NCBI GenBank assembly: GCA_017521925.1
Contig: JAFXBG010000012.1
Coordinates: 1-61,341, forward strand
Direction: 5' to 3'
Length of the DNA stretch: 61,341 nt
From: Clostridia bacterium
Lineage (GTDB): Bacteria; Bacillota; Clostridia; Oscillospirales; Acutalibacteraceae
Made by a program: the position numbers and the translations under genes. The notes below the pieces were generated by a model. That model saw nothing but the letters and a program-made list of their open reading frames with translations. It ran no database searches and was not told where the DNA came from. Shown here one piece after another: positions 1 through 61,341 of this stretch; the first letter of the stretch is position 1; the number at the start of each line of letters is the position of its first letter.

Positions 1-301
1 GAACGAAGTAGTTGTCGGCAAAAGCAGTGGGGAAGCAGTTGCCGAAAACCTTGTGGTCGTATATTTCGTGAGCATATAGTGCCTTGGCATTTGCCGATGT
101 GGTGCTAGTGTAGGTAATTGTGAAGTCAGGTTTTGGTTGAGGATTAATAATTATGGCAATCACAAGGCAGGCGGCAAAGGCGACTGCGGCAACCTTTATG
201 GTTGTAATTACGAAGCTGCTTTTTGGTTTGTAACTTTCTGCCTCGCTTATAAGCTCGTCGTCAATAAAGCTCATAGCTTTGGACATTCTTGAAACACTCA
301 T
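1..301 (-). CDS. Membrane anti-sigma-like protein, N-terminal part (cut by window edge)
   Basis: The frame opens with ATG at 299-301 and runs off the left edge, giving about 100 residues. It starts MSVSRMSKAMSFIDDEL and continues with a short charged cytoplasmic stretch. One hydrophobic segment follows (about residues 34-51, VAAVAFAACLVIAIII) and then an extracytoplasmic part. A short cytosolic head, one membrane helix and an outer domain, encoded directly after an ECF sigma factor, is the layout of a cognate anti-sigma factor. Its ATG overlaps the sigma stop codon (ATGA), and a GGAGGG ribosome site lies inside the sigma gene, so translation is coupled. I see no zinc-finger anti-sigma motif. 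The role is inferred from position and topology. Confidence 0.6.
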   Translation of the reverse strand, partial: MSVSRMSKAMSFIDDELISEAESYKPKSSFVITTIKVAAVAFAACLVIAIIINPQPKPDFTITYTSTTSANAKALYAHEIYDHKVFGNCFPTAFADNYFV

Positions 302-852
302 ATATGCACACCCTCCTTTATAAGATGCTTTTTAAGCCTGTTTCGCGTGTGAAAAAGCAAAGACTTAACCTTGCTTTCGCTGAATTTGTATCGCTTTGCA
401 ATAGAGGAAACCGAGTCGAAGTACCAGTATTTTCGTATAAAAATATTTCGTGAGTCAAACTTTTCTTTTTTTAAAAATTCGCTTATTATCCTTCCGATTT
501 CTTCGTCGTCAAATTTATCACATATAGCTTCGTCGGGTAGGACTTCCTCAAGCTCGGAAAGGGAAATGGTAATGCGTGTATCTCTTTTCTTGGCAAGGTT
601 GTGTTCTAACTTTTTAAGTGAGAGGTTACGTGTGATTTTACAAATAAAAGCCATAAGATTAGATGGTCTTTGGGGAGGTATTATGTTCCATAAGCTTAGG
701 TATGTATCGTTTACGCATTCTTCAGAATCCTCGGTATTTCCTAAAATATTGCCTGCAATACTAAGGCAAAGCTTGCCGTACTTTGAGGCAGTTTCAGTAA
801 TTGCTTCTTCGCTTCGGGAAAAGAAAAGCTCGATAATTTTAGCGTCCTCCAT
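298..852 (-). CDS. ECF-type RNA polymerase sigma-70 factor
   Basis: 184 residues, the usual size of an ECF sigma factor, which directs RNA polymerase to a small regulon. Region 2 is visible around residues 20-90 (NTEDSEECVNDTYLSLWN, then FICKITRNLSL). Region 4 is near the C terminus, with a helix-turn-helix at about 150-180 (SVSSIAKRYKFSESKVKSLL). A GTG codon at 858 also opens the frame. It lies only 2 nt from the GGAG, whereas the ATG at 852 lies 8 nt from it, so 852 is chosen. The downstream coupled gene is a probable membrane anti-sigma. The regulon and signal cannot be told from sequence. Confidence 0.85.
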   Translation of the reverse strand: MEDAKIIELFFSRSEEAITETASKYGKLCLSIAGNILGNTEDSEECVNDTYLSLWNIIPPQRPSNLMAFICKITRNLSLKKLEHNLAKKRDTRITISLSELEEVLPDEAICDKFDDEEIGRIISEFLKKEKFDSRNIFIRKYWYFDSVSSIAKRYKFSESKVKSLLFHTRNRLKKHLIKEGVHI

Positions 853-910
853 AATCACCCCTCCTTACTTCCTTTTAATAGAATTATACAATAATTAGTT
901 AATATTGCAA

Positions 911-1369
911 TTAGTCTATTGAAAAATAATAGTAAAGCACTTGGCTTGAAATAACATCTGAGATATCGTCAAAAGCCTCTACCTTGTTGAATTTCTTTAC
1001 GATTCGGTAATCCCCTTGTGGAAGCTCACCATATATGTAGTTCCAATCTATTTTGAAATCTTTGCTTGAGTTTGGATGAATGATATAGGCTATGGTAAAT
1101 ACGACGTGGTCGTTAAGGGCAGGAACTTCTTGCCATTGCTCGTTTGTGTATGTTTCAATACCATAATCTGCACCATAAACAAAATCATAAGTACTGCTGT
1201 TGTTGGTAATTATCAGAGTTATGCCTGTAGGGGTTAACGTATCATTTTTTAGAGATAGCTCGATTTCATTGGGAACGGTCGTATTATTGTTGCATCCGCC
1301 AACACATAAAAGCATAGCCGTAAGTATAATAAATATCAGAATGTATTTTGTTGTTAGATTGCGTTTCAT
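911..1369 (-). CDS. Secreted lipoprotein with Ig-like fold domain
   Basis: 152 residues. A lipoprotein signal (positive start MKRNLTTKY, hydrophobic stretch, then VGGC with the lipidated Cys at about residue 26) implies export and anchoring to the outer face of the membrane. The rest is a short beta-rich domain; the segment ending GELPQGDYRIVKKF resembles small immunoglobulin-like domains found in Bacillota lipoproteins. The frame also opens at a TTG (1387), but AAAGGTGG sits correctly for the ATG at 1369, so that start is used. It reads in the same direction as the sigma/anti-sigma pair downstream, 58 bp before the sigma start. Function unknown. Confidence 0.65.
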   Translation of the reverse strand: MKRNLTTKYILIFIILTAMLLCVGGCNNNTTVPNEIELSLKNDTLTPTGITLIITNNSSTYDFVYGADYGIETYTNEQWQEVPALNDHVVFTIAYIIHPNSSKDFKIDWNYIYGELPQGDYRIVKKFNKVEAFDDISDVISSQVLYYYFSID

Positions 1370-1456
1370 AATATAACCACCTTTCAATAATAAAGTACGG
1401 AAATATGTGGTTAAGGTTGCAGGTGTTTACAAATAAAAGAAGTTGAATATGTAATT

Positions 1457-1478
1457 CGTAGGGACGCCTGCCCCTACG
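1457..1478. repeat. Small intergenic inverted repeat
   Basis: CGTAGGG and CCCTACG (1457-1463 and 1472-1478) form a 7-bp stem around an 8-nt GC-rich loop, in the gap between the lipoprotein gene and the transketolase terminator. It has no T-tract, so it is not an obvious terminator. It may be a small interspersed palindrome. Confidence 0.4.
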
Positions 1479-1510
1479 GATATTATATTAACATTCAAAT
1501 AATAAAAAAT

Positions 1511-1536
1511 ATCCCGCCGTTAATAAAACGACGGGA
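1511..1536 (-). terminator. Terminator of the transketolase operon
   Basis: Read on the minus strand, an ATCCCG..CGT / ACG..CGGGAT stem (one mismatch) with a 7-nt loop is followed by ATATTTTTTATT. It lies 42 bp after the transketolase stop codon. A near-identical hairpin ends pheT at 36099-36125. Confidence 0.75.
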
Positions 1537-1577
1537 TAAAATGTGCTTTATAATAGGCGGAAATACCCTGCCCGTGG

Positions 1578-2522
1578 TTAACGGGCTAGTTCCTCGCGGA
1601 TAACGTCTGCGATACCTGTTTCAGTAAGACCGAACTTCTCTAAAAGTTCCCAAGCGGGGCCTGAGTAGCCGTATCTGTCATAAACGCCAACCTTGCGAAC
1701 CTTAACGGGGCACTCCTCGCTTGTTACCTCTAAAACTGCATCGCCGAGGCCGCCGATAACGTTGTGCTCTTCAACAGTGATAATTTTGCCTGTTTCCTTA
1801 GCGGCTTTGATGATAATATCACGGTCAATGGGCTTGATGGTGTGGATGTTAATAAGGCGAACGCTGTAGCCTTCTTCCTGAAGCTTAAGGCAGGCTTTTC
1901 TACACTCGTTAACAACAAGACCTGTAGCAATAACTGTAATGTCATTACCCTCCTGAAGGGTGATACCCTTACCAAGCTCAAACTCGTAAGTATCGGGGTC
2001 GTTGAAAGAGTCAATAGCAAGTCTGCCAAGACGGATATAAACAGGGCCAACATGCTCGATAGCAGCCTTAGCTGCTGCCTTCATTTCCCAGTGGTCAGCA
2101 GGACAGAGAACTGTCATACCGGGGATAGTACGCATAAGGGCAACGTCCTCAAGGCACTGGTGAGTAGCACCGTCTTCGCCTGTGGAAATACCTGCGTGGC
2201 TGCCTGCGATTTTAACGTTTAAGTGGGGGTAACCAACGGAGTTACGAATCTGCTCGTAAGCTCTGCCTGTTGCAAACATTGCAAAAGAAGCAGCAACGGG
2301 AATTTTACCTGCTGAAGCTAAACCTGCGGAAACACAAATCATATTGCCTTCTGCAATACCGCAGTCAAAAAATCTTTCGGGGAATTCTTTCTTGAAAATA
2401 GATGTCTTGGTAGCACCTGCAAGGTCAGCATCAAGAACAATAATATCTTCGTTAGTTTTAGCAAGCTCGCAAAGAGCCTCGCCAAAGCTTTCTCTGGTTG
2501 CTTTTGTTACGATATCTGCCAT
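1578..2522 (-). CDS. Transketolase, C-terminal subunit
   Basis: 314 residues covering the pyrimidine-binding and C-terminal domains of transketolase. These work with a separate thiamine-diphosphate N-terminal subunit in the non-oxidative pentose phosphate pathway. Visible family features are the start region ATRESFGEALCELA, GIAEGNMICVSAGLA (catalytic Glu of the Pyr domain), SHAGISTGEDGATHQ and the C-terminal VGVYDRYGYSG. The frame extends upstream to 2615, but that part overlaps the N-terminal subunit gene. ATG 2522, preceded by GGAGGG and 4 nt after the upstream stop, gives the normal family start MADIVTKATRES. Split transketolases are common in Clostridia and archaea. Confidence 0.93.
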   Translation of the reverse strand: MADIVTKATRESFGEALCELAKTNEDIIVLDADLAGATKTSIFKKEFPERFFDCGIAEGNMICVSAGLASAGKIPVAASFAMFATGRAYEQIRNSVGYPHLNVKIAGSHAGISTGEDGATHQCLEDVALMRTIPGMTVLCPADHWEMKAAAKAAIEHVGPVYIRLGRLAIDSFNDPDTYEFELGKGITLQEGNDITVIATGLVVNECRKACLKLQEEGYSVRLINIHTIKPIDRDIIIKAAKETGKIITVEEHNVIGGLGDAVLEVTSEECPVKVRKVGVYDRYGYSGPAWELLEKFGLTETGIADVIREELAR

Positions 2523-2526
2523 GAGC

Positions 2527-3369
2527 TTAACCCTCCAATTCCTTAAGCTGAGCCTCAAGCTCCGCGATAGCTTTTTCATACTCGTCTTTGTTGGGGCCTT
2601 TGCCGTGCCAGTCAACCTGGTCTTCCATAAAGCTTACGCCCTTGCCCTTAACAGTAGCGGCAAGAATAGCAGTGGGCTTGCCCTTAACTTCCTTAGCCTT
2701 GTTAAATGCGGCTTCAATATCGTCAAAGCAATGGCCGTTGATTTTGATAACCTCAAAACCAAAGCTTTCGAATTTTTTATCAAGAGGCTCAATACCGCAA
2801 ACGTCTGATACCTTACCGTCAATCTGAAGACCGTTCATATCAACGATTACTACAAGGTTGTCAAGCTTGTTGTGAGCGGCAAACATAGCTGCCTCCCAAA
2901 CCTGACCCTCTTCGCATTCACCGTCGCCTAAAACTGTGTAAACGCGGTAGGGGTTATTGTCAATCTTAGAAGCCAGAGCCATACCGCAAGCGGCAGAAAT
3001 ACCCTGACCCAAAGAGCCTGTGCTCATATCGATACCGGGGGTTTTGTTCATATCGGGGTGACCCTGAAGCATAGCACCAACGTGTCTCAGCTTTGAGATT
3101 TCTTCCCAACCGAAGAAGCCCTTAAGTGCCAGAATAGCATAAAGGCTGGGGCAGCAGTGACCCTTGGAAAGAACAAAACGGTCGCGGTTTTTCATCTTAG
3201 GATTGGTGGGATCTACATTCATTTCGTTAAAATAAAGGTAGGTCATAATGTCTGCGGCTGAAAGAGAGCCGCCGGGATGGCCTGATTTAGCGTGGAATGT
3301 ACCTTCAACGGCACCCATTCTTGCTTTACAGGCGAGCTTTTTAAGCTCGGTTTTCTGAGTGTTCTGCAT
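2527..3369 (-). CDS. Transketolase, N-terminal (thiamine-diphosphate) subunit
   Basis: 280 residues, the TPP-binding half of transketolase. Signature motifs include AKSGHPGGSLSAADI near residue 30, VLSKGHCCPSLYAIL, GSLGQGISAACGMALA, and the GDGE...N metal/TPP motif (TVLGDGECEEGQVWEAAMFA) near residues 140-160. It pairs with the C-terminal subunit encoded 4 nt downstream to form the active enzyme. The frame opens earlier (3411), but GGAGGAATTGCT directly precedes ATG 3369, which gives MQNTQKTELKKLA. It is the first gene of the two-gene operon. Confidence 0.93.
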   Translation of the reverse strand: MQNTQKTELKKLACKARMGAVEGTFHAKSGHPGGSLSAADIMTYLYFNEMNVDPTNPKMKNRDRFVLSKGHCCPSLYAILALKGFFGWEEISKLRHVGAMLQGHPDMNKTPGIDMSTGSLGQGISAACGMALASKIDNNPYRVYTVLGDGECEEGQVWEAAMFAAHNKLDNLVVIVDMNGLQIDGKVSDVCGIEPLDKKFESFGFEVIKINGHCFDDIEAAFNKAKEVKGKPTAILAATVKGKGVSFMEDQVDWHGKGPNKDEYEKAIAELEAQLKELEG

Positions 3370-3433
3370 AGCAATTCCTCCTATTGAACAGTTTAATAGT
3401 AGTATTAGCAATATTATATTACCACAATTTTGT

Positions 3434-3466
3434 AACCTTTATTTTCTTTTAAGAAAAATAAAGGTT
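3434..3466 (+). terminator. AT-rich hairpin with T-tract between divergent genes
   Basis: AACCTTTATTTTCTT and AAGAAAAATAAAGGTT pair with one bulge and, on the plus strand, run into TTTTTT. No plus-strand gene lies upstream, so it may stop stray transcription entering coaX. On the minus strand it sits in the transketolase leader without a T-tract. Confidence 0.4.
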
Positions 3467-3525
3467 TTTTAATGTAAAATTTACCGTCGTTTTGTGTTGC
3501 TTTTTCGTCGATAACAACTATAGAC

Positions 3526-3554
3526 TTGAATTATTGGTTGGTTTAAAATATAAT
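3526..3554 (+). promoter_or_regulatory. Promoter of coaX operon
   Basis: TTGAAT at 3526-3531, a 17-bp spacer, then TATAAT at 3549-3554. The ATG at 3553 that opens the longest coaX frame overlaps this -10 box, which supports the downstream start at 3571. Confidence 0.7.
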
Positions 3555-3570
3555 GATAGTGGTGATATTT

Positions 3571-4338
3571 ATGTTATTAGTATTTGACGTTGGCAACACA
3601 AATATTAAACTTGGTCTTTTTAAAGGCGACAAGCTTTCGATGATTGCCCGTACATCAACTGTTGAAAGTAAAACAGGCGACGAGCTTGCGTTGGAAATTA
3701 AGGGCATAATTGAGGTGTACGGCTTTGATATAAATGCCGTTGAGGGTATAATTATCAGTAGCGTTGTGCCTCAGGTGTTAACTGCACTTAAAAGAGCTGT
3801 TAAGCTGCTTTTTAAAATGGAGCCTCTGGTAGTTGGTCCCGGACTTAAAACAGGCATTAACCTTAAGATAGATAACCCTGCATCAGCAGGTGCAGATTTA
3901 GTGACAGGCTGTGTTGGTGCGGCAGAGATGTATAAACTGCCTTGTATCGCCATAAGTATGGGTACAGCCACCACGGTTTTTGTTATTGACGAAAACAAAT
4001 CTATGATTGGCGGTGCCATTATCCCCGGTGTGGGTACATCCCTTAACGCACTTGTCAAGGAGGGTGCATTGCTTCCCTCTGTTGGTATTCATGCACCTGA
4101 AAAGGTAGTGGGTAAGAATACCGACGAGTGTATGCGTTCGGGTATTGTTATCGGCACAGCATCTATGATAGACGGAATGATTGACCGAATTGAACAGGAA
4201 ACAGGCTTTAAATGCTCACTTGTTGCTACGGGCGGTCTGGCTGCAGAGATTGTACCAAGCTGCAAGCACAAAATTGAGCTGAGAGATGACCTGATGCTTC
4301 AGGGCCTCAGACTTATATACGAAAAAAATAAAAAATAA
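3571..4338 (+). CDS. coaX: Type III pantothenate kinase
   Basis: 255 residues. It phosphorylates pantothenate in the first step of coenzyme A synthesis. It shows the ASKHA-fold P-loop DVGNTNIKLG at residues 6-15, the NPASAGAD segment near 100-107, and AISMGTATTVFVID (phosphate 2 motif) near 125-138, followed by GGAIIPGVGTSLNAL, all typical of CoaX rather than CoaA. Start MLLVFDVGNTN at 3571 is preceded by GGTGAT and avoids overlap with the promoter -10. The next genes (ECF S component, birA) share direction and probably transcription. Confidence 0.95.
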   Translation: MLLVFDVGNTNIKLGLFKGDKLSMIARTSTVESKTGDELALEIKGIIEVYGFDINAVEGIIISSVVPQVLTALKRAVKLLFKMEPLVVGPGLKTGINLKIDNPASAGADLVTGCVGAAEMYKLPCIAISMGTATTVFVIDENKSMIGGAIIPGVGTSLNALVKEGALLPSVGIHAPEKVVGKNTDECMRSGIVIGTASMIDGMIDRIEQETGFKCSLVATGGLAAEIVPSCKHKIELRDDLMLQGLRLIYEKNKK

Positions 4339-4395
4339 AATCTTTTTCTTAGGTTATTTGCAGGGGTTGCCCTGTAAAAATAAATATTTTAAAGC

Positions 4396-4418
4396 ATCTC
4401 ACTCCGAAAGGTGGAGAT
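4396..4418 (+). other. Small leader hairpin before the ECF S component
   Basis: ATCTC (4396-4400) pairs with GAGAT (4414-4418) around an internal CC-GAAA-GG stem-loop, with a bulge and a T-T mismatch. It ends 16 nt before the start codon and just before the AGGAGG ribosome site. It does not match a riboswitch I know; a role in translation is speculative. Confidence 0.3.
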
Positions 4419-4434
4419 AGCAGGAGGAATTTTT

Positions 4435-5049
4435 ATGAGTACACGAAGAAAATCAACCATTAACCCCATGGTGGTAGAGATGACTATGACCGCATTATTG
4501 GCGGCATTAATCATTCTGATGACCTTTACACCTATCGGCTATATTCCCATAGGCCCTGTAAAGATGACTCTTATCACTCTGCCTGTTGCAGTTGGCAGCA
4601 TTGTTCTTGGCAAAAGAAGCGGTCTTATTTTAGGCGCTGTTTTTGGTCTTACAAGTTTTTATACCTGCTTTGGTATGGATGCTTTAGGTAATATTCTTTT
4701 GGGTGTTAATCCGTTTTTCACCTTTTTGATGTGCGTTGTGCCCCGACTTTTGTGCGGATTTTTACCTGCACTTATTTATGATGCAATCAGCAAAAAAGGT
4801 ACCAAGAGGACTATGCTTGCAATTCCCGTTGCAGGTGCAAGTGTTGCAATTATCAACACAGTTTTATTTTTAGGCTCTATGTGGCTTTTCTTCGCAGAAA
4901 ATATTACTGAGCTTGTAGGTGTGCAAAGCATATTTGCTTTATTTGCCGCTTTTGCAGGTACTAACGGACTTATTGAAATTGCAGTAAACATTGTAGTAGG
5001 TACTGCTATCTGTAAGCCTTTAACTTTAGTAAAGAAAAAATTAGTATGA
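4435..5049 (+). CDS. ECF transporter S component, probably vitamin (pantothenate or biotin)
   Basis: 204 residues, strongly hydrophobic with about six membrane helices. The pattern TPIGYIPIGPVKMTLITLP followed by VAVGSIVLGKRSGLILGAVFGLTSF is typical of ECF substrate-binding (S) proteins, which share an energising ECF module encoded elsewhere. Start ATG 4435 has AGGAGG at the right distance; the frame opens 24 nt earlier without a site. Neighbours give two hints: coaX upstream suggests pantothenate, and the 4-bp overlap with birA downstream suggests biotin. I slightly favour a PanT-like role, but the substrate is not settled by the sequence. Confidence 0.85.
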   Translation: MSTRRKSTINPMVVEMTMTALLAALIILMTFTPIGYIPIGPVKMTLITLPVAVGSIVLGKRSGLILGAVFGLTSFYTCFGMDALGNILLGVNPFFTFLMCVVPRLLCGFLPALIYDAISKKGTKRTMLAIPVAGASVAIINTVLFLGSMWLFFAENITELVGVQSIFALFAAFAGTNGLIEIAVNIVVGTAICKPLTLVKKKLV

Positions 5050-5759
5050 TAAATTTCCCCTTAGATACTGTATATCTTGAGTCGGTTGACTCTACAAACA
5101 GCTACCTTAAAAGAATAATCAAAGAAAGCGGACTTTCAAAGGGTATGGCGGTTATGGCAAAAAGCCAGACCGCAGGCAGAGGCAGGCTTGGGCGAAGCTG
5201 GCTGAGTAATCCTCGTGATACTCTTTGTATGAGCATTGGTGTTAAAAATGACTACGCCGAGGGCTTTACCTTGCTGGCGGCGTTAGCGGTGTATGAGGCT
5301 TTAAAGCCTTTTTGCTCAGATAAAAACCTGCAGATAAAATGGCCCAACGATATTATCGCGGAAAATAAAAAGCTTTGCGGTATTCTTTGTGAGCGGGTTG
5401 ATGAATATACTGTTATTGGTATAGGGATAAATGTAAACGACAAAAGCTTTGTCAGTGAAATTGAGCATAAGGCTACGTCACTTTACCTTTTAAGCGGCAA
5501 GGAAAACGATGTTTCTGATATTTTTAAAGCTGTTAATTCAGCCTTTGAAAACGTGCTTACAAAGTATGATTTTGCTTTTTCAAAAGATGCAAAAGAAGCT
5601 TACACAAAGCTCTGTGCAAACTTAGGAAAGTCAGTTGCAACCGAAACCAAAAGCGGTGTAGCCGTGGGTATTGGTGATGATGGTTCTTTGCAGATAAAAA
5701 GCGGTGACGAAGTTTTTAACGTATCTTCTGGTGAGGTAGCGGTTCATAATATATATTAA
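5046..5759 (+). CDS. birA: Biotin--[acetyl-CoA-carboxylase] ligase, monofunctional
   Basis: 237 residues. It activates biotin to biotinyl-AMP and attaches it to biotin carboxyl carrier proteins. It starts directly with the catalytic domain: ESVDSTNSYLK at 12-22, the biotinyl-AMP loop AGRGRLGRSW near 46-55, IKWPNDI near 98-104 and GIGINVN near 126-132. There is no N-terminal winged helix, so unlike bifunctional BirA it should not act as a repressor. ATG overlaps the stop of the S-component gene (ATGA), so translation is coupled. Confidence 0.93.
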   Translation: MINFPLDTVYLESVDSTNSYLKRIIKESGLSKGMAVMAKSQTAGRGRLGRSWLSNPRDTLCMSIGVKNDYAEGFTLLAALAVYEALKPFCSDKNLQIKWPNDIIAENKKLCGILCERVDEYTVIGIGINVNDKSFVSEIEHKATSLYLLSGKENDVSDIFKAVNSAFENVLTKYDFAFSKDAKEAYTKLCANLGKSVATETKSGVAVGIGDDGSLQIKSGDEVFNVSSGEVAVHNIY

Positions 5760-5772
5760 GGAGAGGTTTTAT

Positions 5773-6279
5773 ATGAGTTTTAAAGAAATTGACATCAAGG
5801 AACTTAAGTTCAGCCCTTTTGAAAAAATCGGCAAGCAGTGGATGCTTATTACTGCAGGCAATGAGGATTCTTTCAATACTATGACCGCTTCATGGGGCGG
5901 ACTTGGAGTTTTGTGGAACAAAAATGTTGCTTTTACATTTATAAGACCTTCAAGATACACCTTTGAATTCTGCGAAAGAGAAGAATACTTCACCCTTACA
6001 TTCTTCCCTGAGGAGTATAGAAAGGCCCTGAGCTTCTGCGGTACAAAATCCGGCAGAGATTATGACAAATGCAAGGAAACAGGACTGACTCCCGTTTTTT
6101 CGGCAGAGGCTCCTTATTTTGAAGAAGCCGAGCTTACCTTAGTCTGCAAAAAGCTTTATGCTCAGGATATGGATAAGACTTGCGTTATTGACAGTGCAGT
6201 GCTTACAAACTACGGCGAAGCTGAGCCTATGCACAAAATGTATGTAGGCGAAATCGTAAAGGCTTTGATTAAAGAATAA
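5773..6279 (+). CDS. Flavin reductase-like FMN-binding protein
   Basis: 168 residues. The fold is that of the flavin-reductase-like family, which bind FMN and reduce flavin with NAD(P)H or act as small flavoproteins. Visible landmarks are MLITAGNEDSFNTMTASWGG at 24-43 (FMN-binding strand-turn), FIRPSRYTFEFCE and HKMYVGEIV at the C terminus. The ribosome site is AGGAGAGG before ATG 5773, 13 bp after birA, so it is probably the last gene of the coaX operon. The electron partner is unknown. Confidence 0.85.
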   Translation: MSFKEIDIKELKFSPFEKIGKQWMLITAGNEDSFNTMTASWGGLGVLWNKNVAFTFIRPSRYTFEFCEREEYFTLTFFPEEYRKALSFCGTKSGRDYDKCKETGLTPVFSAEAPYFEEAELTLVCKKLYAQDMDKTCVIDSAVLTNYGEAEPMHKMYVGEIVKALIKE

Positions 6280-6290
6280 TTGCATAAAAA

Positions 6291-6327
6291 TCCCTCTGTG
6301 TGTTTAAGTTACACAGAGGGGTTTTTT
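6291..6327 (+). terminator. Terminator after the coaX-birA operon
   Basis: TCCCTCTGTGT pairs with ACACAGAGGG(G) over a short loop and is followed by TTTTTT. Confidence 0.85.
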
Positions 6328-6347
6328 ATTTAATGCATATATAATTA

Positions 6348-7880
6348 TTAAACAGGCTGATTGCCATTAAGTATGAGAAGTGTACTGTCAGAAACTGAGC
6401 CGTTTTTGAAGCGGCAACCGCTTACAGAACAATTCTGAACTGTACCGTTATTAGTTTCACAGATATTGCCCATACCTCTATTGTTGCAACCGCCCCAGCG
6501 GCGCATAAGGGTTGTATTTTCAACACGACAGTTTTTAACTGTGCCGTTGTTAAGGCCTGTAATACCGCCAAGGTATTCGGAATCACCAAGCTGAACCTTG
6601 GAGTTTTTTACTGTAACGTTTTCGATTGTGCCGTTGTTATGCTTAGAAATCACAGCACTGCCGGAAAGTTCGCTGTTATCGCTCCATACAGTAGCATTAT
6701 CTACTGTGAGGTTTTTAACTGTACCGTTATTGCCGATTGAACCAAAAAGTCCCTGAACCTTGCCTGAATCGTTGCCTTCAATATCAGCATCAAAATTTAA
6801 ATTGCTGATTGTATAACCCTGACCGTCAAAGGTGCCGTTAAACTGAACATTTTTTGTACCAATCATTTCTCTGTGTTTAAAGTTTTCACCCTTGCAGTCG
6901 ATGTCGTTTGTAAGAATGTAGTTTCCGTTTACATATTCGTCTTTGCCGCTGTTAACCATAGCAGACATCAGACAAAGGTCGTCGTAGTTTTCTACCATAT
7001 AGTTGCCGTTTTCATCTTTATCAAGAGGAATAATGAAGGTGCGGCTCTTGTTGTCATCTTCAGTAGCAAACCACTGGTTAACGTTAATTGTCTTAACGCC
7101 TTCATCTGTACCGCCCTGAAGCTGTTCAATGGTAATGGATTCGCACTTCCAGCCCTTAGCAGCAACCATAACGCCGTCAAGCGTAATGTTGATGGACTCA
7201 AGCTTGTCAAAGGGAGCATAAATCATTGTAACTGATGTGCCGCCTCTTTCGTAGTGGTTAAAGGGATCTGCACAGGGCAGAACAATACGGCTGTCTTTGG
7301 ATGTGTTTACTGTATTGGAGCTTTCGCCGTTTGTGCCGTTAAGTGTAACATTAACGTTAAGGTCTGTGCCTGCGTTTTTTACGTCAGCAGTTTTGATTGT
7401 TACCTTGTACACGTTGTCTGTGACGTAAAAGGTGTACTCGTCTAAATTTTTTATTTTCTGTGCACAGTAGATTTTAACTCCGTTTACTGTGATGGATACA
7501 GGTGTCCACTCATCAAAATATAAGAATTCGTTTACAACACCGTCAAAATAACATCCGTCCATCTCAGTTTTTACTGTAACGCTTTCTATTTTACCTACGT
7601 TTTTGTCTGTAAAGTAAATGGTATGTGTATGAGATGTTGAGTAGCCGAGTCTATCAGCTTTGTGCCAGTCCGTAGAGCCCTCTGTGCCGTTTACCTTGAC
7701 GTAAACCATATTATCTGTGTTATCCCAAATTTCGAATGTACATTTGTATTCGATTTCATCATTTGCTGCCGAAGCAGTAAGGGTAAAGGCTGACATTGCG
7801 GATAAAGCAGTAATCATTGCAATGATTAAAGCCATTACTCTTGTTGTTTTTCTTGTTTTTGTTCTTAGTGTGTGTTTCAT
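6348..7880 (-). CDS. Secreted PLAT-like / GLUG-repeat surface protein
   Basis: 510 residues. A signal peptide is clear (KTTRVMALIIAMITALSAMS, then ASA at about 36-38). Two related beta domains follow (about 42-140 and 150-255). Each has a DN/AG...V.VNGT pattern and ends with a WTPVSITV or WKCESITI strand, resembling PLAT/LH2 lipid- or protein-binding domains. After a linker, residues 300-500 form GLUG-type repeats (NGTFDGQGYTISNLNF, NNGTVKNLTV, NNGTIENVTV, NNGTVKNCRV, NNGTVQNCSV) expected to build a right-handed beta helix. Start ATG 7880 has GGAGTAAT. It probably binds surfaces or polysaccharide; no catalytic domain seen, no dockerin and no LPXTG. Confidence 0.75.
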   Translation of the reverse strand: MKHTLRTKTRKTTRVMALIIAMITALSAMSAFTLTASAANDEIEYKCTFEIWDNTDNMVYVKVNGTEGSTDWHKADRLGYSTSHTHTIYFTDKNVGKIESVTVKTEMDGCYFDGVVNEFLYFDEWTPVSITVNGVKIYCAQKIKNLDEYTFYVTDNVYKVTIKTADVKNAGTDLNVNVTLNGTNGESSNTVNTSKDSRIVLPCADPFNHYERGGTSVTMIYAPFDKLESINITLDGVMVAAKGWKCESITIEQLQGGTDEGVKTINVNQWFATEDDNKSRTFIIPLDKDENGNYMVENYDDLCLMSAMVNSGKDEYVNGNYILTNDIDCKGENFKHREMIGTKNVQFNGTFDGQGYTISNLNFDADIEGNDSGKVQGLFGSIGNNGTVKNLTVDNATVWSDNSELSGSAVISKHNNGTIENVTVKNSKVQLGDSEYLGGITGLNNGTVKNCRVENTTLMRRWGGCNNRGMGNICETNNGTVQNCSVSGCRFKNGSVSDSTLLILNGNQPV

Positions 7881-8050
7881 TTTGGATTACTCCTTTTCTA
7901 AAAATTTTTTCAGAGGTTTTGTTTTTGTTTTCCTCTGTGACTGTAGAATATCATAATGAAAAATCACTTGCAACAAAATGGGATAAAGGGTAAATTTGAG
8001 GGACGAAAGCGTGTTTTTTAGCCAAAAAGCCTGCTTTTTAACGCAAAAAT

Positions 8051-8078
8051 CCCCTCTATGGCGGGTACCATAGAGGGG
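8051..8078 (-). terminator. Terminator of the ABC transporter gene
   Basis: Perfect 11-bp stem (CCCCTCTATGG / CCATAGAGGGG) with a 6-nt loop. Read on the minus strand it is followed by ATTTTTG. It starts 15 bp after the stop codon. Confidence 0.85.
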
Positions 8079-8092
8079 AGATTTTATATAGG

Positions 8093-11032
8093 TTATTCGG
8101 TTCTTAAAGCTTCTACGGGGTCTTTTTTTGCCGCCATTTTAGAGGGGATAAGTCCTGCAATAAATGTTAAGAGCATACTGATAAGCACAAGGATAATACC
8201 TGCACCCATGGGAAGGGATGCTGTAATGGTAACATCAGTTAATAGCAAATCAAGAATTGCATTGATAGGCATATTTAATAGTATAGTAAGTCCTACACCT
8301 ATAAGTCCCGAAACAAGTCCGATAATCAGAGTTTCGGCGGTAAAGATGTTTGATATATTGCGTTTGGATGCACCCATTGAACGGAGTACGCCGATTTCCT
8401 TTGTTCGCTCTAAAACAGATATATAGGTAATAACACCAATCATAATTGAAGAAACTACAAGAGAAATTGAAACAAAGGCTGTAAGTCCGTAGGTAACCGC
8501 ATCAACAATAACACTTACAGAGGACATCATCAGCGCAACATAGTCAGTGTATGTGATTTTGTCGTCCTCTTCAGCGGTATCGTTATAATCGCCAATCATA
8601 TCTGTTACACTTTGCTTTGCATCAAAGGATACAGGGTAAATACTTACGGAGTAGGGCTTGTCATAATCTACAGAGCCCAGAGTGTGCAGGGTGTTTTCTA
8701 AAGTAACCTCAGGCACGAACTTGTCAAAGTCCTTAGCCTTTTCTTCGTCTGTCTTGTCGTCGTAATACAGGTCAAGCATTTTTGCAAGGTCAGAGTCAGA
8801 GAAACTTTGTATTCCTGTCATTGCCTGCTCTGCATACTGTGCAGAAATCATCTTTTCCATACTGCTTACCATAAGGTTTTCTATTTCCTCATCGGTCATA
8901 TCCTCAAAGTAAGAGCGGGCGGTATTTTCATCAACAGCACCTTCGCCTGTATTAGCCCTAAGCATAGCTTCAATACGGCTTTCTCTGTCGGGGTACTGTT
9001 GCATATACTGCTCGGAAGACTCTGTAAGCAAATCCTCAGGGGGAGTGGTTATAATTTCAACATACATCTCAGCCTTCTGCTTGTCAGAAATATGCTCGAT
9101 GTAAGAGATAAGCATTTCTGCTTTTTCGCTGTCTGTGTATTCCTTACCGCTTTCCATAAAGTTTGCACCGCTTAAAACATCTACTGCGGTGTCAGCCATT
9201 TGCTCTTTTACAATTTCGCTTGAGTTAATAGCATCAATGTAAAACTCGGTAAGAGCTTTGGTATAGCAGATTGTACCCGAAAGAGAAGCTGAGGTTGCGT
9301 CCTCTCTGGGGCGGATAATTCCTACAATTTTTATATCTTCGGAGTCGTCAACGGCAACTTTAAGTAAGGTTTCATTTTCTGAAATATCCTCCCACACACC
9401 ATGCTCGTTTTTAGAGTAAAGGTCGGTGGGAAGCACAAGCTTAAAGGTTTTGCCTAAAATTTCGTCGTAGTCCCAGCTTGTGGCGGCATCGCTTTCGTAC
9501 TCTTCGCCTTTTGAAAGAGCTGTGAGGATGTCGTCAACCTCCTCAGAGTCTTTAAAGCCTAAGGCATAAAGAGCAGTGTCGGCAATTTCGTTATTTTCAT
9601 TTACAACCAATACAACCTCATTGTAATTTTCGGGCCATCTGCCGCCGTCTTCAACAATTTCGTACTGTTCGGTAATAAGGGGGCTTATAGAACTGCCGTC
9701 TTTTGAGGGAATCATCTCCTGCCATACGTCAAGCATATAGTCAGAGGGCGATATAGCCTGGCTGTAGCTTTCTGAAATCATACCCTCAAAAAGAGAAGAG
9801 GGATTAAGCTTTTCAAGCTTATTGTCAGTGTCGCTGTTGTATATAAGCAAATCAAGGTCGTAGCCGTACTGGATAGAATTTATATACTCGTCAAGAGTGG
9901 CACTATTTTGGTCAAGATAAGCTTTGAAAGATTCAAGATTGTTACTGCTTGATGCAGATCCGCTTACGGTAGCCATCATATCGTACATAACGGTGTTTGC
10001 GTAGACCTTGCCTTCTTCGCGGTCTTTGCCGCTTTCTGCCATAGACATCATAGATGCCATCATAGATGTCATATCAAGGGCTTCTTCTTCAATTACAACA
10101 GGATAAGAAGAAAGGGTATCCTCCTGTATTCCGTCAATAAAAGCCTGAATACCGCTTGAAAGAGAAAGGATAAGTGCAATACCGATAATGCCTATAGAGC
10201 CTGCAAAAGATGTCAGAAGGGTTCTGGCTTTTTTTGTAAGCAGGTTGTTGAAGGAAAGAGAAAGTGCAGTAAAGAAGGACATTGAAGGCTTCTTCTGCTT
10301 TTTCTTTTTGTCAGCCAGAGCAAACTTTTTCTCAGTATCTTTGATTTCTTCCTCAGTAACAGGGTTGGAATCACCCACTACAAGACCGTCTTTAAGGTTA
10401 ACAATTCTTGTGGCGTACTGTTCTGCAAGCTCAGGGTTATGGGTAACCATAATAACAAGGCGGTCCTTTGCAACCTCCTTGAGAATTTCCATAATCTGCA
10501 CACTTGTGTCGGTGTCAAGTGCACCTGTAGGCTCGTCGGCTAAAAGAATGTCAGGGTTATTGACTAATGAGCGGGCAATGGCAACTCTCTGCATCTGTCC
10601 GCCTGACATCTGGTTAGGCTTTTTCTTAAGCTGGTCGCCTAAACCTACTTTTTTTAGTGCTTCTTTGGCACGCTTTCTACGTTCGCTTTTCTTTACCCCT
10701 GAAAGAGTCAGGGCAAGCTCTACGTTAGAAAGTACGCTCTGGTGGGGAATAAGATTGTAGGACTGAAAAACAAAGCCTACAGAGTGGTTGCGGTATGTGT
10801 CCCAATCGCGGTCTTTGTACTTTTTGGTGCTTACGCCGTTGATAATCAGGTCGCCCTCAGAGTAACGGTCCAAACCGCCGATAATATTAAGAAGTGTTGT
10901 TTTGCCGCAGCCTGAATGTCCCAGAATGGCTACAAATTCGTTCTGGCGAAAGCTTACATCCACACCTCGTAAGGCGTGTACGGTAGTGTCGCCCATTTTG
11001 TACTCTTTGCATATGTTTTTTAGGTTAAGCAA
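8093..11032 (-). CDS. MacB-like ABC transporter: ATPase fused to FtsX-type permease
   Basis: 979 residues in one chain. Residues 1-225 are an ATPase: GHSGCGKT Walker A near 38, MSGGQMQRVAIARSL signature near 143, LLADEPTGALD Walker B near 163 and VTHN H-loop near 198. A first membrane helix lies near 265-290. A large extracellular region of about 500 residues follows, then three C-terminal helices with the FtsX motif (TKEIGVLRSMGASKRNI). This is the mechanotransmission type VII arrangement with an N-terminal ATPase; such proteins export or pull peptides and lipids rather than import solutes. Start is TTG 11032, 9 nt after GGAG, with no in-frame ATG nearby. The cargo is unknown. Confidence 0.9.
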   Translation of the reverse strand: MLNLKNICKEYKMGDTTVHALRGVDVSFRQNEFVAILGHSGCGKTTLLNIIGGLDRYSEGDLIINGVSTKKYKDRDWDTYRNHSVGFVFQSYNLIPHQSVLSNVELALTLSGVKKSERRKRAKEALKKVGLGDQLKKKPNQMSGGQMQRVAIARSLVNNPDILLADEPTGALDTDTSVQIMEILKEVAKDRLVIMVTHNPELAEQYATRIVNLKDGLVVGDSNPVTEEEIKDTEKKFALADKKKKQKKPSMSFFTALSLSFNNLLTKKARTLLTSFAGSIGIIGIALILSLSSGIQAFIDGIQEDTLSSYPVVIEEEALDMTSMMASMMSMAESGKDREEGKVYANTVMYDMMATVSGSASSSNNLESFKAYLDQNSATLDEYINSIQYGYDLDLLIYNSDTDNKLEKLNPSSLFEGMISESYSQAISPSDYMLDVWQEMIPSKDGSSISPLITEQYEIVEDGGRWPENYNEVVLVVNENNEIADTALYALGFKDSEEVDDILTALSKGEEYESDAATSWDYDEILGKTFKLVLPTDLYSKNEHGVWEDISENETLLKVAVDDSEDIKIVGIIRPREDATSASLSGTICYTKALTEFYIDAINSSEIVKEQMADTAVDVLSGANFMESGKEYTDSEKAEMLISYIEHISDKQKAEMYVEIITTPPEDLLTESSEQYMQQYPDRESRIEAMLRANTGEGAVDENTARSYFEDMTDEEIENLMVSSMEKMISAQYAEQAMTGIQSFSDSDLAKMLDLYYDDKTDEEKAKDFDKFVPEVTLENTLHTLGSVDYDKPYSVSIYPVSFDAKQSVTDMIGDYNDTAEEDDKITYTDYVALMMSSVSVIVDAVTYGLTAFVSISLVVSSIMIGVITYISVLERTKEIGVLRSMGASKRNISNIFTAETLIIGLVSGLIGVGLTILLNMPINAILDLLLTDVTITASLPMGAGIILVLISMLLTFIAGLIPSKMAAKKDPVEALRTE

Positions 11033-11141
11033 TATGCGTCACTCCTTCCAAAATATATACCTTAACAGGTATACTAACATATAATTGTTATTTGAGTATT
11101 AACAAATTATAAAAAACTAATACAGTTTTATAAAAATATCA

Positions 11142-11162
11142 CCGCCCGAATTGTTCGGGCGG
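11142..11162 (-). terminator. Terminator of the glycosyltransferase gene
   Basis: CCGCCCGAA / TTCGGGCGG perfect 9-bp stem with a 3-nt loop. On the minus strand ATATTTTTATAAAA follows. It starts 10 bp after the stop codon. Confidence 0.8.
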
Positions 11163-11171
11163 TTAATAAAT

Positions 11172-12464
11172 TTAATTTACTTTTGTTTCTTCAAGGTCGT
11201 CAATGGTAGCGTTGACATTGTGGGGGATAGGCTTCCACTCTACTTTTTTGAAAATAGCTACCACAGCGATGGGGCAGTAGGTCATCATAAATAAGGGATA
11301 AGTGAAAACCGAGCGGATTTTCTGAGCCCTGGTGGCTCTTATAACCTTATGTTCGGTAATCATAGTAATAAGACCCATGGCAAAGAAAAGCAAATACATA
11401 ATGCAGAAACAGCTTACAACAGGCCACAGACAGTTGAACACAAGCTTAAAGGTGTTAAGGTTGCCTGAAAAAGAAATAAAGCCGTAAACACATTCAACAA
11501 TTGCTTTAATAAGATTATAAACTGTGTAGGCGGATGCAGGGAAAAGAGTCATAAAAAAATCATAACAAGAGAAAGAACCCTTGAATATACCTTTTAAAAG
11601 ATTACCGCCGTATTTGCCCAGTATCTGGTAAAAACCCTTTGCCCAACGCATACGTTGATTCCATGAGCTTCTGAAGTTAACAGGCTGTTCGTCAAAAAGC
11701 ACGGATTTTTCGCTTATGCCGAACTTTTCGCCCTTTATAACAGAGTCAACTGTAAATTCTATGTCTTCAGTAAGAAGATAATGCTTCCAACCATCGTTTT
11801 CTTCCAAAATTTCACGTTTGACGCAGAATCCTGTGCCTGAAATTGCACAGCTTAGTTTAAGGTCCTCACGTGCTTTGTTAAGGTATGTAGCCTCTCGGAT
11901 AAAAGAGAGGGAATAGCCTGAAGTAATCCAGTTTGTGCCGTAGTTTTTGGAGTTACGGTAGCTTGTAAGCACCCTGTAACCCTGACATAGCTTAAGGTTC
12001 ATTTCCTTGACAAAATCACTGTCAACAAGGTTGTCCGCATCAAAAATAAGATATGCGTCGTGTTTTATGCCTTTGCTCCAAAGGGTTTTAAAGGCAAAAT
12101 CCAGAGCATAACCCTTGCCCACAAGGTTTTTGTTCTGACGTTCAAAAACCGTAGCACCGCTTGCCTCGGCATATTTTGCGGTAAGGTCTGTGCAGTTGTC
12201 GGCAACAACAAAAACGTCAATTAGGTCTTCGGGGTAATTCTGACGCTTTATGCTGTCAATAAGTCCGCCGATAACGCTCTGTTCGTTTCTTGCACAAATG
12301 ATAACACCAAAGGTATGATGCTTTGGGGGCTTTGTGTCGGAAGATTTCCTTTTTCTTTTTATAAGCTCATAAAATATGAAAAAAATCTGGTATAAATAAC
12401 ACAGTGAAAAAAAACCTGTGATTATAGAATCGCAGATTAGAAACAGATTTTCCGTAGTAATCAA
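11172..12464 (-). CDS. Membrane glycosyltransferase, GT2 family
   Basis: 430 residues. An N-terminal membrane helix (about 8-33) is followed by a cytosolic GT-A domain with IICARNEQSVIGGLIDS near 55-71, FDADN at 141-145 (UDP-sugar/metal), LTED near 231-234 and QRMRW at 270-274. These are the D, DxD, TED and Q..RW motifs of processive cellulose/hyaluronan/chitin synthase-like enzymes. Several helices follow (about 295-400) and form a likely polymer channel. It would make an exported polysaccharide. The only clear start is TTG 12464, which lies tight against GGGGAAGG, so the exact start is uncertain. Confidence 0.88.
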   Translation of the reverse strand: MITTENLFLICDSIITGFFSLCYLYQIFFIFYELIKRKRKSSDTKPPKHHTFGVIICARNEQSVIGGLIDSIKRQNYPEDLIDVFVVADNCTDLTAKYAEASGATVFERQNKNLVGKGYALDFAFKTLWSKGIKHDAYLIFDADNLVDSDFVKEMNLKLCQGYRVLTSYRNSKNYGTNWITSGYSLSFIREATYLNKAREDLKLSCAISGTGFCVKREILEENDGWKHYLLTEDIEFTVDSVIKGEKFGISEKSVLFDEQPVNFRSSWNQRMRWAKGFYQILGKYGGNLLKGIFKGSFSCYDFFMTLFPASAYTVYNLIKAIVECVYGFISFSGNLNTFKLVFNCLWPVVSCFCIMYLLFFAMGLITMITEHKVIRATRAQKIRSVFTYPLFMMTYCPIAVVAIFKKVEWKPIPHNVNATIDDLEETKVN

Positions 12465-12549
12465 CCTTCCCCAAGTATACTCTAAAAATTAAATTACATG
12501 GATAATTAAATGATAATACTTTCTACCCTAAAAGTCAACATAAAACTAT

Positions 12550-12575
12550 CCCCCTGCACAGTTTTGTACAGGGGG
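12550..12575 (-). terminator. Terminator of the CotH-dockerin gene
   Basis: CCCCCTG and CAGGGGG pair around a 12-nt inner part. It starts 17 bp downstream of the stop codon on the minus strand. Confidence 0.65.
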
Positions 12576-12591
12576 AATTTGTAAACAAATA

Positions 12592-14652
12592 TTAAATTGC
12601 TTCGCCGATTTTGTAGGGGGTTTCGTAGTTTGCGGCAAACTTCTGAATGTTTGTTGCATCCTGAACGCTGAGCTTTGAGTCAGCATTTACGTCAGCAGCA
12701 GTAAATGAGTCGCCCTCAAGGGTTGTAAGCTTTGCTACAGCCTTCTGGATAAGAGTTGCGTCCTTAACGTTTACACTGCCGTCAAGGTTTGCGTCGCCTA
12801 AGATAAGCTCCTTGTAAACCTCTTTGTAAAATTCAGAACTGAGCCATGCGGCACGGGTGTTAAGCCAGTCAATCATATAATTGTACTCGCCCTCATAGGT
12901 GAATACCTCAGAGTCAGTATACTTTGTAACCTCTGTGTCAGCTGTGAAAGCACCTGTTTCCTTGTCATAAGTACCTAAAGTAAGCTCAGAGTGGTCGCAA
13001 ATCCAGTCGCCTGTATTGATTCTCCAGCCGATTTCATAGTTCATCTCAGCAGAATCCTTAAGGTAGTTGTAATAAACATCTTTAGAGTAAATCACGCCCT
13101 CAGCAACATTTTCGCTGTTAAGTGTTTCTAAAGCAGGAACAAAGTCCTCAAACCAGATTTCAGCCATTCGCTGATAAATTGTTTCGTTCATAGCGGCGTA
13201 ACCGGGAAGAGTATATTTGCCTCCTTTGCCTGAGCCGCGGCCGGAGTTAAGCTTGAGTTTTGTCCACCAGCCTGTAGGTTCTTCGTAGTCTGTAACACCC
13301 ATATTTCTCAGGTCGCTCTTAACGCCTGTGGCGTTACCGATAGAGTTGTCATAGTCCCAGCAGGGTGAGCCGAAGAACTTGTAGTTGCCGTCTTCATCTG
13401 CCTGATATGTTAAGTAGAAGCTGGAGATACCAACGTCCCAGTTTTTGCTCAGCTCGTTAATAAGCACTAACTTTGCCAGAGAGTCAATGTCAACAAGGTC
13501 AGTGAGATTGTCGGTGTCGTTGACAACCGCGGTGTACATTTCGTCAAACTTTGTCTTTACATCGTGAAGCACTTTGTCGTAGTAGGGGTCGTCATTGTCA
13601 AGCTCAGGGCCCTTAACGGTAAGGTTGCACTTAGCCTTGGAGGAGTAGGTGTGGTAGTCTGTATTTCCTGCACCTGCATCGATTTCAACCAGGAAGGGGA
13701 ACTCCTCTTTAAGGGTGCCGTCTTCGTTTAAATGGGTATCATCGTCAATAACCTTAACAAGGTTCTTCTTGCCGATGTCAACCTTCTGGGCAATTTCGTA
13801 GGTGCCTAAGTACTCGCCGTTCATATAGAAATCAACAAATCTTGAATCGGAAGAATAGGGAATGCCTACTGCGTCGGCAATACCAAAAAGAATGCGGTTT
13901 CTGGCAAGGGTTGAATCCTGATAGTTTGCAAGGAGCGAAAGCTTCTTTGTTTTTTCCATACCGTCAATAGAAACAGCCTCTTCGTAAGTTACGTTAAAGG
14001 GCTTCTTTTCTTTCTGCCAGGTTGTGTTGCCTCTGCCTTTGATTTTCTTAACAGGAGTGTTGTCTACAGAGCCGTCTTTGTTAACAATAGCACCTGTGGC
14101 TTTTGCGTCATTCTCCTTATCCTGAGAAAGGTAAGAGAAAAGGTCTGTACCGTTGCCGTCTGCATCGGGATTGTTGATGTAAACTGCGGCTTCAGCACCT
14201 GACTTTCTGAAACGGAAGGTGTATTCCTCGCCGCCGATTGTTACTTTAAAATCGTCAGTTGTGTTGTAATCAATCACAGCAGTGCTCCAGCTTCCTACTG
14301 TAACATCGCCGATTTTGATGTCCTCAGAGAAAGTGTTGAGAATTTCTGCCTTTTTGCCGTCAGCACCTGAGGGCAGGAAGAAATAATATTCCTTAGAAAT
14401 ACCATCCTCACGCTTAACGCCCATATCCCTTTGCTCGTCCTCGTCATAGTCACGATAAAGGTCAAGCTTCTGCCAATGCTGCCAAGCCTCGGTTTCTGCT
14501 GTTTGTGAAGTTCCGTGAACATAAAGCATATCAGTCTTAATATACTCAACAGACTTATAATCCGGTGTTGGGTCACCCTCTGCGTTTACTGCAAAGGTAC
14601 AGACAGAAAGCACCATAATAAGTGCGAGTAAAATAGCAAGTAATTTTTTCAC
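12592..14652 (-). CDS. Secreted CotH-family protein kinase-like protein with C-terminal dockerin
   Basis: 686 residues. Signal peptide MKKLLAILLALIMVLSV, then a CotH domain. Its motifs are KIKGRGNTTWQKEKKPFNV near 208-226, KLSLLANYQDSTLARNRI near 240-257, FYMNGEYLGTYEIAQKVDI and CWDYDNSIGN (metal/ATP site) near 430. CotH proteins are atypical secreted kinases, frequent in cellulosome producers. Residues 618-680 are a type I dockerin with two calcium loops (GDANLDGSVNVKDATLIQ and ADVNADSKLSVQDATNIQ), so it should bind a cohesin. ATG 14658 is only 2 nt after GGAG; GTG 14652 is 8 nt away and gives the usual signal start, so it is preferred. Confidence 0.9.
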   Translation of the reverse strand: MKKLLAILLALIMVLSVCTFAVNAEGDPTPDYKSVEYIKTDMLYVHGTSQTAETEAWQHWQKLDLYRDYDEDEQRDMGVKREDGISKEYYFFLPSGADGKKAEILNTFSEDIKIGDVTVGSWSTAVIDYNTTDDFKVTIGGEEYTFRFRKSGAEAAVYINNPDADGNGTDLFSYLSQDKENDAKATGAIVNKDGSVDNTPVKKIKGRGNTTWQKEKKPFNVTYEEAVSIDGMEKTKKLSLLANYQDSTLARNRILFGIADAVGIPYSSDSRFVDFYMNGEYLGTYEIAQKVDIGKKNLVKVIDDDTHLNEDGTLKEEFPFLVEIDAGAGNTDYHTYSSKAKCNLTVKGPELDNDDPYYDKVLHDVKTKFDEMYTAVVNDTDNLTDLVDIDSLAKLVLINELSKNWDVGISSFYLTYQADEDGNYKFFGSPCWDYDNSIGNATGVKSDLRNMGVTDYEEPTGWWTKLKLNSGRGSGKGGKYTLPGYAAMNETIYQRMAEIWFEDFVPALETLNSENVAEGVIYSKDVYYNYLKDSAEMNYEIGWRINTGDWICDHSELTLGTYDKETGAFTADTEVTKYTDSEVFTYEGEYNYMIDWLNTRAAWLSSEFYKEVYKELILGDANLDGSVNVKDATLIQKAVAKLTTLEGDSFTAADVNADSKLSVQDATNIQKFAANYETPYKIGEAI

Positions 14653-14766
14653 TTTCATTTCTCCTTACAGTTATATTTTGTATTATTATATCATAACTGC
14701 TTTGCGGTTTCTATGCCAATATTAACTAAATATTAAGGTCAATTTTTGTAGCATATATTTTTTTCG

Positions 14767-14795
14767 TTGCAGGATTTAATTTGATATGTTATTAT
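14767..14795 (+). promoter_or_regulatory. Promoter of the epimerase gene
   Basis: TTGCAG at 14767-14772, 17-bp spacer, TATTAT at 14790-14795, 45 bp before the start codon. Confidence 0.6.
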
Positions 14796-14839
14796 AGATA
14801 TATATTTTTAGGATATAGTATAATCAGGAGGTTAAAACT

Positions 14840-15889
14840 ATGTTTATTTATGAAAAAAGTGTTGTTAAGGCAGATATGGACAACCTTATCTCCCGCAATA
14901 TTCCTTTTGAAGATTTAAAGGGTAAAACTGTGCTTGTTACAGGTGCAACAGGTATGCTTGCTTACTACTTCACCCTTACTCTTATGCATCTTAATAAAGA
15001 GAAAAACTACGGTATCAAGGTGCTTGCATTAGTAAGAAGCAAGAATAAGGCAGAGGCTAAGTTTGCAGGCTTTTTAAATGACGAAAACTTTGTAATTCTT
15101 GCTCAGGATGTTTGTACTCCCATAGATTATGAGGGTGACATCCACTATATTTTCCACGCAGCAGGTGCCGCAAGCCCTTACTTTATCAAAAACGACCCTA
15201 CCGGCATTATTGCCGCCAATACTCAGGGTACAGTAAATATTTTAGAGCTTGCAAGAAAGTCAAATACCATAAACGTTGTTTATCCCTCAACCCGTGAGGT
15301 TTACGGTGAGGTTAAGGACGTTGACTTTGTAAAAGAAACCGATATGGGTACCTTTGACCCCCTTGATGCAAGGTCCTGTTATCCTGAGAGCAAAAGAATG
15401 GCAGAAACCATTCTTAAAAGCTATATGGTGCAGTATGGTGTGCCATTTACAGTGTTGAGAATTGCCCATTCCTACGGCCCCGGTATGATTATCGGCAACG
15501 ACGGCAGAGTTATGTCTGACTTTATTACAAATGCCGTTAACTCTGAGGACATTGTTATGAAGAGCGACGGCCTGGCAGAGAGAGCTTTCTGCTATGTAAC
15601 CGATGCAGTTGCCGCGATTTTCCTTGTAATGCTTAAGGGCGAAAAGGGCGAGGCTTATAATTTAGCAAACGAAACCGAGCCTATGGCAATCAGGGACGTT
15701 GCAAAGCTTATATCAGAATTGTTCCCTGAAAGAAATATTAATGTTGTATATAAAGAGTCATCAGATTCCTCAAGCTATTGCAATTACGCACGTAAGGGTC
15801 TTAACACCGAAAAGCTTGAAGCTTTAGGCTGGAAGCCCGAAGTTTTGCTTAAAGACGGACTTAAAAGTACCGTACTGAGCTTTGACTGA
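14840..15889 (+). CDS. NAD-dependent sugar-nucleotide epimerase/dehydratase
   Basis: 349 residues, extended short-chain dehydrogenase fold. The NAD-binding loop VLVTGATGMLAYY sits near 31-43. The catalytic Tyr/Lys pair is in SCYPESKRMAET near 180, with YPSTREVYGE upstream, and the substrate region contains RIAHSYGPGM. This is close to UDP-glucuronate decarboxylase and related enzymes that make nucleotide sugars for surface polysaccharide. The residues before the Rossmann fold (about 30) are slightly longer than typical. AGGAGG precedes ATG 14840. A pyruvyl-transferase remnant follows in the same direction, and glycan genes (GT2, LicD) flank it. The exact substrate is not readable. Confidence 0.85.
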   Translation: MFIYEKSVVKADMDNLISRNIPFEDLKGKTVLVTGATGMLAYYFTLTLMHLNKEKNYGIKVLALVRSKNKAEAKFAGFLNDENFVILAQDVCTPIDYEGDIHYIFHAAGAASPYFIKNDPTGIIAANTQGTVNILELARKSNTINVVYPSTREVYGEVKDVDFVKETDMGTFDPLDARSCYPESKRMAETILKSYMVQYGVPFTVLRIAHSYGPGMIIGNDGRVMSDFITNAVNSEDIVMKSDGLAERAFCYVTDAVAAIFLVMLKGEKGEAYNLANETEPMAIRDVAKLISELFPERNINVVYKESSDSSSYCNYARKGLNTEKLEALGWKPEVLLKDGLKSTVLSFD

Positions 15890-15910
15890 TAACGAAAGGA
15901 CAGGTGCAGA

Positions 15911-16217
15911 ATGAGTGCTGAAAAAGTAAATATAAAGGCTGATCCTGCACCTCTTACAAAAGAGCAGATTTTAAGCACAGAGCCTGACACCAAGGTGCTT
16001 ATTGCAGGACTTACCCAGTGCAGTAATCTGGGCGATGTGGTAATTGCAGATTGCGTTAAGTATCTTATTAAAAAATCCGCCAAAAAAGACGGACTTAAAA
16101 ACCTTAAAATTGCCGCTCTGGATATCCGCCGTCAAAAGGACAAGGCAAGCCTTGCCAAAATCCGCAATTTTTCTTAAAGAAGCAAAAGAAACCTGCGGAT
16201 ATGAAATTGTTAAGTAA
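15911..16217 (+). pseudogene. Remnant of a polysaccharide pyruvyl transferase-like gene
   Basis: An 88-residue frame starts at ATG 15911. From about residue 28 it reads KVLIAGLTQCSNLGDVVIAD, the N-terminal Rossmann-like strand of polysaccharide pyruvyl transferase family proteins (normally over 300 residues). The frame stops at 16177. In the next frame the sequence FLKEAKETCGYEIVK ends at a stop at 16215-16217, which looks like the true C-terminal tail of the same protein. The simplest reading is a large internal deletion with frame loss. It follows the epimerase by 21 bp, so the pair was probably a surface-glycan operon. Confidence 0.6.
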
Positions 16218-16222
16218 AAAAT

Positions 16223-16248
16223 CCCCGACGCATTTAATTACGTCGGGG
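16223..16248. terminator. Bidirectional terminator between pseudogene and licD-like gene
   Basis: CCCCGACG / CGTCGGGG with a 10-nt loop. A-rich sequence lies on the left and TTTTATTT on the right, so it can serve both converging units. Confidence 0.8.
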
Positions 16249-16253
16249 AAGTT

Positions 16254-17324
16254 TTATTTCTCCAAAGGAATAATATCGTAATCAACGCCATAGTAGCGGT
16301 GACTGCGTTTTCTTTTGAATTTCGGTTTGTAGCCGTCTTTGGTTACACCCTCAAAAATTATGTTTTCTTCGGCAACTGTATGGTTTATTCTTTCCTCAAC
16401 AGGAGGAAGCTGCATATAGTCGCCAAACATATGATTAAGAAATTCCTTGTATTTTTCCGGAGCACGTACGGTTTTACCTTCAAACTCAATGTCGGTGCCG
16501 TTGCCCCACATTTCTACAGGGGCAATTTCTTTAGGATACCCGTGAAAACCCGCCAAGCTTGCCACAAGACGTTTGTTGCTTAAGGCAGATGTAAGCTTGG
16601 CACACAAGCTCCTGAGCCCGTAAAGAAGGGGCAGGGGCAGAATACACTGAATAAGCCTGAAAGTTACAATAAATGGCAGGCTCATGTTTTTGTAAAGGAA
16701 TTCTGACGTAAGTTTCTTAGAGCAGATGAAAGCATTGATAAGGCTGAAGGATTTAAAGCAAAGCTTCTGGATAAAGCCCTTGTCGCTTATATAGTCCAAT
16801 GGGAAAATATCCATAAAAATTCCTTTGTGAATACCTGTGTGTTCAAACTTATCCTCGCCGAAATATGTGCCGTTTTTTCTCAGCTTTGCATAGAAAAAGT
16901 AACAGTCTTTTTCGGTTTTGTGGGTTTGCAGGAAGAAGTTGTCGGAAAATTCGTCTTTAAGTTTCACAAGCTTATCAAAATCTTCTCTGGGCATAGAAAC
17001 GTCAATGTCGTCATCCCAGGGAATAAACCCGCCGCCTCTTGCAGCGCCGATAAGGGTACCGCCTACAATAAAGTATCTTAAGTTGTGTTTGCGGCAAACC
17101 CTGTCAAGCTCAAGCAAAATTTCAAGCTCGGTTTTCTGAAGTTTTCTGAGCTTTTTGTCGCTTTTTTCTTTTGCTTCAATTTTTTCTTTAACTTCATTTT
17201 CGATAAAACTTATAAGCTCTGTTTTGTCTGTGGTATCGGTGCCGTAAGCTTTAAAAGCTGCCTCTGCCGCAGTGCTTAAGAGAAAGTTTAAATTTTCTGA
17301 TGTTAAGTTTTCATTATTACTCAT
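16254..17324 (-). CDS. LicD-family phosphotransferase (surface glycan modification)
   Basis: 356 residues. The nucleotidyltransferase-fold core GGTLIGAARGGGFIPWDDD near 88-106, followed by IDVSMPREDFDKL, is diagnostic of LicD proteins. These transfer phosphocholine or related phospho-alcohols onto teichoic acid or other surface glycans. HKGIFMDIFPLDYI is a second conserved LicD stretch. The N-terminal 60 residues are charged and helical, and the C terminus is basic (KPKFKRKRSHR). AGGAG precedes ATG 17324. It lies 35 bp downstream of a BlaI-type regulator on the same strand, so the two are probably co-transcribed. The substrate is inferred from family only. Confidence 0.88.
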   Translation of the reverse strand: MSNNENLTSENLNFLLSTAAEAAFKAYGTDTTDKTELISFIENEVKEKIEAKEKSDKKLRKLQKTELEILLELDRVCRKHNLRYFIVGGTLIGAARGGGFIPWDDDIDVSMPREDFDKLVKLKDEFSDNFFLQTHKTEKDCYFFYAKLRKNGTYFGEDKFEHTGIHKGIFMDIFPLDYISDKGFIQKLCFKSFSLINAFICSKKLTSEFLYKNMSLPFIVTFRLIQCILPLPLLYGLRSLCAKLTSALSNKRLVASLAGFHGYPKEIAPVEMWGNGTDIEFEGKTVRAPEKYKEFLNHMFGDYMQLPPVEERINHTVAEENIIFEGVTKDGYKPKFKRKRSHRYYGVDYDIIPLEK

Positions 17325-17359
17325 AAAAATCTCCTGACTGCGGCAAAGTGTGGGTTGGA

Positions 17360-17734
17360 TTAAATCTCTGCCTTACGCTTTTTAATAATTTCTTCAAGCT
17401 CGTTTAAAAGCTCAAGGTCTGTTGCCTCAGCAATAAACGCCTTGAAAAACTTGGGAAGTTGTGCCTGGTTGTAGTTTTTGCTTCTGGTAAGGTTCAGAAA
17501 CAAGTACTCCTCACGGCTCATGGTAGGCTTAAAGGTTCGGGCGTAATTTTTGGTGGCTTTTTTAAAGCCTGCAACCTCGATTATACCCTTTTCCATAAGT
17601 GAGTTTATCAGAAGGTGAACATAGCTGTCTTTCCAGGTTTTGTCCACAGAGTTTCTGATAATCTCTGAGCTTGTCAGTGGTTCATCAAAATTCCACAACA
17701 GCTCTACAATCTGTTCTTCGCTTTTTGTAAGCAT
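17360..17734 (-). CDS. BlaI/MecI-type winged-helix regulator
   Basis: 124 residues. The N-terminal winged helix reads LTKSEEQIVELLWNFDEPLTSSEII with the recognition helix around 30-45 (WKDSYVHLLINSLMEKGII) and a wing after AGFKKATKNYA. A C-terminal helical dimerisation part follows. The layout matches BlaI/MecI/CopY regulators, normally controlled by an M56 membrane protease, but no protease gene adjoins this copy. It precedes the licD-like gene on the same strand. Confidence 0.75.
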   Translation of the reverse strand: MLTKSEEQIVELLWNFDEPLTSSEIIRNSVDKTWKDSYVHLLINSLMEKGIIEVAGFKKATKNYARTFKPTMSREEYLFLNLTRSKNYNQAQLPKFFKAFIAEATDLELLNELEEIIKKRKAEI

Positions 17735-17874
17735 TTTGATTCTCCTTATATATGAATGATATTTAATACAAATTAATAAAAGTTTGTGCTTATATGTATA
17801 TATCCACTTGTTAACTGAAAATTATTATTCAACATAAATTATATCAGTTATAAATAAATCGTCAATACCGAGGA

Positions 17875-17904
17875 TTGACAAATAAGGTGTTTTATGGCTA
17901 TAAT
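17875..17904 (+). promoter_or_regulatory. Promoter of first MATE exporter gene
   Basis: TTGACA at 17875-17880, an 18-bp spacer and TATAAT at 17899-17904. The start codon is 104 bp further on, so the transcript has a leader of roughly 95 nt with no structure I recognise. Confidence 0.75.
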
Positions 17905-18008
17905 TTAACTTAAATATAAGTGTATATTCCTAGGTTTTACAGCCACTAACGAGGATTGGGTTTATAGTATTATAATTATTATAAATGTATGTTCAGGAGG
18001 GGACGTAA

Positions 18009-19382
18009 ATGGCAGAGTCGCAAATCAGAATGACCGAAGGCTCAATATCCAAAAGTATAATAAAATTTGCGGTGCCTCTTTTTCTGGGCAATCTTTTTCA
18101 GCAACTTTATAACACCGCCGATTCTCTTATAGTAAGCAACAAGATTGGTGCGGTGGCGCTGGGAGCCGTCAGTGCCACAAGTATGCTTATTTTTCTGCTT
18201 ATCGGTTTCTTTCAGGGGCTTTCTTTAGGTGCAGGCGTGCTTATTTCTCAGTTTTTTGGTGCCGGGGATGTCCGCAATATGCGTCGTGCAATACATACAA
18301 GCCTTTTGTTCAGTGTTTTTGCAGGTGTGGTTTTGTCAGTAGCAGGTGTGTTTTTGTCGCCTTTGCTTTTAAAATGGATGGGTACGCCTGAAAGCCTTTT
18401 CAGCGGTGCGTTAGAATACATTCAGGTGTATTTTATGGGAGCGCTGAGTATGGTTATGTATAATGCCTGTATGAGCATTATGCAGGCATTGGGCGACAGT
18501 AAACATCCTCTTTATTACCTTATTATTTCCTCAATTACCAATGTTGTGCTTGATTTGTTTTTTATTGTGGTTTGCGGTTTTGGCGTGTGGTCTGCCGCCT
18601 TGGCAACGGTTATTTCTCAGTTTTTAAGTGTTTTTCTGTGCCTTGTTAGGTTGATGAGGGCAAAGGATGACAGCCGTGTTTCAATAAAAGAGCTTAAGTT
18701 TGATTTCAGGATGCTTATGATGATAATGCGGTTTGGTCTTCCTTCTGCTGTACAGAATTCCATTATTGCCTTTGCGAATGTTGTTGTTCAGTCTAACATC
18801 AATTACTTTGGCGATATGGCGGTGGCAGGCTGCGGAGCTTACTCTAAAATAGAGGGGTTTGCATTTCTGCCCATAACAAGCTTTACAGCGGCGATTTCTA
18901 CCTTTGTAGGTCAGAATGTAGGTGCCAGAAACTATGACCGTGCCAGAAAAGGCGCACGTTTCGGTATAGGCGTTTCAATGGCACTTGCTGAGGTTATCGG
19001 CGTGTTGTTCTTCCTGACTGCACCGCTTCTGATAATGGCTTTTACAAGAGATACCGATGCAATAGGTTTTGGTGTGGACAAAGCACGGGTATGTTCGCTT
19101 TTTTACTGTTTGCTGGCGGCATCCCACTGCTTCTCTGCAGTATTAAGGGGAGCAGGCAAAGCTATGGTGCCTATGATTACAATGCTTTCTTTCTGGTGTG
19201 TTGTAAGGGTGGGATTTCTTTGGGTTATGGTGCCTTTGACCGAAAATATAGCTGTTGTTAACTGGGTGTATCCTTTAACCTGGTCATTAAGCACAATTGC
19301 ACTTCTTATTTATTATCTCAACGCAAACTGGCTGGGAGATAAGAAAAAACCTCTTTGTGATAAAGGGTATATTTCCTCATAA
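18009..19382 (+). CDS. MATE-family multidrug exporter
   Basis: 457 residues with about twelve membrane helices in two halves. The start (MTEGSISKSIIKFAVPLFLGNLFQQLYN) and the repeat SIIKFAVP / MMIMRFGLPSAVQN mark the two MATE bundles. MATE proteins export cationic drugs or metabolites using Na+ or H+ gradients. The strong AGGAGGGG ribosome site precedes ATG 18009. A terminator follows, so it is transcribed alone. The substrate is unknown; it differs clearly from the second MATE gene at 21740. Confidence 0.92.
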   Translation: MAESQIRMTEGSISKSIIKFAVPLFLGNLFQQLYNTADSLIVSNKIGAVALGAVSATSMLIFLLIGFFQGLSLGAGVLISQFFGAGDVRNMRRAIHTSLLFSVFAGVVLSVAGVFLSPLLLKWMGTPESLFSGALEYIQVYFMGALSMVMYNACMSIMQALGDSKHPLYYLIISSITNVVLDLFFIVVCGFGVWSAALATVISQFLSVFLCLVRLMRAKDDSRVSIKELKFDFRMLMMIMRFGLPSAVQNSIIAFANVVVQSNINYFGDMAVAGCGAYSKIEGFAFLPITSFTAAISTFVGQNVGARNYDRARKGARFGIGVSMALAEVIGVLFFLTAPLLIMAFTRDTDAIGFGVDKARVCSLFYCLLAASHCFSAVLRGAGKAMVPMITMLSFWCVVRVGFLWVMVPLTENIAVVNWVYPLTWSLSTIALLIYYLNANWLGDKKKPLCDKGYISS

Positions 19383-19395
19383 TTGAGAATACAAT

Positions 19396-19435
19396 AAAGA
19401 GACAGTAAAGGGTATGCTTTGTTGTCTCTTTTTTT
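19396..19435 (+). terminator. Terminator of first MATE gene
   Basis: AAAGAGACA.TAAAG pairs with CTTTgTTGTCTCTTT (small internal mismatch), followed by TTTT. Confidence 0.8.
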
Positions 19436-19528
19436 GTGACGATTTTCTGATAATCATAAAATATAACTATACTAATGCATAGATTTGTGGTACAATAATG
19501 TAAATATATTTGGAAGGATTTGTTTGTT

Positions 19529-20110
19529 TTGAAAATTTGTGTATTTGGAGCAGCGTCTCCTAAAATTGACCCTATGTTTATTTCTGAAACCGAGGCACTG
19601 GGTGCAGAGCTTGCCAAAAGAGGTCACGAGCTTGTGTTCGGCGGCGGCGGTAACGGACTTATGGGTGCTGCAGCCCGCGGTGCAAAAAGTGCAGGCGGCG
19701 AGGTTATTGGCATTATCCCAAAGTTTTTCGAGGATGAAAATATCGAGGCACTTTTTGACGGTTGCGACGACCTTATCGAAACTGATTCAATGAGGGACCG
19801 TAAAATGATTATGGAAGAAATGGCTGATGCATTTATTATCGTTCCCGGCGGTATAGGTACCTTTGAGGAGTTTTTCGAGGTTTTAACCTTAAAGCAGTTA
19901 AGACGCCACGACAAGCCTATTGCTATTTACAACATTGCAGATTATTACAGTGAGCTTCAGGCGGTTATGGATGTTTCTATGGCTAAAGGCTTTATTAACG
20001 ACAACTGTAAATCCCTTTACAAGTTCACATATAACTTTGACGAATTATTTGAGTATATTGAAGAAACCGACGGAGTAAAACTTAGTGTTAAAGAGTTAAA
20101 GGACGGCTAA
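19529..20110 (+). CDS. LOG-family nucleotide 5'-monophosphate phosphoribohydrolase (TIGR00730)
   Basis: 193 residues. Motifs are CVFGAASPKID at the start, FGGGGNGLMGAAARGA near 38-53 and the catalytic LOG signature PGGIGTFEEFFEV near 109-121. LOG proteins cleave ribose-5-phosphate from nucleoside monophosphates (cytokinin activation in plants; nucleotide salvage in bacteria). The frame can start at TTG 19520, but GGAAGG lies only 2 nt before it. TTG 19529, 11 nt away, gives MKICVFGAAS and is preferred. The MBL nuclease gene begins 1 nt after its stop. Confidence 0.88.
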   Translation: MKICVFGAASPKIDPMFISETEALGAELAKRGHELVFGGGGNGLMGAAARGAKSAGGEVIGIIPKFFEDENIEALFDGCDDLIETDSMRDRKMIMEEMADAFIIVPGGIGTFEEFFEVLTLKQLRRHDKPIAIYNIADYYSELQAVMDVSMAKGFINDNCKSLYKFTYNFDELFEYIEETDGVKLSVKELKDG

Positions 20111-20111
20111 T

Positions 20112-21719
20112 ATGGAAGTCAGATTTTTAGGAGCAACCCACGAGGTTACAGGAAGCTGTACCTATATAAATGTTAATGGCAAAAATATACTTGTTGACTG
20201 CGGAATGGAGCAGGGCAGGGATGTTTTTGAGAACACTCTGCCCCCTGTAAATGCAAATGAAATTGACTATGTTTTTCTTACCCATGCTCACGTAGACCAT
20301 TCGGGTAATCTTCCCCTTTTATACAAACAGGGCTTCCGCGGTACGGTTATTGCTACAAAAGAAACCGCCAATCTTTGCGAGATTATGCTAAGAGACTGTG
20401 CCTTTATTCAGGAAAGCGAAGCAAAGTTCAGAACCCGCAAAGCCAAACGTGCAGGCAAAGAGGCTGTGGAGCCTCTTTTTACCATTGATGATGCCGAGGG
20501 TGTGCTTGAGCTTTTCAGACCTTGCTCATATCTTGAGGTAATTACCGTTGACGAGGGTATTTCCTTAAGATTTACCGATATCGGTCATCTTTTAGGCAGT
20601 GCCGCTATTGAAATATGGCTTACAGAAGAAGGCACTACCAAGAAAATTGTATTTTCAGGCGATGTGGGTAACACAAATCAGCCTATTATCAACAATCCCT
20701 CTTTTGTAAAAGAGGCTGACTTTGTTGTTTGCGAATCCACCTACGGCAACCGTCTGCATAACGCAAAACGTCAGAACAGTATCGATGTTCTGGCATCGGT
20801 TATTCAGCGAACCCTGGACAGAGGCGGAAACGTGATTATCCCATCCTTTGCCGTTGGCAGAACTCAGGAAATGCTTTATTTTATCCGCGAGATAAAGGAA
20901 AAGGGATTGGTAAAAAACCACCATAATTTCCCTGTATATGTAGATAGTCCCTTAGCAAATGAAGCTACGGGTATTTATCTTCAGTGTGACACAAGCTGTC
21001 TTGACGAGGATTTCAAGGCAGTTATGAAAGACGGCAACAACCCCTTGTGGTTTGACGGCCTTAATACCACGGTGACTTCTGACGAAAGCCGTCAGCTTAA
21101 TATGAACACAACACCAAAGGTTATTATTTCTGCCAGCGGTATGTGCGAAGCGGGCAGAGTATGCCACCACCTTAAGTATAACCTGTGGCGTAAAGAGTGT
21201 ACCCTGCTTTTTGTAGGATATCAGGCAGAGGGAACTTTAGGCAGAAAAATCCACGACGGAGCAGAGTCGGTACGGCTTTTCGGCGACGAAATTGCTGTTA
21301 ACTGCGAGGTTTGTGAGCTTATCGGCGTAAGTGGTCACGCGGATAAAGAGGGGCTTTTAAACTGGCTTAAAGGCTTTGAGAAAAAGCCTTCCCTTGTATT
21401 TGTCAACCACGGTGATGATGAGGCGGTAAGGGACTTTTCCGATGCAGTAGAGCAGGAAATCGGCGTTAAAGCTTTTGCACCTTTTAGCGGAACAAGCTAT
21501 GATTTGTTAAAGGGAGAATTTATAGAAATTACTCAGGGTGTTCCCATAAAGCAGAGAAACACAAAGGAGCGACAGTTTGAAAACCCCTTGCAAAAAACTT
21601 TGGTTTCTTCTGCACGAAAGCTTCTGGAGCTTGCTCAGGGGTCTGCGGGAATTCCCAATAAAGAAATGAGAAAGTTAACAGAGGAGATAGAAAGGCTTAT
21701 TAAGGAATATCGCCGTTAA
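20112..21719 (+). CDS. Beta-CASP metallo-beta-lactamase-fold nuclease
   Basis: 535 residues. The MBL motif 2 THAHVDHSG is near residues 57-65, with further ligands in DIGHLLGSA and FSGDVG. The beta-CASP cap carries ISASGMCEAGR and the C-terminal RNA-metabolising zinc motif contains SGHAD and VNHGD. This is the KH-less Ysh1/CPSF-73-like class of single-strand RNA endo- or exonucleases, distinct from RNase J. A C-terminal helical tail of about 50 residues follows (LLELAQGSAGIPNKE). Cotranscribed with the LOG gene (1-nt gap) and followed 20 bp later by a MATE gene. Confidence 0.9.
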   Translation: MEVRFLGATHEVTGSCTYINVNGKNILVDCGMEQGRDVFENTLPPVNANEIDYVFLTHAHVDHSGNLPLLYKQGFRGTVIATKETANLCEIMLRDCAFIQESEAKFRTRKAKRAGKEAVEPLFTIDDAEGVLELFRPCSYLEVITVDEGISLRFTDIGHLLGSAAIEIWLTEEGTTKKIVFSGDVGNTNQPIINNPSFVKEADFVVCESTYGNRLHNAKRQNSIDVLASVIQRTLDRGGNVIIPSFAVGRTQEMLYFIREIKEKGLVKNHHNFPVYVDSPLANEATGIYLQCDTSCLDEDFKAVMKDGNNPLWFDGLNTTVTSDESRQLNMNTTPKVIISASGMCEAGRVCHHLKYNLWRKECTLLFVGYQAEGTLGRKIHDGAESVRLFGDEIAVNCEVCELIGVSGHADKEGLLNWLKGFEKKPSLVFVNHGDDEAVRDFSDAVEQEIGVKAFAPFSGTSYDLLKGEFIEITQGVPIKQRNTKERQFENPLQKTLVSSARKLLELAQGSAGIPNKEMRKLTEEIERLIKEYRR

Positions 21720-21739
21720 GCCTTTTATTTAAAAAGGAA

Positions 21740-23134
21740 ATGGAACGCAAAAGAAAATTAATAGGGGACAGGCATTTTTACAAAAAAGTGGCGGTTATTG
21801 CCCTGCCTGTCCTTGTACAGAACATAATTACCAACTTTGTAAGTTTGGTTGACAACATTATGGTCGGTCAGGTAGGCACTGAGCAGATGTCAGGTGTTGC
21901 CATTGTTAACCAGCTTATCTTTGTTTTCAATATCTGCATTTTTGGCGGAATATCCGGTGCGGGTATATTTACTGCTCAATATCACGGCAAAGGCGACCAC
22001 AAAGGCGTACGAGATACCTTCAGGGCAAAGCTTATTATCTGCCTTGCGGTTACACTGATTGCGGCCGGTGTGCTGTTCTTTTATAATGACGGACTCATAT
22101 CCTTGTTTCTGCATCGGAGTGATGACGGTCTTGATTTGCTGAAAACCTTGGGCTTTGCCAAAGACTATATTTACATAATGCTTTTAGGGCTTCTGCCCTT
22201 TGCCTTAACTCAGGCTTATTCGGGAACACTGCGTGAAACAGGGCAGACGGTTGTGCCTATGTGTGCAGGAATAGTAGCTTTTGTTACCAACGTAACTCTT
22301 AACTATATTCTTATTTTCGGCAAACTCGGTGCTCCCGAATTAGGGGTTCAGGGTGCGGCAATGGCCACGGTTATTGCACGATATGCTGAGTGTCTGGTGG
22401 TTATTCTATGGGCACATACAAATAAGAAAAAGTGTAAGTTTATAAAAGGTGCTTACAGAAGCTTTAAAATCCCCAAAGCTTTGGTCAAGGACATTGCCAC
22501 AAAGGGTGCCCCTCTTATTTTCAACGAGGTTATGTGGTCCCTCGGTACCACAACCTTAGTGCAGTGCTATTCATTGCGAGGACTTGAGGCGGTTTCGGCT
22601 ATGAATATTTCCTCAACCGTTTCTAACCTTTTCTTCTGTGCTTTCTTTGCACTTGGCTCGGCGGTTTCTATAATCGTGGGTCAGCTCTTAGGTGCAGGCG
22701 AGCTTGACAGAGCAGTAGACGAAGACCGCAAGCTCATAGCCTTGGCGGTGGCGGTTTGCTTTGCGGTAGGTGCAGTGCTGTTTTTGGCTGCACCGCTGTT
22801 CCCGTCTGTTTACAACACTACAGATTCTATCAAAACTCTTGCAACCTCGCTTTTAAGGGTTGCGGCAGTTATGATGCCTTTAAATGCATTTGTTCATATG
22901 GCTTATTTTACCCTTCGCTCAGGCGGCAAAACCATTGTTACCTTCCTTTTTGACAGTGTGTTTGTGTGGGGTGTGTCCATTCCTGTTGCCTTTGCACTTT
23001 CAAGGTTTACAGGGCTTCCGGTTCTGGAGCTTTACATAATTGTACAGTCTTTGGAGCTTATTAAATGCATAATAGGCTTTATAATGTTAAAGAAAAAACT
23101 ATGGGTTCAGAATTTAGTAACTAAAGAAAACTAA
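21740..23134 (+). CDS. MATE-family exporter (second copy)
   Basis: 464 residues and about twelve helices. The start FYKKVAVIALPVLVQNIITN and central KALVKDIATKGAPLIFNEV mark the two bundles. It belongs to a different MATE subgroup from the gene at 18009. AAAAAGGAAAT precedes ATG 21740. It sits between the beta-CASP nuclease and a lipid kinase in one apparent transcript ending at 24051. The substrate is unknown. Confidence 0.9.
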   Translation: MERKRKLIGDRHFYKKVAVIALPVLVQNIITNFVSLVDNIMVGQVGTEQMSGVAIVNQLIFVFNICIFGGISGAGIFTAQYHGKGDHKGVRDTFRAKLIICLAVTLIAAGVLFFYNDGLISLFLHRSDDGLDLLKTLGFAKDYIYIMLLGLLPFALTQAYSGTLRETGQTVVPMCAGIVAFVTNVTLNYILIFGKLGAPELGVQGAAMATVIARYAECLVVILWAHTNKKKCKFIKGAYRSFKIPKALVKDIATKGAPLIFNEVMWSLGTTTLVQCYSLRGLEAVSAMNISSTVSNLFFCAFFALGSAVSIIVGQLLGAGELDRAVDEDRKLIALAVAVCFAVGAVLFLAAPLFPSVYNTTDSIKTLATSLLRVAAVMMPLNAFVHMAYFTLRSGGKTIVTFLFDSVFVWGVSIPVAFALSRFTGLPVLELYIIVQSLELIKCIIGFIMLKKKLWVQNLVTKEN

Positions 23135-23155
23135 AAAATAAATGGGGGAAAGAAT

Positions 23156-24013
23156 ATGTTATACGTACTTGTTAATCCGCTTGCATCTAACGGCAAGGCA
23201 GAGGAAAAGGTACAGGAGGCTGTAAAGAACTTCAAAGTTGCGGATTATAAGAAGTTAAGCCTTATTGGCCTTGATGTTAAAGAGGTTGTTTCAAACACCA
23301 CCGCCGAGGATATAATCGTGATTTTAGGCGGTGACGGTACATTAAACCGCTTTGCAAATGACACGGCAGACCTTGAGTTTAACTGCCCTGTATATCTTTA
23401 TAGGAGCGGTACAGGAAACGACTTTATGAAAGATGTTGAGGACAAGGTTAAGGACAATATGGTGCTCCTTAACGACTACCTCAAAGACCTGCCCACAATT
23501 ACCGTCAAGGGAAAAACCTACCGTTTTGTAAACGGTATCGGCTATGGTATAGACGGAATGTGCTGTGAGGTTGCCGAAAAAATGAAGGCAAAGGGCAAAA
23601 AAAATATCAGCTACGCAGGTATTTCCATTAAGCTTCTTATTCACGGCTATAAATGCCCCGACGCAAAAATAACCGTTGACGGCAAGGTACATAACTTCAA
23701 AAGGGTCTGGCTTGCATCAGGTATGAAGGGCGGATACTACGGCGGAGGTATGAATATTGCTCCCAACCAGGACAGAGCCTCAGGCAAGCTTACATCTGCA
23801 GTAATACACGGCAGCGGCAAGCTTAAGACCTTGATTGTTTTCCCAAAGCTTTTCAAAGGCGAGCACGTAAAGCATAAGGAAATGTTCACTGCCATTGAGG
23901 GCAGAAAAATCACCGTTGAATTTTCCCATCCTATGGCTTTGCAGATTGACGGCGAAACAATTTTAGACGTAAATTCCTACACCATTGAGTCAAAGGCAAA
24001 AGTTAAAACATAA
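23156..24013 (+). CDS. Diacylglycerol/lipid kinase-family protein
   Basis: 285 residues. The ATP site GGDGTLNRF near 62-70 and YRSGTGNDFM near 83-92 are hallmark motifs of the DagK/YegS/sphingosine kinase catalytic domain, and VNGIGYGIDG follows. It would phosphorylate diacylglycerol or a related lipid at the membrane. GGGGGAAAG precedes ATG 23156. It is last in the LOG-MBL-MATE-kinase run, followed by a terminator. Confidence 0.88.
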   Translation: MLYVLVNPLASNGKAEEKVQEAVKNFKVADYKKLSLIGLDVKEVVSNTTAEDIIVILGGDGTLNRFANDTADLEFNCPVYLYRSGTGNDFMKDVEDKVKDNMVLLNDYLKDLPTITVKGKTYRFVNGIGYGIDGMCCEVAEKMKAKGKKNISYAGISIKLLIHGYKCPDAKITVDGKVHNFKRVWLASGMKGGYYGGGMNIAPNQDRASGKLTSAVIHGSGKLKTLIVFPKLFKGEHVKHKEMFTAIEGRKITVEFSHPMALQIDGETILDVNSYTIESKAKVKT

Positions 24014-24026
24014 TATATAAAGTGGG

Positions 24027-24060
24027 CTCCTCTTGGTTATTTCAAGGGGAGTATTTGTTT
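24027..24060 (+). terminator. Terminator after lipid kinase gene
   Basis: CTCCTCTTG / CAAGGGGAG stem (one G-T pair) with a 7-nt loop and then TATTTGTTTTG. Confidence 0.75.
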
Positions 24061-24224
24061 TGTGTTATCTTCCCGCCGTTGATGAAAGTTTACCTTTAAA
24101 TTAACCTGTCCAAAGAAGAAATGCCCTTTAGTGGCTAACGGGCGAAAAATTAAGCAAAATAGAGAAAACAAGAGCAAATTAAAGAAAACAGCGGATTTTA
24201 TAAATAAAAATGTTTTAGTTTGAC

Positions 24225-24290
24225 TTTAACTGACTTTGACTTTCTCTGACTTTAGTACTAAAATAAAATCAAAGGTCAGGAAAGGACAAA
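24225..24290 (+). promoter_or_regulatory. ctsR promoter with two CtsR-type operators
   Basis: TTGACT at 24236-24241, 17-bp spacer and TAAAAT at 24259-24264 form the promoter. The CtsR box is known as two RGTCAAA heptads 3 nt apart. On the reverse strand AGTCAAA (24235-24241) and AGTTAAA (24225-24231) are exactly 3 nt apart and overlap the -35. On the forward strand GGTCAGG (24274-24280), AAA, GGACAAA (24284-24290) forms a second, weaker box downstream of the start point. This fits autorepression of the operon by CtsR. Confidence 0.75.
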
Positions 24291-24332
24291 TTACATCAAA
24301 ACCTTTCTGTATAATAAATAGAGGTGACATAT

Positions 24333-24785
24333 ATGCGGCTAAGCGATATGCTGACGGAATATATTATGGAAATGTTAAGTGAATCGGGAGACGCCGAGAT
24401 TAAACGCAACGAGCTTGCAAACCATTTCGGCTGTGTGCCAAGCCAGATAAACTACGTGCTTACATCCCGTTTTACTCCTGAGCAAGGCTATATTGTAGAG
24501 TCCAGACGCGGAGGCGGAGGATATATACGTATAACAAGGGTCAATACAGACAAATCCGCAAACTTAATGCACATTGTAAATTCTGTAGGCAACACCCTTG
24601 ACAGAATGACCTGTGAGGTTATGATTAACAACCTTTTAGGTGTAGGTGTGGTAAATGAGGAAGTAGCAAGGCTTCTGGCATCTGCTTTGTCAGACAGAGC
24701 CTTATCACCCATAGAGCCCGCAGGCAGAGATATTGTAAGAGCAAGTATTTTTAAGAATATGATTTTAACTTTAATAGGGAGGTAA
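24333..24785 (+). CDS. ctsR: Transcriptional repressor CtsR
   Basis: 150 residues. CtsR is the dimeric class III heat-shock repressor that controls clp genes. The winged helix includes RNELANHFGCVPSQINYVL, and the tetraglycine wing loop SRRGGGGYIRI near residues 56-66 is diagnostic (the thermosensing loop). The C-terminal helical domain contains NEEVARLLASAL, and McsB is known to act on this family. A GTG 9 nt upstream opens the frame, but GAGGTGA positions ATG 24333. First gene of the ctsR-mcsA-mcsB-clpC operon. Confidence 0.95.
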   Translation: MRLSDMLTEYIMEMLSESGDAEIKRNELANHFGCVPSQINYVLTSRFTPEQGYIVESRRGGGGYIRITRVNTDKSANLMHIVNSVGNTLDRMTCEVMINNLLGVGVVNEEVARLLASALSDRALSPIEPAGRDIVRASIFKNMILTLIGR

Positions 24786-24790
24786 AAAAT

Positions 24791-25303
24791 ATGAAATGTC
24801 AGAAATGTCAGAAACGTGAAGCAAACACCCACATCAAAAAGATTGTAAACGGTGAGTACACCGAGCTTATGCTTTGCTCAGAATGTGCCCACGCAATGGG
24901 ATACGACAACGTCTTTGACCTTGAAATGCCTGATATGTTCGGCGGGTTACTCCAAAGCTTTTTAGGCTCAGCCTTACCTGCACGTTCAGGTGCATCCCGA
25001 TGCCCTGTTTGCGGGAGTACCTACGGTGACATTACAAACACCGGCAAGGTGGGTTGCTCACATTGTTACGAAGCCTTTTATGACGAGCTTTTGCCCTCAA
25101 TCAAGCGAATCCACGGCAACACCAAGCACAGTGGCAAAGTGCCTCAGGGCATTGTTGAATACACCGAACAAAATACTGAAAATAACCTTGCAAACGAGAT
25201 TGAAAGCTTAAAGACTGAGCTAAAAAAAGCAATAGATGAGCAGAATTTTGAGCTTGCGGCAGAGCTCAGAGACAAAATCAAAGCAAAGGAGGCAGAAAAG
25301 TGA
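24791..25303 (+). CDS. mcsA: McsA, zinc-binding activator of McsB
   Basis: 170 residues. Four pairs of CxxC-type cysteines are visible (CQKCQK at 3-8, CSEC at about 34-37, CPVC at 74-77, CSHC near 91-94), expected to hold two zinc sites. A C-terminal UVR helix pair (IDEQNFELAAELRDKIKAKE) follows. McsA activates the protein-arginine kinase McsB and links it to ClpC. The start lies 5 nt after ctsR; its end overlaps mcsB by 4 bp. Confidence 0.95.
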   Translation: MKCQKCQKREANTHIKKIVNGEYTELMLCSECAHAMGYDNVFDLEMPDMFGGLLQSFLGSALPARSGASRCPVCGSTYGDITNTGKVGCSHCYEAFYDELLPSIKRIHGNTKHSGKVPQGIVEYTEQNTENNLANEIESLKTELKKAIDEQNFELAAELRDKIKAKEAEK

Positions 25304-26295
25304 GCGACGCAGTAATTATTTCATCCCGAGTGCGTCTTGCACGAAATTTAAGGGATTATCCATTTCCTAACAGAATGAGCGATGCACAGAGAGAAGAAAT
25401 TGCAGAAAAGATTAAAAACCTTATGTGCAAAGAGAGATTTTGCGGTTATAAATTCTTAGCTGTAAAAATGGAGGACGTAAACGAGTTTGACCGTATTTCT
25501 ATGGTTGAGCGTCACCTTATAAGCCCTGATTTTGCATCAGGCGACAAGGGTAAGCTTCTTATTACCACCGAAAACGAGGAAATCAGCATAATGATTAATG
25601 AAGAAGACCACCTGCGGATTCAGGTGATTCTTCCCAACTTTGAAATTGAAAAAGCTTATGAAATTGCCGATATGCTTGATACAGAGCTTAACAAAAATCT
25701 CAGCTTTGCCTTTGATAAACGCCTGGGCTTCCTTACCCAGTGCCCAACAAATTTAGGCACAGCTATGAGGGCAAGTATTATGATGCATCTGCCTGCTTTA
25801 AAAGAAAGCCGTACCGTCTCTCGTATTGCATCTAATCTTTCAAAGCTTGGTCTTGTAATTCGTGGTGCTTACGGCGAAGATACTGAGGCAAAGGGCGATA
25901 TGTACCAGATAAGCAATCAGGTAAGCCTTGGTATTTCTGAAAAGTCCGCTATCGAAAATTTAAAGAGCATCACCGAGCAACTTGTAAACTCTGAGCTTAA
26001 AACCAGAGAAACAATGATGCAGAGCTTTGAATATCAGGACAAAATCGGCAGAAGCTACGGTATACTTATTACCGCAAGGCTGATAAGCCACAAAGAAGCG
26101 GTTAAGCTTCTTTCAAACTTAAGGGTAGGAATTTGTGAAGGACTTATAGACAGCGTAACTCTTGAAACCGTAGACAGCTTAATGCTTAAAATCCAGCCTG
26201 CAAACCTGATGAGGATTAAAGGCTCAAGGCTTACACCTGACGAACGTGACAGAGTAAGAGCTGAGATTATAAGAGAGGAGCTAAAACTCAGATAA
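25300..26295 (+). CDS. mcsB: Protein-arginine kinase McsB
   Basis: 331 residues, homologous to phosphagen kinases. It phosphorylates arginines on damaged proteins, which marks them for ClpCP. Motifs: SSRVRLARNLRDYPFPNRM at 8-26 (ATP-binding arginines), LGFLTQCPTNLGTAMRASIM near 143-162 with the conserved Cys, and IRGAYGEDTEAKGDMYQISN. Start is GTG 25300 within GTGA, overlapping mcsA, so translation is coupled. The C-terminal allosteric region is present and length is close to normal (about 350). Confidence 0.95.
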   Translation: MSDAVIISSRVRLARNLRDYPFPNRMSDAQREEIAEKIKNLMCKERFCGYKFLAVKMEDVNEFDRISMVERHLISPDFASGDKGKLLITTENEEISIMINEEDHLRIQVILPNFEIEKAYEIADMLDTELNKNLSFAFDKRLGFLTQCPTNLGTAMRASIMMHLPALKESRTVSRIASNLSKLGLVIRGAYGEDTEAKGDMYQISNQVSLGISEKSAIENLKSITEQLVNSELKTRETMMQSFEYQDKIGRSYGILITARLISHKEAVKLLSNLRVGICEGLIDSVTLETVDSLMLKIQPANLMRIKGSRLTPDERDRVRAEIIREELKLR

Positions 26296-26330
26296 AAAGG
26301 TAATGAAAAATAGGAAGGGATTGAAGGTAT

Positions 26331-28769
26331 ATGTATAAATTTAAGGGATTTACTCAAAAAGCCAACGAGGCTATGAATTTTAGTATTGACGAAGCTGCAA
26401 AAATGGGGCACACCTATATAGGTACCGAGCATCTTTTACTGGGACTTTTAGAGGAGCAGACCGGTGTGGCTGCGGTTACTCTTAAAGAGTGCGGATTAAA
26501 GGAAGAAGCCCTAAGGGCAAAAATCGAAACCGCCATAGGCAAAGGCGTAAAAACAACCCTCACCCCTGAGGATTTTACCCCCAGAACCAAACGGGTAATG
26601 CAAACCGCTGTCATAACCTCGGCTCATGCAGGCCACAGCTTTGTAGGTACAGAGCATCTTCTGGTAGCGCTTCTTTCAGAGCGAGACTCTTATGCCGTTA
26701 AGTTTATGGAAGAGCTTTCTGTTTCCGTAAATTCGGTGCTGACTGCCCTTAAGGCAAGCTTAAGTGAAGAAAGCGACACAGATTTTTCGCCTCAGTCTGC
26801 AGAAAAAAATAAAGACAGCAAAGGCAAAAACAAAAACCTTGAAAAATTCGGCAGAGATTTAACCGAAGCAGCTAAAAACGGAGAGATAGACCCTGTCATC
26901 GGCAGAGAGCAGGAAATCCGCAGGGTTATTGAAATTTTAAGCCGAAGAACAAAAAATAACCCCGTGCTTATCGGCGAGCCCGGCGTGGGCAAAACCGCAG
27001 TTGCCGAGGGTCTTGCACTTAAAATTTCAAAGGGCGAGGTGCCTGAGCTTTTAAAGGATAAGCGGGTTTTCAGCCTCAGCTTAACGGGTATGATTGCAGG
27101 CACAAAGTACCGCGGAGATTTTGAGGAACGCATCAAAGCTGTTATTGATGAACTTAAAAAGGATAAAAATACAATTCTTTTTATTGACGAGCTTCACACA
27201 ATCGTGGGTGCAGGTTCTGCAGAAGGCTCTGCCGATGCAGCAAATATCTTAAAGCCAACCCTTGCCAAAGGCGATTTTCAGGTTATAGGTGCCACAACCC
27301 TTGAAGAATACAGGAAATATATAGAGAAAGACTCAGCCTTAGAGCGGCGTTTTCAGCCTGTAAAGGTGGGCGAGCCCAGCAAAGACGAGGCAAAGGAAAT
27401 CCTTAAGGGACTTAGGGATAAGTACGAGGCACACCATAAAGTGAAAATTTCCGACGAAGCTATAGATGCAGCGGTGGAGATGTCGTCACGATATATTGCA
27501 GACCGCTACCTGCCCGATAAGGCAATAGACCTCATTGATGAGAGTGCATCCCGTTTAAGACTTAAGGAGCAGACTGCTCCTCCTGAGCTTAAGACTATGG
27601 AAGAAGAAGTAGCACGCCTTGAAATCGAGAAGGCAGAGGCAGTGTCAAACCAGGATTTTGAGCGAGCCGCCAAGGTACGGGATAAGCAGAAAAACCTGAA
27701 AGACGCCCTTGAAAGCAAACGCGAAGAGTGGAAAACTCAGAACGAGGCAAATGTTTCGGTTGTAACAAAAGAGGATATTGCAAAGACTGTTTCAGATTGG
27801 TCGGGTGTGCCCGTAGAGGAACTCAGCAAAGAAGAAAGCGAAAGACTTCTGAATCTGGAGTCTGAGCTTCACGGTAGAGTCATCGGCCAGGACAAAGCCG
27901 TTACCGCTGTGGCAAAAGCTATAAGACGCGGCAGGGCAGGGCTTAAGGAAGAAAACCGCCCCATAGGCTCTTTTATCTTCTCAGGTCCCACAGGTGTAGG
28001 TAAAACAGAGCTTACTAAAGCATTGGCAGTTTCAATGTTTGGTGATGAAAATGCAATGCTCCGCCTTGATATGAGCGAGTATATGGAAAAACACACCGTT
28101 TCAAAGCTTATCGGCTCGCCCCCCGGTTACGTTGGGTTTGATGACGGCGGTCAGCTTACTGAAAAAGTAAGACGCAAGCCCTACTCAGTAATTCTTTTTG
28201 ACGAAATAGAAAAAGCTCACCCCGATGTTTTCAATATGCTTCTGCAGATTCTTGAGGATGGAAGGCTCACAGACTCTCAGGGACGTACCGTGAGCTTTAA
28301 GAATACGGTTATTATTATGACCTCAAACGTTGGTGCAAGGCTTATTACCGACAAGGCTAAGTCCTTAGGTTTTGACACAACCGAGGCTAAAGCAGATGAT
28401 GTCAGGGAAACGGTACTTTCAGAGCTTAAAAAAGTTTTCAGGCCTGAATTTTTAAACCGTGTTGACGACATCATAGTATTCAACAAGCTCACAAAAGACG
28501 AGGTTAAAAAAATAGCAGGTCTTATGATTGATGCTTTGGGCAAACGCCTTAAAGCCTTGGGTTATGACCTTGAGTATACAGACAAGGTATTAGAGCATAT
28601 TGCCGAAAAAGGCTTTGACGAGGCTTACGGAGCAAGACCTGTAAGGCGAGCTGTGCGAAGCCTTATGGAAGACGAATTAAGCGAAAAGCTTTTGAGCGGA
28701 GAGTTTAAAGATAAAACAAAAATCCTCTGCGACTTTGATGGCGAAAAGATATATTTTGTTGCAGAGTAA
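26331..28769 (+). CDS. clpC: ATP-dependent Clp protease ATP-binding subunit ClpC
   Basis: 812 residues. Two N-terminal Clp repeats (GHTYIGTEHLLLGLL and GHSFVGTEHLLVALL) lead. The first AAA+ domain has GEPGVGKT near 217 and FIDELHTIVGAG. The M-domain with a UVR motif (NQDFERAAKVRDKQKNL) lies around 440-456, and the second AAA+ domain has GPTGVGKT near 553 and LFDEIEKAHPDV. ClpC unfolds proteins marked by McsB and feeds them to ClpP, encoded elsewhere. Last gene of the operon, followed by a strong bidirectional terminator. Confidence 0.96.
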   Translation: MYKFKGFTQKANEAMNFSIDEAAKMGHTYIGTEHLLLGLLEEQTGVAAVTLKECGLKEEALRAKIETAIGKGVKTTLTPEDFTPRTKRVMQTAVITSAHAGHSFVGTEHLLVALLSERDSYAVKFMEELSVSVNSVLTALKASLSEESDTDFSPQSAEKNKDSKGKNKNLEKFGRDLTEAAKNGEIDPVIGREQEIRRVIEILSRRTKNNPVLIGEPGVGKTAVAEGLALKISKGEVPELLKDKRVFSLSLTGMIAGTKYRGDFEERIKAVIDELKKDKNTILFIDELHTIVGAGSAEGSADAANILKPTLAKGDFQVIGATTLEEYRKYIEKDSALERRFQPVKVGEPSKDEAKEILKGLRDKYEAHHKVKISDEAIDAAVEMSSRYIADRYLPDKAIDLIDESASRLRLKEQTAPPELKTMEEEVARLEIEKAEAVSNQDFERAAKVRDKQKNLKDALESKREEWKTQNEANVSVVTKEDIAKTVSDWSGVPVEELSKEESERLLNLESELHGRVIGQDKAVTAVAKAIRRGRAGLKEENRPIGSFIFSGPTGVGKTELTKALAVSMFGDENAMLRLDMSEYMEKHTVSKLIGSPPGYVGFDDGGQLTEKVRRKPYSVILFDEIEKAHPDVFNMLLQILEDGRLTDSQGRTVSFKNTVIIMTSNVGARLITDKAKSLGFDTTEAKADDVRETVLSELKKVFRPEFLNRVDDIIVFNKLTKDEVKKIAGLMIDALGKRLKALGYDLEYTDKVLEHIAEKGFDEAYGARPVRRAVRSLMEDELSEKLLSGEFKDKTKILCDFDGEKIYFVAE

Positions 28770-28798
28770 ATAACAGGTATATGTAATAGGAAGAGAAA

Positions 28799-28830
28799 AG
28801 CAGGAGAGAATTTTAAAGTTCTCTCCTGCT
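28799..28830. terminator. Bidirectional terminator between clpC and the dockerin/PepSY gene
   Basis: Perfect 12-bp stem AGCAGGAGAGAA / TTCTCTCCTGCT with an 8-nt loop. GTTTTTATT follows on the plus strand, and an A-rich flank on the left acts as T-tract for the minus strand. Confidence 0.85.
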
Positions 28831-28846
28831 TCGTGTTTTTATTAAA

Positions 28847-30439
28847 TTAATCGTCTGCTCTGTCTTTTTCAAAATCCAGAACTTCACCGCTTACGGCGTC
28901 AATCTCATAGTCATACTCAAAGCCTGATGCCTCAAATTCTACATCATACTTGTATCTGCCGTCGTCCTCGTCAAGCTCAGCCTTTATAAATTTTACGCTT
29001 TCGGCTGTTAATCCTGCGTGACTAAGAGCATTTGCCTTGGCAACTTCTTTGTCAATAAAGTTGTTTGTCTGAGGTTTTGTTTCTGCAGGCTTTGTCTGGG
29101 GATTTGTACTTTCGGGCTTAACCTGAGGTCTTGTTTCCTGAGGTCTTGTTTCCTGAGGTCTTGTTTCCTGAGGTCTTGTTTCCTGAGGTTTGTGGTGGTC
29201 ATCATCAAAGAAGTCATCATACTCTGCCGGCTCACAGTCAGACTCAATGATTTTACCGCTTACTGCGTGAATCTCATATTCATACTCGAATTTATCGGTT
29301 AAAAACTCAATTTCATAGTAGGGTGTGCCGTCGTCAAGGTCAAGGTTTTTGTCTTTGAAGGTGGCATCTTCTTTTGCAACACCTGCATCCTTAAGTGCAA
29401 TCTCCTTAGCCTCATCAAGGGTAATCAGTTCGTCTTTGTCAGGGGGTGCAGGTCTGGTTTCATTGGGTGTATTATCAGGATTAAAATTACCCTCTGCACG
29501 CTCTTTTTCAAAATTCTCAACCTTGCCGTTAAGGGCATTTACCTTGCACTCAAACTCAAAGCCTGATGCGTAAAATTCAAGCTCATAGTAAGGTGTACCT
29601 CTGTCAATGTCATATTCCTTTTCGTCAAAAACCGCATCCTCTGCCCATACGTTTGAGTATGCAAGAGCAATTTCCACAGCCTTTTCAAGGGTAATAAATT
29701 CAGAGGGCTCTGCCTCGGTGGTGTACTTTTCGTCGTAGTCTTTGCCGTCTATCTTAACAAATTCAGGCTTTACGTCCATATCTTTGACCGTATTTTTGGC
29801 GTGGTCTTTAAGGTTTGTCACAAAGTCTTTTGCGGGTTCCTTAGACTTTGCATCAAGCTGAATTACAACAACCTTGTTTTCGCCGTCAATGTCGTCAATA
29901 AGGTAGCCTGCATCTTTTATCAAGGCTATAAGCGTGTCAACAACTTCTTCGCAACTTTTGCCCTGATAGTCAGTGTAGTTCTTAATCAGTTCTTCAGCCT
30001 CTTTGTTTTCAGCAGTAAGTGTTGTAACGTTACCGTCTGCATTAAAACCTATGCGGATTTCGGGGTTAACGTTTAAATATATGAATCCGCCCTTGGAAAG
30101 TATTTCGCCGAGATATTCAAAAAACTCACCAATAAGGTAGGGAGTATTAAGGTGTGCGGACCATTTCTGGATGTTGGTTGCGTCCTTGATATTGATTACT
30201 TTGTTGCCGTCAACATCGGCAGTTGCATTGGCTATTGTGCCGAAAGTTGTGATTTTTGCAAGGGTTTTCTGAATATTGGTAGCATCCTTGATGTTAACTG
30301 TAAAGTCAAGGTTAGCATCGCCCAACAGCAGAGAATTGACATCATTTTCTGCAGATGCAGTAAATGTAACGCCCTGCACGCAAAGGGAAAATGCCAAAGC
30401 TAAAATCAGAACCAAGCTTAAGAATCTGTTTGTTTTCAT
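28847..30439 (-). CDS. Secreted dockerin protein with RsgI-like domain and three PepSY-type domains
   Basis: 530 residues. Signal peptide (about 1-30), then an N-terminal dockerin (39-100; GDANLDFTVNIKDATNIQ and ADVDGNKVINIKDATNIQ). Residues 119-210 resemble the outer domain of RsgI anti-sigma-I factors: IYLNVNPEIRIGFNADGNV and later GKSCEEVVDTLIALIKDAGYL. This includes the Asn-Pro pair (N125-P126) where RsgI proteins self-cleave. Three PepSY-like repeats follow (about 248-312, 335-400, 465-528), each ending in a Y-E-I-D/N-A-V-S-G-K pattern. Four QETRP repeats (about 420-440) and a Pro/Thr/Lys linker precede the last. There is no cytosolic anti-sigma part and no membrane helix. Function is not established. 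Confidence 0.8.
   Translation of the reverse strand: MKTNRFLSLVLILALAFSLCVQGVTFTASAENDVNSLLLGDANLDFTVNIKDATNIQKTLAKITTFGTIANATADVDGNKVINIKDATNIQKWSAHLNTPYLIGEFFEYLGEILSKGGFIYLNVNPEIRIGFNADGNVTTLTAENKEAEELIKNYTDYQGKSCEEVVDTLIALIKDAGYLIDDIDGENKVVVIQLDAKSKEPAKDFVTNLKDHAKNTVKDMDVKPEFVKIDGKDYDEKYTTEAEPSEFITLEKAVEIALAYSNVWAEDAVFDEKEYDIDRGTPYYELEFYASGFEFECKVNALNGKVENFEKERAEGNFNPDNTPNETRPAPPDKDELITLDEAKEIALKDAGVAKEDATFKDKNLDLDDGTPYYEIEFLTDKFEYEYEIHAVSGKIIESDCEPAEYDDFFDDDHHKPQETRPQETRPQETRPQETRPQVKPESTNPQTKPAETKPQTNNFIDKEVAKANALSHAGLTAESVKFIKAELDEDDGRYKYDVEFEASGFEYDYEIDAVSGEVLDFEKDRADD
29113..29188. repeat. In-gene tandem repeat encoding four QETRP units
   Basis: Four near-identical 15-bp units (reading TTGTTTCCTGAGGTC on the plus strand) encode Gln-Glu-Thr-Arg-Pro four times in the linker of the dockerin/PepSY protein. 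This type of repeat can change copy number by slippage. Confidence 0.8.
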
Positions 30440-30709
30440 TTGGTATTCCTCCTTGTGATTTTTAATGTTAAGTAAAAACAGTAATCTTTACTGATTTCAG
30501 TTTACACTATTTTTTTCCATTAATCAATACCTTATTGAAAAATTTTATAAAAAGATAATTTTTGCGAAAAAAATTATCCTGACCTGCAAACAATAATTCA
30601 TACTGAATGTAACACAAAAAACCTTCGTAAATAAAATATTACTAAGCGGTATAAAGCATTTGAGCCGTGGCAAAAATATCAGTAACAGAAAAATGCGGAG
30701 TGTGAACAT
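30440..30709. promoter_or_regulatory. Divergent intergenic region with promoter of the dockerin/PepSY gene
   Basis: On the minus strand TTGATT (30522-30527), 17-bp spacer and TAAACT (30499-30504) form a promoter for the dockerin/PepSY gene. The rest is AT-rich. I looked for a small antitoxin frame before mazF here and found none: the few ATG codons stop within a few codons. Confidence 0.55.
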
Positions 30710-31060
30710 ATGAACGTCAGACGTGGAGATATATTTTACGCAGATTTAAGCCCCGTTGTAGGGTCAGAGCAAGGCGGGGTACGGCCTGTGCTGATTGTGC
30801 AGAACGACGTTGGCAACAAATACAGCCCTACCGTTATTGCGGCGGCAATTACAAGCAAACAGCAAAAGGCAAACATTCCTACCCATATTGCCATAGGTGC
30901 AAGCACTACAGGGCTTTCTAAGGACAGTGTTGTGCTTTTAGAGCAGGTAAGAACCATAGACAAACGCAGGCTTAAAGAAAAAATGGGAAGTGTAGACGAA
31001 ATTGCCATGAGCAAAGTAAACGAGGCAATTTCAATATCTTTTGGCATTAATTCAGACTAA
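30710..31060 (+). CDS. MazF/PemK-family endoribonuclease toxin
   Basis: 116 residues. It shows the MazF fold signature: [20 protein letters not shown] at the start, [12 protein letters not shown] at 22-33, [14 protein letters not shown], and [13 protein letters not shown] near 75-87. The catalytic Arg/Thr pair of MazF (R25 region and T48 region) is present. MazF cuts mRNA at short motifs and is usually paired with an antitoxin gene just upstream; none is visible here. It may be a housekeeping EndoA-type copy whose partner lies elsewhere. GCGGAGTG precedes ATG 30710. Confidence 0.92.
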
Positions 31061-31101
31061 CATACAACTAAGTTTGCTTTTGTTATAACTTCACAAAAAA
31101 A

Positions 31102-31141
31102 GGAGCAGATACACAAGGTTTTAGCTTTGTATGTCTGCTCC
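31102..31141. terminator. Terminator between mazF and dCMP deaminase genes
   Basis: GGAGCAGA / TCTGCTCC outer stem with further imperfect pairing inside (ACAAGG / CTTTGT region), then GGTTTTATTT on the plus strand and AAAAAAA on the left for the minus strand. Confidence 0.75.
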
Positions 31142-31160
31142 GGTTTTATTTAGATGAACA

Positions 31161-31643
31161 TTATTCAATTTTAAAATCAAGGGTGATTTTGTCAATGGAG
31201 GTGTCAAGCTTTGTAAACTTAATTCCTGCAGACTCAATCATTCTTTTTGATGCAAGGGTAGAGGGTGAGCAACAGTATTTGTCAGAAAGATAGTAAAACT
31301 CCTTGACACCGCTCTGGATAATTGCCTTGGCACATTCGTTGCATGGAAAGAGGGTTACATAAAGTTTACTGCCCTCCAGACTTCTGCCGTGTGCGTTAAG
31401 AATTGCATTAAGCTCAGCATGTACCACGTAGGGGTACTTGGTGTCAGCGCCTTCTCTTTCCCAGGGGTACTCGTCGTCAGAGCAACCCTTGGGCATACCG
31501 TTGTAGCCTGTGGAAATAATGATGTTATCCTCAGACACAATGCAGGCTCCAACCTGGGTGTTGGGGTCTTTGCTTCGCTGAGCAGCCAAAAGGGCAATGC
31601 CCATAAAGTATTCGTCCCAGTTTATATAATTTTTTCTTTTCAT
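31161..31643 (-). CDS. Deoxycytidylate (dCMP) deaminase family protein
   Basis: 160 residues. The zinc deaminase motifs are VHAELNAILN near 74-83 and PCNECAK near 99-105, with an extra upstream zinc region as in ComEB/dCMP deaminases. It converts dCMP to dUMP for thymidylate synthesis. The late-competence name comEB is used for this family in Bacillus, but no competence genes adjoin it. It begins 2 nt after the metK stop, so it is co-transcribed with metK under the SAM riboswitch. Confidence 0.88.
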   Translation of the reverse strand: MKRKNYINWDEYFMGIALLAAQRSKDPNTQVGACIVSEDNIIISTGYNGMPKGCSDDEYPWEREGADTKYPYVVHAELNAILNAHGRSLEGSKLYVTLFPCNECAKAIIQSGVKEFYYLSDKYCCSPSTLASKRMIESAGIKFTKLDTSIDKITLDFKIE

Positions 31644-31645
31644 AA

Positions 31646-32836
31646 TCAGCCAAGCTCTCTGACTGCAGTCTTAAGTGCATCTACGCGGTCGGTTTTTTCC
31701 CACTGAACGGGCAAGTCCTCACGGCCCATATGACCGTATGCGGCCAAGGGACGGTACTTGGTTTTTGTCAGGTTAAGTTCGCGGATAATTACAGAGGGAC
31801 GGCAGTCAAATACCTTTCTTACTGCTTTGGAAAGTACAGCCTCATCAACCTTTGCTGTGCCGAAAGTTTCAACTAAAACGGAAACAGGCTCGGCAACGCC
31901 GATAGCATATGCAAGCTGAACCTCGCACTTTGTGGCAAGCTCTGCCTTAACAATGTTCTTTGCAATGTATCTTGCGTAGTAAGCACCTGAACGGTCTACC
32001 TTTGTGGGGTCTTTGCCGGAAAAAGCACCGCCGCCGTGACGGCCGTAACCGCCGTAGGTATCTACAATAATCTTTCTGCCTGTAAGACCTGAGTCGCCAA
32101 CAGGGCCGCCGATTACAAATCTGCCTGTGGGGTTAACAAAAATCTTTGTGTTTTCGTCCATAAGGTCTGAGGGGATAACAGGCTTTATAACATACTCGAT
32201 AATATCCTTGCGGATTGTGTCTAAAGTTACGTCATCGTCGTGCTGAGTAGAAACAACAACAGCGTCAATTCTTACAACCTTGTCGTCGTCATATTCAACA
32301 GTAACCTGAGTTTTGCCGTCGGGGCGAAGGTAAGTAAGGGTACCGTCTTTGCGTACTTCTGTAAGCTTATACGCAAGCTTCTGAGCCAGCGATATAGGCA
32401 TAGGCATAAGCTCCTCAGTTTCATTACAAGCATAGCCGAACATCATACCCTGGTCTCCTGCACCGATAAGGTTGTCAGCATCAGTGTTGCCGTCTTTAAG
32501 CTCCAAAGACTCGTTAACACCCATAGCAATATCAGCAGACTGAGCGTCAATGTATACGTTAACCTTACAGGTCTTTGCATCAAAGCCGTATTCCTCTTTG
32601 TTGTAGCCGATATCGTTGATTACTTCTCTTGCAACAGCCTCAAAGTCAACAGTTGCATTGGCGGTAATTTCGCCCATAATGTTAACCATACCTGTGGTAG
32701 CGGTAACCTCACAAGCTACGTGGGCTTTTTCGTCCTGAGCTAAAATTGCGTCTAAAACTGCGTCGGAAATCTGGTCGCAGACTTTGTCGGGATGTCCTTC
32801 GTTAACGGACTCGGATGTAAATAAATACTTTGCCAT
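31646..32836 (-). CDS. metK: S-adenosylmethionine synthetase
   Basis: 396 residues, normal length. It makes SAM from methionine and ATP. Motifs: [20 protein letters not shown] at 6-25, [13 protein letters not shown] near 116-128 (P-loop-like GAGDQG), [16 protein letters not shown] near 268-283, all canonical. ATG 32836 is preceded by GGAAG. Expression is controlled by the SAM-I riboswitch between promoter and gene, so excess SAM should shut off both metK and the downstream dCMP deaminase. Confidence 0.97.
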
Positions 32837-32879
32837 ATATATCTTCCTTTCAAATAAAATATTTTAAACTAAACAAAAA

Positions 32880-32902
32880 CCGCCGTCGGAAACCGACAGC
32901 GG
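32880..32902 (-). terminator. Riboswitch-controlled terminator of metK
   Basis: On the minus strand CCGCTGTCGG / CCGACGGCGG (one mismatch) forms the expression-platform hairpin, followed by TTTTTGTTT. In the SAM-free state the antiterminator should use its 5' side. Confidence 0.85.
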
Positions 32903-32910
32903 AATTAAAA

Positions 32911-33004
32911 ACTCATCTTTCGGTTCTCCGCAGGATTTAGCACCTTACATAATGCAGGTTGCCGGACTTCATCGGGCCTGTTCCCTCCGTCACTCTTGAT
33001 AAGC
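32911..33004 (-). ncRNA. SAM-I (S-box) riboswitch aptamer
   Basis: Read on the minus strand, the conserved S-box blocks appear in order: CTTATCAAGAG at the 5' end, GGAGGGA.CAGGCCCGATGA, CCGGCAACC, GGTGCTAAATCC, then CCGAAAGATGAG. This is the complete four-helix SAM-I core, followed by a terminator and metK. Confidence 0.97.
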
Positions 33005-33047
33005 GGTAATTTTAAATTGTATGTCAGAACTTTGCTGACCATAGGAT

Positions 33048-33077
33048 ATTATAAACTAATTTGTATATAAATGTCAA
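33048..33077 (-). promoter_or_regulatory. Promoter of the SAM riboswitch-metK transcript
   Basis: Minus-strand TTGACA (33072-33077), 18-bp spacer and TATAAT (33048-33053), about 45 bp before the aptamer. Confidence 0.8.
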
Positions 33078-33122
33078 GTGGAAATTTTATCCCTGAGAAA
33101 TTGAATCTTATTTTGCAAGACG

Positions 33123-33539
33123 TTAATTTTCGTCTGAACTTGCAAACATCATTTCATTATCCGCCTCAGGCAGAGTAAGCTTTTCCTGCTTGATTCCAAA
33201 ATCTCCCAGAAGCTCTACAACGTCGTTGTAGGTGTCAATATCAGCAGGGGTTTTAGTGTCGTTTATAAGAGCAATAGTGCAATAGTCATTGTTGGCGTAA
33301 CGGTTTTCAAGGTAATTGTACAGAGAGTCAAGGCTCATTATATCGTTGCCGTTTAAGTAAATATCATTTCCGCTGACGGTAATGGTTACGGTTTCCATTT
33401 CAGGTTTTGGCGGGTTGTCAGGCCTTACAATGTCAGAAATAATAATAGAGGCTACCGCAACAACTGTAAGTACAAGAGCAAGTATAAGAACTTTAAGGAA
33501 TTTTCCGCTCTTTTTGGGTTTGCTTTTTTTATTACTCAT
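33123..33539 (-). CDS. Hypothetical membrane-anchored protein
   Basis: 138 residues. A Lys-rich N terminus (about 1-14) precedes one membrane helix (about 15-35, LKVLILALVLTVVAVASIII). An extracellular domain of about 100 residues follows, with TVTITVSGNDIYLNGNDI and DYCTIALINDTKTPADIDTY. The strand-helix pattern after the helix faintly recalls ExbD/TolR-type periplasmic domains, but I do not recognise a family with confidence. It precedes the metK promoter on the same strand and has no clear operon partner. Confidence 0.6.
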   Translation of the reverse strand: MSNKKSKPKKSGKFLKVLILALVLTVVAVASIIISDIVRPDNPPKPEMETVTITVSGNDIYLNGNDIMSLDSLYNYLENRYANNDYCTIALINDTKTPADIDTYNDVVELLGDFGIKQEKLTLPEADNEMMFASSDEN

Positions 33540-33603
33540 AATCCGCCTCCGTAATGTTTTTTATAAATCCAGAATATCATATAAGCAAGTGTTTTGCAAG
33601 ATT

Positions 33604-34128
33604 TCATCGGAAAAACTGAGCTTTTCTGATAGAAGGTAAAGTAAAGTAATGCACAAGCCCTGTCAAAGAGCCTGTAAAAACTGAAAACAGGGTTACAACG
33701 GGAATGTAGGCGAAAGTTGCCTTACCCACTATAAAAAATGAAACTGCAATCTGAGCAATATTGTGAGAAAAAGCACCAGAAACACCTATACCCATACAAC
33801 CGAAAGCAGGCTTTTTAAGGTGTGCCAGAAGATACATCACAAGGGAGCTGAGCAACGCACCTGCAAAGCTCATAAAAAACGCCGTGGCACCTCGGGTTAC
33901 AAGGGTGAACAAAGCCCTGACTGCCGCTATGTAAAGCACCATAGGCAAAGGGCAGGTTTCAACCGCAAGAAGTACGGCAATATTACCTAACCCCAGCTTC
34001 ATTCCGGGCAAAGCAAAGGGGATATCGGGAATAAAGCTTTCAAGAATAGAAAGCACAACCGCCACCGCCGACAAAAGTGCGGTGCGTGCCAATAATATAA
34101 GCTTACTGCTGATTTTAATTCTGCTCAT
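33604..34128 (-). CDS. Gx transporter family membrane protein (Hpre_diP_synt_I-like)
   Basis: 174 residues with about five membrane helices. The pattern ESFIPDIPFALPGMKLGLGN near 26-45 is typical of the family first called heptaprenyl diphosphate synthase component I, now seen as ECF-like Gx transporters. It is encoded right after a NusG-domain-II protein, a pairing seen in many Clostridia near RnfC or ApbE genes, neither of which is present here. ATG 34128 (MSRIKISSK) gives a start 4 nt after the upstream stop. The substrate is unknown. Confidence 0.8.
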   Translation of the reverse strand: MSRIKISSKLILLARTALLSAVAVVLSILESFIPDIPFALPGMKLGLGNIAVLLAVETCPLPMVLYIAAVRALFTLVTRGATAFFMSFAGALLSSLVMYLLAHLKKPAFGCMGIGVSGAFSHNIAQIAVSFFIVGKATFAYIPVVTLFSVFTGSLTGLVHYFTLPSIRKAQFFR

Positions 34129-34132
34129 AACC

Positions 34133-34528
34133 TTACCCCACAATGCCGTCTATATACGGCTCGCCCTGACCCTTAACGGTTACAGATACCCCTGCAGGCA
34201 AGCAGGCGGCAGACTCGTTTGCCTTTATAATTCCCTGATGAATACAAAGCTTGTCAGGACAATCGGAGCTTATAAACCTTACACCCTCAGAGCTTATCTC
34301 AAGAGTAACAGGAAAATTACCTTGTACCTCAATTTCATAGGGAGCAGAAATGCTTTTAAGGTTAATTTCTTTTATTAGCTTTGTATTAACCCTGATTTCT
34401 AAAGAAGCAGGAGTATCGTTACCGCTTTCTTTCAGGCATAAAAAAGCAAAGCCTGTGACAGCGGTTATAATCACAAGCAAGACTATAATCAAATCTGCTT
34501 TTCTGAAATAAGGTCTGAAAACTTTCAT
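34133..34528 (-). CDS. NusG domain II-containing membrane protein
   Basis: 131 residues. One N-terminal helix (about 13-31, LIIVLLVIITAVTGFAFLCL) precedes an extracellular beta domain carrying CPDKLCIHQG near 95-104, the hallmark of NusG-domain-II proteins of Clostridia. This is not transcription factor NusG. The frame extends to 34600, but AGGAGGACAAA positions ATG 34528. It forms a two-gene operon with the Gx transporter, and the pair may handle a flavin- or quinone-related exported cofactor (inference from family context). Confidence 0.82.
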   Translation of the reverse strand: MKVFRPYFRKADLIIVLLVIITAVTGFAFLCLKESGNDTPASLEIRVNTKLIKEINLKSISAPYEIEVQGNFPVTLEISSEGVRFISSDCPDKLCIHQGIIKANESAACLPAGVSVTVKGQGEPYIDGIVG

Positions 34529-34552
34529 TTTTGTCCTCCTGTGCTTTTTTAG

Positions 34553-34623
34553 ATTATACCTTTTAAAAGTCTTTTTGTAAACAGCAAAATCCTGTTGCAA
34601 ATGGGGCGATATTGTTGTAGAAT
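34553..34623. promoter_or_regulatory. Divergent promoters for NusG-II operon and lipoprotein
   Basis: Minus strand: TTTACA (34576-34581), 17 bp, TATAAT (34553-34558). Plus strand: TTGCAA (34595-34600), 17 bp, TAGAAT (34618-34623). The two are back to back. Confidence 0.7.
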
Positions 34624-34654
34624 AACAGTATATTATTACGAAAGAGGTTTTACT

Positions 34655-35272
34655 ATGAAAAAATTTGCAGCTCTTATACTTGTGCTTATGTTGGCACTGA
34701 GCCTTGTTGCCTGCTCAAAGGATACAGTCTATGATTTGGGAAATCCCGACAGAGCAAGAGTTTTTTACAATACATACAATAAATATGTTGAAAATTACGG
34801 TCAGGGAAAAGTTGCTGACGGCAAACTCTGCGGCACAGCAGCGGTAAGACTTTATGACTTTACAGGTGACTCTTATCCTGAAATGCTTATTGTCTATTCC
34901 TCTGAAAAAGACAAAGCGGCAGACTCTGTTGTGATTTTTGGTTTTGATATGGGCTTGGCTGAAATTTATAACGAAAAAATCACCTCAAAAGCAACAGCTT
35001 CAGGCGGTGAAACACTTTGGGTTTACACAGGTGATAATAACCTCAGCTATATTGTTGCAGGCGAGGATTTGTCAGCTTCGCGTTCTTACCTTACATACCA
35101 GAAGGCTGATGCAGAGGGCAAGCCTTTGTACGGCTTTGCCGAGGTGTTTAAAACCGACGGAACAGACTCAGAGGGAACATATGAAAAATTCGATGTTATG
35201 TGTGAGAATTTCAAAGATATAGAATCCGAAAACAAAAACGTGCTTAATGCCCTTGAGACCCAGAAAAACTGA
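34655..35272 (+). CDS. Putative lipoprotein, function unknown
   Basis: 205 residues. MKKFAALILVLMLALSLVAC is a lipoprotein signal with the lipobox Cys at residue 20. The mature part (DSYPEMLIVYSS near 70-81, SSEKDKAADSVVIFGFD) is alpha/beta with a repeat-free globular look. An FTGDSYPEML stretch resembles FG-GAP-like loops but occurs only once. The frame opens 60 nt upstream, but AAAGAGG precedes ATG 34655. I do not recognise the family. Confidence 0.65.
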   Translation: MKKFAALILVLMLALSLVACSKDTVYDLGNPDRARVFYNTYNKYVENYGQGKVADGKLCGTAAVRLYDFTGDSYPEMLIVYSSEKDKAADSVVIFGFDMGLAEIYNEKITSKATASGGETLWVYTGDNNLSYIVAGEDLSASRSYLTYQKADAEGKPLYGFAEVFKTDGTDSEGTYEKFDVMCENFKDIESENKNVLNALETQKN

Positions 35273-35286
35273 TAATAAATAAAAGA

Positions 35287-35322
35287 AGCAGTTGAGTATA
35301 AATTAAACTCAACTGCTTTTTT
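35287..35322. terminator. Bidirectional terminator
   Basis: Perfect 11-bp stem AGCAGTTGAGT / ACTCAACTGCT, 9-nt loop, with TTTTTT on the right and AAAAG on the left. It serves the lipoprotein gene and the converging ireB operon. Confidence 0.85.
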
Positions 35323-35324
35323 AA

Positions 35325-35615
35325 TTAAGCTTTGTTTGAAAGAGCACGCTCTAACCAGATGTCTGCAATGTCAATTGCAAGGAAAAGACCGTTTTTCTCA
35401 GAGGCTTTGATAAGCTGCTTTCTGGGAGAAAGGTCAGGGTCTGTGCACATAAGCTGAATGGCTACCTTGTCAGCAATTTCCATATCGCCGACGGTCTTCT
35501 TGGACTTTATCTGCATACGGATAACAAAGCGTTCTTCCATACTGCCGTAGTAAAGCTCGTCACCGCATCTAACCAAAGGTCTGCCCTTATATGTGAAAAA
35601 TTCTTTATTTGCCAA
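35325..35615 (-). CDS. Conserved small protein of unknown function (ireB operon)
   Basis: 96 residues, no signal or membrane helix. It begins MANKEFFTYKGRPLVRCGDE and contains a helical C terminus. I recognise no motif. It follows ireB by 13 bp and is co-transcribed with it. Confidence 0.7.
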   Translation of the reverse strand: MANKEFFTYKGRPLVRCGDELYYGSMEERFVIRMQIKSKKTVGDMEIADKVAIQLMCTDPDLSPRKQLIKASEKNGLFLAIDIADIWLERALSNKA

Positions 35616-35628
35616 AATAGTACCTCCG

Positions 35629-35874
35629 TCAGTTTTTAAGATAAGATTTAACCAACGCCTCTAAAAGGTCGTCTCTGTCAATTTTAGAAATGATATTTCG
35701 GGCATTGTTGTAGGTAGTGATGTAGGTAGGGTCTTCTGACAAAATGTAGCCTACAATCTGATTAATGGGGTTGTAGCCCTTTTTACGCAATGCGTCATAA
35801 ACTATCATAAGAGCACGCTTCATCTCTACGTCTCTGTCACCGCCTAAAGAAAATACCATGGTTTTATCCAACAT
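35629..35874 (-). CDS. IreB family regulatory phosphoprotein
   Basis: 81 residues. The core MVFSLGGDRDVEMKRALMIV, then YDALRKKGYNPINQIVGYIL and SEDPTYITTYNNAR is the DUF965/IreB signature. In Enterococcus IreB is phosphorylated by the PASTA kinase IreK and affects cephalosporin resistance; here the role is inferred. GGAGGTG positions ATG 35874, although the frame opens at 35895. First of a two-gene operon. Confidence 0.92.
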   Translation of the reverse strand: MLDKTMVFSLGGDRDVEMKRALMIVYDALRKKGYNPINQIVGYILSEDPTYITTYNNARNIISKIDRDDLLEALVKSYLKN

Positions 35875-36098
35875 CCGAAACACCTCCGAAATCAAAATTT
35901 AGGATAAATCTCTGTAGAAATCTACAATATAGAAGTATTATACAATACTTTTTAAAATTTTTCAATACCCCTTGTGAATAAATATCTAAGTGCAAAATTT
36001 GCCCTTGGATATTTAGGATATATTGCCTTCAATGTGATATATTTTCCTGCGGAAAAAGTTAAGGGTCGCTTCGCTACGATTGATAAAAGCAAACAAAA
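35875..36098. other. AT-rich gap between pheT terminator and ireB
   Basis: The gap holds the ireB leader with an inverted pair GTAGA / TCTAC (about 35912-35925). Apart from short palindromic runs (GATATATT / AATGTGATATATT) I see no RNA gene or reading frame. Confidence 0.4.
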
Positions 36099-36125
36099 AC
36101 CCCGCCGTTAATGAAACGACGGGGT
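36099..36125 (-). terminator. Terminator of pheST
   Basis: ACCCCG..CGT / ACG..CGGGGT with a 7-nt loop. Read on the minus strand, TTTTGTTTG follows. Same design as the transketolase terminator at 1511-1536. Confidence 0.8.
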
Positions 36126-36143
36126 TAAATAAATTTATCCGTA

Positions 36144-36176
36144 GGCGGAAATGCCCACCGTGGCAAACGGTTAGCG
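36144..36176. repeat. Intergenic repeat copy at the pheT 3' end
   Basis: GCGGAAATGCCCaCCGTGGC.AACGG matches 1557-1589 (GCGGAAATACCCtgCCCGTGG.TAACGG). Both sit between a stop codon on the minus strand and the same type of terminator. A third, degenerate copy lies at about 24067-24147. Confidence 0.5.
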
Positions 36177-38537
36177 GAGGTTTACGCCGATTGCGTTAAG
36201 GTTTGCAATAACCTTATCCATAATCTCCTGAATTTCAGCACTTGAAAGGGTGCGTTCGTTTGAAGAGAACTCAAAACGGATTGTAATTGAGTGAACCTCG
36301 TCGGTGTCGTAGGTGTCAACAATCTTTGCGGATTTGAGAAGCTCTGTACCCTCGTTTATCCAGCAGTTCTTGAGATTTTCAAAAAGCATACCTGTGGGAA
36401 CTTCTACGCTGATATCGTATGTCATTGCGGGGAACTTTGAAGGCTCGTCATAAACAATTGCCTTTACATCAGCATCCGTAAATGCGTTCATATCAATTTC
36501 TGCAAATACAACGTTTGCCTTTTTGTCAATCTTCTTAAGCACAGAGGGATGAGGCATACCCATAACGCCGATTTCGGTTTCGCCGATGTAAACCTTGTTT
36601 AAGTTTACAGGGTGGATGTATGCCTTGTCAGCCTCAGTTGCCTTGAAGCTCAGGGCGTTGTGCTTGATATCAGAAACTGCAACTGAAAGCATATCGCGAA
36701 GTTCAAGATAAAGAGTCTTGATGTCCTTTGTCTTGCTGAAAAGTGTAATGCAGAGCTTTTTCTGCTCGTTGCAAAGGCCATTATCCTTCAGACCCTTGAT
36801 AACCTTGCCGATTTCAAAAATACCAAAGTCAGCGCTGTAGCCTGTGTTAACCTTAATCTGGCAAAGCTGAGTGGGGATAATGGATGTACGGATTGTTTCA
36901 ATGTTGGGGTTTGTAGCATTTAAAAGCTTAACATTGTCCTCAACCTCAATGCCTAAAGCCTTAAGCTCGTCAGTGTATGCCCAGATGTAGGAATGAAGCT
37001 CGTGAAGGTTGTATTTCTTAACAAGTAAATCCTTAAGACGGTTTTCGTTTGTCTTCATAACCTCTGCTCTTACAGGGTAAAGAGGAGCAAGGGTTGTGCT
37101 TACAGCAAAGTTGTCGTAGCCGTAAATACGGGTAATTTCCTCAATAATGTCAGCCTTGATGGTAACGTCCTTTGTAGCACGCCAGGAAGGTACAACAACT
37201 GTAAAGTTGTCATTTTCAAGTGTAACCTCAAAGCCTAAGTCTGTAAGTGTCTTTACGATTGCGTCATTAGAAATTTCAATACCTGTGTAGCGGTCAACGT
37301 AAGCTTTGTCAAAGCTTAATTTTACTGTGTCGTACTTGTATGCATACTCGTCAGTAAGTGCAGACACAACAGTAGCACCGCCATCGAATTTTTTTAACAG
37401 ATTTATAAATCTTGCAATAGCAAGGGTTGTCATTTCAGGGTCAAGGCATTTTTCGTAGCGGATGGATGAGTCTGTGCGGTGTGCAAGTCTTACGGTAGAC
37501 TTACGGATAGAAACTGCGTCAAAGGTAGCAGACTCAAGTGTAAGGGTTGTGGTGTCATCAACAATTTCAGAGTCAAGACCGCCCATAATACCTGCAATTG
37601 CAACAGGAGTATCACTGTTACAAATCATAAGGGTGTTTTCGTCGATGTTACGCTCTACGCCGTCAAGAGTCTGGAACTTAAAGGGCTCTGCAAAACGCTT
37701 AACACGGATTTTCTCAACCTTTCTGGAGTCAAAAGCGTGCATAGGCTGGCCAACCTCAAGCATAAGGTAGTTTGTAAGGTCAGCAAGGAAGTTGATGCCT
37801 CTCATTCCGCAGTAGAAAAGGCGGATTCTCATATTAACGGGGCTTACATTTCTTGTGATGTTCTCAACCTGCATACAGCTGTAACGCTGGCAGAGGTTAT
37901 CCTCAATTTTCATATCAATCTTCTTAAGATTGTCATAAGCGGTTAAATCCTCAAGCTCAAGGGGCTTAAGCTCTCTGTTGGCAAGGGCTGCAAATTCTCT
38001 TGCAAAGCCGTAATGACTCCACAAATCAGGGCGGTTTGTCAGGGACTTGTTATCAATCTCGAAGATAATATCATCAATTGCGTAAACGTCTTTGATGTCT
38101 GTACCCACTGCCACATCCTCTGTAATGTCCATAATGCCACTGTGGTCGTCAGAAATACCGATTTCTGCCTCACTGCAGCACATACCGAAGGACTCAAAAC
38201 CTGCTAAGGGACGGGGAGCAATCTCGATTTCGCCAAGCTTAGCACCAACCTTAGCAAAAGCGGTTTTCATACCAACTCTTACGTTAGGTGCACCGCAGAC
38301 TACATCTGTAAGCTTGCCGTCGCCTGCATCAACCTTTAAAAGGTGAAGCTTCTTAGATTCGGGGTGGTTTTCAACTGACTTAATCTCGGCAACTACAACG
38401 CCTGAAATGTCAGAGCCTTTAAAGAAAATCTCGTTTTCTACCTCAGCAGTAGAAAGAGAAAGCTTGTGTATAAGTTCAAGTTTATCAAGACCCTGTAAAT
38501 CAACAAAGTCCTGAATCCAGTTCATAGATAAAAACAT
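36171..38537 (-). CDS. pheT: Phenylalanine--tRNA ligase beta subunit
   Basis: 788 residues. It contains the N-terminal tRNA-binding domain (about 40-150, VVAEIKSVENHPESKKLHLL), the B3/4 editing domain (about 200-370; RHVxx-type MRGINFLADLTNYLMLEVGQP), the B5 domain (about 400-470), a catalytic-like core, and the C-terminal FDX-ACB anticodon-binding domain (about 690-788, PAMTYDISVEV). Slightly shorter than the usual about 795-800. It follows pheS by 14 bp, both under the T-box. It forms an alpha2-beta2 enzyme with PheS. Confidence 0.97.
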   Translation of the reverse strand: MFLSMNWIQDFVDLQGLDKLELIHKLSLSTAEVENEIFFKGSDISGVVVAEIKSVENHPESKKLHLLKVDAGDGKLTDVVCGAPNVRVGMKTAFAKVGAKLGEIEIAPRPLAGFESFGMCCSEAEIGISDDHSGIMDITEDVAVGTDIKDVYAIDDIIFEIDNKSLTNRPDLWSHYGFAREFAALANRELKPLELEDLTAYDNLKKIDMKIEDNLCQRYSCMQVENITRNVSPVNMRIRLFYCGMRGINFLADLTNYLMLEVGQPMHAFDSRKVEKIRVKRFAEPFKFQTLDGVERNIDENTLMICNSDTPVAIAGIMGGLDSEIVDDTTTLTLESATFDAVSIRKSTVRLAHRTDSSIRYEKCLDPEMTTLAIARFINLLKKFDGGATVVSALTDEYAYKYDTVKLSFDKAYVDRYTGIEISNDAIVKTLTDLGFEVTLENDNFTVVVPSWRATKDVTIKADIIEEITRIYGYDNFAVSTTLAPLYPVRAEVMKTNENRLKDLLVKKYNLHELHSYIWAYTDELKALGIEVEDNVKLLNATNPNIETIRTSIIPTQLCQIKVNTGYSADFGIFEIGKVIKGLKDNGLCNEQKKLCITLFSKTKDIKTLYLELRDMLSVAVSDIKHNALSFKATEADKAYIHPVNLNKVYIGETEIGVMGMPHPSVLKKIDKKANVVFAEIDMNAFTDADVKAIVYDEPSKFPAMTYDISVEVPTGMLFENLKNCWINEGTELLKSAKIVDTYDTDEVHSITIRFEFSSNERTLSSAEIQEIMDKVIANLNAIGVNLR

Positions 38538-38551
38538 TCTCTGTACCCTCC

Positions 38552-39604
38552 TTATTCGTCGTCGGTAAACTGGCTTAAAGCCTTAAGGCTTCCGCTGTTA
38601 AGATTACGGATATCCTTAACACCGTACTTCATCATAGCAAGACGTGTAAGGCCTAAGCCGAAAGCAAATCCGATGTACTGTTCAGGGTCAATACCGCCGT
38701 CTTTAAGCACATTGGGGTGAATCATACCGCAGGGGCAAAGCTCAAGCCAGCCTGAGTGCTTGCAGGAGGGGCAACCCTCGCCGCCGCAGATAAGACAGCT
38801 TATGTCAAGCTCGAAGCCGGGTTCAACAAAGGGGAAGAAACCGGGGCGAAGACGTACTTTGATATCCTTCTGAAAAACCTCAGAAAGCATAGACTTCATA
38901 AAGTAAATAAGGTTTGAAATGTTTATTGCCTTGTCAACCATAATACCTTCCATCTGGAAGAAGGTGTTTTCGTGGCAGGCGTCTGTTGCTTCATTTCTGA
39001 AGCATCTGCCGGGGAAGATAGCCTTAATGGGAACGCCATTTTCCATAAGATTTTTGCCGTACTTCTTAAGGATAGCATTCTGAGCGGCAGATGTGTGGGT
39101 CTTTAAAAGCTGACCGTTTGAAAGATAGTAGGTGTCCTGCATATCTCTTGCAGGGTGGTGCTTGGGAATATTTAAAGCCTCAAAGCACTCGTAGTCTGTA
39201 ACTACCTCAGGGTAGTCCTCAACAGTAAAGCCCATAGACTTGAAGATAGCCTCACACTGACGCTGAACAAGGGTAATGGGGTGGTAAGAGCCACGCTCGT
39301 CATTGGCAGGAGCAGTTACGTCGATAAGGGGCATTGAGTTAATTTCTGCCAGAATTTCCTTTTCCTTAAGCTCATTAAGTTTTGTCTCAATAAGTGATGT
39401 TGCCTCTTCCTTAAGTGCATTAACCTCTGCACCGAATGTTTTCTTTTCTTCAACGCTTAAGTCCTTCATACCCTTTAAAAGAGCGGTAATACTGCCTTTT
39501 TTGCCAAGGTATGCAACTCTTACAGCGTCAAGCTCGGTTAAGTCGTTTACCGAACTTAATTTGTCATTGATTTCATTTTGCAAAGCAATGATTTTCTCGT
39601 TCAT
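38552..39604 (-). CDS. pheS: Phenylalanine--tRNA ligase alpha subunit
   Basis: 350 residues. An N-terminal coiled coil (about 1-85) is followed by the class II synthetase core. Motif 2 is near 195-210 (FPGRCFRNEATDACHENTF), and motif 3 is GFAFGLGLTRLAMM near 312-325. HPARDMQDTYYL marks the active site. It carries a CLICGGEGCPSCKHSGW stretch at about 270-286, giving four cysteines like a zinc knuckle; this insert is seen in PheS of some Clostridia. ATG 39604 overlaps nothing and is preceded by GGAGG. Confidence 0.97.
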   Translation of the reverse strand: MNEKIIALQNEINDKLSSVNDLTELDAVRVAYLGKKGSITALLKGMKDLSVEEKKTFGAEVNALKEEATSLIETKLNELKEKEILAEINSMPLIDVTAPANDERGSYHPITLVQRQCEAIFKSMGFTVEDYPEVVTDYECFEALNIPKHHPARDMQDTYYLSNGQLLKTHTSAAQNAILKKYGKNLMENGVPIKAIFPGRCFRNEATDACHENTFFQMEGIMVDKAINISNLIYFMKSMLSEVFQKDIKVRLRPGFFPFVEPGFELDISCLICGGEGCPSCKHSGWLELCPCGMIHPNVLKDGGIDPEQYIGFAFGLGLTRLAMMKYGVKDIRNLNSGSLKALSQFTDDE

Positions 39605-39644
39605 CTCTTAAACCTCCGTACTGAAATTTTCGTAAAATAAAAAA

Positions 39645-39912
39645 TCGCCCGCTGCGAAACATCGCAGGGACGAATTAAAATCCGCGGTACCACCCTGATT
39701 TTTGCTCAGTCTTAAAGACGCAAGAAGCAAACACTCCTTTTAGCCGTTAACGGTGCCTGCCGTCAGAGCCTACTTGTAAGCAAACTTATTTCAGCTCTGC
39801 CGCTCAGAAGGGAACTTCACAAATCCTAATCCCCGGTGTATCTTTCAGCCGCGGAAACACTCTCTTTGCAAGGATTTTCAAGGACGCTACTTCCTTCGTC
39901 ACAGCGTTTATA
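39645..39912 (-). ncRNA. T-box riboswitch (tRNA-Phe responsive) leading pheST
   Basis: Read on the minus strand, the antiterminator T-box sequence GGGTGGTACCGCGG is at 39682-39695. It is followed by the terminator TCGTCCCTGCGATG / CGCAGCGGGCGA (39645-39673) and TTTTTTATTTT. The long upstream part forms stem I and the middle stems. A GTGAAGTTCCC stretch contains a UUC phenylalanine codon (39812-39814) as the likely specifier. Uncharged tRNA-Phe should allow readthrough. Confidence 0.93.
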
Positions 39913-39918
39913 AAAGAT

Positions 39919-39947
39919 ATATTAACATTATCTTAAAGTTTTGGCAA
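39919..39947 (-). promoter_or_regulatory. Promoter of the T-box-pheST transcript
   Basis: Minus-strand TTGCCA (39942-39947), 17-bp spacer, TAATAT (39919-39924). Confidence 0.65.
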
Positions 39948-40016
39948 GAGTTTATTGAAAAAAATATTTTATTATGTTATATTATATGAGTATTATTTAG
40001 AAACGGAGTGATTTTT

Positions 40017-40574
40017 GTGGAAGGTTTTTGCGAACAGGTTGTAAAGGTTAACAGAAGCACCAAACACGTGGTATGGTGTTTGCTTATAGTTCTTGCTTAC
40101 CTTATACCCATAGTATTTTTAATGGCACTTTTCTACCGCGGTGTTATGGCAGGTGCTTTTGATTATTTTTATCCTTTGTTTGCTTTGGTGCTCTCTATGT
40201 TCGGTGCTTTTACGCTGTGGGCATGTGTTCCCAGAATTATGAAGGTAGAGTACGACTATTCTGTTTACGGCAGTGACTTTATCGTTGCCAAGGTTACCGC
40301 CAAGGCTACCCGCAAAAGAAAGCTGAAGGTTGAGATTAAGCATATCGAAACTTTAGAAAAGCTTACAGATAAGGACATCCCCAAAAACAAGTATGTTAAA
40401 AGATACGACTTCACAGGCAACCACGATGTAAATGAAGTTTACTTTGCTGAGTTCAGACTCCCTCAGAAGGGTCTTTGCCTTCTTCTTTTTGTTCCCAACG
40501 AAAAGATTTTAGAGGGTATGCGTCCTTACCTTAACCGCGAACTTGCCTTAAAACTTTTAAGAAAATCAAAATGA
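40017..40574 (+). CDS. Two-helix membrane protein, function unknown
   Basis: 185 residues. Two membrane helices (about 19-43 and 52-73, VWCLLIVLAYLIPIVFLMAL and YPLFALVLSMFGAFTLWACV) are followed by a soluble domain of about 110 residues rich in Lys and beta strands (VEYDYSVYGSDFIVAKV, KVEIKHIETLEKL). This resembles PH-like domain membrane proteins, but I do not recognise the family. GTG 40017 is preferred: GGAG sits 8 nt before it, while the upstream GTG 40008 overlaps the GGAG. Its stop overlaps the next gene (ATGA). Confidence 0.7.
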   Translation: MEGFCEQVVKVNRSTKHVVWCLLIVLAYLIPIVFLMALFYRGVMAGAFDYFYPLFALVLSMFGAFTLWACVPRIMKVEYDYSVYGSDFIVAKVTAKATRKRKLKVEIKHIETLEKLTDKDIPKNKYVKRYDFTGNHDVNEVYFAEFRLPQKGLCLLLFVPNEKILEGMRPYLNRELALKLLRKSK

Positions 40575-41392
40575 TTACCGACATAAGCTTTGTAAAAGCA
40601 AATCTGCCTGAAATCAAAGCCGATGCCCATAAATACTCTAAGGGCTATGCCGTTATTTTTGCAGGTTCGGACTTTATGGCGGGGGCTGCAATCCTCGCAG
40701 GAAAATCCTCACTTAAAAGCGGAGCAGGCATTGTCCGTCTGGTGGTTCCCAAAAGCATTTATCCCATATGTGCCACAGGTCTGCCCGAAGCAGTTTACAG
40801 CATTTTGGGAAATGATATTGACCTTAATAAATGCAACTCGGTTTTATTCGGTTGCGGTGTAGGGCAGGGCAAAGAAGCAGAGGATACGCTTCTGAGGGTT
40901 TTGTCAGAGTGTGAAAAACCACTGCTCATAGATGCTGACGGCATAAATCTGCTTTCAAAACATATAGATGTACTAAAGCATAAAAAATGCCCTGTGGTGC
41001 TTACTCCTCATGAGGGAGAAATGTCAAGGCTTACAGGCTTTAGTGCAGAATATATACACAATAACCGTCAGAAGGTTGCCTCGGATTTTGCCAAAGAATA
41101 TGGCGTTATCTTGCTTTTAAAGGGCAAGGATACGGTAATATCAAGCCCTGAGGGTGATGTTTTTATTAATCCGACAGGTACCTCAGCCTTAGCTACTGCA
41201 GGGTCGGGGGATGTGCTTGCAGGCATTATTACAGCCTTTATGGCTCAGGGTGCAGACCCTTTTAAATCTGCGGTTATGGGTGCTTTTGTCCACGGATTAA
41301 GCGGTGAAAAAGCAGAGGAAGTTTTAACCTCAAGATGTGTTACCGCATCTGATATAATTGAATATTTAAAAGAAGCGTTCAAGGAATGTTAA
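40571..41392 (+). CDS. ADP-dependent NAD(P)H-hydrate dehydratase
   Basis: 273 residues, ribokinase-like CARKD family. It repairs hydrated NAD(P)H. Motifs: KGYAVIFAGSDFMAGAAILA near 24-43, LTPHEGEMSRLTG near 150-162 and NPTGTSALATAGSGDVLAGI near 204-223 (nucleotide site). It matches the C-terminal half of the fused YjeF/Nnr protein; the epimerase half is not attached or nearby. ATG overlaps the upstream stop by 4 bp. Confidence 0.93.
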   Translation: MITDISFVKANLPEIKADAHKYSKGYAVIFAGSDFMAGAAILAGKSSLKSGAGIVRLVVPKSIYPICATGLPEAVYSILGNDIDLNKCNSVLFGCGVGQGKEAEDTLLRVLSECEKPLLIDADGINLLSKHIDVLKHKKCPVVLTPHEGEMSRLTGFSAEYIHNNRQKVASDFAKEYGVILLLKGKDTVISSPEGDVFINPTGTSALATAGSGDVLAGIITAFMAQGADPFKSAVMGAFVHGLSGEKAEEVLTSRCVTASDIIEYLKEAFKEC

Positions 41393-41416
41393 TGTACTTA
41401 CTTTAAGGTGGTTTTT

Positions 41417-41905
41417 ATGAAAAAACTTACTCTGTGTATATTGATGTTCCTTTTTCTTTTTGGTTTTTCGGGTTGCAGTGCAAAGCCTTTGCAGGAAATA
41501 AATATGCATATCGACAGTCTTTACACTGCAGATATGGGAGATTTAGAATTGTCAGGGCTTCTGATTTATAGTGATAACGGTGAGATGTACCTTGATATTT
41601 CAACCCCTGACGAGCTCAAGGGGCTTTCTTTCAGCTACTCTGACAATTTTACCATAGGCTATAACGGGCTTAACGCCGTTAGCGAAAGCGGCTATCTGCC
41701 CGATTCAAGCTTTGCCCAGAGCATTAAGAATTCTCTGGATGACGCACTTCTCACAAAACCCCAACCGGTAAAAACCGATGGCAAAAAATATACCGCCACT
41801 GCCAAAGGCAATAGCGGTTGTTATAAAATCCATACCGATGAAAAGGGCAATATAATAGAAATAGAAATAATCGGTGCAGATGTAAAATTAAAGCTTGAAA
41901 ATTAA
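41417..41905 (+). CDS. Putative lipoprotein, function unknown
   Basis: 162 residues. Signal MKKLTLCILMFLFLFGFSGC with lipidated Cys at 20. The mature part is beta-rich (MGDLELSGLLIYSDNGEMYL, ELKGLSFSYSDNFTIGYNG) and ends in alternating strands, suggesting a LolA-like half-barrel that could bind a lipid; this is a weak structural guess. AAGGTGG precedes ATG 41417. Same direction as the dehydratase 24 bp upstream. Confidence 0.65.
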   Translation: MKKLTLCILMFLFLFGFSGCSAKPLQEINMHIDSLYTADMGDLELSGLLIYSDNGEMYLDISTPDELKGLSFSYSDNFTIGYNGLNAVSESGYLPDSSFAQSIKNSLDDALLTKPQPVKTDGKKYTATAKGNSGCYKIHTDEKGNIIEIEIIGADVKLKLEN

Positions 41906-41946
41906 AGGACACAGGGTATATCCGTTGATGCAAAGGGACTTAAGAG

Positions 41947-43431
41947 TCAGGTTTTGCGGGCGATATACTTCTGAATTGCGGTGGCATCGCGGATGTTAAG
42001 CTTCTGATTTTCGTCAAAATCTCCCTGATTCTGAGCGGTATCGCCTAAAACCGCCACTTTAACAAGCTGTTTCTGAATCAGAGTAGAGTCGCGTATGTTA
42101 AGCTTTCCGTCAAGGTTTGCGTCACCCTTTACGTTGGCGGTGTAGGTATGGTCAATGGATATAAACTCATATCCGTAATAATCGGCAACAGCCTCTGATG
42201 CACTGCCGCTGAAACCGTAAATAACAATTTTTTCCTTGCAGTAATCAAAAACCTTTTCGCCGATTTTGGTGACCGTTCCCGGAATAACCACTTCGTCAAG
42301 AGAAGCACAGCTCATAAATGCACCGTCACGTATTTCTGTCACGCCGTGGGGGATAGTTATTTTCTGCAGAGAATAAGCATAGGCAAAGGTTTCTTCGCCG
42401 ATATATGATATCCCTTCAGGCAGAGTTATGGTTTTAAGACTGTTGCAATGTCTGAAGGCACCGTCGCCGATTTCTCTGACGTTTTTCGGAACAACAAGGT
42501 CTGTAAATCCGCAGGACTCCAGGGCATTGTTGCCGATATACTCAAGGTTTTCGGGAAGCTCTATAAAAAGCTTACTGCTGCCTGAAAGCCCCTTGTCATC
42601 AATCTTTCTGAGTCCCTCAGGAAGCTTAACACTTGTAAGAGGTGCCAGCCACTGAAAGGCATTAAAGCCTATGGTTGTAACGGTTTCGGGAATTTCGTAG
42701 CTTTCGCCCTCTTTGTTGACGGGATAGTAAAGTATGGCTGTTTTGTCTTTGTTATAAAGCACACCATTAAGGTCAGAAAAATAAGGGTTTTCCTTGTCAA
42801 CCGTAACCTTTGAAAGGTTGTAATTAAGAACAAAGGCATCGTTGCCGATTAACCTGACATTTTTGGGCAGGTGGAGCTTTTCAAGATAACCTGCCTTGAA
42901 AAAAGCATTTTCACCTATTTCTTCAAGGCTTTCAGGAAGTACAATCTCCTTTGTATCTGCATATCTGAAAGCGTAGTCCTCAATTCTTACTACCCCTTCG
43001 GGAAGCTTGTAAACGGAATCGCCTTTTTCATTGGGATAAAAAATAATTGTGGTTTTGTCTTTGTTAAAAAGCACACCGTCTTTGCTTGAGTATGCAGGGT
43101 TGTTTTTGTCTACGTTGATTGCCTTTACGCCTACAATATCAAATATCACAGGTGTTTCAATGCAAGTAACGCTGGCAGGAATGTTTATGGCTTCAAAGTT
43201 TCCTAATCTGAAAAGATTAAAGAAAACGTCGCTTTTGATTTTAGTAACAGGATAGCCTTCGATTCTGGCAGGAATATTCAGTACATCTTTGGATGTATGT
43301 GCATAGGTAAGAGTAACCTCGCCGTTTTCAATTATGTATTTGTAATAAGAGGTGGGGTTTGATGCACTTGCAGTAACAGTACAGCTTAATATAAGAATAA
43401 AAGCTAAAATAAAGGCGGTAATTTTTTTCAT
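41947..43431 (-). CDS. Secreted BspA-type leucine-rich repeat protein with C-terminal dockerin
   Basis: 494 residues. Signal peptide 1-23. About ten BspA/TpLRR-type repeats of 20-24 residues fill 60-415 (LPESLEEIGENAFFKAGYLE, VPKNVREIGDGAFRHCNSLK, IPHGVTEIRDGAFMSCASLD). Two units carry an inserted NPYFSDLNGVLYNKDKT-like loop. Residues 430-493 form a type I dockerin (GDANLDGKLNIRDSTLIQ and GDFDENQKLNIRDATAIQ). Likely a cell-surface or cellulosome-bound adhesion module. It starts in TAATG with the stop of the methyltransferase gene (1-nt overlap), an unusual operon partner. Confidence 0.88.
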   Translation of the reverse strand: MKKITAFILAFILILSCTVTASASNPTSYYKYIIENGEVTLTYAHTSKDVLNIPARIEGYPVTKIKSDVFFNLFRLGNFEAINIPASVTCIETPVIFDIVGVKAINVDKNNPAYSSKDGVLFNKDKTTIIFYPNEKGDSVYKLPEGVVRIEDYAFRYADTKEIVLPESLEEIGENAFFKAGYLEKLHLPKNVRLIGNDAFVLNYNLSKVTVDKENPYFSDLNGVLYNKDKTAILYYPVNKEGESYEIPETVTTIGFNAFQWLAPLTSVKLPEGLRKIDDKGLSGSSKLFIELPENLEYIGNNALESCGFTDLVVPKNVREIGDGAFRHCNSLKTITLPEGISYIGEETFAYAYSLQKITIPHGVTEIRDGAFMSCASLDEVVIPGTVTKIGEKVFDYCKEKIVIYGFSGSASEAVADYYGYEFISIDHTYTANVKGDANLDGKLNIRDSTLIQKQLVKVAVLGDTAQNQGDFDENQKLNIRDATAIQKYIARKT

Positions 43432-44771
43432 TAGAATAACCTCAATCCCTTGGGGTATTTGTTTTTAAGCATACCTGAGCTTACCTTGCCAAAGCCAAGG
43501 GCAATACCCTCTGCACAAACCAGGGTGTAGCCCTTTTCAGTTGTGTCGGCGGGGATTTCTTCGCCTCTTAAGAATTTTTCAAGCCTTGGGTCAGAAAGCT
43601 TAAGGTCCAGAACTCTTTTAACGTTTTCAGGGTCAGCAGTGCTGAAAAGAGAATGTTCGGGCTCAAAGTAGTTCTTCTTGATAATACCTGCAAAAACTCC
43701 TGCACGCACTAAGTGAGTTCCCTGCAAATCGGGACAAACCTGAGGCAAAACATATACCTTGTCGTCTTTTACCAGAAGCTTTTCGTATGGGCTTGTATCG
43801 TAAAAATTATCCTCCAGAAAATCAAAGACAAGCTGTGGAATTTTCTTTGCAGGTGTGGGCAGGGCAGAGGATGTGTTGATATAACCGCAGCTTTCCTCTT
43901 TCTTTTTAAGCTTTGCCGCAAAATGTCCCTCGCCGCCGTCCATGGGATAAATTCTTTTAGCCTTGGAGTTAAGGGTATCCCTGCCGAAATTTTCATTTGA
44001 GTCCATAAGCTCAAAGTCGGGATTTGCCTTTAAAAATGCCTCAATAACCCCTTCGTTTTCTTCATACGCAAAGGTGCAGGTTGAGTACACAAGCACACCG
44101 CCGGGTTTAAGTGCTTTTTTTGCACTTTGGAGAATTTTAAGCTGGCGTGTGGCACAGGAAAGAGTATGCTCAACACTCCATTCTTCCAAAGCCTTAGGGT
44201 CGCGGCGAATCATACCTTCGCCGCTGCAGGGAGCATCTACCAGCACCTTGTCAAAATACCCCTCCAAAGCCGTACACAGGCTTTCGGGGTCTGCATTTGA
44301 CACAACGCCGTTTCTGATGCCGCAACGCTCAAAATTCCCTAAAAGAATATTGGCTCTGCTTTTAACAATTTCATTGCTCCAGATTAAGCCTGTGCCCATA
44401 AGAGCCGCCGCAAGCTGAGTGGATTTTCCGCCGGGAGCCGCACAAAGGTCCAGCACCTTGTCGCCTTTTTCAGGGGCAAGAAGAGTAGCCGCTGACATAG
44501 CCGAAGGCTCCTGAAAATACACCGCGCCTGCGTGGTGCAAGGGGTGGTTTCCGCTGAAAACTTCTTTGTCTTTAAGGTAAAAGCCGTCTTTGCAAAAAGG
44601 CGTTACGTCAACCTCTTTAAATGCACCTGTAAGCTTCATAAGCTTTTCTTTACTGCATTTCAGGGTGTTGACCCTTACGCCTGTATATGATGGCTTTGTG
44701 TATTCATTTTTAAAAATTTCAAGCTCGCTTTCTGAGAGAAGGGAGCTCATACGGTCAAAAAACTTTTCCAT
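43431..44771 (-). CDS. RsmB/NOP (RsmF-type) rRNA cytosine-C5 methyltransferase
   Basis: 446 residues. The SAM site KVLDLCAAPGGKSTQLAAAL is near 104-123, VDAPCSGEGMIRRDP near 173-187 holds the first catalytic Cys, and VYSTCTFAYEENEGVI near 227-242 the second. The C-terminal PUA-like part is typical of RsmF (YebU). It methylates 16S rRNA, exact position not readable. GGTGAAAAT precedes ATG 44771. Confidence 0.93.
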   Translation of the reverse strand: MEKFFDRMSSLLSESELEIFKNEYTKPSYTGVRVNTLKCSKEKLMKLTGAFKEVDVTPFCKDGFYLKDKEVFSGNHPLHHAGAVYFQEPSAMSAATLLAPEKGDKVLDLCAAPGGKSTQLAAALMGTGLIWSNEIVKSRANILLGNFERCGIRNGVVSNADPESLCTALEGYFDKVLVDAPCSGEGMIRRDPKALEEWSVEHTLSCATRQLKILQSAKKALKPGGVLVYSTCTFAYEENEGVIEAFLKANPDFELMDSNENFGRDTLNSKAKRIYPMDGGEGHFAAKLKKKEESCGYINTSSALPTPAKKIPQLVFDFLEDNFYDTSPYEKLLVKDDKVYVLPQVCPDLQGTHLVRAGVFAGIIKKNYFEPEHSLFSTADPENVKRVLDLKLSDPRLEKFLRGEEIPADTTEKGYTLVCAEGIALGFGKVSSGMLKNKYPKGLRLF

Positions 44772-44788
44772 ATTTTCACCAGATTATG

Positions 44789-44818
44789 AATAAGAGCAGA
44801 GTGCTCGCTCTGCTCTTA
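44789..44818. terminator. Hairpin downstream of the M56 gene
   Basis: Perfect 11-bp stem TAAGAGCAGAG / CTCTGCTCTTA with a 6-nt loop. It has no T-tract on either side. A second small hairpin (ATAGCGT / ACGCTGTA, 44820-44838) lies beside it. Termination is possible but not typical. Confidence 0.4.
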
Positions 44819-44903
44819 CATAGCGTCATACGCTGTATAGATTTTTGTTATGGCGTAACTAATGTGAATATTTAACAGAAGTACTGTTGACTTAAGCATT
44901 TGC

Positions 44904-46211
44904 TTAATCGGGAATTGCAAGCTCTTGGTAACGTGGGGCTTCATTCTCTTCTTCGTCAAACTCGTAGTAATAATATTCTTCGCCCTCTGCCAAAGCTTCG
45001 GTTACAAATTCGGTTACAGGTTCGGTAACCCCAGTAACAATCACAGGTGCAGACGTCACAGCTTCTGTAATAATCTGAGTTACTGCTTGGGTTTCGGGTT
45101 CTGTATAAGGTTCATAAACCACAGGTTCTGAATATGTAAACACCGCCTGAGTCTCAACGGGTTCGGTGGTGATTTCTGTGTAATGGGGGATTTCGATTTC
45201 TGCTCTTTGTGTTTCAGTCAAAGTCTGAGTTGTGGGATAGGTTTCAGCCTCGGTGTTTTCAGCAATAGTTGTTCTGGTGGTGTATTCCTCTGCCTTAGGG
45301 TTAGTCAGCAGACAACCCGAGGCAATTAAAGATACCGCCACAGCAGTTACAATTACCCACATTGCAGGTTTTTTGTAGCTTAAAGTGTTTTTGATTCTGG
45401 ACTTTACGCTGATTTCGCCAAAAGCAACAGGGCATACTGCAACGGTTGTATTTTTTATCTTACAGTTAAGCAGTGCCATAGCATAGCTTTTACGTTCATC
45501 GAAGGTAAGCTTATTAATAACCTTTTCGTCACAGGCTACCTCAATATCTCTGCATAAAAGAATATAAGAAAGCCACAAAACAGGGTTGAACCAGTGAAAA
45601 CACAAAAGAAGATACGCAAAAGGCTTTACAATATGGTCCTTGCGTTTCAGGTGTGCATTTTCGTGCATAATAACATTTTGCAGAGTTTGTTCGTCAAGGT
45701 TAAAGGGCACAATAATCCTGGGTTTTATAAATCCCAGCACAAAGGGCGACCTGACATTTTCGCTCTGATAAATATTATCCCTTAAGGGTATAGCCGTGCG
45801 TACCTTAAGGTAAACCGCCATATAGCTTATTATTCCGTAAAGTATAAACGCAATAACACCTGCAATCCATATTATCGATAATACGTCAATGACGTCAATA
45901 ATCATACCCCGGCTTGCGGTAGATGTAATATGGTCACTGACAGCAGAGCTTATAACGCTCATACCGGTATAAACCTTAAAGGACTCCGCTTGATTTACCT
46001 GATTGATTTCAAAAGCACCTAAGCTAGGAATAATCGAAAACCGACTTTCCATAGCAAAGGGAAACACAAGTCTTGCCCCTACAAACGCCCACAAAGAGAC
46101 ACTTATCCATTTAGGGGCTTTACGCATACATAAGCGTAAAAGCAAAACCGCCACCGCAACAAGGGTAGCGGTTATACTTAAGTTAAGAAACCGGATGAAG
46201 GCGATGCTCAT
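44904..46211 (-). CDS. BlaR1-like M56 membrane metalloprotease without penicillin sensor
   Basis: 435 residues. Three or four N-terminal helices surround the M56 zinc protease site HENAH at 183-187, with DIEVACDE near 222-229 giving the third ligand. After a helix near 285-303 the protein ends in about 130 residues rich in Thr, Glu, Pro and Val with repeated TEPV/TE units. It has no penicillin-binding sensor domain, so the signal it detects is unknown. In BlaR1 systems the protease inactivates BlaI. Its ATG overlaps the blaI-type stop by 4 bp. Confidence 0.87.
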   Translation of the reverse strand: MSIAFIRFLNLSITATLVAVAVLLLRLCMRKAPKWISVSLWAFVGARLVFPFAMESRFSIIPSLGAFEINQVNQAESFKVYTGMSVISSAVSDHITSTASRGMIIDVIDVLSIIWIAGVIAFILYGIISYMAVYLKVRTAIPLRDNIYQSENVRSPFVLGFIKPRIIVPFNLDEQTLQNVIMHENAHLKRKDHIVKPFAYLLLCFHWFNPVLWLSYILLCRDIEVACDEKVINKLTFDERKSYAMALLNCKIKNTTVAVCPVAFGEISVKSRIKNTLSYKKPAMWVIVTAVAVSLIASGCLLTNPKAEEYTTRTTIAENTEAETYPTTQTLTETQRAEIEIPHYTEITTEPVETQAVFTYSEPVVYEPYTEPETQAVTQIITEAVTSAPVIVTGVTEPVTEFVTEALAEGEEYYYYEFDEEENEAPRYQELAIPD

Positions 46212-46570
46212 TTTTCTTCTGCGTTGGCAATAAGCTCTTTAAGTGCATCTACTTCCTCAGCTTTAAGGCTTCTGCCCTTGGAAAAAGCAGCAAGAAAAGC
46301 AGGCATAGAGTTTTCAAACTTTTTCTCCATAAGCTCGTCAAGCTCAGATTTCTGGGCTTCCTCCTTGGAAACAATGGGGTGAACGTAGGAGTTTTCAACT
46401 CTTAAAACACCTCTGTCGCCCAAACGCTTGATTACTGTGTAGGTTGTTGTGCGTGACCAGGTGAGCTTTTCCTTGCAGATTTTTGCAATTTCTGCACACT
46501 TGATAGGAGCAGTTTCCCACATAATAAGGCAGAATCTGTACTCACTTTCAAAAATTTTGGGTGTCGACAT
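46208..46570 (-). CDS. BlaI/MecI-type repressor
   Basis: 120 residues. Winged helix 5-75 (ESEYRFCLIMWETAPIKCAE, then SRTTTYTVIKRLGDRGVL) and the known BlaI protease-cleavage region near 95-105 (SMPAFLAAFSKG). It should repress its own operon and be relieved by the coupled M56 protease. AAGGAGG precedes ATG 46570. Operator candidates sit on the promoter just upstream. Confidence 0.92.
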   Translation of the reverse strand: MSTPKIFESEYRFCLIMWETAPIKCAEIAKICKEKLTWSRTTTYTVIKRLGDRGVLRVENSYVHPIVSKEEAQKSELDELMEKKFENSMPAFLAAFSKGRSLKAEEVDALKELIANAEEK

Positions 46571-46603
46571 AAAATAACCTCCTTGTAAAGACTATAGAAA
46601 TAG

Positions 46604-46648
46604 ACTTTCTTACAATATAAAGTTACTATAAATTTCATATTTTGTCAA
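46604..46648 (-). promoter_or_regulatory. Promoter and candidate BlaI operator
   Basis: Minus strand: TTGACA (46643-46648), 17 bp, TAACTT (46620-46625). An inverted repeat ACTTT (46604-46608) / AAAGT (46619-46623) with TTACAATAT inside overlaps the -10. ACTATA occurs again just outside (46591, 46625). BlaI boxes carry a TACA/TGTA core, which fits. Confidence 0.6.
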
Positions 46649-46885
46649 CATATTCCGTAAGTTTGTCGCATTTTATTTTAGAATTTTTATGTTTTAATAA
46701 TGCTTTGTGCCTAAAGTACTGATGAAATCATAATAAGCAGAAAACCGAGGGGCAAAGAATCTCATTACCCCGTCATCGTTTTTTTATATGGTCTGACTAA
46801 AACTATATAAATATTGTATCGTGTTTCGCTTTTTGTGAAGGGAATGATTGGATGTGTAAGTTCAGTGATGTTTATAAAGTCAGCC
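46649..46885. other. AT-rich gap between blaI and the RNase III-like gene
   Basis: I see no gene. A GAGGGG / CCCC pairing (about 46749-46780) followed by TTTTTTT on the plus strand could be a terminator, but no plus-strand gene precedes it. Confidence 0.35.
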
Positions 46886-46914
46886 TTGCAAAACTTATGT
46901 AAATTGAATATAAT
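46886..46914 (+). promoter_or_regulatory. Promoter of the RNase III-like gene
   Basis: TTGCAA (46886-46891), 17-bp spacer, TATAAT (46909-46914). The gene begins 209 bp after the -10, so the mRNA has a long leader of about 200 nt. Confidence 0.65.
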
Positions 46915-47122
46915 CTAAGTGTTAAGGGGAGCAAAAAAGTAGTTTAATAATGTGATTTGTTTTTGCATTTTATGAGAGTGAGATAAAAAAGCAGAAATCA
47001 TTATGAAAATTATTTTAATGTGATAAAATCCTCAACATTAAGCAAAGCTTTTCTATAGGATAAGCTTTATTTGTGTTGCGTTTTTTTGTTTCCTCTGACA
47101 AAATATCTAATGGAGGAAAGAA

Positions 47123-48004
47123 ATGACTAGAAGAATGTATTTGAATTCAAAAGAAAAGTTTGAGGTTAGGCAGGTAATTTACGAAAAAACAGGTTATTGG
47201 TTTACAAGCTCTGGTATTGTAAATCAAATGTTCAGAAGAAGTTCTTTTGCGGCAGAAACAGGTCAGCAAAGCAACGAAATTTTTGAGTATATTGGAGACC
47301 AGATTCTCAGTTATTTTGTTGTGAAGATTGTTGCAGAAAGATGCGGTTCTATAAGCCTGACAGAAGATTATACTTTCCGAATCCGCGAAAATAAATTTTC
47401 ACAAATCAAGCAAGACCTGACCAACAACGAATTGCTTGCAAAAATCGTTGATGATTGGGGTATTGCAAAATACTTGTTGTTAGGTAAAAGTGATATAGCT
47501 AACGAGGTTGAAAAAGAAACCAAGGTAAAGGCAGATTTATTTGAATCTGTTATAGGTGCTGTTGCAGTAGAAAGCAACTGGAACTTTAAGGTTCTTGAAA
47601 ATGTGGTTTTAAAAGCACTTGATATGGATAATAGAATCGAAAGTATGATCAATACTGACTCAAAGGTAAGAGCTGTTGATATAGACAATGCAGTTACAAC
47701 GTTAAAAGAACTGGCAGAAACGGGTCAGTGTACAATGCCGGAATATAAGTATGCCGGTCCTGATGAAATAGGATATAACAGTGATAATACACCCAGATGG
47801 ATGTGTTCTTGTTTTGTAATAAACGAAAAAATTGGTTTATCAAGATTGGTCGAAGCTTCATCTAAAAAAGCTGCAAAAAAAGCGGCAGCATATCTGATTT
47901 TGTGCGAACACCTCGGTATGCAGAACAAGTATGGCCCTAATGATTGGTTCAGAGATTGGAGTTATAAAGACGGAAAACTCATACCAAATCGAAAGTTGTT
48001 CTAA
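47123..48004 (+). CDS. Second, non-canonical RNase III-family protein with dsRNA-binding domain
   Basis: 293 residues. The RNase III signature NEIFEYIGDQIL (51-62) keeps both acidic residues of the family helix (E52, E55, D59), and ADLFESVIGAV (137-147) keeps D138 and E141, so all metal ligands are in place. A C-terminal double-strand RNA-binding domain occupies about 186-262 (ASSKKAAKKAAAYLIL is its last helix), with an extra tail. The spacing and divergent sequence differ from the housekeeping rnc gene product (about 230 residues). It stands alone with its own promoter, and an array of small hairpins begins 71 bp after its stop. AGGAAAG precedes ATG 47123. Target unknown. Confidence 0.85.
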   Translation: MTRRMYLNSKEKFEVRQVIYEKTGYWFTSSGIVNQMFRRSSFAAETGQQSNEIFEYIGDQILSYFVVKIVAERCGSISLTEDYTFRIRENKFSQIKQDLTNNELLAKIVDDWGIAKYLLLGKSDIANEVEKETKVKADLFESVIGAVAVESNWNFKVLENVVLKALDMDNRIESMINTDSKVRAVDIDNAVTTLKELAETGQCTMPEYKYAGPDEIGYNSDNTPRWMCSCFVINEKIGLSRLVEASSKKAAKKAAAYLILCEHLGMQNKYGPNDWFRDWSYKDGKLIPNRKLF

Positions 48005-48074
48005 TAGTTATATTTACATTTTTTATAATTTGTCACCAAACCCACCAAAGTAACTTATTCACTATTACTTTTTT

Positions 48075-48244
48075 AGTGATATTGTGCCGTTGGCACAGTG
48101 ATATTTTCGCGTTGCGAAAGTGATATTGAAACCTACGGTTTCAGTGATATTATATTCGCCTATAAAACTCGCGAAGCGAATATCACTTGTATGGGGACAA
48201 ATATCACTGCGAAGCAATATCACTCGCCAAAGGCGAATATAACT
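48075..48244. repeat. Symmetric array of AGTGATATT repeats and small hairpins
   Basis: Four forward 9-mers AGTGATATT (48075, 48097, 48119, 48143) are followed by four reverse ones AATATCACT (48179, 48200, 48216, 48236; the last has one change). Each interval holds a small hairpin of different sequence: GTGCC-gtt-GGCAC, TTCGC-gtt-GCGAA, GAAACC-tac-GGTTTC, an inner ATATTCGC / GCGAATAT, TTGT / ACAA, TGC-gaa-GCA, CGCC-aaa-GGCG. As RNA or a cruciform this can fold into one long helix with a four-way junction at each step. I cannot name a described family. Confidence 0.85.
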
Positions 48245-48283
48245 GAAAGCGACAAGTTTCCGTCGAAACTTGTCGCTTTCTTT
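48245..48283. terminator. Long perfect hairpin abutting tRNA-Arg
   Basis: GAAAGCGACAAGTTTC (48245-48260), 4-nt loop, and its perfect complement (48265-48280). It ends 2 nt from the tRNA CCA. TTT follows on the plus strand. It may terminate both the tRNA transcript and any transcript crossing the hairpin array. Confidence 0.7.
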
Positions 48284-48359
48284 GGCCCGCCCGAAGGGAT
48301 TCGAACCCCCGATCTTCAGAATCGGAATCTGCTGCGTTATCCAACTGCGCCACGGGCGG
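48283..48359 (-). tRNA. tRNA-Arg (anticodon CCG)
   Basis: Minus strand: acceptor CCGCCCG pairs with CGGGCGG, followed by G and an encoded CCA. The anticodon loop is TTCCGAT, giving CCG (reads CGG). The T arm contains GGTTCGAATCC. Length 77 with CCA. Confidence 0.95.
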
Positions 48360-48375
48360 ATTTTTATTTCAGTTT

Positions 48376-48404
48376 ATTATAAACTATAACGTGGAATAAA
48401 GCAA
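48376..48404 (-). promoter_or_regulatory. Promoter of tRNA-Arg
   Basis: Minus-strand TTGCTT (48399-48404), 17-bp spacer, TATAAT (48376-48381), 16 bp before the tRNA 5' end. Confidence 0.75.
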
Positions 48405-48511
48405 CCGAATTTTCTGCAAAATTAGCTTTTATACAAAAAGACAAATAACGACAACTAAATATCAAATAAAAGACTTCCCGAAAAAATATCAGAATTTTTA
48501 AAAAATAATGC

Positions 48512-48540
48512 TTGACATTAATATCCCCAAGTGATATAAT
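48512..48540 (+). promoter_or_regulatory. Consensus promoter of tRNA-Leu
   Basis: TTGACA (48512-48517), 17-bp spacer, TATAAT (48535-48540): a perfect consensus, 15 bp before the tRNA. Confidence 0.9.
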
Positions 48541-48555
48541 GCAATAGTCGCAAAT

Positions 48556-48640
48556 GCGAGTGTGCTGGAATAGGCAGACAGGCACGTTTGAGGGGCGTGT
48601 GTGGAGACGCGTACGGGTTCAAGTCCCGTCACTCGCACCA
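48556..48640 (+). tRNA. tRNA-Leu (anticodon GAG)
   Basis: 85 nt with encoded CCA. Acceptor GCGAGTG / CACTCGC, anticodon arm CACGT-TTGAGGG-GCGTG giving GAG (reads CUC/CUU), a long variable arm (GTGGAGACGC), and T arm CGGGTTCAAGTCCCG. Followed by its own terminator. Its 3' end marks the left edge of the accessory region. Confidence 0.95.
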
Positions 48641-48643
48641 AAA

Positions 48644-48674
48644 AGACAGCTTTTCGAAGCTGTCTTTTCTTTTT
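48644..48674 (+). terminator. Terminator of tRNA-Leu
   Basis: AGACAGCTT-ttcg-AAGCTGTCT with TTTCTTTTT following. Confidence 0.9.
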
Positions 48675-48940
48675 GCCAAAATTACTCAAAATGCCCTAAA
48701 ACGGCTTAAACACTGGGGTTTTGAGGTGTATCTAAGTAAATTTAAGAAAAGTTGAAATCACTTAAAATAAGATAAAGTGCAGTCAAAAATGCAGTCAATT
48801 GCAGTCAAAACTGCTGTCAAAAATCAAGTATTTATCCCCTTTATTTAAAGATTCTAAATCTAAATTACTATCAATAATATAAAAATCCTCCTGAATGACC
48901 TGAATCAGCTCTGACAAAGAATATTTTGGAGGTAAAAATT
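48675..48940. other. Gene-free stretch at the island edge
   Basis: It holds a GCTTAAACACT sequence (48704-48714), the tandem GCAGTCAA repeats, and the leader of tnpV with AAAATCCTCC-like AT-rich sequence. I find no integrase frame on either strand. Confidence 0.5.
48779..48824. repeat. Tandem GCAGTCAA repeats near tRNA-Leu
   Basis: Four copies in 46 bp: GCAGTCAA at 48779, 48791 and 48801, and GCTGTCAA at 48813 (spacing 12, 10, 12). They lie 139 bp after the tRNA 3' end. Short direct repeats close to a tRNA are typical of arm-type integrase or excisionase binding sites, but no integrase is in view. Confidence 0.6.
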
Positions 48941-49300
48941 ATGACAATTTCTAATATCACTTATACACAACAGGGTGACTATCTTCTCCCTGATTTAAAA
49001 CTTCCCGAACAAAAGAATTTAGAAATCGGCATTTTCGGTCAACGACATAAAATTTATTTTCTCAATCACCATAAAATCAGATATTATAATTTGCTGACAA
49101 GCTGTAAGCTTGCAGAATATTTAGCTAATGTTGATAACAGAGCTAACGATATGTTCGCTTCCCTCGTAAAACAAATAGCAGAAAACGAAAACATCACCGA
49201 ACAGCTAAAAGCAGAAAATCCAATGCTTTGGATTCAGCGTGTGAATAACATCCGTAACAGAGCAACCGAAATCGTAAACAATGAAATAATCTATACCTAA
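48941..49300 (+). CDS. TnpV-like transposon-encoded protein
   Basis: 119 residues. It matches the small TnpV proteins of Tn4451-like mobilizable elements of Clostridia: the start TYTQQGDYLLPDLKLPEQ, then the C-terminal NPMLWIQRVNNIRNRATEIV, NNEIIYT pattern. TnpV function is not known in detail. GGAGGT precedes ATG 48941. No TnpX or TnpA recombinase gene is present, so this looks like a leftover of a larger element. A second copy of its 3' end occurs at 50829. Confidence 0.85.
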   Translation: MTISNITYTQQGDYLLPDLKLPEQKNLEIGIFGQRHKIYFLNHHKIRYYNLLTSCKLAEYLANVDNRANDMFASLVKQIAENENITEQLKAENPMLWIQRVNNIRNRATEIVNNEIIYT

Positions 49301-49339
49301 ACGCAGAACGGCAAGGAGAAACTTATAATCTCCTTGCCG
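49271..49339. repeat. Direct repeat copy A: tnpV 3' end and terminator
   Basis: The last codons of tnpV plus the terminator CGGCAAGGAGA / TCTCCTTGCCG. In the first 33 bases 31 match copy B (50829-50861), and the hairpin is also shared. The two copies bracket the flavodoxin-reductase/TetR module. Confidence 0.85.
49309..49339 (+). terminator. Terminator of tnpV
   Basis: 11-bp perfect stem CGGCAAGGAGA / TCTCCTTGCCG with a 9-nt loop. Confidence 0.75.
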
Positions 49340-49414
49340 TTTGCTGTTATGTGGATTTTTCGCATTTCTAAAAATTTGAATCAATCTTTCTGTAAAATTT
49401 AGCGTATCGTGCGA

Positions 49415-50110
49415 TTATTTCCAAGGTCTTTCCGTACCAAGCCAGCCGTTTTTATCCCAATGCATTTTTTCCGCTTCACCTGAACCCCAATCTTTTTTCT
49501 GCATCATTCGCATCATCATAAATAAAGCTTTTGTTTTTAATCCTGCTTTTACACGGTTTCTTTTCAATACTTTATTAGCAATTCTGGTGGTATCTTTTTC
49601 GATTTTTTCCTTTTTCTTATCTGCAACTCCTGCCCAATTCATTGCTTGCACACTAATTCCATAAGTAATTACAGAAGGCACACCCCAATAAAGCAATGTA
49701 GTTGTTATATCTTTGATAGCTGATTTTGTGCCAATTCCTGCAGCCGTTGATACTACGATAGCTCGTTTACTGAACATACATTTTCTCGGTCTATGTATCA
49801 TCCAATAATTAAAGGTCAAATCTATGAAGCTCTTCATAGGAGCAGACGCTCTCAGGCAATAAGTAGGTGTGGTAAATATCAGTAAATCAGCGGATTCTAC
49901 CGCAGTCATAATTTTATTCTTTTCCTCATAGAACGGGCATTTTGTAACGTCCTCCATACAAGCATAACATCCAAGACAAAAATGATTTAAATCTCTGGGA
50001 AGAAAGAATTCTACAATATCATCTTCACGGCTGATTTTATTTGCTATCATTCTGCCAATTTTATATGTACTGCCTTTATGGTTTTGACCATGTATCATTA
50101 CAATTTTCAT
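49415..50110 (-). CDS. Flavodoxin-fold NAD(P)H-dependent oxidoreductase
   Basis: 231 residues. FMN-binding flavodoxin fold: MIHGQNHKGSTYKIGRMIA at 5-23 (phosphate loop), a FCLGCYACMEDVTKCPFYEE cysteine region near 44-63, and IFTTPTYCLRASAPMKSFID near 78-97. These are typical of iron-sulfur flavoprotein/NADPH-dependent FMN reductase relatives. It lies 4 nt after the TetR gene, and the two form one operon under the TetR operators. Likely an inducible detoxification enzyme; substrate unknown. Confidence 0.85.
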   Translation of the reverse strand: MKIVMIHGQNHKGSTYKIGRMIANKISREDDIVEFFLPRDLNHFCLGCYACMEDVTKCPFYEEKNKIMTAVESADLLIFTTPTYCLRASAPMKSFIDLTFNYWMIHRPRKCMFSKRAIVVSTAAGIGTKSAIKDITTTLLYWGVPSVITYGISVQAMNWAGVADKKKEKIEKDTTRIANKVLKRNRVKAGLKTKALFMMMRMMQKKDWGSGEAEKMHWDKNGWLGTERPWK

Positions 50111-50114
50111 CTTT

Positions 50115-50726
50115 TTACTCCTTGTACATTCGGTTGAATTGTCGGATATGTTTTTCCAATATCTGCAATGCTTCTACTTCTCTTTGCGGCTCTCGGTCGC
50201 ATACTGTCATCAATAAATAAATAGGAGCAAAGAATTGCAGTGCCATCACGCTTGCATCCTCGTTTTTCATACACCCTTGCATAATTAACAATTGAAGCAA
50301 TCCTGTCTGATATTTTATAGGTTCATTGAAATATTGATTAGAAAAGAGTTCTGCTAATTCTTCATTGGAAAACTGCTCAATAGTAAGCATTTTTCTGAAT
50401 TTACATTCATACTCATCATGCAAAAAGAAAGAAAAAAGCCCTATTCCCATTTTTACAAGTTCGTCCTCTGAAATATTATTATAAAGCTTAGAATCTATCA
50501 GAAAATCATTTCCTGTCATATTTAACCGGGAAGCCTCTTTGTTATAACGATTACGCATTTCTTCTAAGATTGCTTCAAATATGTCCTTCTTACTTTTGTA
50601 ATGTTTATATAAGGACGGCGCTTTAATCCCTACGCCCTCTGCTATTTGTCCGACATAAACATTTCCATATCCTTTTTCAGAAAACAATGTTAATGCAACA
50701 TCTAAAATCTTTTTCTTTGTATCCAT
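50115..50726 (-). CDS. TetR-family repressor of the flavodoxin-reductase module
   Basis: 203 residues. N-terminal HTH at 1-47 (KKKILDVALTLFSEKGYGNV, then IAEGVGIKAPSLYKHYKSKK) and a helical ligand-binding domain. GGGAG precedes ATG 50726. Two palindromes sit on its own promoter, so autorepression with control of the downstream oxidoreductase is expected. The inducer is unknown. Confidence 0.92.
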   Translation of the reverse strand: MDTKKKILDVALTLFSEKGYGNVYVGQIAEGVGIKAPSLYKHYKSKKDIFEAILEEMRNRYNKEASRLNMTGNDFLIDSKLYNNISEDELVKMGIGLFSFFLHDEYECKFRKMLTIEQFSNEELAELFSNQYFNEPIKYQTGLLQLLIMQGCMKNEDASVMALQFFAPIYLLMTVCDREPQREVEALQILEKHIRQFNRMYKE

Positions 50727-50737
50727 ATTCTCCCTCG

Positions 50738-50785
50738 GCTAATTTAGATTAGCTATATTATAAGCTAATTCTAATTAGCTGTCAA
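50738..50785 (-). promoter_or_regulatory. Promoter with two TetR operators (module 1)
   Basis: Minus-strand TTGACA (50780-50785), 17-bp spacer, TATAAT (50757-50762), a perfect consensus. A perfect palindrome AGCTAATT-CT-AATTAGCT (50763-50780) fills the spacer. A second, GCTAAT-TTAG-ATTAGC (50738-50753), lies just past the -10. Repressor bound here would block polymerase directly. Confidence 0.88.
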
Positions 50786-50828
50786 GCAAAACATTAAAAG
50801 CTTCGTTAAAATAAAATCACCTTAACAA

Positions 50829-50896
50829 ATAGTAAACAACGAAATAATCTATACCTAAACGAAACAACGGCAAGGAGATTAAAGTTTCTCCTTGCC
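50829..50896. repeat. Direct repeat copy B: tnpV tail remnant
   Basis: The final codons of tnpV (IVNNEIIYT and stop) and its hairpin (GGCAAGGAGA / TCTCCTTGCC). Upstream of ATAGTAAAC the similarity ends and a stop codon appears in frame, so only the 3' end of a second tnpV copy remains. Confidence 0.8.
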
Positions 50897-50977
50897 ATTT
50901 TGTGCTTACATAAGATTTCGTGCTTGTTATAAAAATCTTTCAGCTATAAGTATATATTTTTGAGAGCAATAATCCCA

Positions 50978-51730
50978 TTATCTGTTATCAGCATTTGCTG
51001 TCATTTTTGAAAGCAGATTACCAATTTTAATAGGGAACAGATAACAACCCATTGTCTGGAATTTTTGATTAAAGCTATGACAGATAATGTATCTTTTTGA
51101 GTTTATATGTTTTGCAAGACCGTAGCCCACCTTTTCGGGTAGTGCCTTAAATTCATCAGGAACAGGCAGTGGTGAAGCAGATTTAGTACGAGTAAGAGGT
51201 GGATGCATAATATGAAATGTTATATTATCCTTTGCATATTCAATACGCAAGCATTTAGCCAATGCCTCCAACGCACCCTTTGTTGAGCTATACGGAGAAA
51301 TATTCATAAAACCTGTTACACCAACACCGGAACTTGTGAATATTACTTTACCTTTTTTCTGTGCGGTCATATATGGTATTACGCTTTTCACAAAACGAAG
51401 AGCACCGAAATAATTAACATCAAAAACATCCTTGTAGGTTTCTAAATCTGACTCCGCTTCACTTCGGAATGTACATTTGCAAGCGTTATGTACCGCTATA
51501 TCAATGTTTCCAAACCTTGTTGCTGATTCACACACTGCTATTTTGACTTCTTCTTCATTTCTTAAATCAGCTTTGTAGTAAATAAGATTGCTATCAAATC
51601 TCTTTTTCAGATTATCAAGGTTTGCAGTTTCTATATCTAAAACAGATACCTTGTTCCCGTCCAAAAGTAACTTTTCTACCATGTAGTAACCAATACCTTC
51701 ATTTGCACCTGTAATAATTATATTAGCCAT
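50978..51730 (-). CDS. Short-chain dehydrogenase/reductase
   Basis: 250 residues, classical SDR. NAD(P) loop IIITGANEGIGYYMVE at 5-20, NIDIAVHNA near 80-88, and catalytic FTSSGVG...YSSTKGALEALAK near 133-158 (Ser, Tyr, Lys). The N-terminal end can start at either of two adjacent ATG codons; 51730 sits better behind GGGAGG. It is coupled to the preceding TetR gene. It probably oxidises or reduces a small toxic or signalling molecule sensed by TetR. Confidence 0.88.
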   Translation of the reverse strand: MANIIITGANEGIGYYMVEKLLLDGNKVSVLDIETANLDNLKKRFDSNLIYYKADLRNEEEVKIAVCESATRFGNIDIAVHNACKCTFRSEAESDLETYKDVFDVNYFGALRFVKSVIPYMTAQKKGKVIFTSSGVGVTGFMNISPYSSTKGALEALAKCLRIEYAKDNITFHIMHPPLTRTKSASPLPVPDEFKALPEKVGYGLAKHINSKRYIICHSFNQKFQTMGCYLFPIKIGNLLSKMTANADNR

Positions 51731-52335
51731 CATTTACCTCCCATTTCCATAAAAAAGTTCTGAATGTGCTTGTAAGCAGATTCACGAAACGCTGTTTTAT
51801 TTTCCTCTGTAAGTTCACCGCTGAATAGCCATTTGTTTGCATAAAAATAAATCGGTGAATAGTATTTAACAGCAAGATACTCGCTGTCACCGCTTTCGAT
51901 TACTCCAAAGTTTATCAAAGCCTTAGAAACAGAGCTTTGGATTTGTAAAGGTTTATCCAACAACCACTCTTTGTATATTGTTCGCATATCATCATTACCG
52001 AACTGTTCAATTAACATAACACGCATAACCTTGTTGCAAAATTCATCCATAAGATACTGCTCAAAAAAGCAATCAGCGACCACATTGAACCCATCCGAAA
52101 ATGAGCCTTGTCCATCGGTTAATCCATTTTCAAACTGTGACATCATATTATTGGCAATCGTAGTAAAACGGTTAATAAGTTCATCTAAAATACTTTGCTT
52201 ATTTTTAAAATGATAATACACTGAGCTTTCTTTTATTCCGACTTGTTTGCAAATATCTCTGATTGATACTGCGGTATATCCAAGTCTTGCAAACATGTCA
52301 AGTGAAGTATCAAGTATTTTTTCTTTAGTGTTCAT
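51730..52335 (-). CDS. TetR-family repressor of the SDR module
   Basis: 201 residues. HTH at 1-46 (KEKILDTSLDMFARLGYTAV, then IRDICKQVGIKESSVYYHFK) and helical C-terminal domain. The frame extends to 52356, but the usual TetR start MNTKEKILD at 52335 follows AGAGGGCGG. Its stop overlaps the SDR start. Related in plan to the TetR at 50115 but with different operator sequence. Confidence 0.92.
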   Translation of the reverse strand: MNTKEKILDTSLDMFARLGYTAVSIRDICKQVGIKESSVYYHFKNKQSILDELINRFTTIANNMMSQFENGLTDGQGSFSDGFNVVADCFFEQYLMDEFCNKVMRVMLIEQFGNDDMRTIYKEWLLDKPLQIQSSVSKALINFGVIESGDSEYLAVKYYSPIYFYANKWLFSGELTEENKTAFRESAYKHIQNFFMEMGGK

Positions 52336-52349
52336 TCCGACCGCCCTCT

Positions 52350-52396
52350 CTAACATTTGTTAGGTACATTATATCTAACAGTTGTTAGGTTGTCAA
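52350..52396 (-). promoter_or_regulatory. Promoter with two TetR operators (module 2)
   Basis: Minus-strand TTGACA (52391-52396), 17-bp spacer, TATAAT (52368-52373). Perfect palindromes CTAACA-GT-TGTTAG (52375-52388) inside the spacer and CTAACA-TT-TGTTAG (52350-52363) after the -10. The centres are 25 bp apart. Same design as module 1. Confidence 0.9.
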
Positions 52397-52589
52397 GTGG
52401 ATTTTGCAAATTTCCTAATAAATCTATTTTCTCTATCACTTAAAAAGCCAGTAAACGGCATATTTCGAGAAATCGAGTCAAATGGTATTTTGCCCTAACC
52501 TTAATATTTATCGCCCCAGAAACCGCATAAACTCGATGATTTTAACGCTAACTTTGTCTACATATCTACTAAATGTTTATATAGCATTT

Positions 52590-52656
52590 TATCGGCAACA
52601 TTTGTACAATTAGTTTTATTTATGATGTTGTTATTTTGCCGATAGTGTGGTATACT
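52590..52656 (+). promoter_or_regulatory. Fic gene promoter flanked by a 9-bp inverted repeat
   Basis: TTGTTA (52628-52633), 17-bp spacer, TATACT (52651-52656). A perfect inverted repeat TATCGGCAA (52590-52598) / TTGCCGATA (52636-52644) has its right arm in the spacer and its left arm 37 bp upstream. It is a candidate operator for the HTH domain of the Fic protein. Confidence 0.6.
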
Positions 52657-52685
52657 ATATACGTAGAAACTGTAAGGAGGTCGTT

Positions 52686-53573
52686 ATGAAATACTTATCT
52701 GTGGCTGAAATGGCTGATAAATGGGGAATTTCCGAGCGTAGCGTAAGAAATTATTGTGCTCAGGGCAGAATTGCTGATGCAAAACTTATCGGCAAAATTT
52801 GGAGCATACCTGAAAACGCACAAAAGCCTGAACGACTTAACAAAAAGAATTCTGCTCCGTCGCTTTTAAGTATTCTCCGTGAGCAAAAGAACGCAAAAAC
52901 AAGCGGTGGAATATATCATAAAATTCAGATTGAGCTAACATACAACTCAAACCACATTGAGGGTAGCCGTCTGACCCACGACCAAACTCGCTATATTTTT
53001 GAAACAAATACAATCGGCTTTGAAAACGAAGCTGTCAATGTTGATGACATCATAGAAACCTCTAACCACTTCCGCTGTATTGATATGGTTATCGAACAAG
53101 CTGGTGCTACTCTTAGCGAAAAATTCATCAAACAACTGCACTCTACTCTTAAAACCGGTACAAGCGACAGTCGCAAGGATTGGTTTGCTGTTGGCGAATA
53201 TAAAAAGATTCCTAACGAGGTTGGCGGATGTGATACAGCTCTCCCCGAAGAAGTAGCTGATAAAATGAGTAAGCTCCTTGCCGATTACAACGCAAAAAGC
53301 AATATCACCTTTGATGATATTATTGAATTCCACGTAGCTTTTGAACGCATACACCCATTCCAAGATGGTAATGGTCGTGTTGGCAGGCTTATCCTTCTCA
53401 AAGAGTGCCTAAAGCACAACATCGTGCCATTTATCATCGAAGACAACTTGAAGCTTTTCTATTACCGAGGTCTGAAAGAATGGCACAACGAGAAAGGCTA
53501 TCTGATAGATACCTGCCTCACAGCTCAGGACAGATTCAAAGCGTATCTTGATTATTTCAGGATTGAATACTAA
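52686..53573 (+). CDS. Fic-family AMP transferase with N-terminal HTH domain
   Basis: 295 residues. The N-terminal 55 residues form an excisionase/MerR-like helix-turn-helix (SVAEMADKWGISERSVRNYC). An inhibitory helix motif NSNHIEGSRLT (about 87-97) follows, with the Ser and Glu of the class II autoinhibition motif. The catalytic motif HPFQDGNGRVGR is at about 223-234. Fic proteins attach AMP to target proteins. The HTH suggests it also regulates its own promoter. GGAGG positions ATG 52686, although the frame opens at 52647. No separate antitoxin is needed, since inhibition is internal. Confidence 0.93.
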   Translation: MKYLSVAEMADKWGISERSVRNYCAQGRIADAKLIGKIWSIPENAQKPERLNKKNSAPSLLSILREQKNAKTSGGIYHKIQIELTYNSNHIEGSRLTHDQTRYIFETNTIGFENEAVNVDDIIETSNHFRCIDMVIEQAGATLSEKFIKQLHSTLKTGTSDSRKDWFAVGEYKKIPNEVGGCDTALPEEVADKMSKLLADYNAKSNITFDDIIEFHVAFERIHPFQDGNGRVGRLILLKECLKHNIVPFIIEDNLKLFYYRGLKEWHNEKGYLIDTCLTAQDRFKAYLDYFRIEY

Positions 53574-53621
53574 AACAATCGGCTTTTAAAACGCACGTAA
53601 AAGGCATAAATCACGCAAACA

Positions 53622-53649
53622 GGGGTTAAGGTACATTCACCTTAACCCC
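53622..53649. terminator. Terminator after the Fic gene
   Basis: Perfect 11-bp stem GGGGTTAAGGT / ACCTTAACCCC with a 6-nt loop. The following TTAACTTTTG is only moderately T-rich. Confidence 0.7.
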
Positions 53650-53733
53650 TTAACTTTTGTGTTCTAGAATAGCTTAAACACTACGTTTCTAGGCAACACT
53701 TTTTCGACTATTTAAATTATTATAATAATCAAA

Positions 53734-54210
53734 TCAAAATCCGTTCACATCACACAAATTGATATAGTTTACTTCTTTCTTCATAGCATACTTCATCGTG
53801 GTATAAGCACCACCGTAATTATGTTCAACACAAAACACAACTAAATCAGAACGCTCAACCATTGTACGATTTCTAACTTGATGTGCTGACTTAAAATGTT
53901 TATCAGATGACTCTGAGCATATCTCAACCGCATCATAGTATTCATCGAATGACCTGGTATTGTATCTGTATTCAGCAGTCATATACGGTAACACAAGCAC
54001 TAGTGAGGAGTTATCGTCACGGAAAGTTTTCTTACATCTGCGTACAGATGATGACACAAGTTGGTCAAATTCTCCATCACGACCTATCAAAAATTCAGCA
54101 TATTCTTTTGTACTAATTATCTCTCTAATAATTCTTTCGAGTTGTTCTTCTATTTCAAACGGATTATCGATATGCCTGTGACCGAAAAAGCTGACAGTAA
54201 ATACATTCAT
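53734..54210 (-). CDS. SLOG-like (DUF1273/YpsA-type) nucleotide-binding protein
   Basis: 158 residues. FTVSFFGHRHID near 4-15, then a predicted binding loop FLIGRDGEFDQLVSSSVRR near 39-57, and a C-terminal SDLVVFCVEHNYGGAYTTMK. This resembles the SLOG superfamily (Rossmann-like, binds nucleotide-type ligands, including in some prophage defence genes). GGGGTGGAG precedes ATG 54210. Divergent from an XRE regulator whose operator overlaps its -10. The ligand is unknown. Confidence 0.7.
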   Translation of the reverse strand: MNVFTVSFFGHRHIDNPFEIEEQLERIIREIISTKEYAEFLIGRDGEFDQLVSSSVRRCKKTFRDDNSSLVLVLPYMTAEYRYNTRSFDEYYDAVEICSESSDKHFKSAHQVRNRTMVERSDLVVFCVEHNYGGAYTTMKYAMKKEVNYINLCDVNGF

Positions 54211-54246
54211 TAACTCCACCCCAAACGTTGTTAAACACTAATTGTG

Positions 54247-54287
54247 TATATCGTTAAAATTATACGATATAAATGATTAAATTACAA
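54247..54287. promoter_or_regulatory. Inverted-repeat operator on the SLOG promoter
   Basis: Perfect 8-9-8 inverted repeat TATATCGT (54247-54254) / ACGATATA (54264-54271). The minus-strand promoter TTGTAA (54282-54287), 17 bp, TATAAT (54259-54264) has its -10 inside the repeat. The divergent XRE protein is the obvious candidate binder. Confidence 0.7.
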
Positions 54288-54342
54288 CGCTTTATCAAAG
54301 TATAATTTACGAAGAACACAAGTACAAAGGGGTGTTATTGTA

Positions 54343-54648
54343 GTGAAAGATATACTTGCAACCATAACTACTTATCGTGAAGAAAGAGGCTGGACAGAAT
54401 ATCAACTTGCTGAAAAATCAGGCTTACCTCAGTCCACTATATCTTCTTGGTATCGTAAAAACATGGTGCCAACAATACCTTCTCTTGAAAAAATCTGTGC
54501 CGCCTTTGGTATAACTTTATCTCAATTATTCGCAGAGGGTGATGCTCCTGTTTCTCTGACCGACTCTCAAAAAGAGTTGCTGGAACGTTGGGCAAGACTT
54601 ACCGAAGAACAACAAGCTGTTGTCTTTGCATTAATAGATAAGATGTAA
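54343..54648 (+). CDS. XRE-family (Cro/CI-like) DNA-binding regulator
   Basis: 101 residues. HTH_3 fold at 1-65 with YQLAEKSGLPQSTISSWYRK as the helix-turn-helix, then a short C-terminal helix with LTEEQQAVVFALIDKM. Start GTG 54343 is 8 nt after GGGGTG. It is encoded divergently from the SLOG-like gene, with an inverted repeat in between. A strong terminator follows. Confidence 0.9.
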   Translation: MKDILATITTYREERGWTEYQLAEKSGLPQSTISSWYRKNMVPTIPSLEKICAAFGITLSQLFAEGDAPVSLTDSQKELLERWARLTEEQQAVVFALIDKM

Positions 54649-54650
54649 TT

Positions 54651-54698
54651 AAAGCCACGACTATCACTGATTTATTAGTGACCGTCGTGGCTTTTCTT
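54651..54698 (+). terminator. Terminator of the XRE gene
   Basis: AAAGCCACGAC / GTCGTGGCTTT stem with an inner ATCACT / AGTGA pairing and TTTTC following. Confidence 0.85.
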
Positions 54699-54761
54699 TA
54701 TCAACCAACTTAAAAATATTAATTACAAAACATAAAAATCGATTTATTTATTAACAAAAAC

Positions 54762-54808
54762 GGCACAGCTTTTGGAGCAAAACTCCATCAGCTGTGCCTG
54801 TCTTTTTG
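54762..54808 (-). terminator. Terminator of the restriction operon
   Basis: GGCACAGC / GCTGTGCC (54762-54769 and 54791-54798) with an inner GGAG / CTCC. On the minus strand GTTTTTGTT follows. It lies 125 bp after the last gene of the operon. TCTTTTTG on the right makes it bidirectional. Confidence 0.75.
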
Positions 54809-54923
54809 TAATAATAGATTTAGATGTAAAATCTTAGCGAGCAGACGCTTTGTATCCCCAAACCGTAAAATCACTCGTTAGGAACATCCTAAGACCTGAT
54901 ATTTTACCACTACATATGTTTTA

Positions 54924-56987
54924 CTATAAGTTTTTATCAGAAAGATATTTATCTAAAAGACAAATCATAAACTCTTTATCCATGATTATAAGTTTTTTAT
55001 TATGAACTTTTGCCTCATTGAATAACAAATGCTTTAATTGATCATCAATAATATCTGGATAAACCACTCCAATCAATTCAGCACGACTATCATTAAATGC
55101 ATCTATTACTTGTTGAATTATCTCTCTGCCGATAGCACTAGCTTTAGTAATCTTTGGTGTTTTAGAAACTACTGATTTCGCAGCACCTAAAAATGATACA
55201 TTTCTACCATTTAACTTAACTAACATTGAGATATCGCCGAATTCATGTCCTTGGTGCGGTTGAGGTGTGTAGCCTTCAAAACCTTCGAATAATTTGAGTA
55301 TACATTTTAATTCATTTCTATTAGCAATTTTATTGTGTTTACATTTAGCACAATTGTCTTTTGAAGGGCAATTGCATTTTTCTTTTAGCCCTCGTAGTAG
55401 ATTTTGTAATTCATCTACAGGATGAGAGAGTTTTCTGTTTACGATTGGTGCAAATTCTTCAATATCAGAAGGCTTTAACTTTTCATAATTTGGGCTTCTA
55501 TGTAATGTCAATGAACCGTTGCTCAAAGAAAAGAATTCATTCTTTTCAAAAACGATATCATCATAATACAAGTTTATTGTGCTAACCAGTTGCTCAACAA
55601 ATTCATCACTTGATATTAATTCTATCGTCTCGTTAATATTCCCCATTGTACAAATGTGTCCATTTTCACAGTCGAATACAAACACACCGGATTGAGACTT
55701 TCCACATTCACTGCACTGTATCCTTGCTGGAGCTCTTTTGGTTATTGTGAATTGTGTACTTCCACAATCCTGACAGCTTGGAATAGCTTCATCCTCGCAA
55801 GTGTCGCATGAACAACGTACTTTCTCGTAGAATTTATTACCTAGTTCGGTATATGCTTTATAAAAATCAAATGATACTGGGTAGGAATCTATATTTGATT
55901 TTTTACAAGTTATTAAAGCAAATGCTATTTCTTCTAATATTGGTATTGAAGATTTCTTAACTTTATCCCATGATGTTGACGAAAACATACTAAATCCTGA
56001 AATGGTTTCCAGTGTAACATCTGATGAATTTTGAAAAAAAGAAACAATATTATCGATCCTTCTTGCACTCCAAGATCTAAACTGTGATGCAGTTAAACTT
56101 TTAGATAAATACATCTTACCTTTATTGCAGTTTACGCCTAAAGTTCCTGTTGTATTCTCGTCAATATCCTCAACATACTGAGTGTTTGTTATATCATAAT
56201 CTTCGTATCCATCGGGAATACAGTCTTTTTTATCACCGAGATTTTGATCTGCAAAAGTAACTTTCTCCAGTTGATTTTCAGGAGGATTCGAATTGTGTCT
56301 TGTGACTCTTTTTGTTTTTTCGCTAGGAAACACTTTTTCAAGAAGCTTACTTGTTATTTTGATGTTAGTAATATCTGCAATATATAATTCACTAAAAAAA
56401 CGCTTCAATTTATTCATTAACACTTCTGGCATATTGTTGATAGCTATAAAATTTTTATCTATTCCGATCCAAGTGAAGCACTCTTTCATCATATAAATAT
56501 ATGTGAATTCACCAGCTTCATTGATATAATTGAATTTTTGAAGATATGAAAGCGAAATTTCAAAGATACCACCGAACTCAACTATTGAAACAAATTCAAG
56601 ATTTTTATACTTTGCATCATCTTCATATTCTTGAGATGATGTAAATTCTTTGATTTTTTCTTCCAATGAGTCTTTGTTAAACGAAATATCATTACTTCGT
56701 TTCGCCCAAAACAACGTAAAGCCAGGTTTTAGTCCGTACCTATACTTTTCGTATATCGCATCAATAGTTTGTGGTTTGATTTCTGGAGACATTTCTATCA
56801 GCTGAATCAATACCGCTCTACTTTGAGAGTTTACTAATTTCTGAATGTCATTTGTATAACTTTGCTTTTTGATTTGCAATAGTCGAGTTTCAATGCTCTC
56901 CTTATCAATATTTTGCCAAATCATAGCTCGTATACCTTTAATCTGCATACTCTCAAGCTTAATTTTTTGTTCCTCTGGTATTGACAT
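54924..56987 (-). CDS. Unrecognised Cys-cluster protein with candidate C-terminal nuclease fold
   Basis: 687 residues, last gene of the restriction operon. Residues 1-370 carry no motif I recognise. Three Cys groups follow: C392/C394/C397/C405/C408, C425/C428/C440/H444/C446, and C538/C540/C546/C549, likely zinc sites. The C-terminal 110 residues read as a possible PD-(D/E)xK (Mrr-like) fold: HEFGDISM (E582, D585), a strand ending in K604, then a helix (GREIIQQVIDAF) and strands VVYP and KKLIIMD. However, residues before K604 are GAAK, lacking the usual Glu or Gln, so activity is uncertain. AAGGAGGTAAG precedes ATG 56987, 57 bp after hsdR. Confidence 0.75.
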   Translation of the reverse strand: MSIPEEQKIKLESMQIKGIRAMIWQNIDKESIETRLLQIKKQSYTNDIQKLVNSQSRAVLIQLIEMSPEIKPQTIDAIYEKYRYGLKPGFTLFWAKRSNDISFNKDSLEEKIKEFTSSQEYEDDAKYKNLEFVSIVEFGGIFEISLSYLQKFNYINEAGEFTYIYMMKECFTWIGIDKNFIAINNMPEVLMNKLKRFFSELYIADITNIKITSKLLEKVFPSEKTKRVTRHNSNPPENQLEKVTFADQNLGDKKDCIPDGYEDYDITNTQYVEDIDENTTGTLGVNCNKGKMYLSKSLTASQFRSWSARRIDNIVSFFQNSSDVTLETISGFSMFSSTSWDKVKKSSIPILEEIAFALITCKKSNIDSYPVSFDFYKAYTELGNKFYEKVRCSCDTCEDEAIPSCQDCGSTQFTITKRAPARIQCSECGKSQSGVFVFDCENGHICTMGNINETIELISSDEFVEQLVSTINLYYDDIVFEKNEFFSLSNGSLTLHRSPNYEKLKPSDIEEFAPIVNRKLSHPVDELQNLLRGLKEKCNCPSKDNCAKCKHNKIANRNELKCILKLFEGFEGYTPQPHQGHEFGDISMLVKLNGRNVSFLGAAKSVVSKTPKITKASAIGREIIQQVIDAFNDSRAELIGVVYPDIIDDQLKHLLFNEAKVHNKKLIIMDKEFMICLLDKYLSDKNL

Positions 56988-57044
56988 AAAATCTTACCTC
57001 CTTAACACGACATATATTCAAAATGAAGATGTTTAAATTTGTGA

Positions 57045-60000
57045 TCAAATTGCCATATTATCAACCCAAAGTTCGCACTGAGTCATAACCGTTTGAACAG
57101 CATCTGCCATTCCTTCAGGTGGATATTTATGTTTTTTCAGAAGCTTTTTGATGATCATTCTCATTTTAGCTCTGGCTGATTCTTTCTTTTGCCAATCAAC
57201 AGTTCTATTCTTTCGAAGAGTCTCTGTTAGTTCTTTAGTTATCGCTATTAACTCATCGTTTTCATAGAAATCCTTAATAGCTTGCGGTTTAGTTAATGCA
57301 TCATAAAAAGCAAGTTCGTCAGCAGTTAATCCAAGCTGTTCTCCTTCTTGTTTGGAAACAGAAATCTGTTTAGCTAATTTTAAAAGTTCATCTATAACTT
57401 CTTCATTAGTAAGCATACCATTCAGATATCGATTTAATACTGATTGAATGATCTCACTAAATTTTTCAGATTTAACAACATTGGTTCTTCTGTATATTTT
57501 TACTTGTTCGGCAATTAACTTCTTCAAAAGTTCTACTGCAAGATTTTTCTCCTTCATCTTTGCAACTTCAGCAAGAAATTTAGGGTCAAACAATGAAAAT
57601 TCTTCCTTTATATCAGAGAAAAGATTAATAACACCATCGCTTTTTATGCTTTGTTTAAGCAATTCATTGATTCTTGCGTTCATTTCAGATAAAGATATTT
57701 TTTTACCTTCACCTTGATTAGATAGTCTTACAACCAGCACACGAACAGCTTCGAAGAATGCTGCTTCAAATCGCATCGCTTCATCTACCATAGAGGAACA
57801 CAATGATAAAGCTTGATGTAAGATAAGAGCTTGCTTTATAAAATCATCTTTTTTATCACCATTTTCACGAGCAATAATAAAATTCACAGCTCCGCTAATA
57901 GTTTTAGCCCTTTCTAAATCTGTTCCTGTAGTAAACTTAGAATAATCAAAACCATGAAACTTATCACGGCAAACCTCTAATTTTTCCAAGAATTTAGGAT
58001 ACGCTACTTTTGCAACGTCTGTATCCCCGTAATTTTTCTTATCACGAGTTGTGTAATCATTCATAGCCTGTTTTAATGCAGAGGCAATGCCAACATAATC
58101 AACTACCAGTCCGCCTTCCTTGTCACGGAATACACGATTAACACGAGCAATAGCCTGCATTAAGTTATGCCCTGACATAGGCTTGTACACATACATTGTT
58201 GCCAAGGAAGGTACGTCAAATCCTGTAAGCCACATATCTACAACAATGGCAATTTTCATAGGACTATCATTATCTTTGAATTTCTTTGCTAATTCATCTT
58301 TGTGATGTTTATTACCTATGATTTCTCGCCATTCTTCAGGGTCGTTGTTTCCAGAAGTCATAACTACCCCGACTTTTTCTGTCCATGCAGGGCGAAGTTC
58401 CAATATTCTTTTATAAATCTTCATTGCTATAGGTCTGGAATAAGCAACAATCATCGCTTTACCTGTTAGCAAATCTTCACGGTTGTTTTCATAATGGTCC
58501 AGAATATCGCAAACAAGTGAATTTATTGTTTGTTCATTTCCGAGAACAGCATCCATTTGTCCAAGTTCACGCTTGCTTCTTTCAATCACTTCAGCATCAG
58601 CGTTATTTGACATAATATCATATTCGGCATCAATTAGTTTTAATGTATTCTGGTCAAGATTAAGTTTAATAACACGACTTTCATAGTAAACAGGTCTTGT
58701 AGCACCATCCTCAACAGCCTGTGTCATATCATAAATATCTATGTACTCACCAAACACTTCACGAGTGCTTCTGTCTGCTGATGAAATAGGTGTACCTGTA
58801 AAACCAATATATGTAGCATTAGGTAAGCTATTACGGATAATACGAGCTGTTCCTACAACTCGCTTTGCAATTTCTTCGCCATCTTCATTTTTAGTAATTT
58901 TTATTTTTTCAGCAAGTCCATATTGTCCACGATGTGCTTCATCCGCCATAACAACAATATTCCTACGTTCGGATAAAGCATCAGCTGATTCTTCGAATTT
59001 TTGCATTGTTGTGAATATAATACCATTCGCTTTTCTGCCTGCAAGCCACGATTTCAAATGGTCTCTACTTTCTGCGTGTACAGGTTCTTGTCTCAAAAAC
59101 TCCTTGCATTTCGCAAACTGTCCGTACAACTGGTCGTCAAGATCGTTTCTATCTGTAATAACAACAATAGTAGGGCTTTCCAATGCCTCTTGCAATAAAT
59201 GGGCATAAAAAACCATAGATAACGATTTACCGCTGCCTTGAGTGTGCCAGAACACACCACCCTTACCATCTGTAACAGTAGCTTTTTGCGTTGATACAAC
59301 AGCCTTATTAACAGCAAAGTACTGATGATATCCTGCAAGTATTTTAAAATTGTTTATTCCATCTTTAGAAAAACAAATGAAGTTTTTAATAATGTCGAGC
59401 AATCTTTCCTTTCGGAACATACCCTCAAAGAAAGTATCAAATTGTGCATACTGGGTATTCTCATAACTTCCGTCTTTTGTCTTCCATTCCATAAAACGGT
59501 CTTCGCCCGATGTTATTGTACCTGCTTTTGATGTTAACTGGTCACTCATAACACAGATTGCATTATAAATGAACATAGTTGGAATTTCTAACATATAGTT
59601 TCTAAGTTGTCTATATGCTTCGGAAGCGTCAGTTTCTTCACGTGAAGGAGATTTCAGTTCTATTAAAACGACTGGTAAGCCATTCAAGAATAGGATAACA
59701 TCTGGTCTTTTGTTGCTATTTTCAATAAATGTCCATTGATTCGCAACGATAAACGAATTGTTGTTAGGATTTTTATAGTCAACAAGATATACAATAGCAG
59801 AGCGTTCCTCGCCTTTATCAAAGTATCGTACAGGAACACCATTTTGCAAATAATCCATAAAAACAGCGTTCTTCTGAACAAGCTCACCGTTTTCAAAGTT
59901 TTTGAGTTTATATAATGCATCTTGAATAGCATCAGAAGGCAATTTTCTGTTCAAACGATACAGAGAATCTTCTAACACCTCGTTATATAAAGGACTATAA

Positions 60001-60104
60001 AAATCTCTTTCAACTTCGGGACCATAAGCATATTCATAGCCCAAGTCATTTCTGAATAATTCTAGAACAGAATTTTCATAATCTGCTTCTGTATATCCTG
60101 GCAT
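57045..60104 (-). CDS. hsdR: Type I restriction endonuclease subunit R
   Basis: 1019 residues. The N-terminal nuclease has D135 and ELK (149-151) in the PD-(D/E)xK arrangement (RPDVILFLNG, then VVLIELKSP). The SF2 translocase has the GSGKS Walker A at 290-294, DEAH at 388-391, GFTGTP near 434, and QAIARVNRVFRD near 700. The C-terminal helical part (about 860-1010, QISVSKQEGEQLGLTADELA) is typical of HsdR. It cuts unmodified DNA after translocation, together with HsdM and HsdS. The hsdM gene is outside the window to the right. ATG 60104 is preceded by AAGGAGAAT. Confidence 0.97.
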   Translation of the reverse strand: MPGYTEADYENSVLELFRNDLGYEYAYGPEVERDFYSPLYNEVLEDSLYRLNRKLPSDAIQDALYKLKNFENGELVQKNAVFMDYLQNGVPVRYFDKGEERSAIVYLVDYKNPNNNSFIVANQWTFIENSNKRPDVILFLNGLPVVLIELKSPSREETDASEAYRQLRNYMLEIPTMFIYNAICVMSDQLTSKAGTITSGEDRFMEWKTKDGSYENTQYAQFDTFFEGMFRKERLLDIIKNFICFSKDGINNFKILAGYHQYFAVNKAVVSTQKATVTDGKGGVFWHTQGSGKSLSMVFYAHLLQEALESPTIVVITDRNDLDDQLYGQFAKCKEFLRQEPVHAESRDHLKSWLAGRKANGIIFTTMQKFEESADALSERRNIVVMADEAHRGQYGLAEKIKITKNEDGEEIAKRVVGTARIIRNSLPNATYIGFTGTPISSADRSTREVFGEYIDIYDMTQAVEDGATRPVYYESRVIKLNLDQNTLKLIDAEYDIMSNNADAEVIERSKRELGQMDAVLGNEQTINSLVCDILDHYENNREDLLTGKAMIVAYSRPIAMKIYKRILELRPAWTEKVGVVMTSGNNDPEEWREIIGNKHHKDELAKKFKDNDSPMKIAIVVDMWLTGFDVPSLATMYVYKPMSGHNLMQAIARVNRVFRDKEGGLVVDYVGIASALKQAMNDYTTRDKKNYGDTDVAKVAYPKFLEKLEVCRDKFHGFDYSKFTTGTDLERAKTISGAVNFIIARENGDKKDDFIKQALILHQALSLCSSMVDEAMRFEAAFFEAVRVLVVRLSNQGEGKKISLSEMNARINELLKQSIKSDGVINLFSDIKEEFSLFDPKFLAEVAKMKEKNLAVELLKKLIAEQVKIYRRTNVVKSEKFSEIIQSVLNRYLNGMLTNEEVIDELLKLAKQISVSKQEGEQLGLTADELAFYDALTKPQAIKDFYENDELIAITKELTETLRKNRTVDWQKKESARAKMRMIIKKLLKKHKYPPEGMADAVQTVMTQCELWVDNMAI

Positions 60105-60116
60105 AACTAATTCTCC

Positions 60117-60581
60117 TTACAGATGTAAATACTTTTTGTATAATTTTCCTTTTAACAATGTGAATTCATCAAGCATTTTTGACGCAAGGCTTTGTATTTC
60201 AGACTCGATATCATCCTCGCTTTTTCCGTTACAATTCCCATGTATCTGCGCATGAGACAAGCCGCCTCGCAACGTGTTAATCTGAATAGATGTCGCTTCA
60301 AGATTATCATAAAACATTGAAAAATTTTTATCAAATAATACGTATAACTGCGAAGAACTAATAGAAAGTTTCAAAAACCAACAATACTCAAACTCCCAAT
60401 CTCCTAGTTTTGATATATAATCTTCTACTTTCTCTAAAATCATAAGTCGCTTTTCTAATAAAGCGATTTTGTTTTGCTTTTTCGCTGTATTAACTGAGAT
60501 TATTATCGCCAAAATAGATGAGAGTGTTGTAATTGTTGCAAGTGCTAATTCGATTAATGTTTTATATTTTTCACAACACAT
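60117..60581 (-). CDS. Small one-helix membrane protein inside the hsd operon
   Basis: 154 residues. A single N-terminal helix (about 10-30, LALATITTLSSILAIIISVN), then a Lys-rich coil (KKQNKIALLEKRLMILEKVEDYI) and a helical cytoplasmic domain. No family recognised. It lies between hsdS and hsdR, 12 bp before hsdR, and so is co-transcribed. Membrane-helix-plus-coil proteins are often found beside defence systems as sensors or effectors, but nothing here shows what this one does. Confidence 0.75.
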   Translation of the reverse strand: MCCEKYKTLIELALATITTLSSILAIIISVNTAKKQNKIALLEKRLMILEKVEDYISKLGDWEFEYCWFLKLSISSSQLYVLFDKNFSMFYDNLEATSIQINTLRGGLSHAQIHGNCNGKSEDDIESEIQSLASKMLDEFTLLKGKLYKKYLHL

Positions 60582-60619
60582 TAAATTTACTCCTTTATAA
60601 TAAACAATAATTTAGTGGC

Positions 60620-61341
60620 TTAAATAGTGATATTTGAAATATCCAGTTCTCCAGACATCAACTTAGGCAATAACGAATCACGGATGGCTTCCAAACGACA
60701 TATTTCGTCATAATTATTGCGAATCATCTCATCCATTGGCGATACTAAATCTTCAAATTCATCAAGTTTTTCATTAGATGGAATTATAATTGGCATTTCG
60801 TTCAATGCGTTGCGATTTATAGAACCAAACACCGTGCCTTCGCCATTGAACACATCTAACTGTTTTCTAAGAGAAACCATTGTGTAATGCACAAACGATT
60901 GATGATTAGTTTTTGAACGAATAGCAGCAAGTCCACGACCAATACAACAATCCGTATGTGCAACATTGAGGTCGCCGACGGGTGCTCTAACACTCATCAA
61001 AGTATCATTTGTACGAGCCATTCTTTTAGGTTCAGTTGTAAATAGACGAACAGATGGAAACCTGAATCCAAATTCTGCTCGACCTTGGAAGAAAATTGTT
61101 CCAACGCCATCTTCATTATAGCTACTGCCGCTTGGAGATTGCCCCATTGTTATATCAGCAATCTCGCTTAAAGAGCCTTCTTTCCAATCAGAAGAAGCAT
61201 TTTCAATAAACATTTGCTGATAAAGAGCCTGAGCTTGTTGCTCTAAATTATTGTTTATTTGATTGTTTAAAAAAATTTTATCATCTAGTAATTTCAAAAA
61301 ACTAGATATCTTTTTTTGTTCTTCTACCTTTGGAAAATAAA
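60620..61341 (-). CDS. hsdS: Type I restriction specificity subunit S, C-terminal half (cut by window edge)
   Basis: 240 visible residues. The frame stays open to the right edge: residues before the first possible start read YFPKVEEQKKISSFLKLLDD, the conserved central helix region of HsdS. So 61297 is not the true start, and the gene continues to the right. The second target-recognition domain (about SLSEIADITMGQSPSG to NRNALNEMPIIIPS) and the closing conserved helix (LDEFEDLVSPMDEMIRNNYD) are present. It recognises half of the bipartite target. The visible half is intact. Confidence 0.95.
   Translation of the reverse strand, partial: YFPKVEEQKKISSFLKLLDDKIFLNNQINNNLEQQAQALYQQMFIENASSDWKEGSLSEIADITMGQSPSGSSYNEDGVGTIFFQGRAEFGFRFPSVRLFTTEPKRMARTNDTLMSVRAPVGDLNVAHTDCCIGRGLAAIRSKTNHQSFVHYTMVSLRKQLDVFNGEGTVFGSINRNALNEMPIIIPSNEKLDEFEDLVSPMDEMIRNNYDEICRLEAIRDSLLPKLMSGELDISNITI

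Follow-up and report, generated by a model that had tools for sequence, protein, structure and literature searches.

A 170-bp array of short repeats and small hairpins in a Clostridia genome is best explained, with a probability that we put at roughly 0.56, as a solo copy of a non-autonomous mobile DNA element that is kin to the S23p-encoding intervening sequences, acts as DNA, and settles beside hairpins. The array lies between the gene for tRNA-Arg(CCG) and a convergent gene with an RNase III domain (47123–48004) in the window, by which we mean the whole stretch of 61,341 nucleotides analyzed (contig JAFXBG010000012.1 of assembly GCA_017521925.1). The family recurs in related genomes with a constant plan and covarying stems; its copies are dispersed, many of them directly behind tRNA genes, and in nine places a copy adjoins an S23p gene. 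Neither Gut-1 (the Rfam family matched by the array) as a mobile element nor a general tie between PF05635, the S23p family, and heptamers was recognized in the open-licence literature searched, and we regard the full unit, its sites, and its tie to S23p and heptamers as new within that literature.

Read on the minus strand, which is the direction of the tRNA, the order is a terminator-like hairpin (H0), the left end AGTTATATTCGCCT, and three more AGTGATATT feet with hairpins between them, followed by an asymmetric centre containing the complement of the left end and then four inverted feet with three hairpins between them (Table 1). The central interval (48152–48178) is longer and asymmetric. 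The first-pass annotation of this DNA had described four forward repeats followed by four reverse-complement repeats; the four forward and three of the reverse copies are exact, but the eighth repeat, AATATAACT (48236–48244), is not. Seven exact nonamers within 150 bp are far above chance, and the 9-mer count proposed in that annotation came to nine for the window, including two singletons outside the array, against 0.71 expected from shuffling. The 16-bp perfect hairpin that it had placed beside tRNA-Arg is present. The RNase III-domain gene (PF00636) that converges on the array had no counterpart in the neighbour clusters listed for other arrays; intervening sequences are excised by RNase III. 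A TnpV gene (PF14198, E = 7e-44) at 48926–49300, downstream of a tRNA-Leu gene, is a sign of a nearby mobile element in the window.

Table 1. Parts of the array and its flank, listed in the direction of the tRNA-Arg gene (positions in the window).
Feature	Position	Strand	Basis or remark
tRNA-Arg(CCG); the array sits behind this gene	48283–48359	-	ARAGORN; Rfam tRNA 54.1 bits
H0, 16-bp perfect terminator-like hairpin from tRNA-Arg to array	48245–48280	-	arms 48245–48260/48265–48280; terminator-like on the tRNA-Arg strand
Left end (LE), AGTTATATTCGCCT on the minus strand	48231–48244	-	48231–48242 complementary to centre
Hairpin 1, overlapping LE	48225–48235	-	sequence; inside Gut-1 match 48175–48245
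Foot repeat AGTGATATT	48216–48224	-	exact copy
Hairpin 2, GCGAAGC on the plus strand	48209–48215		sequence; excerpt of PMC4686876
Foot repeat AGTGATATT	48200–48208	-	exact copy
Hairpin 3	48188–48199		sequence
Foot repeat AGTGATATT	48179–48187	-	exact copy
Hairpin 4, TCGC GAA GCGA on the plus strand	48169–48179		sequence
Centre, TTATATTCGCCT on the plus strand	48150–48161		100% complementary to LE 48231–48242; covariation in relatives
Foot repeat AGTGATATT, right array	48143–48151	+	exact copy
Hairpin 5, GAAACC TAC GGTTTC	48128–48142		sequence
Foot repeat AGTGATATT	48119–48127	+	exact copy
Hairpin 6	48106–48118		sequence
Foot repeat AGTGATATT	48097–48105	+	exact copy
Hairpin 7	48084–48096		sequence
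Last foot repeat AGTGATATT, outer end of element	48075–48083	+	exact copy
Gut-1 (RF01706) match, left arm	48175–48245	-	49.5 bits
Gut-1 (RF01706) match, right arm, opposite strand	48074–48155	+	46.6 bits

Compared with shuffled sequences, both strands of the array folded strongly, as RNA (z = -9.1 and -10.5), a check that the first-pass annotation had suggested, and as DNA (z = -7.1 and -7.3). The nested pairing of repeats 1–8, 2–7, 3–6, and 4–5 that it had put forward is the lowest-energy DNA fold of both strands, but a perfect pairing of repeat 8 and its flank (48231–48242) with the centre (48150–48161) competes with the pairing 1–8. Several of the small hairpins are absorbed into this nested fold, so the picture of two hairpins protruding at every step, as a four-way junction, does not hold.

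Each arm of the array aligned to the whole 77-position model of Gut-1 (RF01706), with E values of 3.7e-9 and 2e-8, and resembles this RNA in its three hairpins, which are separated by GUGAAAU-type linkers along the full model; the two arms fall 0.5 and 3.4 bits short of the curated cut-off of 50 bits (Table 1). In the window's genome there were nine Gut-1 matches, two of them above the cut-off, and two sister copies scored 62.4 and 60.4 bits. Gut-1 was published as a probable noncoding RNA, and Rfam classes it as "Gene; sRNA". Unlike the array, however, the model, described as an RNA, represents a single arm, without the inverted half, H0, or the pairing of left end and centre. The first-pass annotation had allowed for a named repeat family with another explanation; the arms do match such a family, but the noncoding RNA reading does not account for the inverted plan, the tRNA and terminator sites, or the link to PF05635, and is probably incomplete.

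Among the window's own genome and 97 relatives, Gut-1 matches occurred in 38 of the 98 genomes (above the cut-off in 27) and ranged from 0 to 39 per genome. The distribution was patchy within the window's genus, most genomes of which had none and others up to 13, and across the phylum, evenly sampled, a match was present in only 3 of 299 genomes, one of them the window's own. One of 14 control genomes, that of E. coli, was matched below the cut-off, so weak Gut-1 matches can arise by chance. A subtype pattern was found in at least 115 places in named genomes, the 80 listed being from Clostridia or other Bacillota by title, and a contig of the isolate Ruminococcus bromii 5AMG carries subtype A; viral contigs gave no match to either of two subtype patterns, and the window array had no match among plasmids.

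The larger unit was delineated from 99 usable stretches around listed Gut-1 matches, which were chosen blind to their surroundings, a few of them because several matches were clustered closely; together with loci from the window's own genome and further loci, these yielded 93 clusters of feet. The plan of the homologues comprises a hairpin (preceding the left end in most of those displayed), the left end, hairpins spaced by GTGATAT or GTGAAAT, a centre complementary to the left end, and an inverted hairpin array. A complementary pair of segments was present in 70 of the 93 clusters, at a spacing of 60–80 nt in 67 of the 70 (40–170 nt was allowed), compared with 7 of 118 control stretches from the window outside the array (at 62–84 nt). 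The clusters gave 77 detector rows, of which 13 failed the foot filters and one duplicated a place, leaving 63 copies at 60 loci. Two of the 63 are from the window's own genome, from which two further members recognized by eye (L002 and L010) were left out. Three left and four right feet were found in 41 of the 63 copies, and 55 were 160–185 nt long. The subtypes are distinguished by their left end (TTATATTCGCC, TAAATCCACCC, GAAATAAATCCC, ATATCCGTTCCT, and others), with accompanying changes in the centre.

Covariation was assessed in a sequence-only alignment of 32 copies. Because these rows are related and had been admitted only with a complementary arm of 9 bp or longer, the following values are inflated to an unknown degree: in the helix between left end and centre, 90.3% of the cells were paired, 102 cells carried a two-sided change against 33.7 after shuffling, and the covariation score was 0.589 against 0.220 in shuffled and at most 0.219 in slid alignments. 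Two-sided changes affected 10 of the 13 pairs in this preselected set, against 8.1 when shuffled (15 of 500 shuffles were as high), and the number of pair types showed no excess (16 versus 18.5 shuffled). From the same alignment, RNAalifold predicted three hairpins, among them hairpin 1, and paired the first full foot with the last foot, with compensatory changes in 17 of 23 pairs; it did not return the left-end/centre helix, and the covariation test therefore took a structure that we had named beforehand. The variation of the stems with their pairing kept, as the first-pass annotation had reported it, thus extends to covariation across the 32 copies. The pairing of first and last feet agrees in kind with the proposed fold, but the ladder of stacked four-way junctions was not shown to be the conserved fold, the best-supported long-range pairing being that of left end to centre. 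The observation of the array was in this way partly confirmed, and its interpretation found partial support.

Near-identical copies were found far apart. Two pairs of loci from genomes of different families shared 95.8% identity over 262 bp (L051 and L054) and 97.1% over 240 bp (L053 and L055), and two sites in one genome, one behind tRNA-Ser and the other not, shared 99.5% over 212 bp (L085 and L086). These dispersed near-identical copies indicate, at the level of sequence comparison, that the element moves, and they bear out the "repeated insertion mechanism" that the first-pass annotation had offered as an option. In at least 29 of the 63 copies, the array begins no more than 60 nt past the 3' end of an intact tRNA or tmRNA gene; 15 kinds of these genes are represented, and 29 is a lower bound because the detector mis-oriented one copy that follows tRNA-Arg (L167, counted as without a tRNA) and probably also one copy at L089. 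A CCA-type remnant precedes nine more, and in three of the nine a tRNA lies 61–300 nt away; the remaining 25 have neither an intact tRNA nor a remnant.

Judged by the complementarity of the outer arms, 7 of 20 testable non-tRNA copies appear to be nested between the arms of a terminator-like palindrome with A-rich and T-rich sides. Five of them (L146, L068, L073, L067, and L160) exceed the 95% level of mismatched pairs (p = 0.005–0.037), and the other two, L140 (p = 0.051) and L089 (p = 0.077), lie below that level and were accepted for their position and T-run; L134 scored as L089 did but was excluded, its arms consisting almost entirely of A and T. Terminator loops are the weaker case as insertion sites, and the method has a background, since 5 of 36 copies in the tRNA-linked group also exceed their own 95% level. 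The window copy follows its hairpin H0 rather than sitting in a loop. Direct repeats with a shared word of at least 11 nt were found for 13 of the 63 copies, against 0 of 63 when shuffled, and were mixed in kind and place; no target-site duplication was common to all 63. In the tails after the arrays, a TG-extended -10 motif was present in 19 of 58, compared with 7.5 expected and 4 on the other strand, and the exact TATAAT was not enriched (11 versus 8.5).

At the 44 tRNA-Arg(CCG) loci displayed, the window included, an array stands directly after the first terminator in two, the window and L167, the latter with another subtype; at L106, also a tRNA-Arg locus, the array comes after a displaced second tRNA end. 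The sequence reads N at the site in one locus and ends early in some, and L336 may retain a remnant; no exact pair of empty and filled sites was found among the 44. The terminator hairpins of tRNA-Arg differ widely between genomes while staying paired. Tandem cassettes of ~200 bp occur at six loci downstream of tRNA-Arg in the genus (L322, L324, L325, L332, L336, and L339); they contain a T-arm-like sequence in inverted orientation, a second copy of the tRNA 3' end, in most cases a AAAACAGTCC-type hairpin, and often a further terminator hairpin; judging from these features, the cassettes would constitute a second tRNA-targeting element family. At four others (L311, L313, L338, and L341), a small frame that by eye resembles a membrane protein lies right behind tRNA-Arg, without a clear terminator hairpin.

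The best-known S23p-encoding selfish elements are the intervening sequences of 23S rRNA genes. Among the Gut-1 matches listed, nine have a PF05635 match 141–174 nt downstream on the same strand (G028:C30, G010:C66, G010:C87, G074:C17, G074:C49, G062:C27, G082:C24, G082:C16, and G078:C1). These are 9 of 144 PF05635 matches in 62 genomes, where by our arithmetic ~0.01 would be expected; the other 135 are not beside any listed Gut-1 hit, and many genomes have PF05635 but no Gut-1 hit, so its presence is no predictor and the link rests on adjacency. No PF05635 match adjoins the window copy or occurs in its genome, which is 72.6% complete. An ASCH-domain gene stands behind the array and PF05635 at L062, with what looks like a TIR-type gene further on, and genes that read as methyltransferase-like (L156) and cytidine-deaminase-like (L157) lie behind other arrays.

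Upstream of PF05635 genes, a 7-nt periodicity prevailed. In 20 such loci of the genus, of which L288 and L289 were chosen for a nearby tRNA-Leu and the rest blind to the upstream DNA, the lag-7 score of the upstream 150 nt was at least 0.81 in 17, the other three being hairpin arrays by eye; the mean over the 20 was 0.81 at lag 7 versus 0.46–0.49 at lags 5, 6, 8, and 9. None of 816 control stretches of the window reached 0.76 at lag 7, nor 0.81. In control stretches from the same loci, the 95% level (lag 7 only) was 0.86, which 5 of the 20 exceeded. Heptamer arrays behind tRNAs (L288, L289, L296, and L305) have by eye the same inverted plan, with GTGAATA-type units at L305. On plasmids, 10 of 31 records matching PF05635 were read, from Spirochaetota, Cyanobacteriota, Bacteroidota, Chloroflexota, and Bacillota; the upstream lag-7 score was at least 0.76 in nine and 0.71 in the tenth, and the local 95% level of 0.90 was exceeded by 5 of the 10. 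In our reading, the high local controls probably reflect further heptamer arrays in those loci. Three of the plasmid PF05635-type matches, with heptamer-like repeats upstream (L353, L355, and L358; lag-7 scores of 0.71, 1.0, and 0.81), lie between defence-locus genes (hsdS/hsdR, drmD/pglX, and cas2/cas1).

PMC4990558 describes the intervening sequence in the 23S rRNA of Coxiella as a selfish element whose ends are complementary and which encodes S23p, the S23p start codon being preceded by tandem heptameric repeats; it sits in a 23S helix, and intervening sequences of this kind replace a tetraloop. The array family is similar to these elements in the S23p gene with heptamers before its start (at some loci of the family), the complementary ends, and the placement at hairpins. 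It differs in lying outside rRNA, in having repeats interleaved with hairpins, and in the further genes behind some copies, whereas the window copy itself has no S23p gene and is situated behind a hairpin rather than inside one, after tRNA-Arg rather than in 23S rRNA. The best reading groups the element with the S23p-encoding selfish elements, S23p (PF05635) being a four-helix-bundle protein, which an excerpt of PMC10053308 gives as homologous to Avd of diversity-generating retroelements. The heptameric repeats of Beggiatoaceae, Cyanobacteria, and Bacteroidetes (TAACTGA and others) are likewise, in the sections of PMC4679880 consulted, tandem 7-nt units near start codons with a patchy distribution; TAACTGA, however, was not found in the present analysis, and "S23" and "four helix" do not occur in the main text of that paper.

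Read in the orientation of the foot, many hairpin loops have the form C(TNC)G or C(TNNC)G, which is GNA or GNNA on the foot-complement strand; such loops were present on that strand in 99 of 181 distinct hairpins (42 of 69 left and 57 of 112 right), whereas the foot strand had none (0 of 181). According to an excerpt of PMC4686876, G–C stems capped by GNA or GNNA loops form very stable DNA mini-hairpins, the type case of which, GCGAAGC, occurs in the window as hairpin 2. The polarity of the loops inverts whenever the foot does and is therefore not dictated by a single transcript strand, a pattern that favours DNA as the acting form without proving it. Loops of the GNRA type make up 19 of the 112 distinct right-array loops, so the array may also have a role as RNA.

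We consider unlikely the published view of Gut-1 as a structured noncoding RNA, under which the array would be transcribed and would work as RNA. The Rfam entry, the strong RNA folds, and the covariation are all as this explanation would have them, but a single copy also contains the Gut-1 unit in inverted form, the polarity of the loops goes with the foot on either strand rather than with one transcript strand, the array stands behind a terminator-like hairpin and many copies lie just before a promoter-like site (the TG-extended -10), and relatives have from 0 to 39 matches. Hardly more probable is an integron-like system, in which cassettes are inserted at the 3' ends of tRNA and tmRNA genes by a tyrosine recombinase and the array is a folded attachment site. 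Small open frames lie right after many arrays, and at L157 three tmRNA 3' ends stand in a row, the second and third bounding a 1259-bp unit with H0, array, PF05635, and a deaminase-like gene; at L114, repeated tmRNA 3' ends are found in front of arrays. These tandem units resemble integrative cassettes and would also fit a tRNA-specific recombinase, for which they are the best argument. Against it, different tRNAs with hardly anything in common except CCA precede near-identical arrays, the final 16 nt of the tRNA recurred in the tails of only 2 of 29 tRNA-linked copies (L126 and L157; some tails are very short), and the terminator-loop copies have no tRNA. Nor was an integrase or transposase recognized among the 25 largest neighbour clusters, built all-against-all from open frames within 3.2 kb and named by eye, in which a rare or divergent enzyme would escape notice. 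Besides likely chromosomal neighbours (ABC transporters, helix-turn-helix regulators, and the smpB region) and frames running through arrays or tRNAs, PF05635 (8 loci) was the only recurrent candidate among them.

Neutral tandem duplication, with template switching that copies one arm onto the other so that stems stay paired, would explain paired but variable stems without selection, and the tRNA-Arg terminator hairpins likewise differ between genomes while remaining paired. We judge it quite improbable, as it is hard to reconcile with the near-constant plan and length over 63 copies, the covariation between segments ~70 nt apart, and the near-identical copies dispersed to unrelated sites. Least probable by our estimate, and very much so, is movement of REP- or REPIN-like palindromes by a RAYT (Y1) transposase. 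The likeness to REPs, as far as the consulted part of PMC3733652 describes them, lies in an unpaired foot motif with a palindrome, inverted pairs, and dispersal at high copy number, and the RAYT domain PF01797 has three matches in G069 (30 Gut-1 matches) and one in the window's genome. The foot, however, is GTGATAT or GTGAAAT rather than GTAG or CGTC, and several different stems occur within each array copy. PF01797 is absent from the other three of the four copy-richest genomes, G082 (39 matches; 86% complete), G062 (29; 98%), and G070 (25; 85%), and also from G086 (18), G045 (13), and G039 (11); a RAYT as the mover is disfavoured because PF01797 has no consistent relation to copy number.

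Under the preferred reading, a mobile DNA element akin to the S23p intervening sequences, the element would spread among gut Clostridia and settle in transcription-neutral places next to hairpins, either directly after the terminator hairpin of a tRNA or tmRNA or inside the loop of another terminator, with S23p and one further gene immediately following the array in some larger copies. The foot (GTGATAT or GTGAAAT, ~7 nt) would be the same thing as the heptamers preceding S23p genes, here with hairpins set between the repeats. We infer that the array is the site recognized by the mobility machinery, probably as hairpins of single-stranded DNA, the folded strand being the working form, and that S23p, where present, may bind the repeated foot. 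The inverted plan allows self-pairing within a single strand, by which an insertion in or next to a hairpin would remain a hairpin; behind or inside a terminator, it would lengthen the hairpin and harm no gene, which would make the element tolerable. The window copy, having neither S23p nor cargo, could have been moved in trans as a passenger or be a remnant left stranded. If this reading is correct, an orphan "noncoding RNA" motif becomes a mobile element with a testable partner protein, Gut-1 is linked to the unexplained S23p/PF05635 family and to the heptanucleotide repeats of several phyla, and transcription-ending hairpins are a niche for selfish DNA.

A broader reading, which we offer tentatively and with less than even odds, is that S23p proteins and heptamer/hairpin arrays form one widespread hairpin-homing mobility system; the intervening sequences would be its known tip, and the solo arrays that it leaves would be what has been filed as noncoding RNA. 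Such a system would insert at hairpins generally (tRNA terminators, terminators of protein genes, and rRNA loops) and carry small cargo genes, and the cyanobacterial and other heptamer repeats would be its footprints. The window's genome also contains another palindromic element (ACGGCGG... CCGCCGTTA), at L007 (1490–1670) and L009 (1465–1680), which carries hairpin arrays with a TGAAGTA-type foot.
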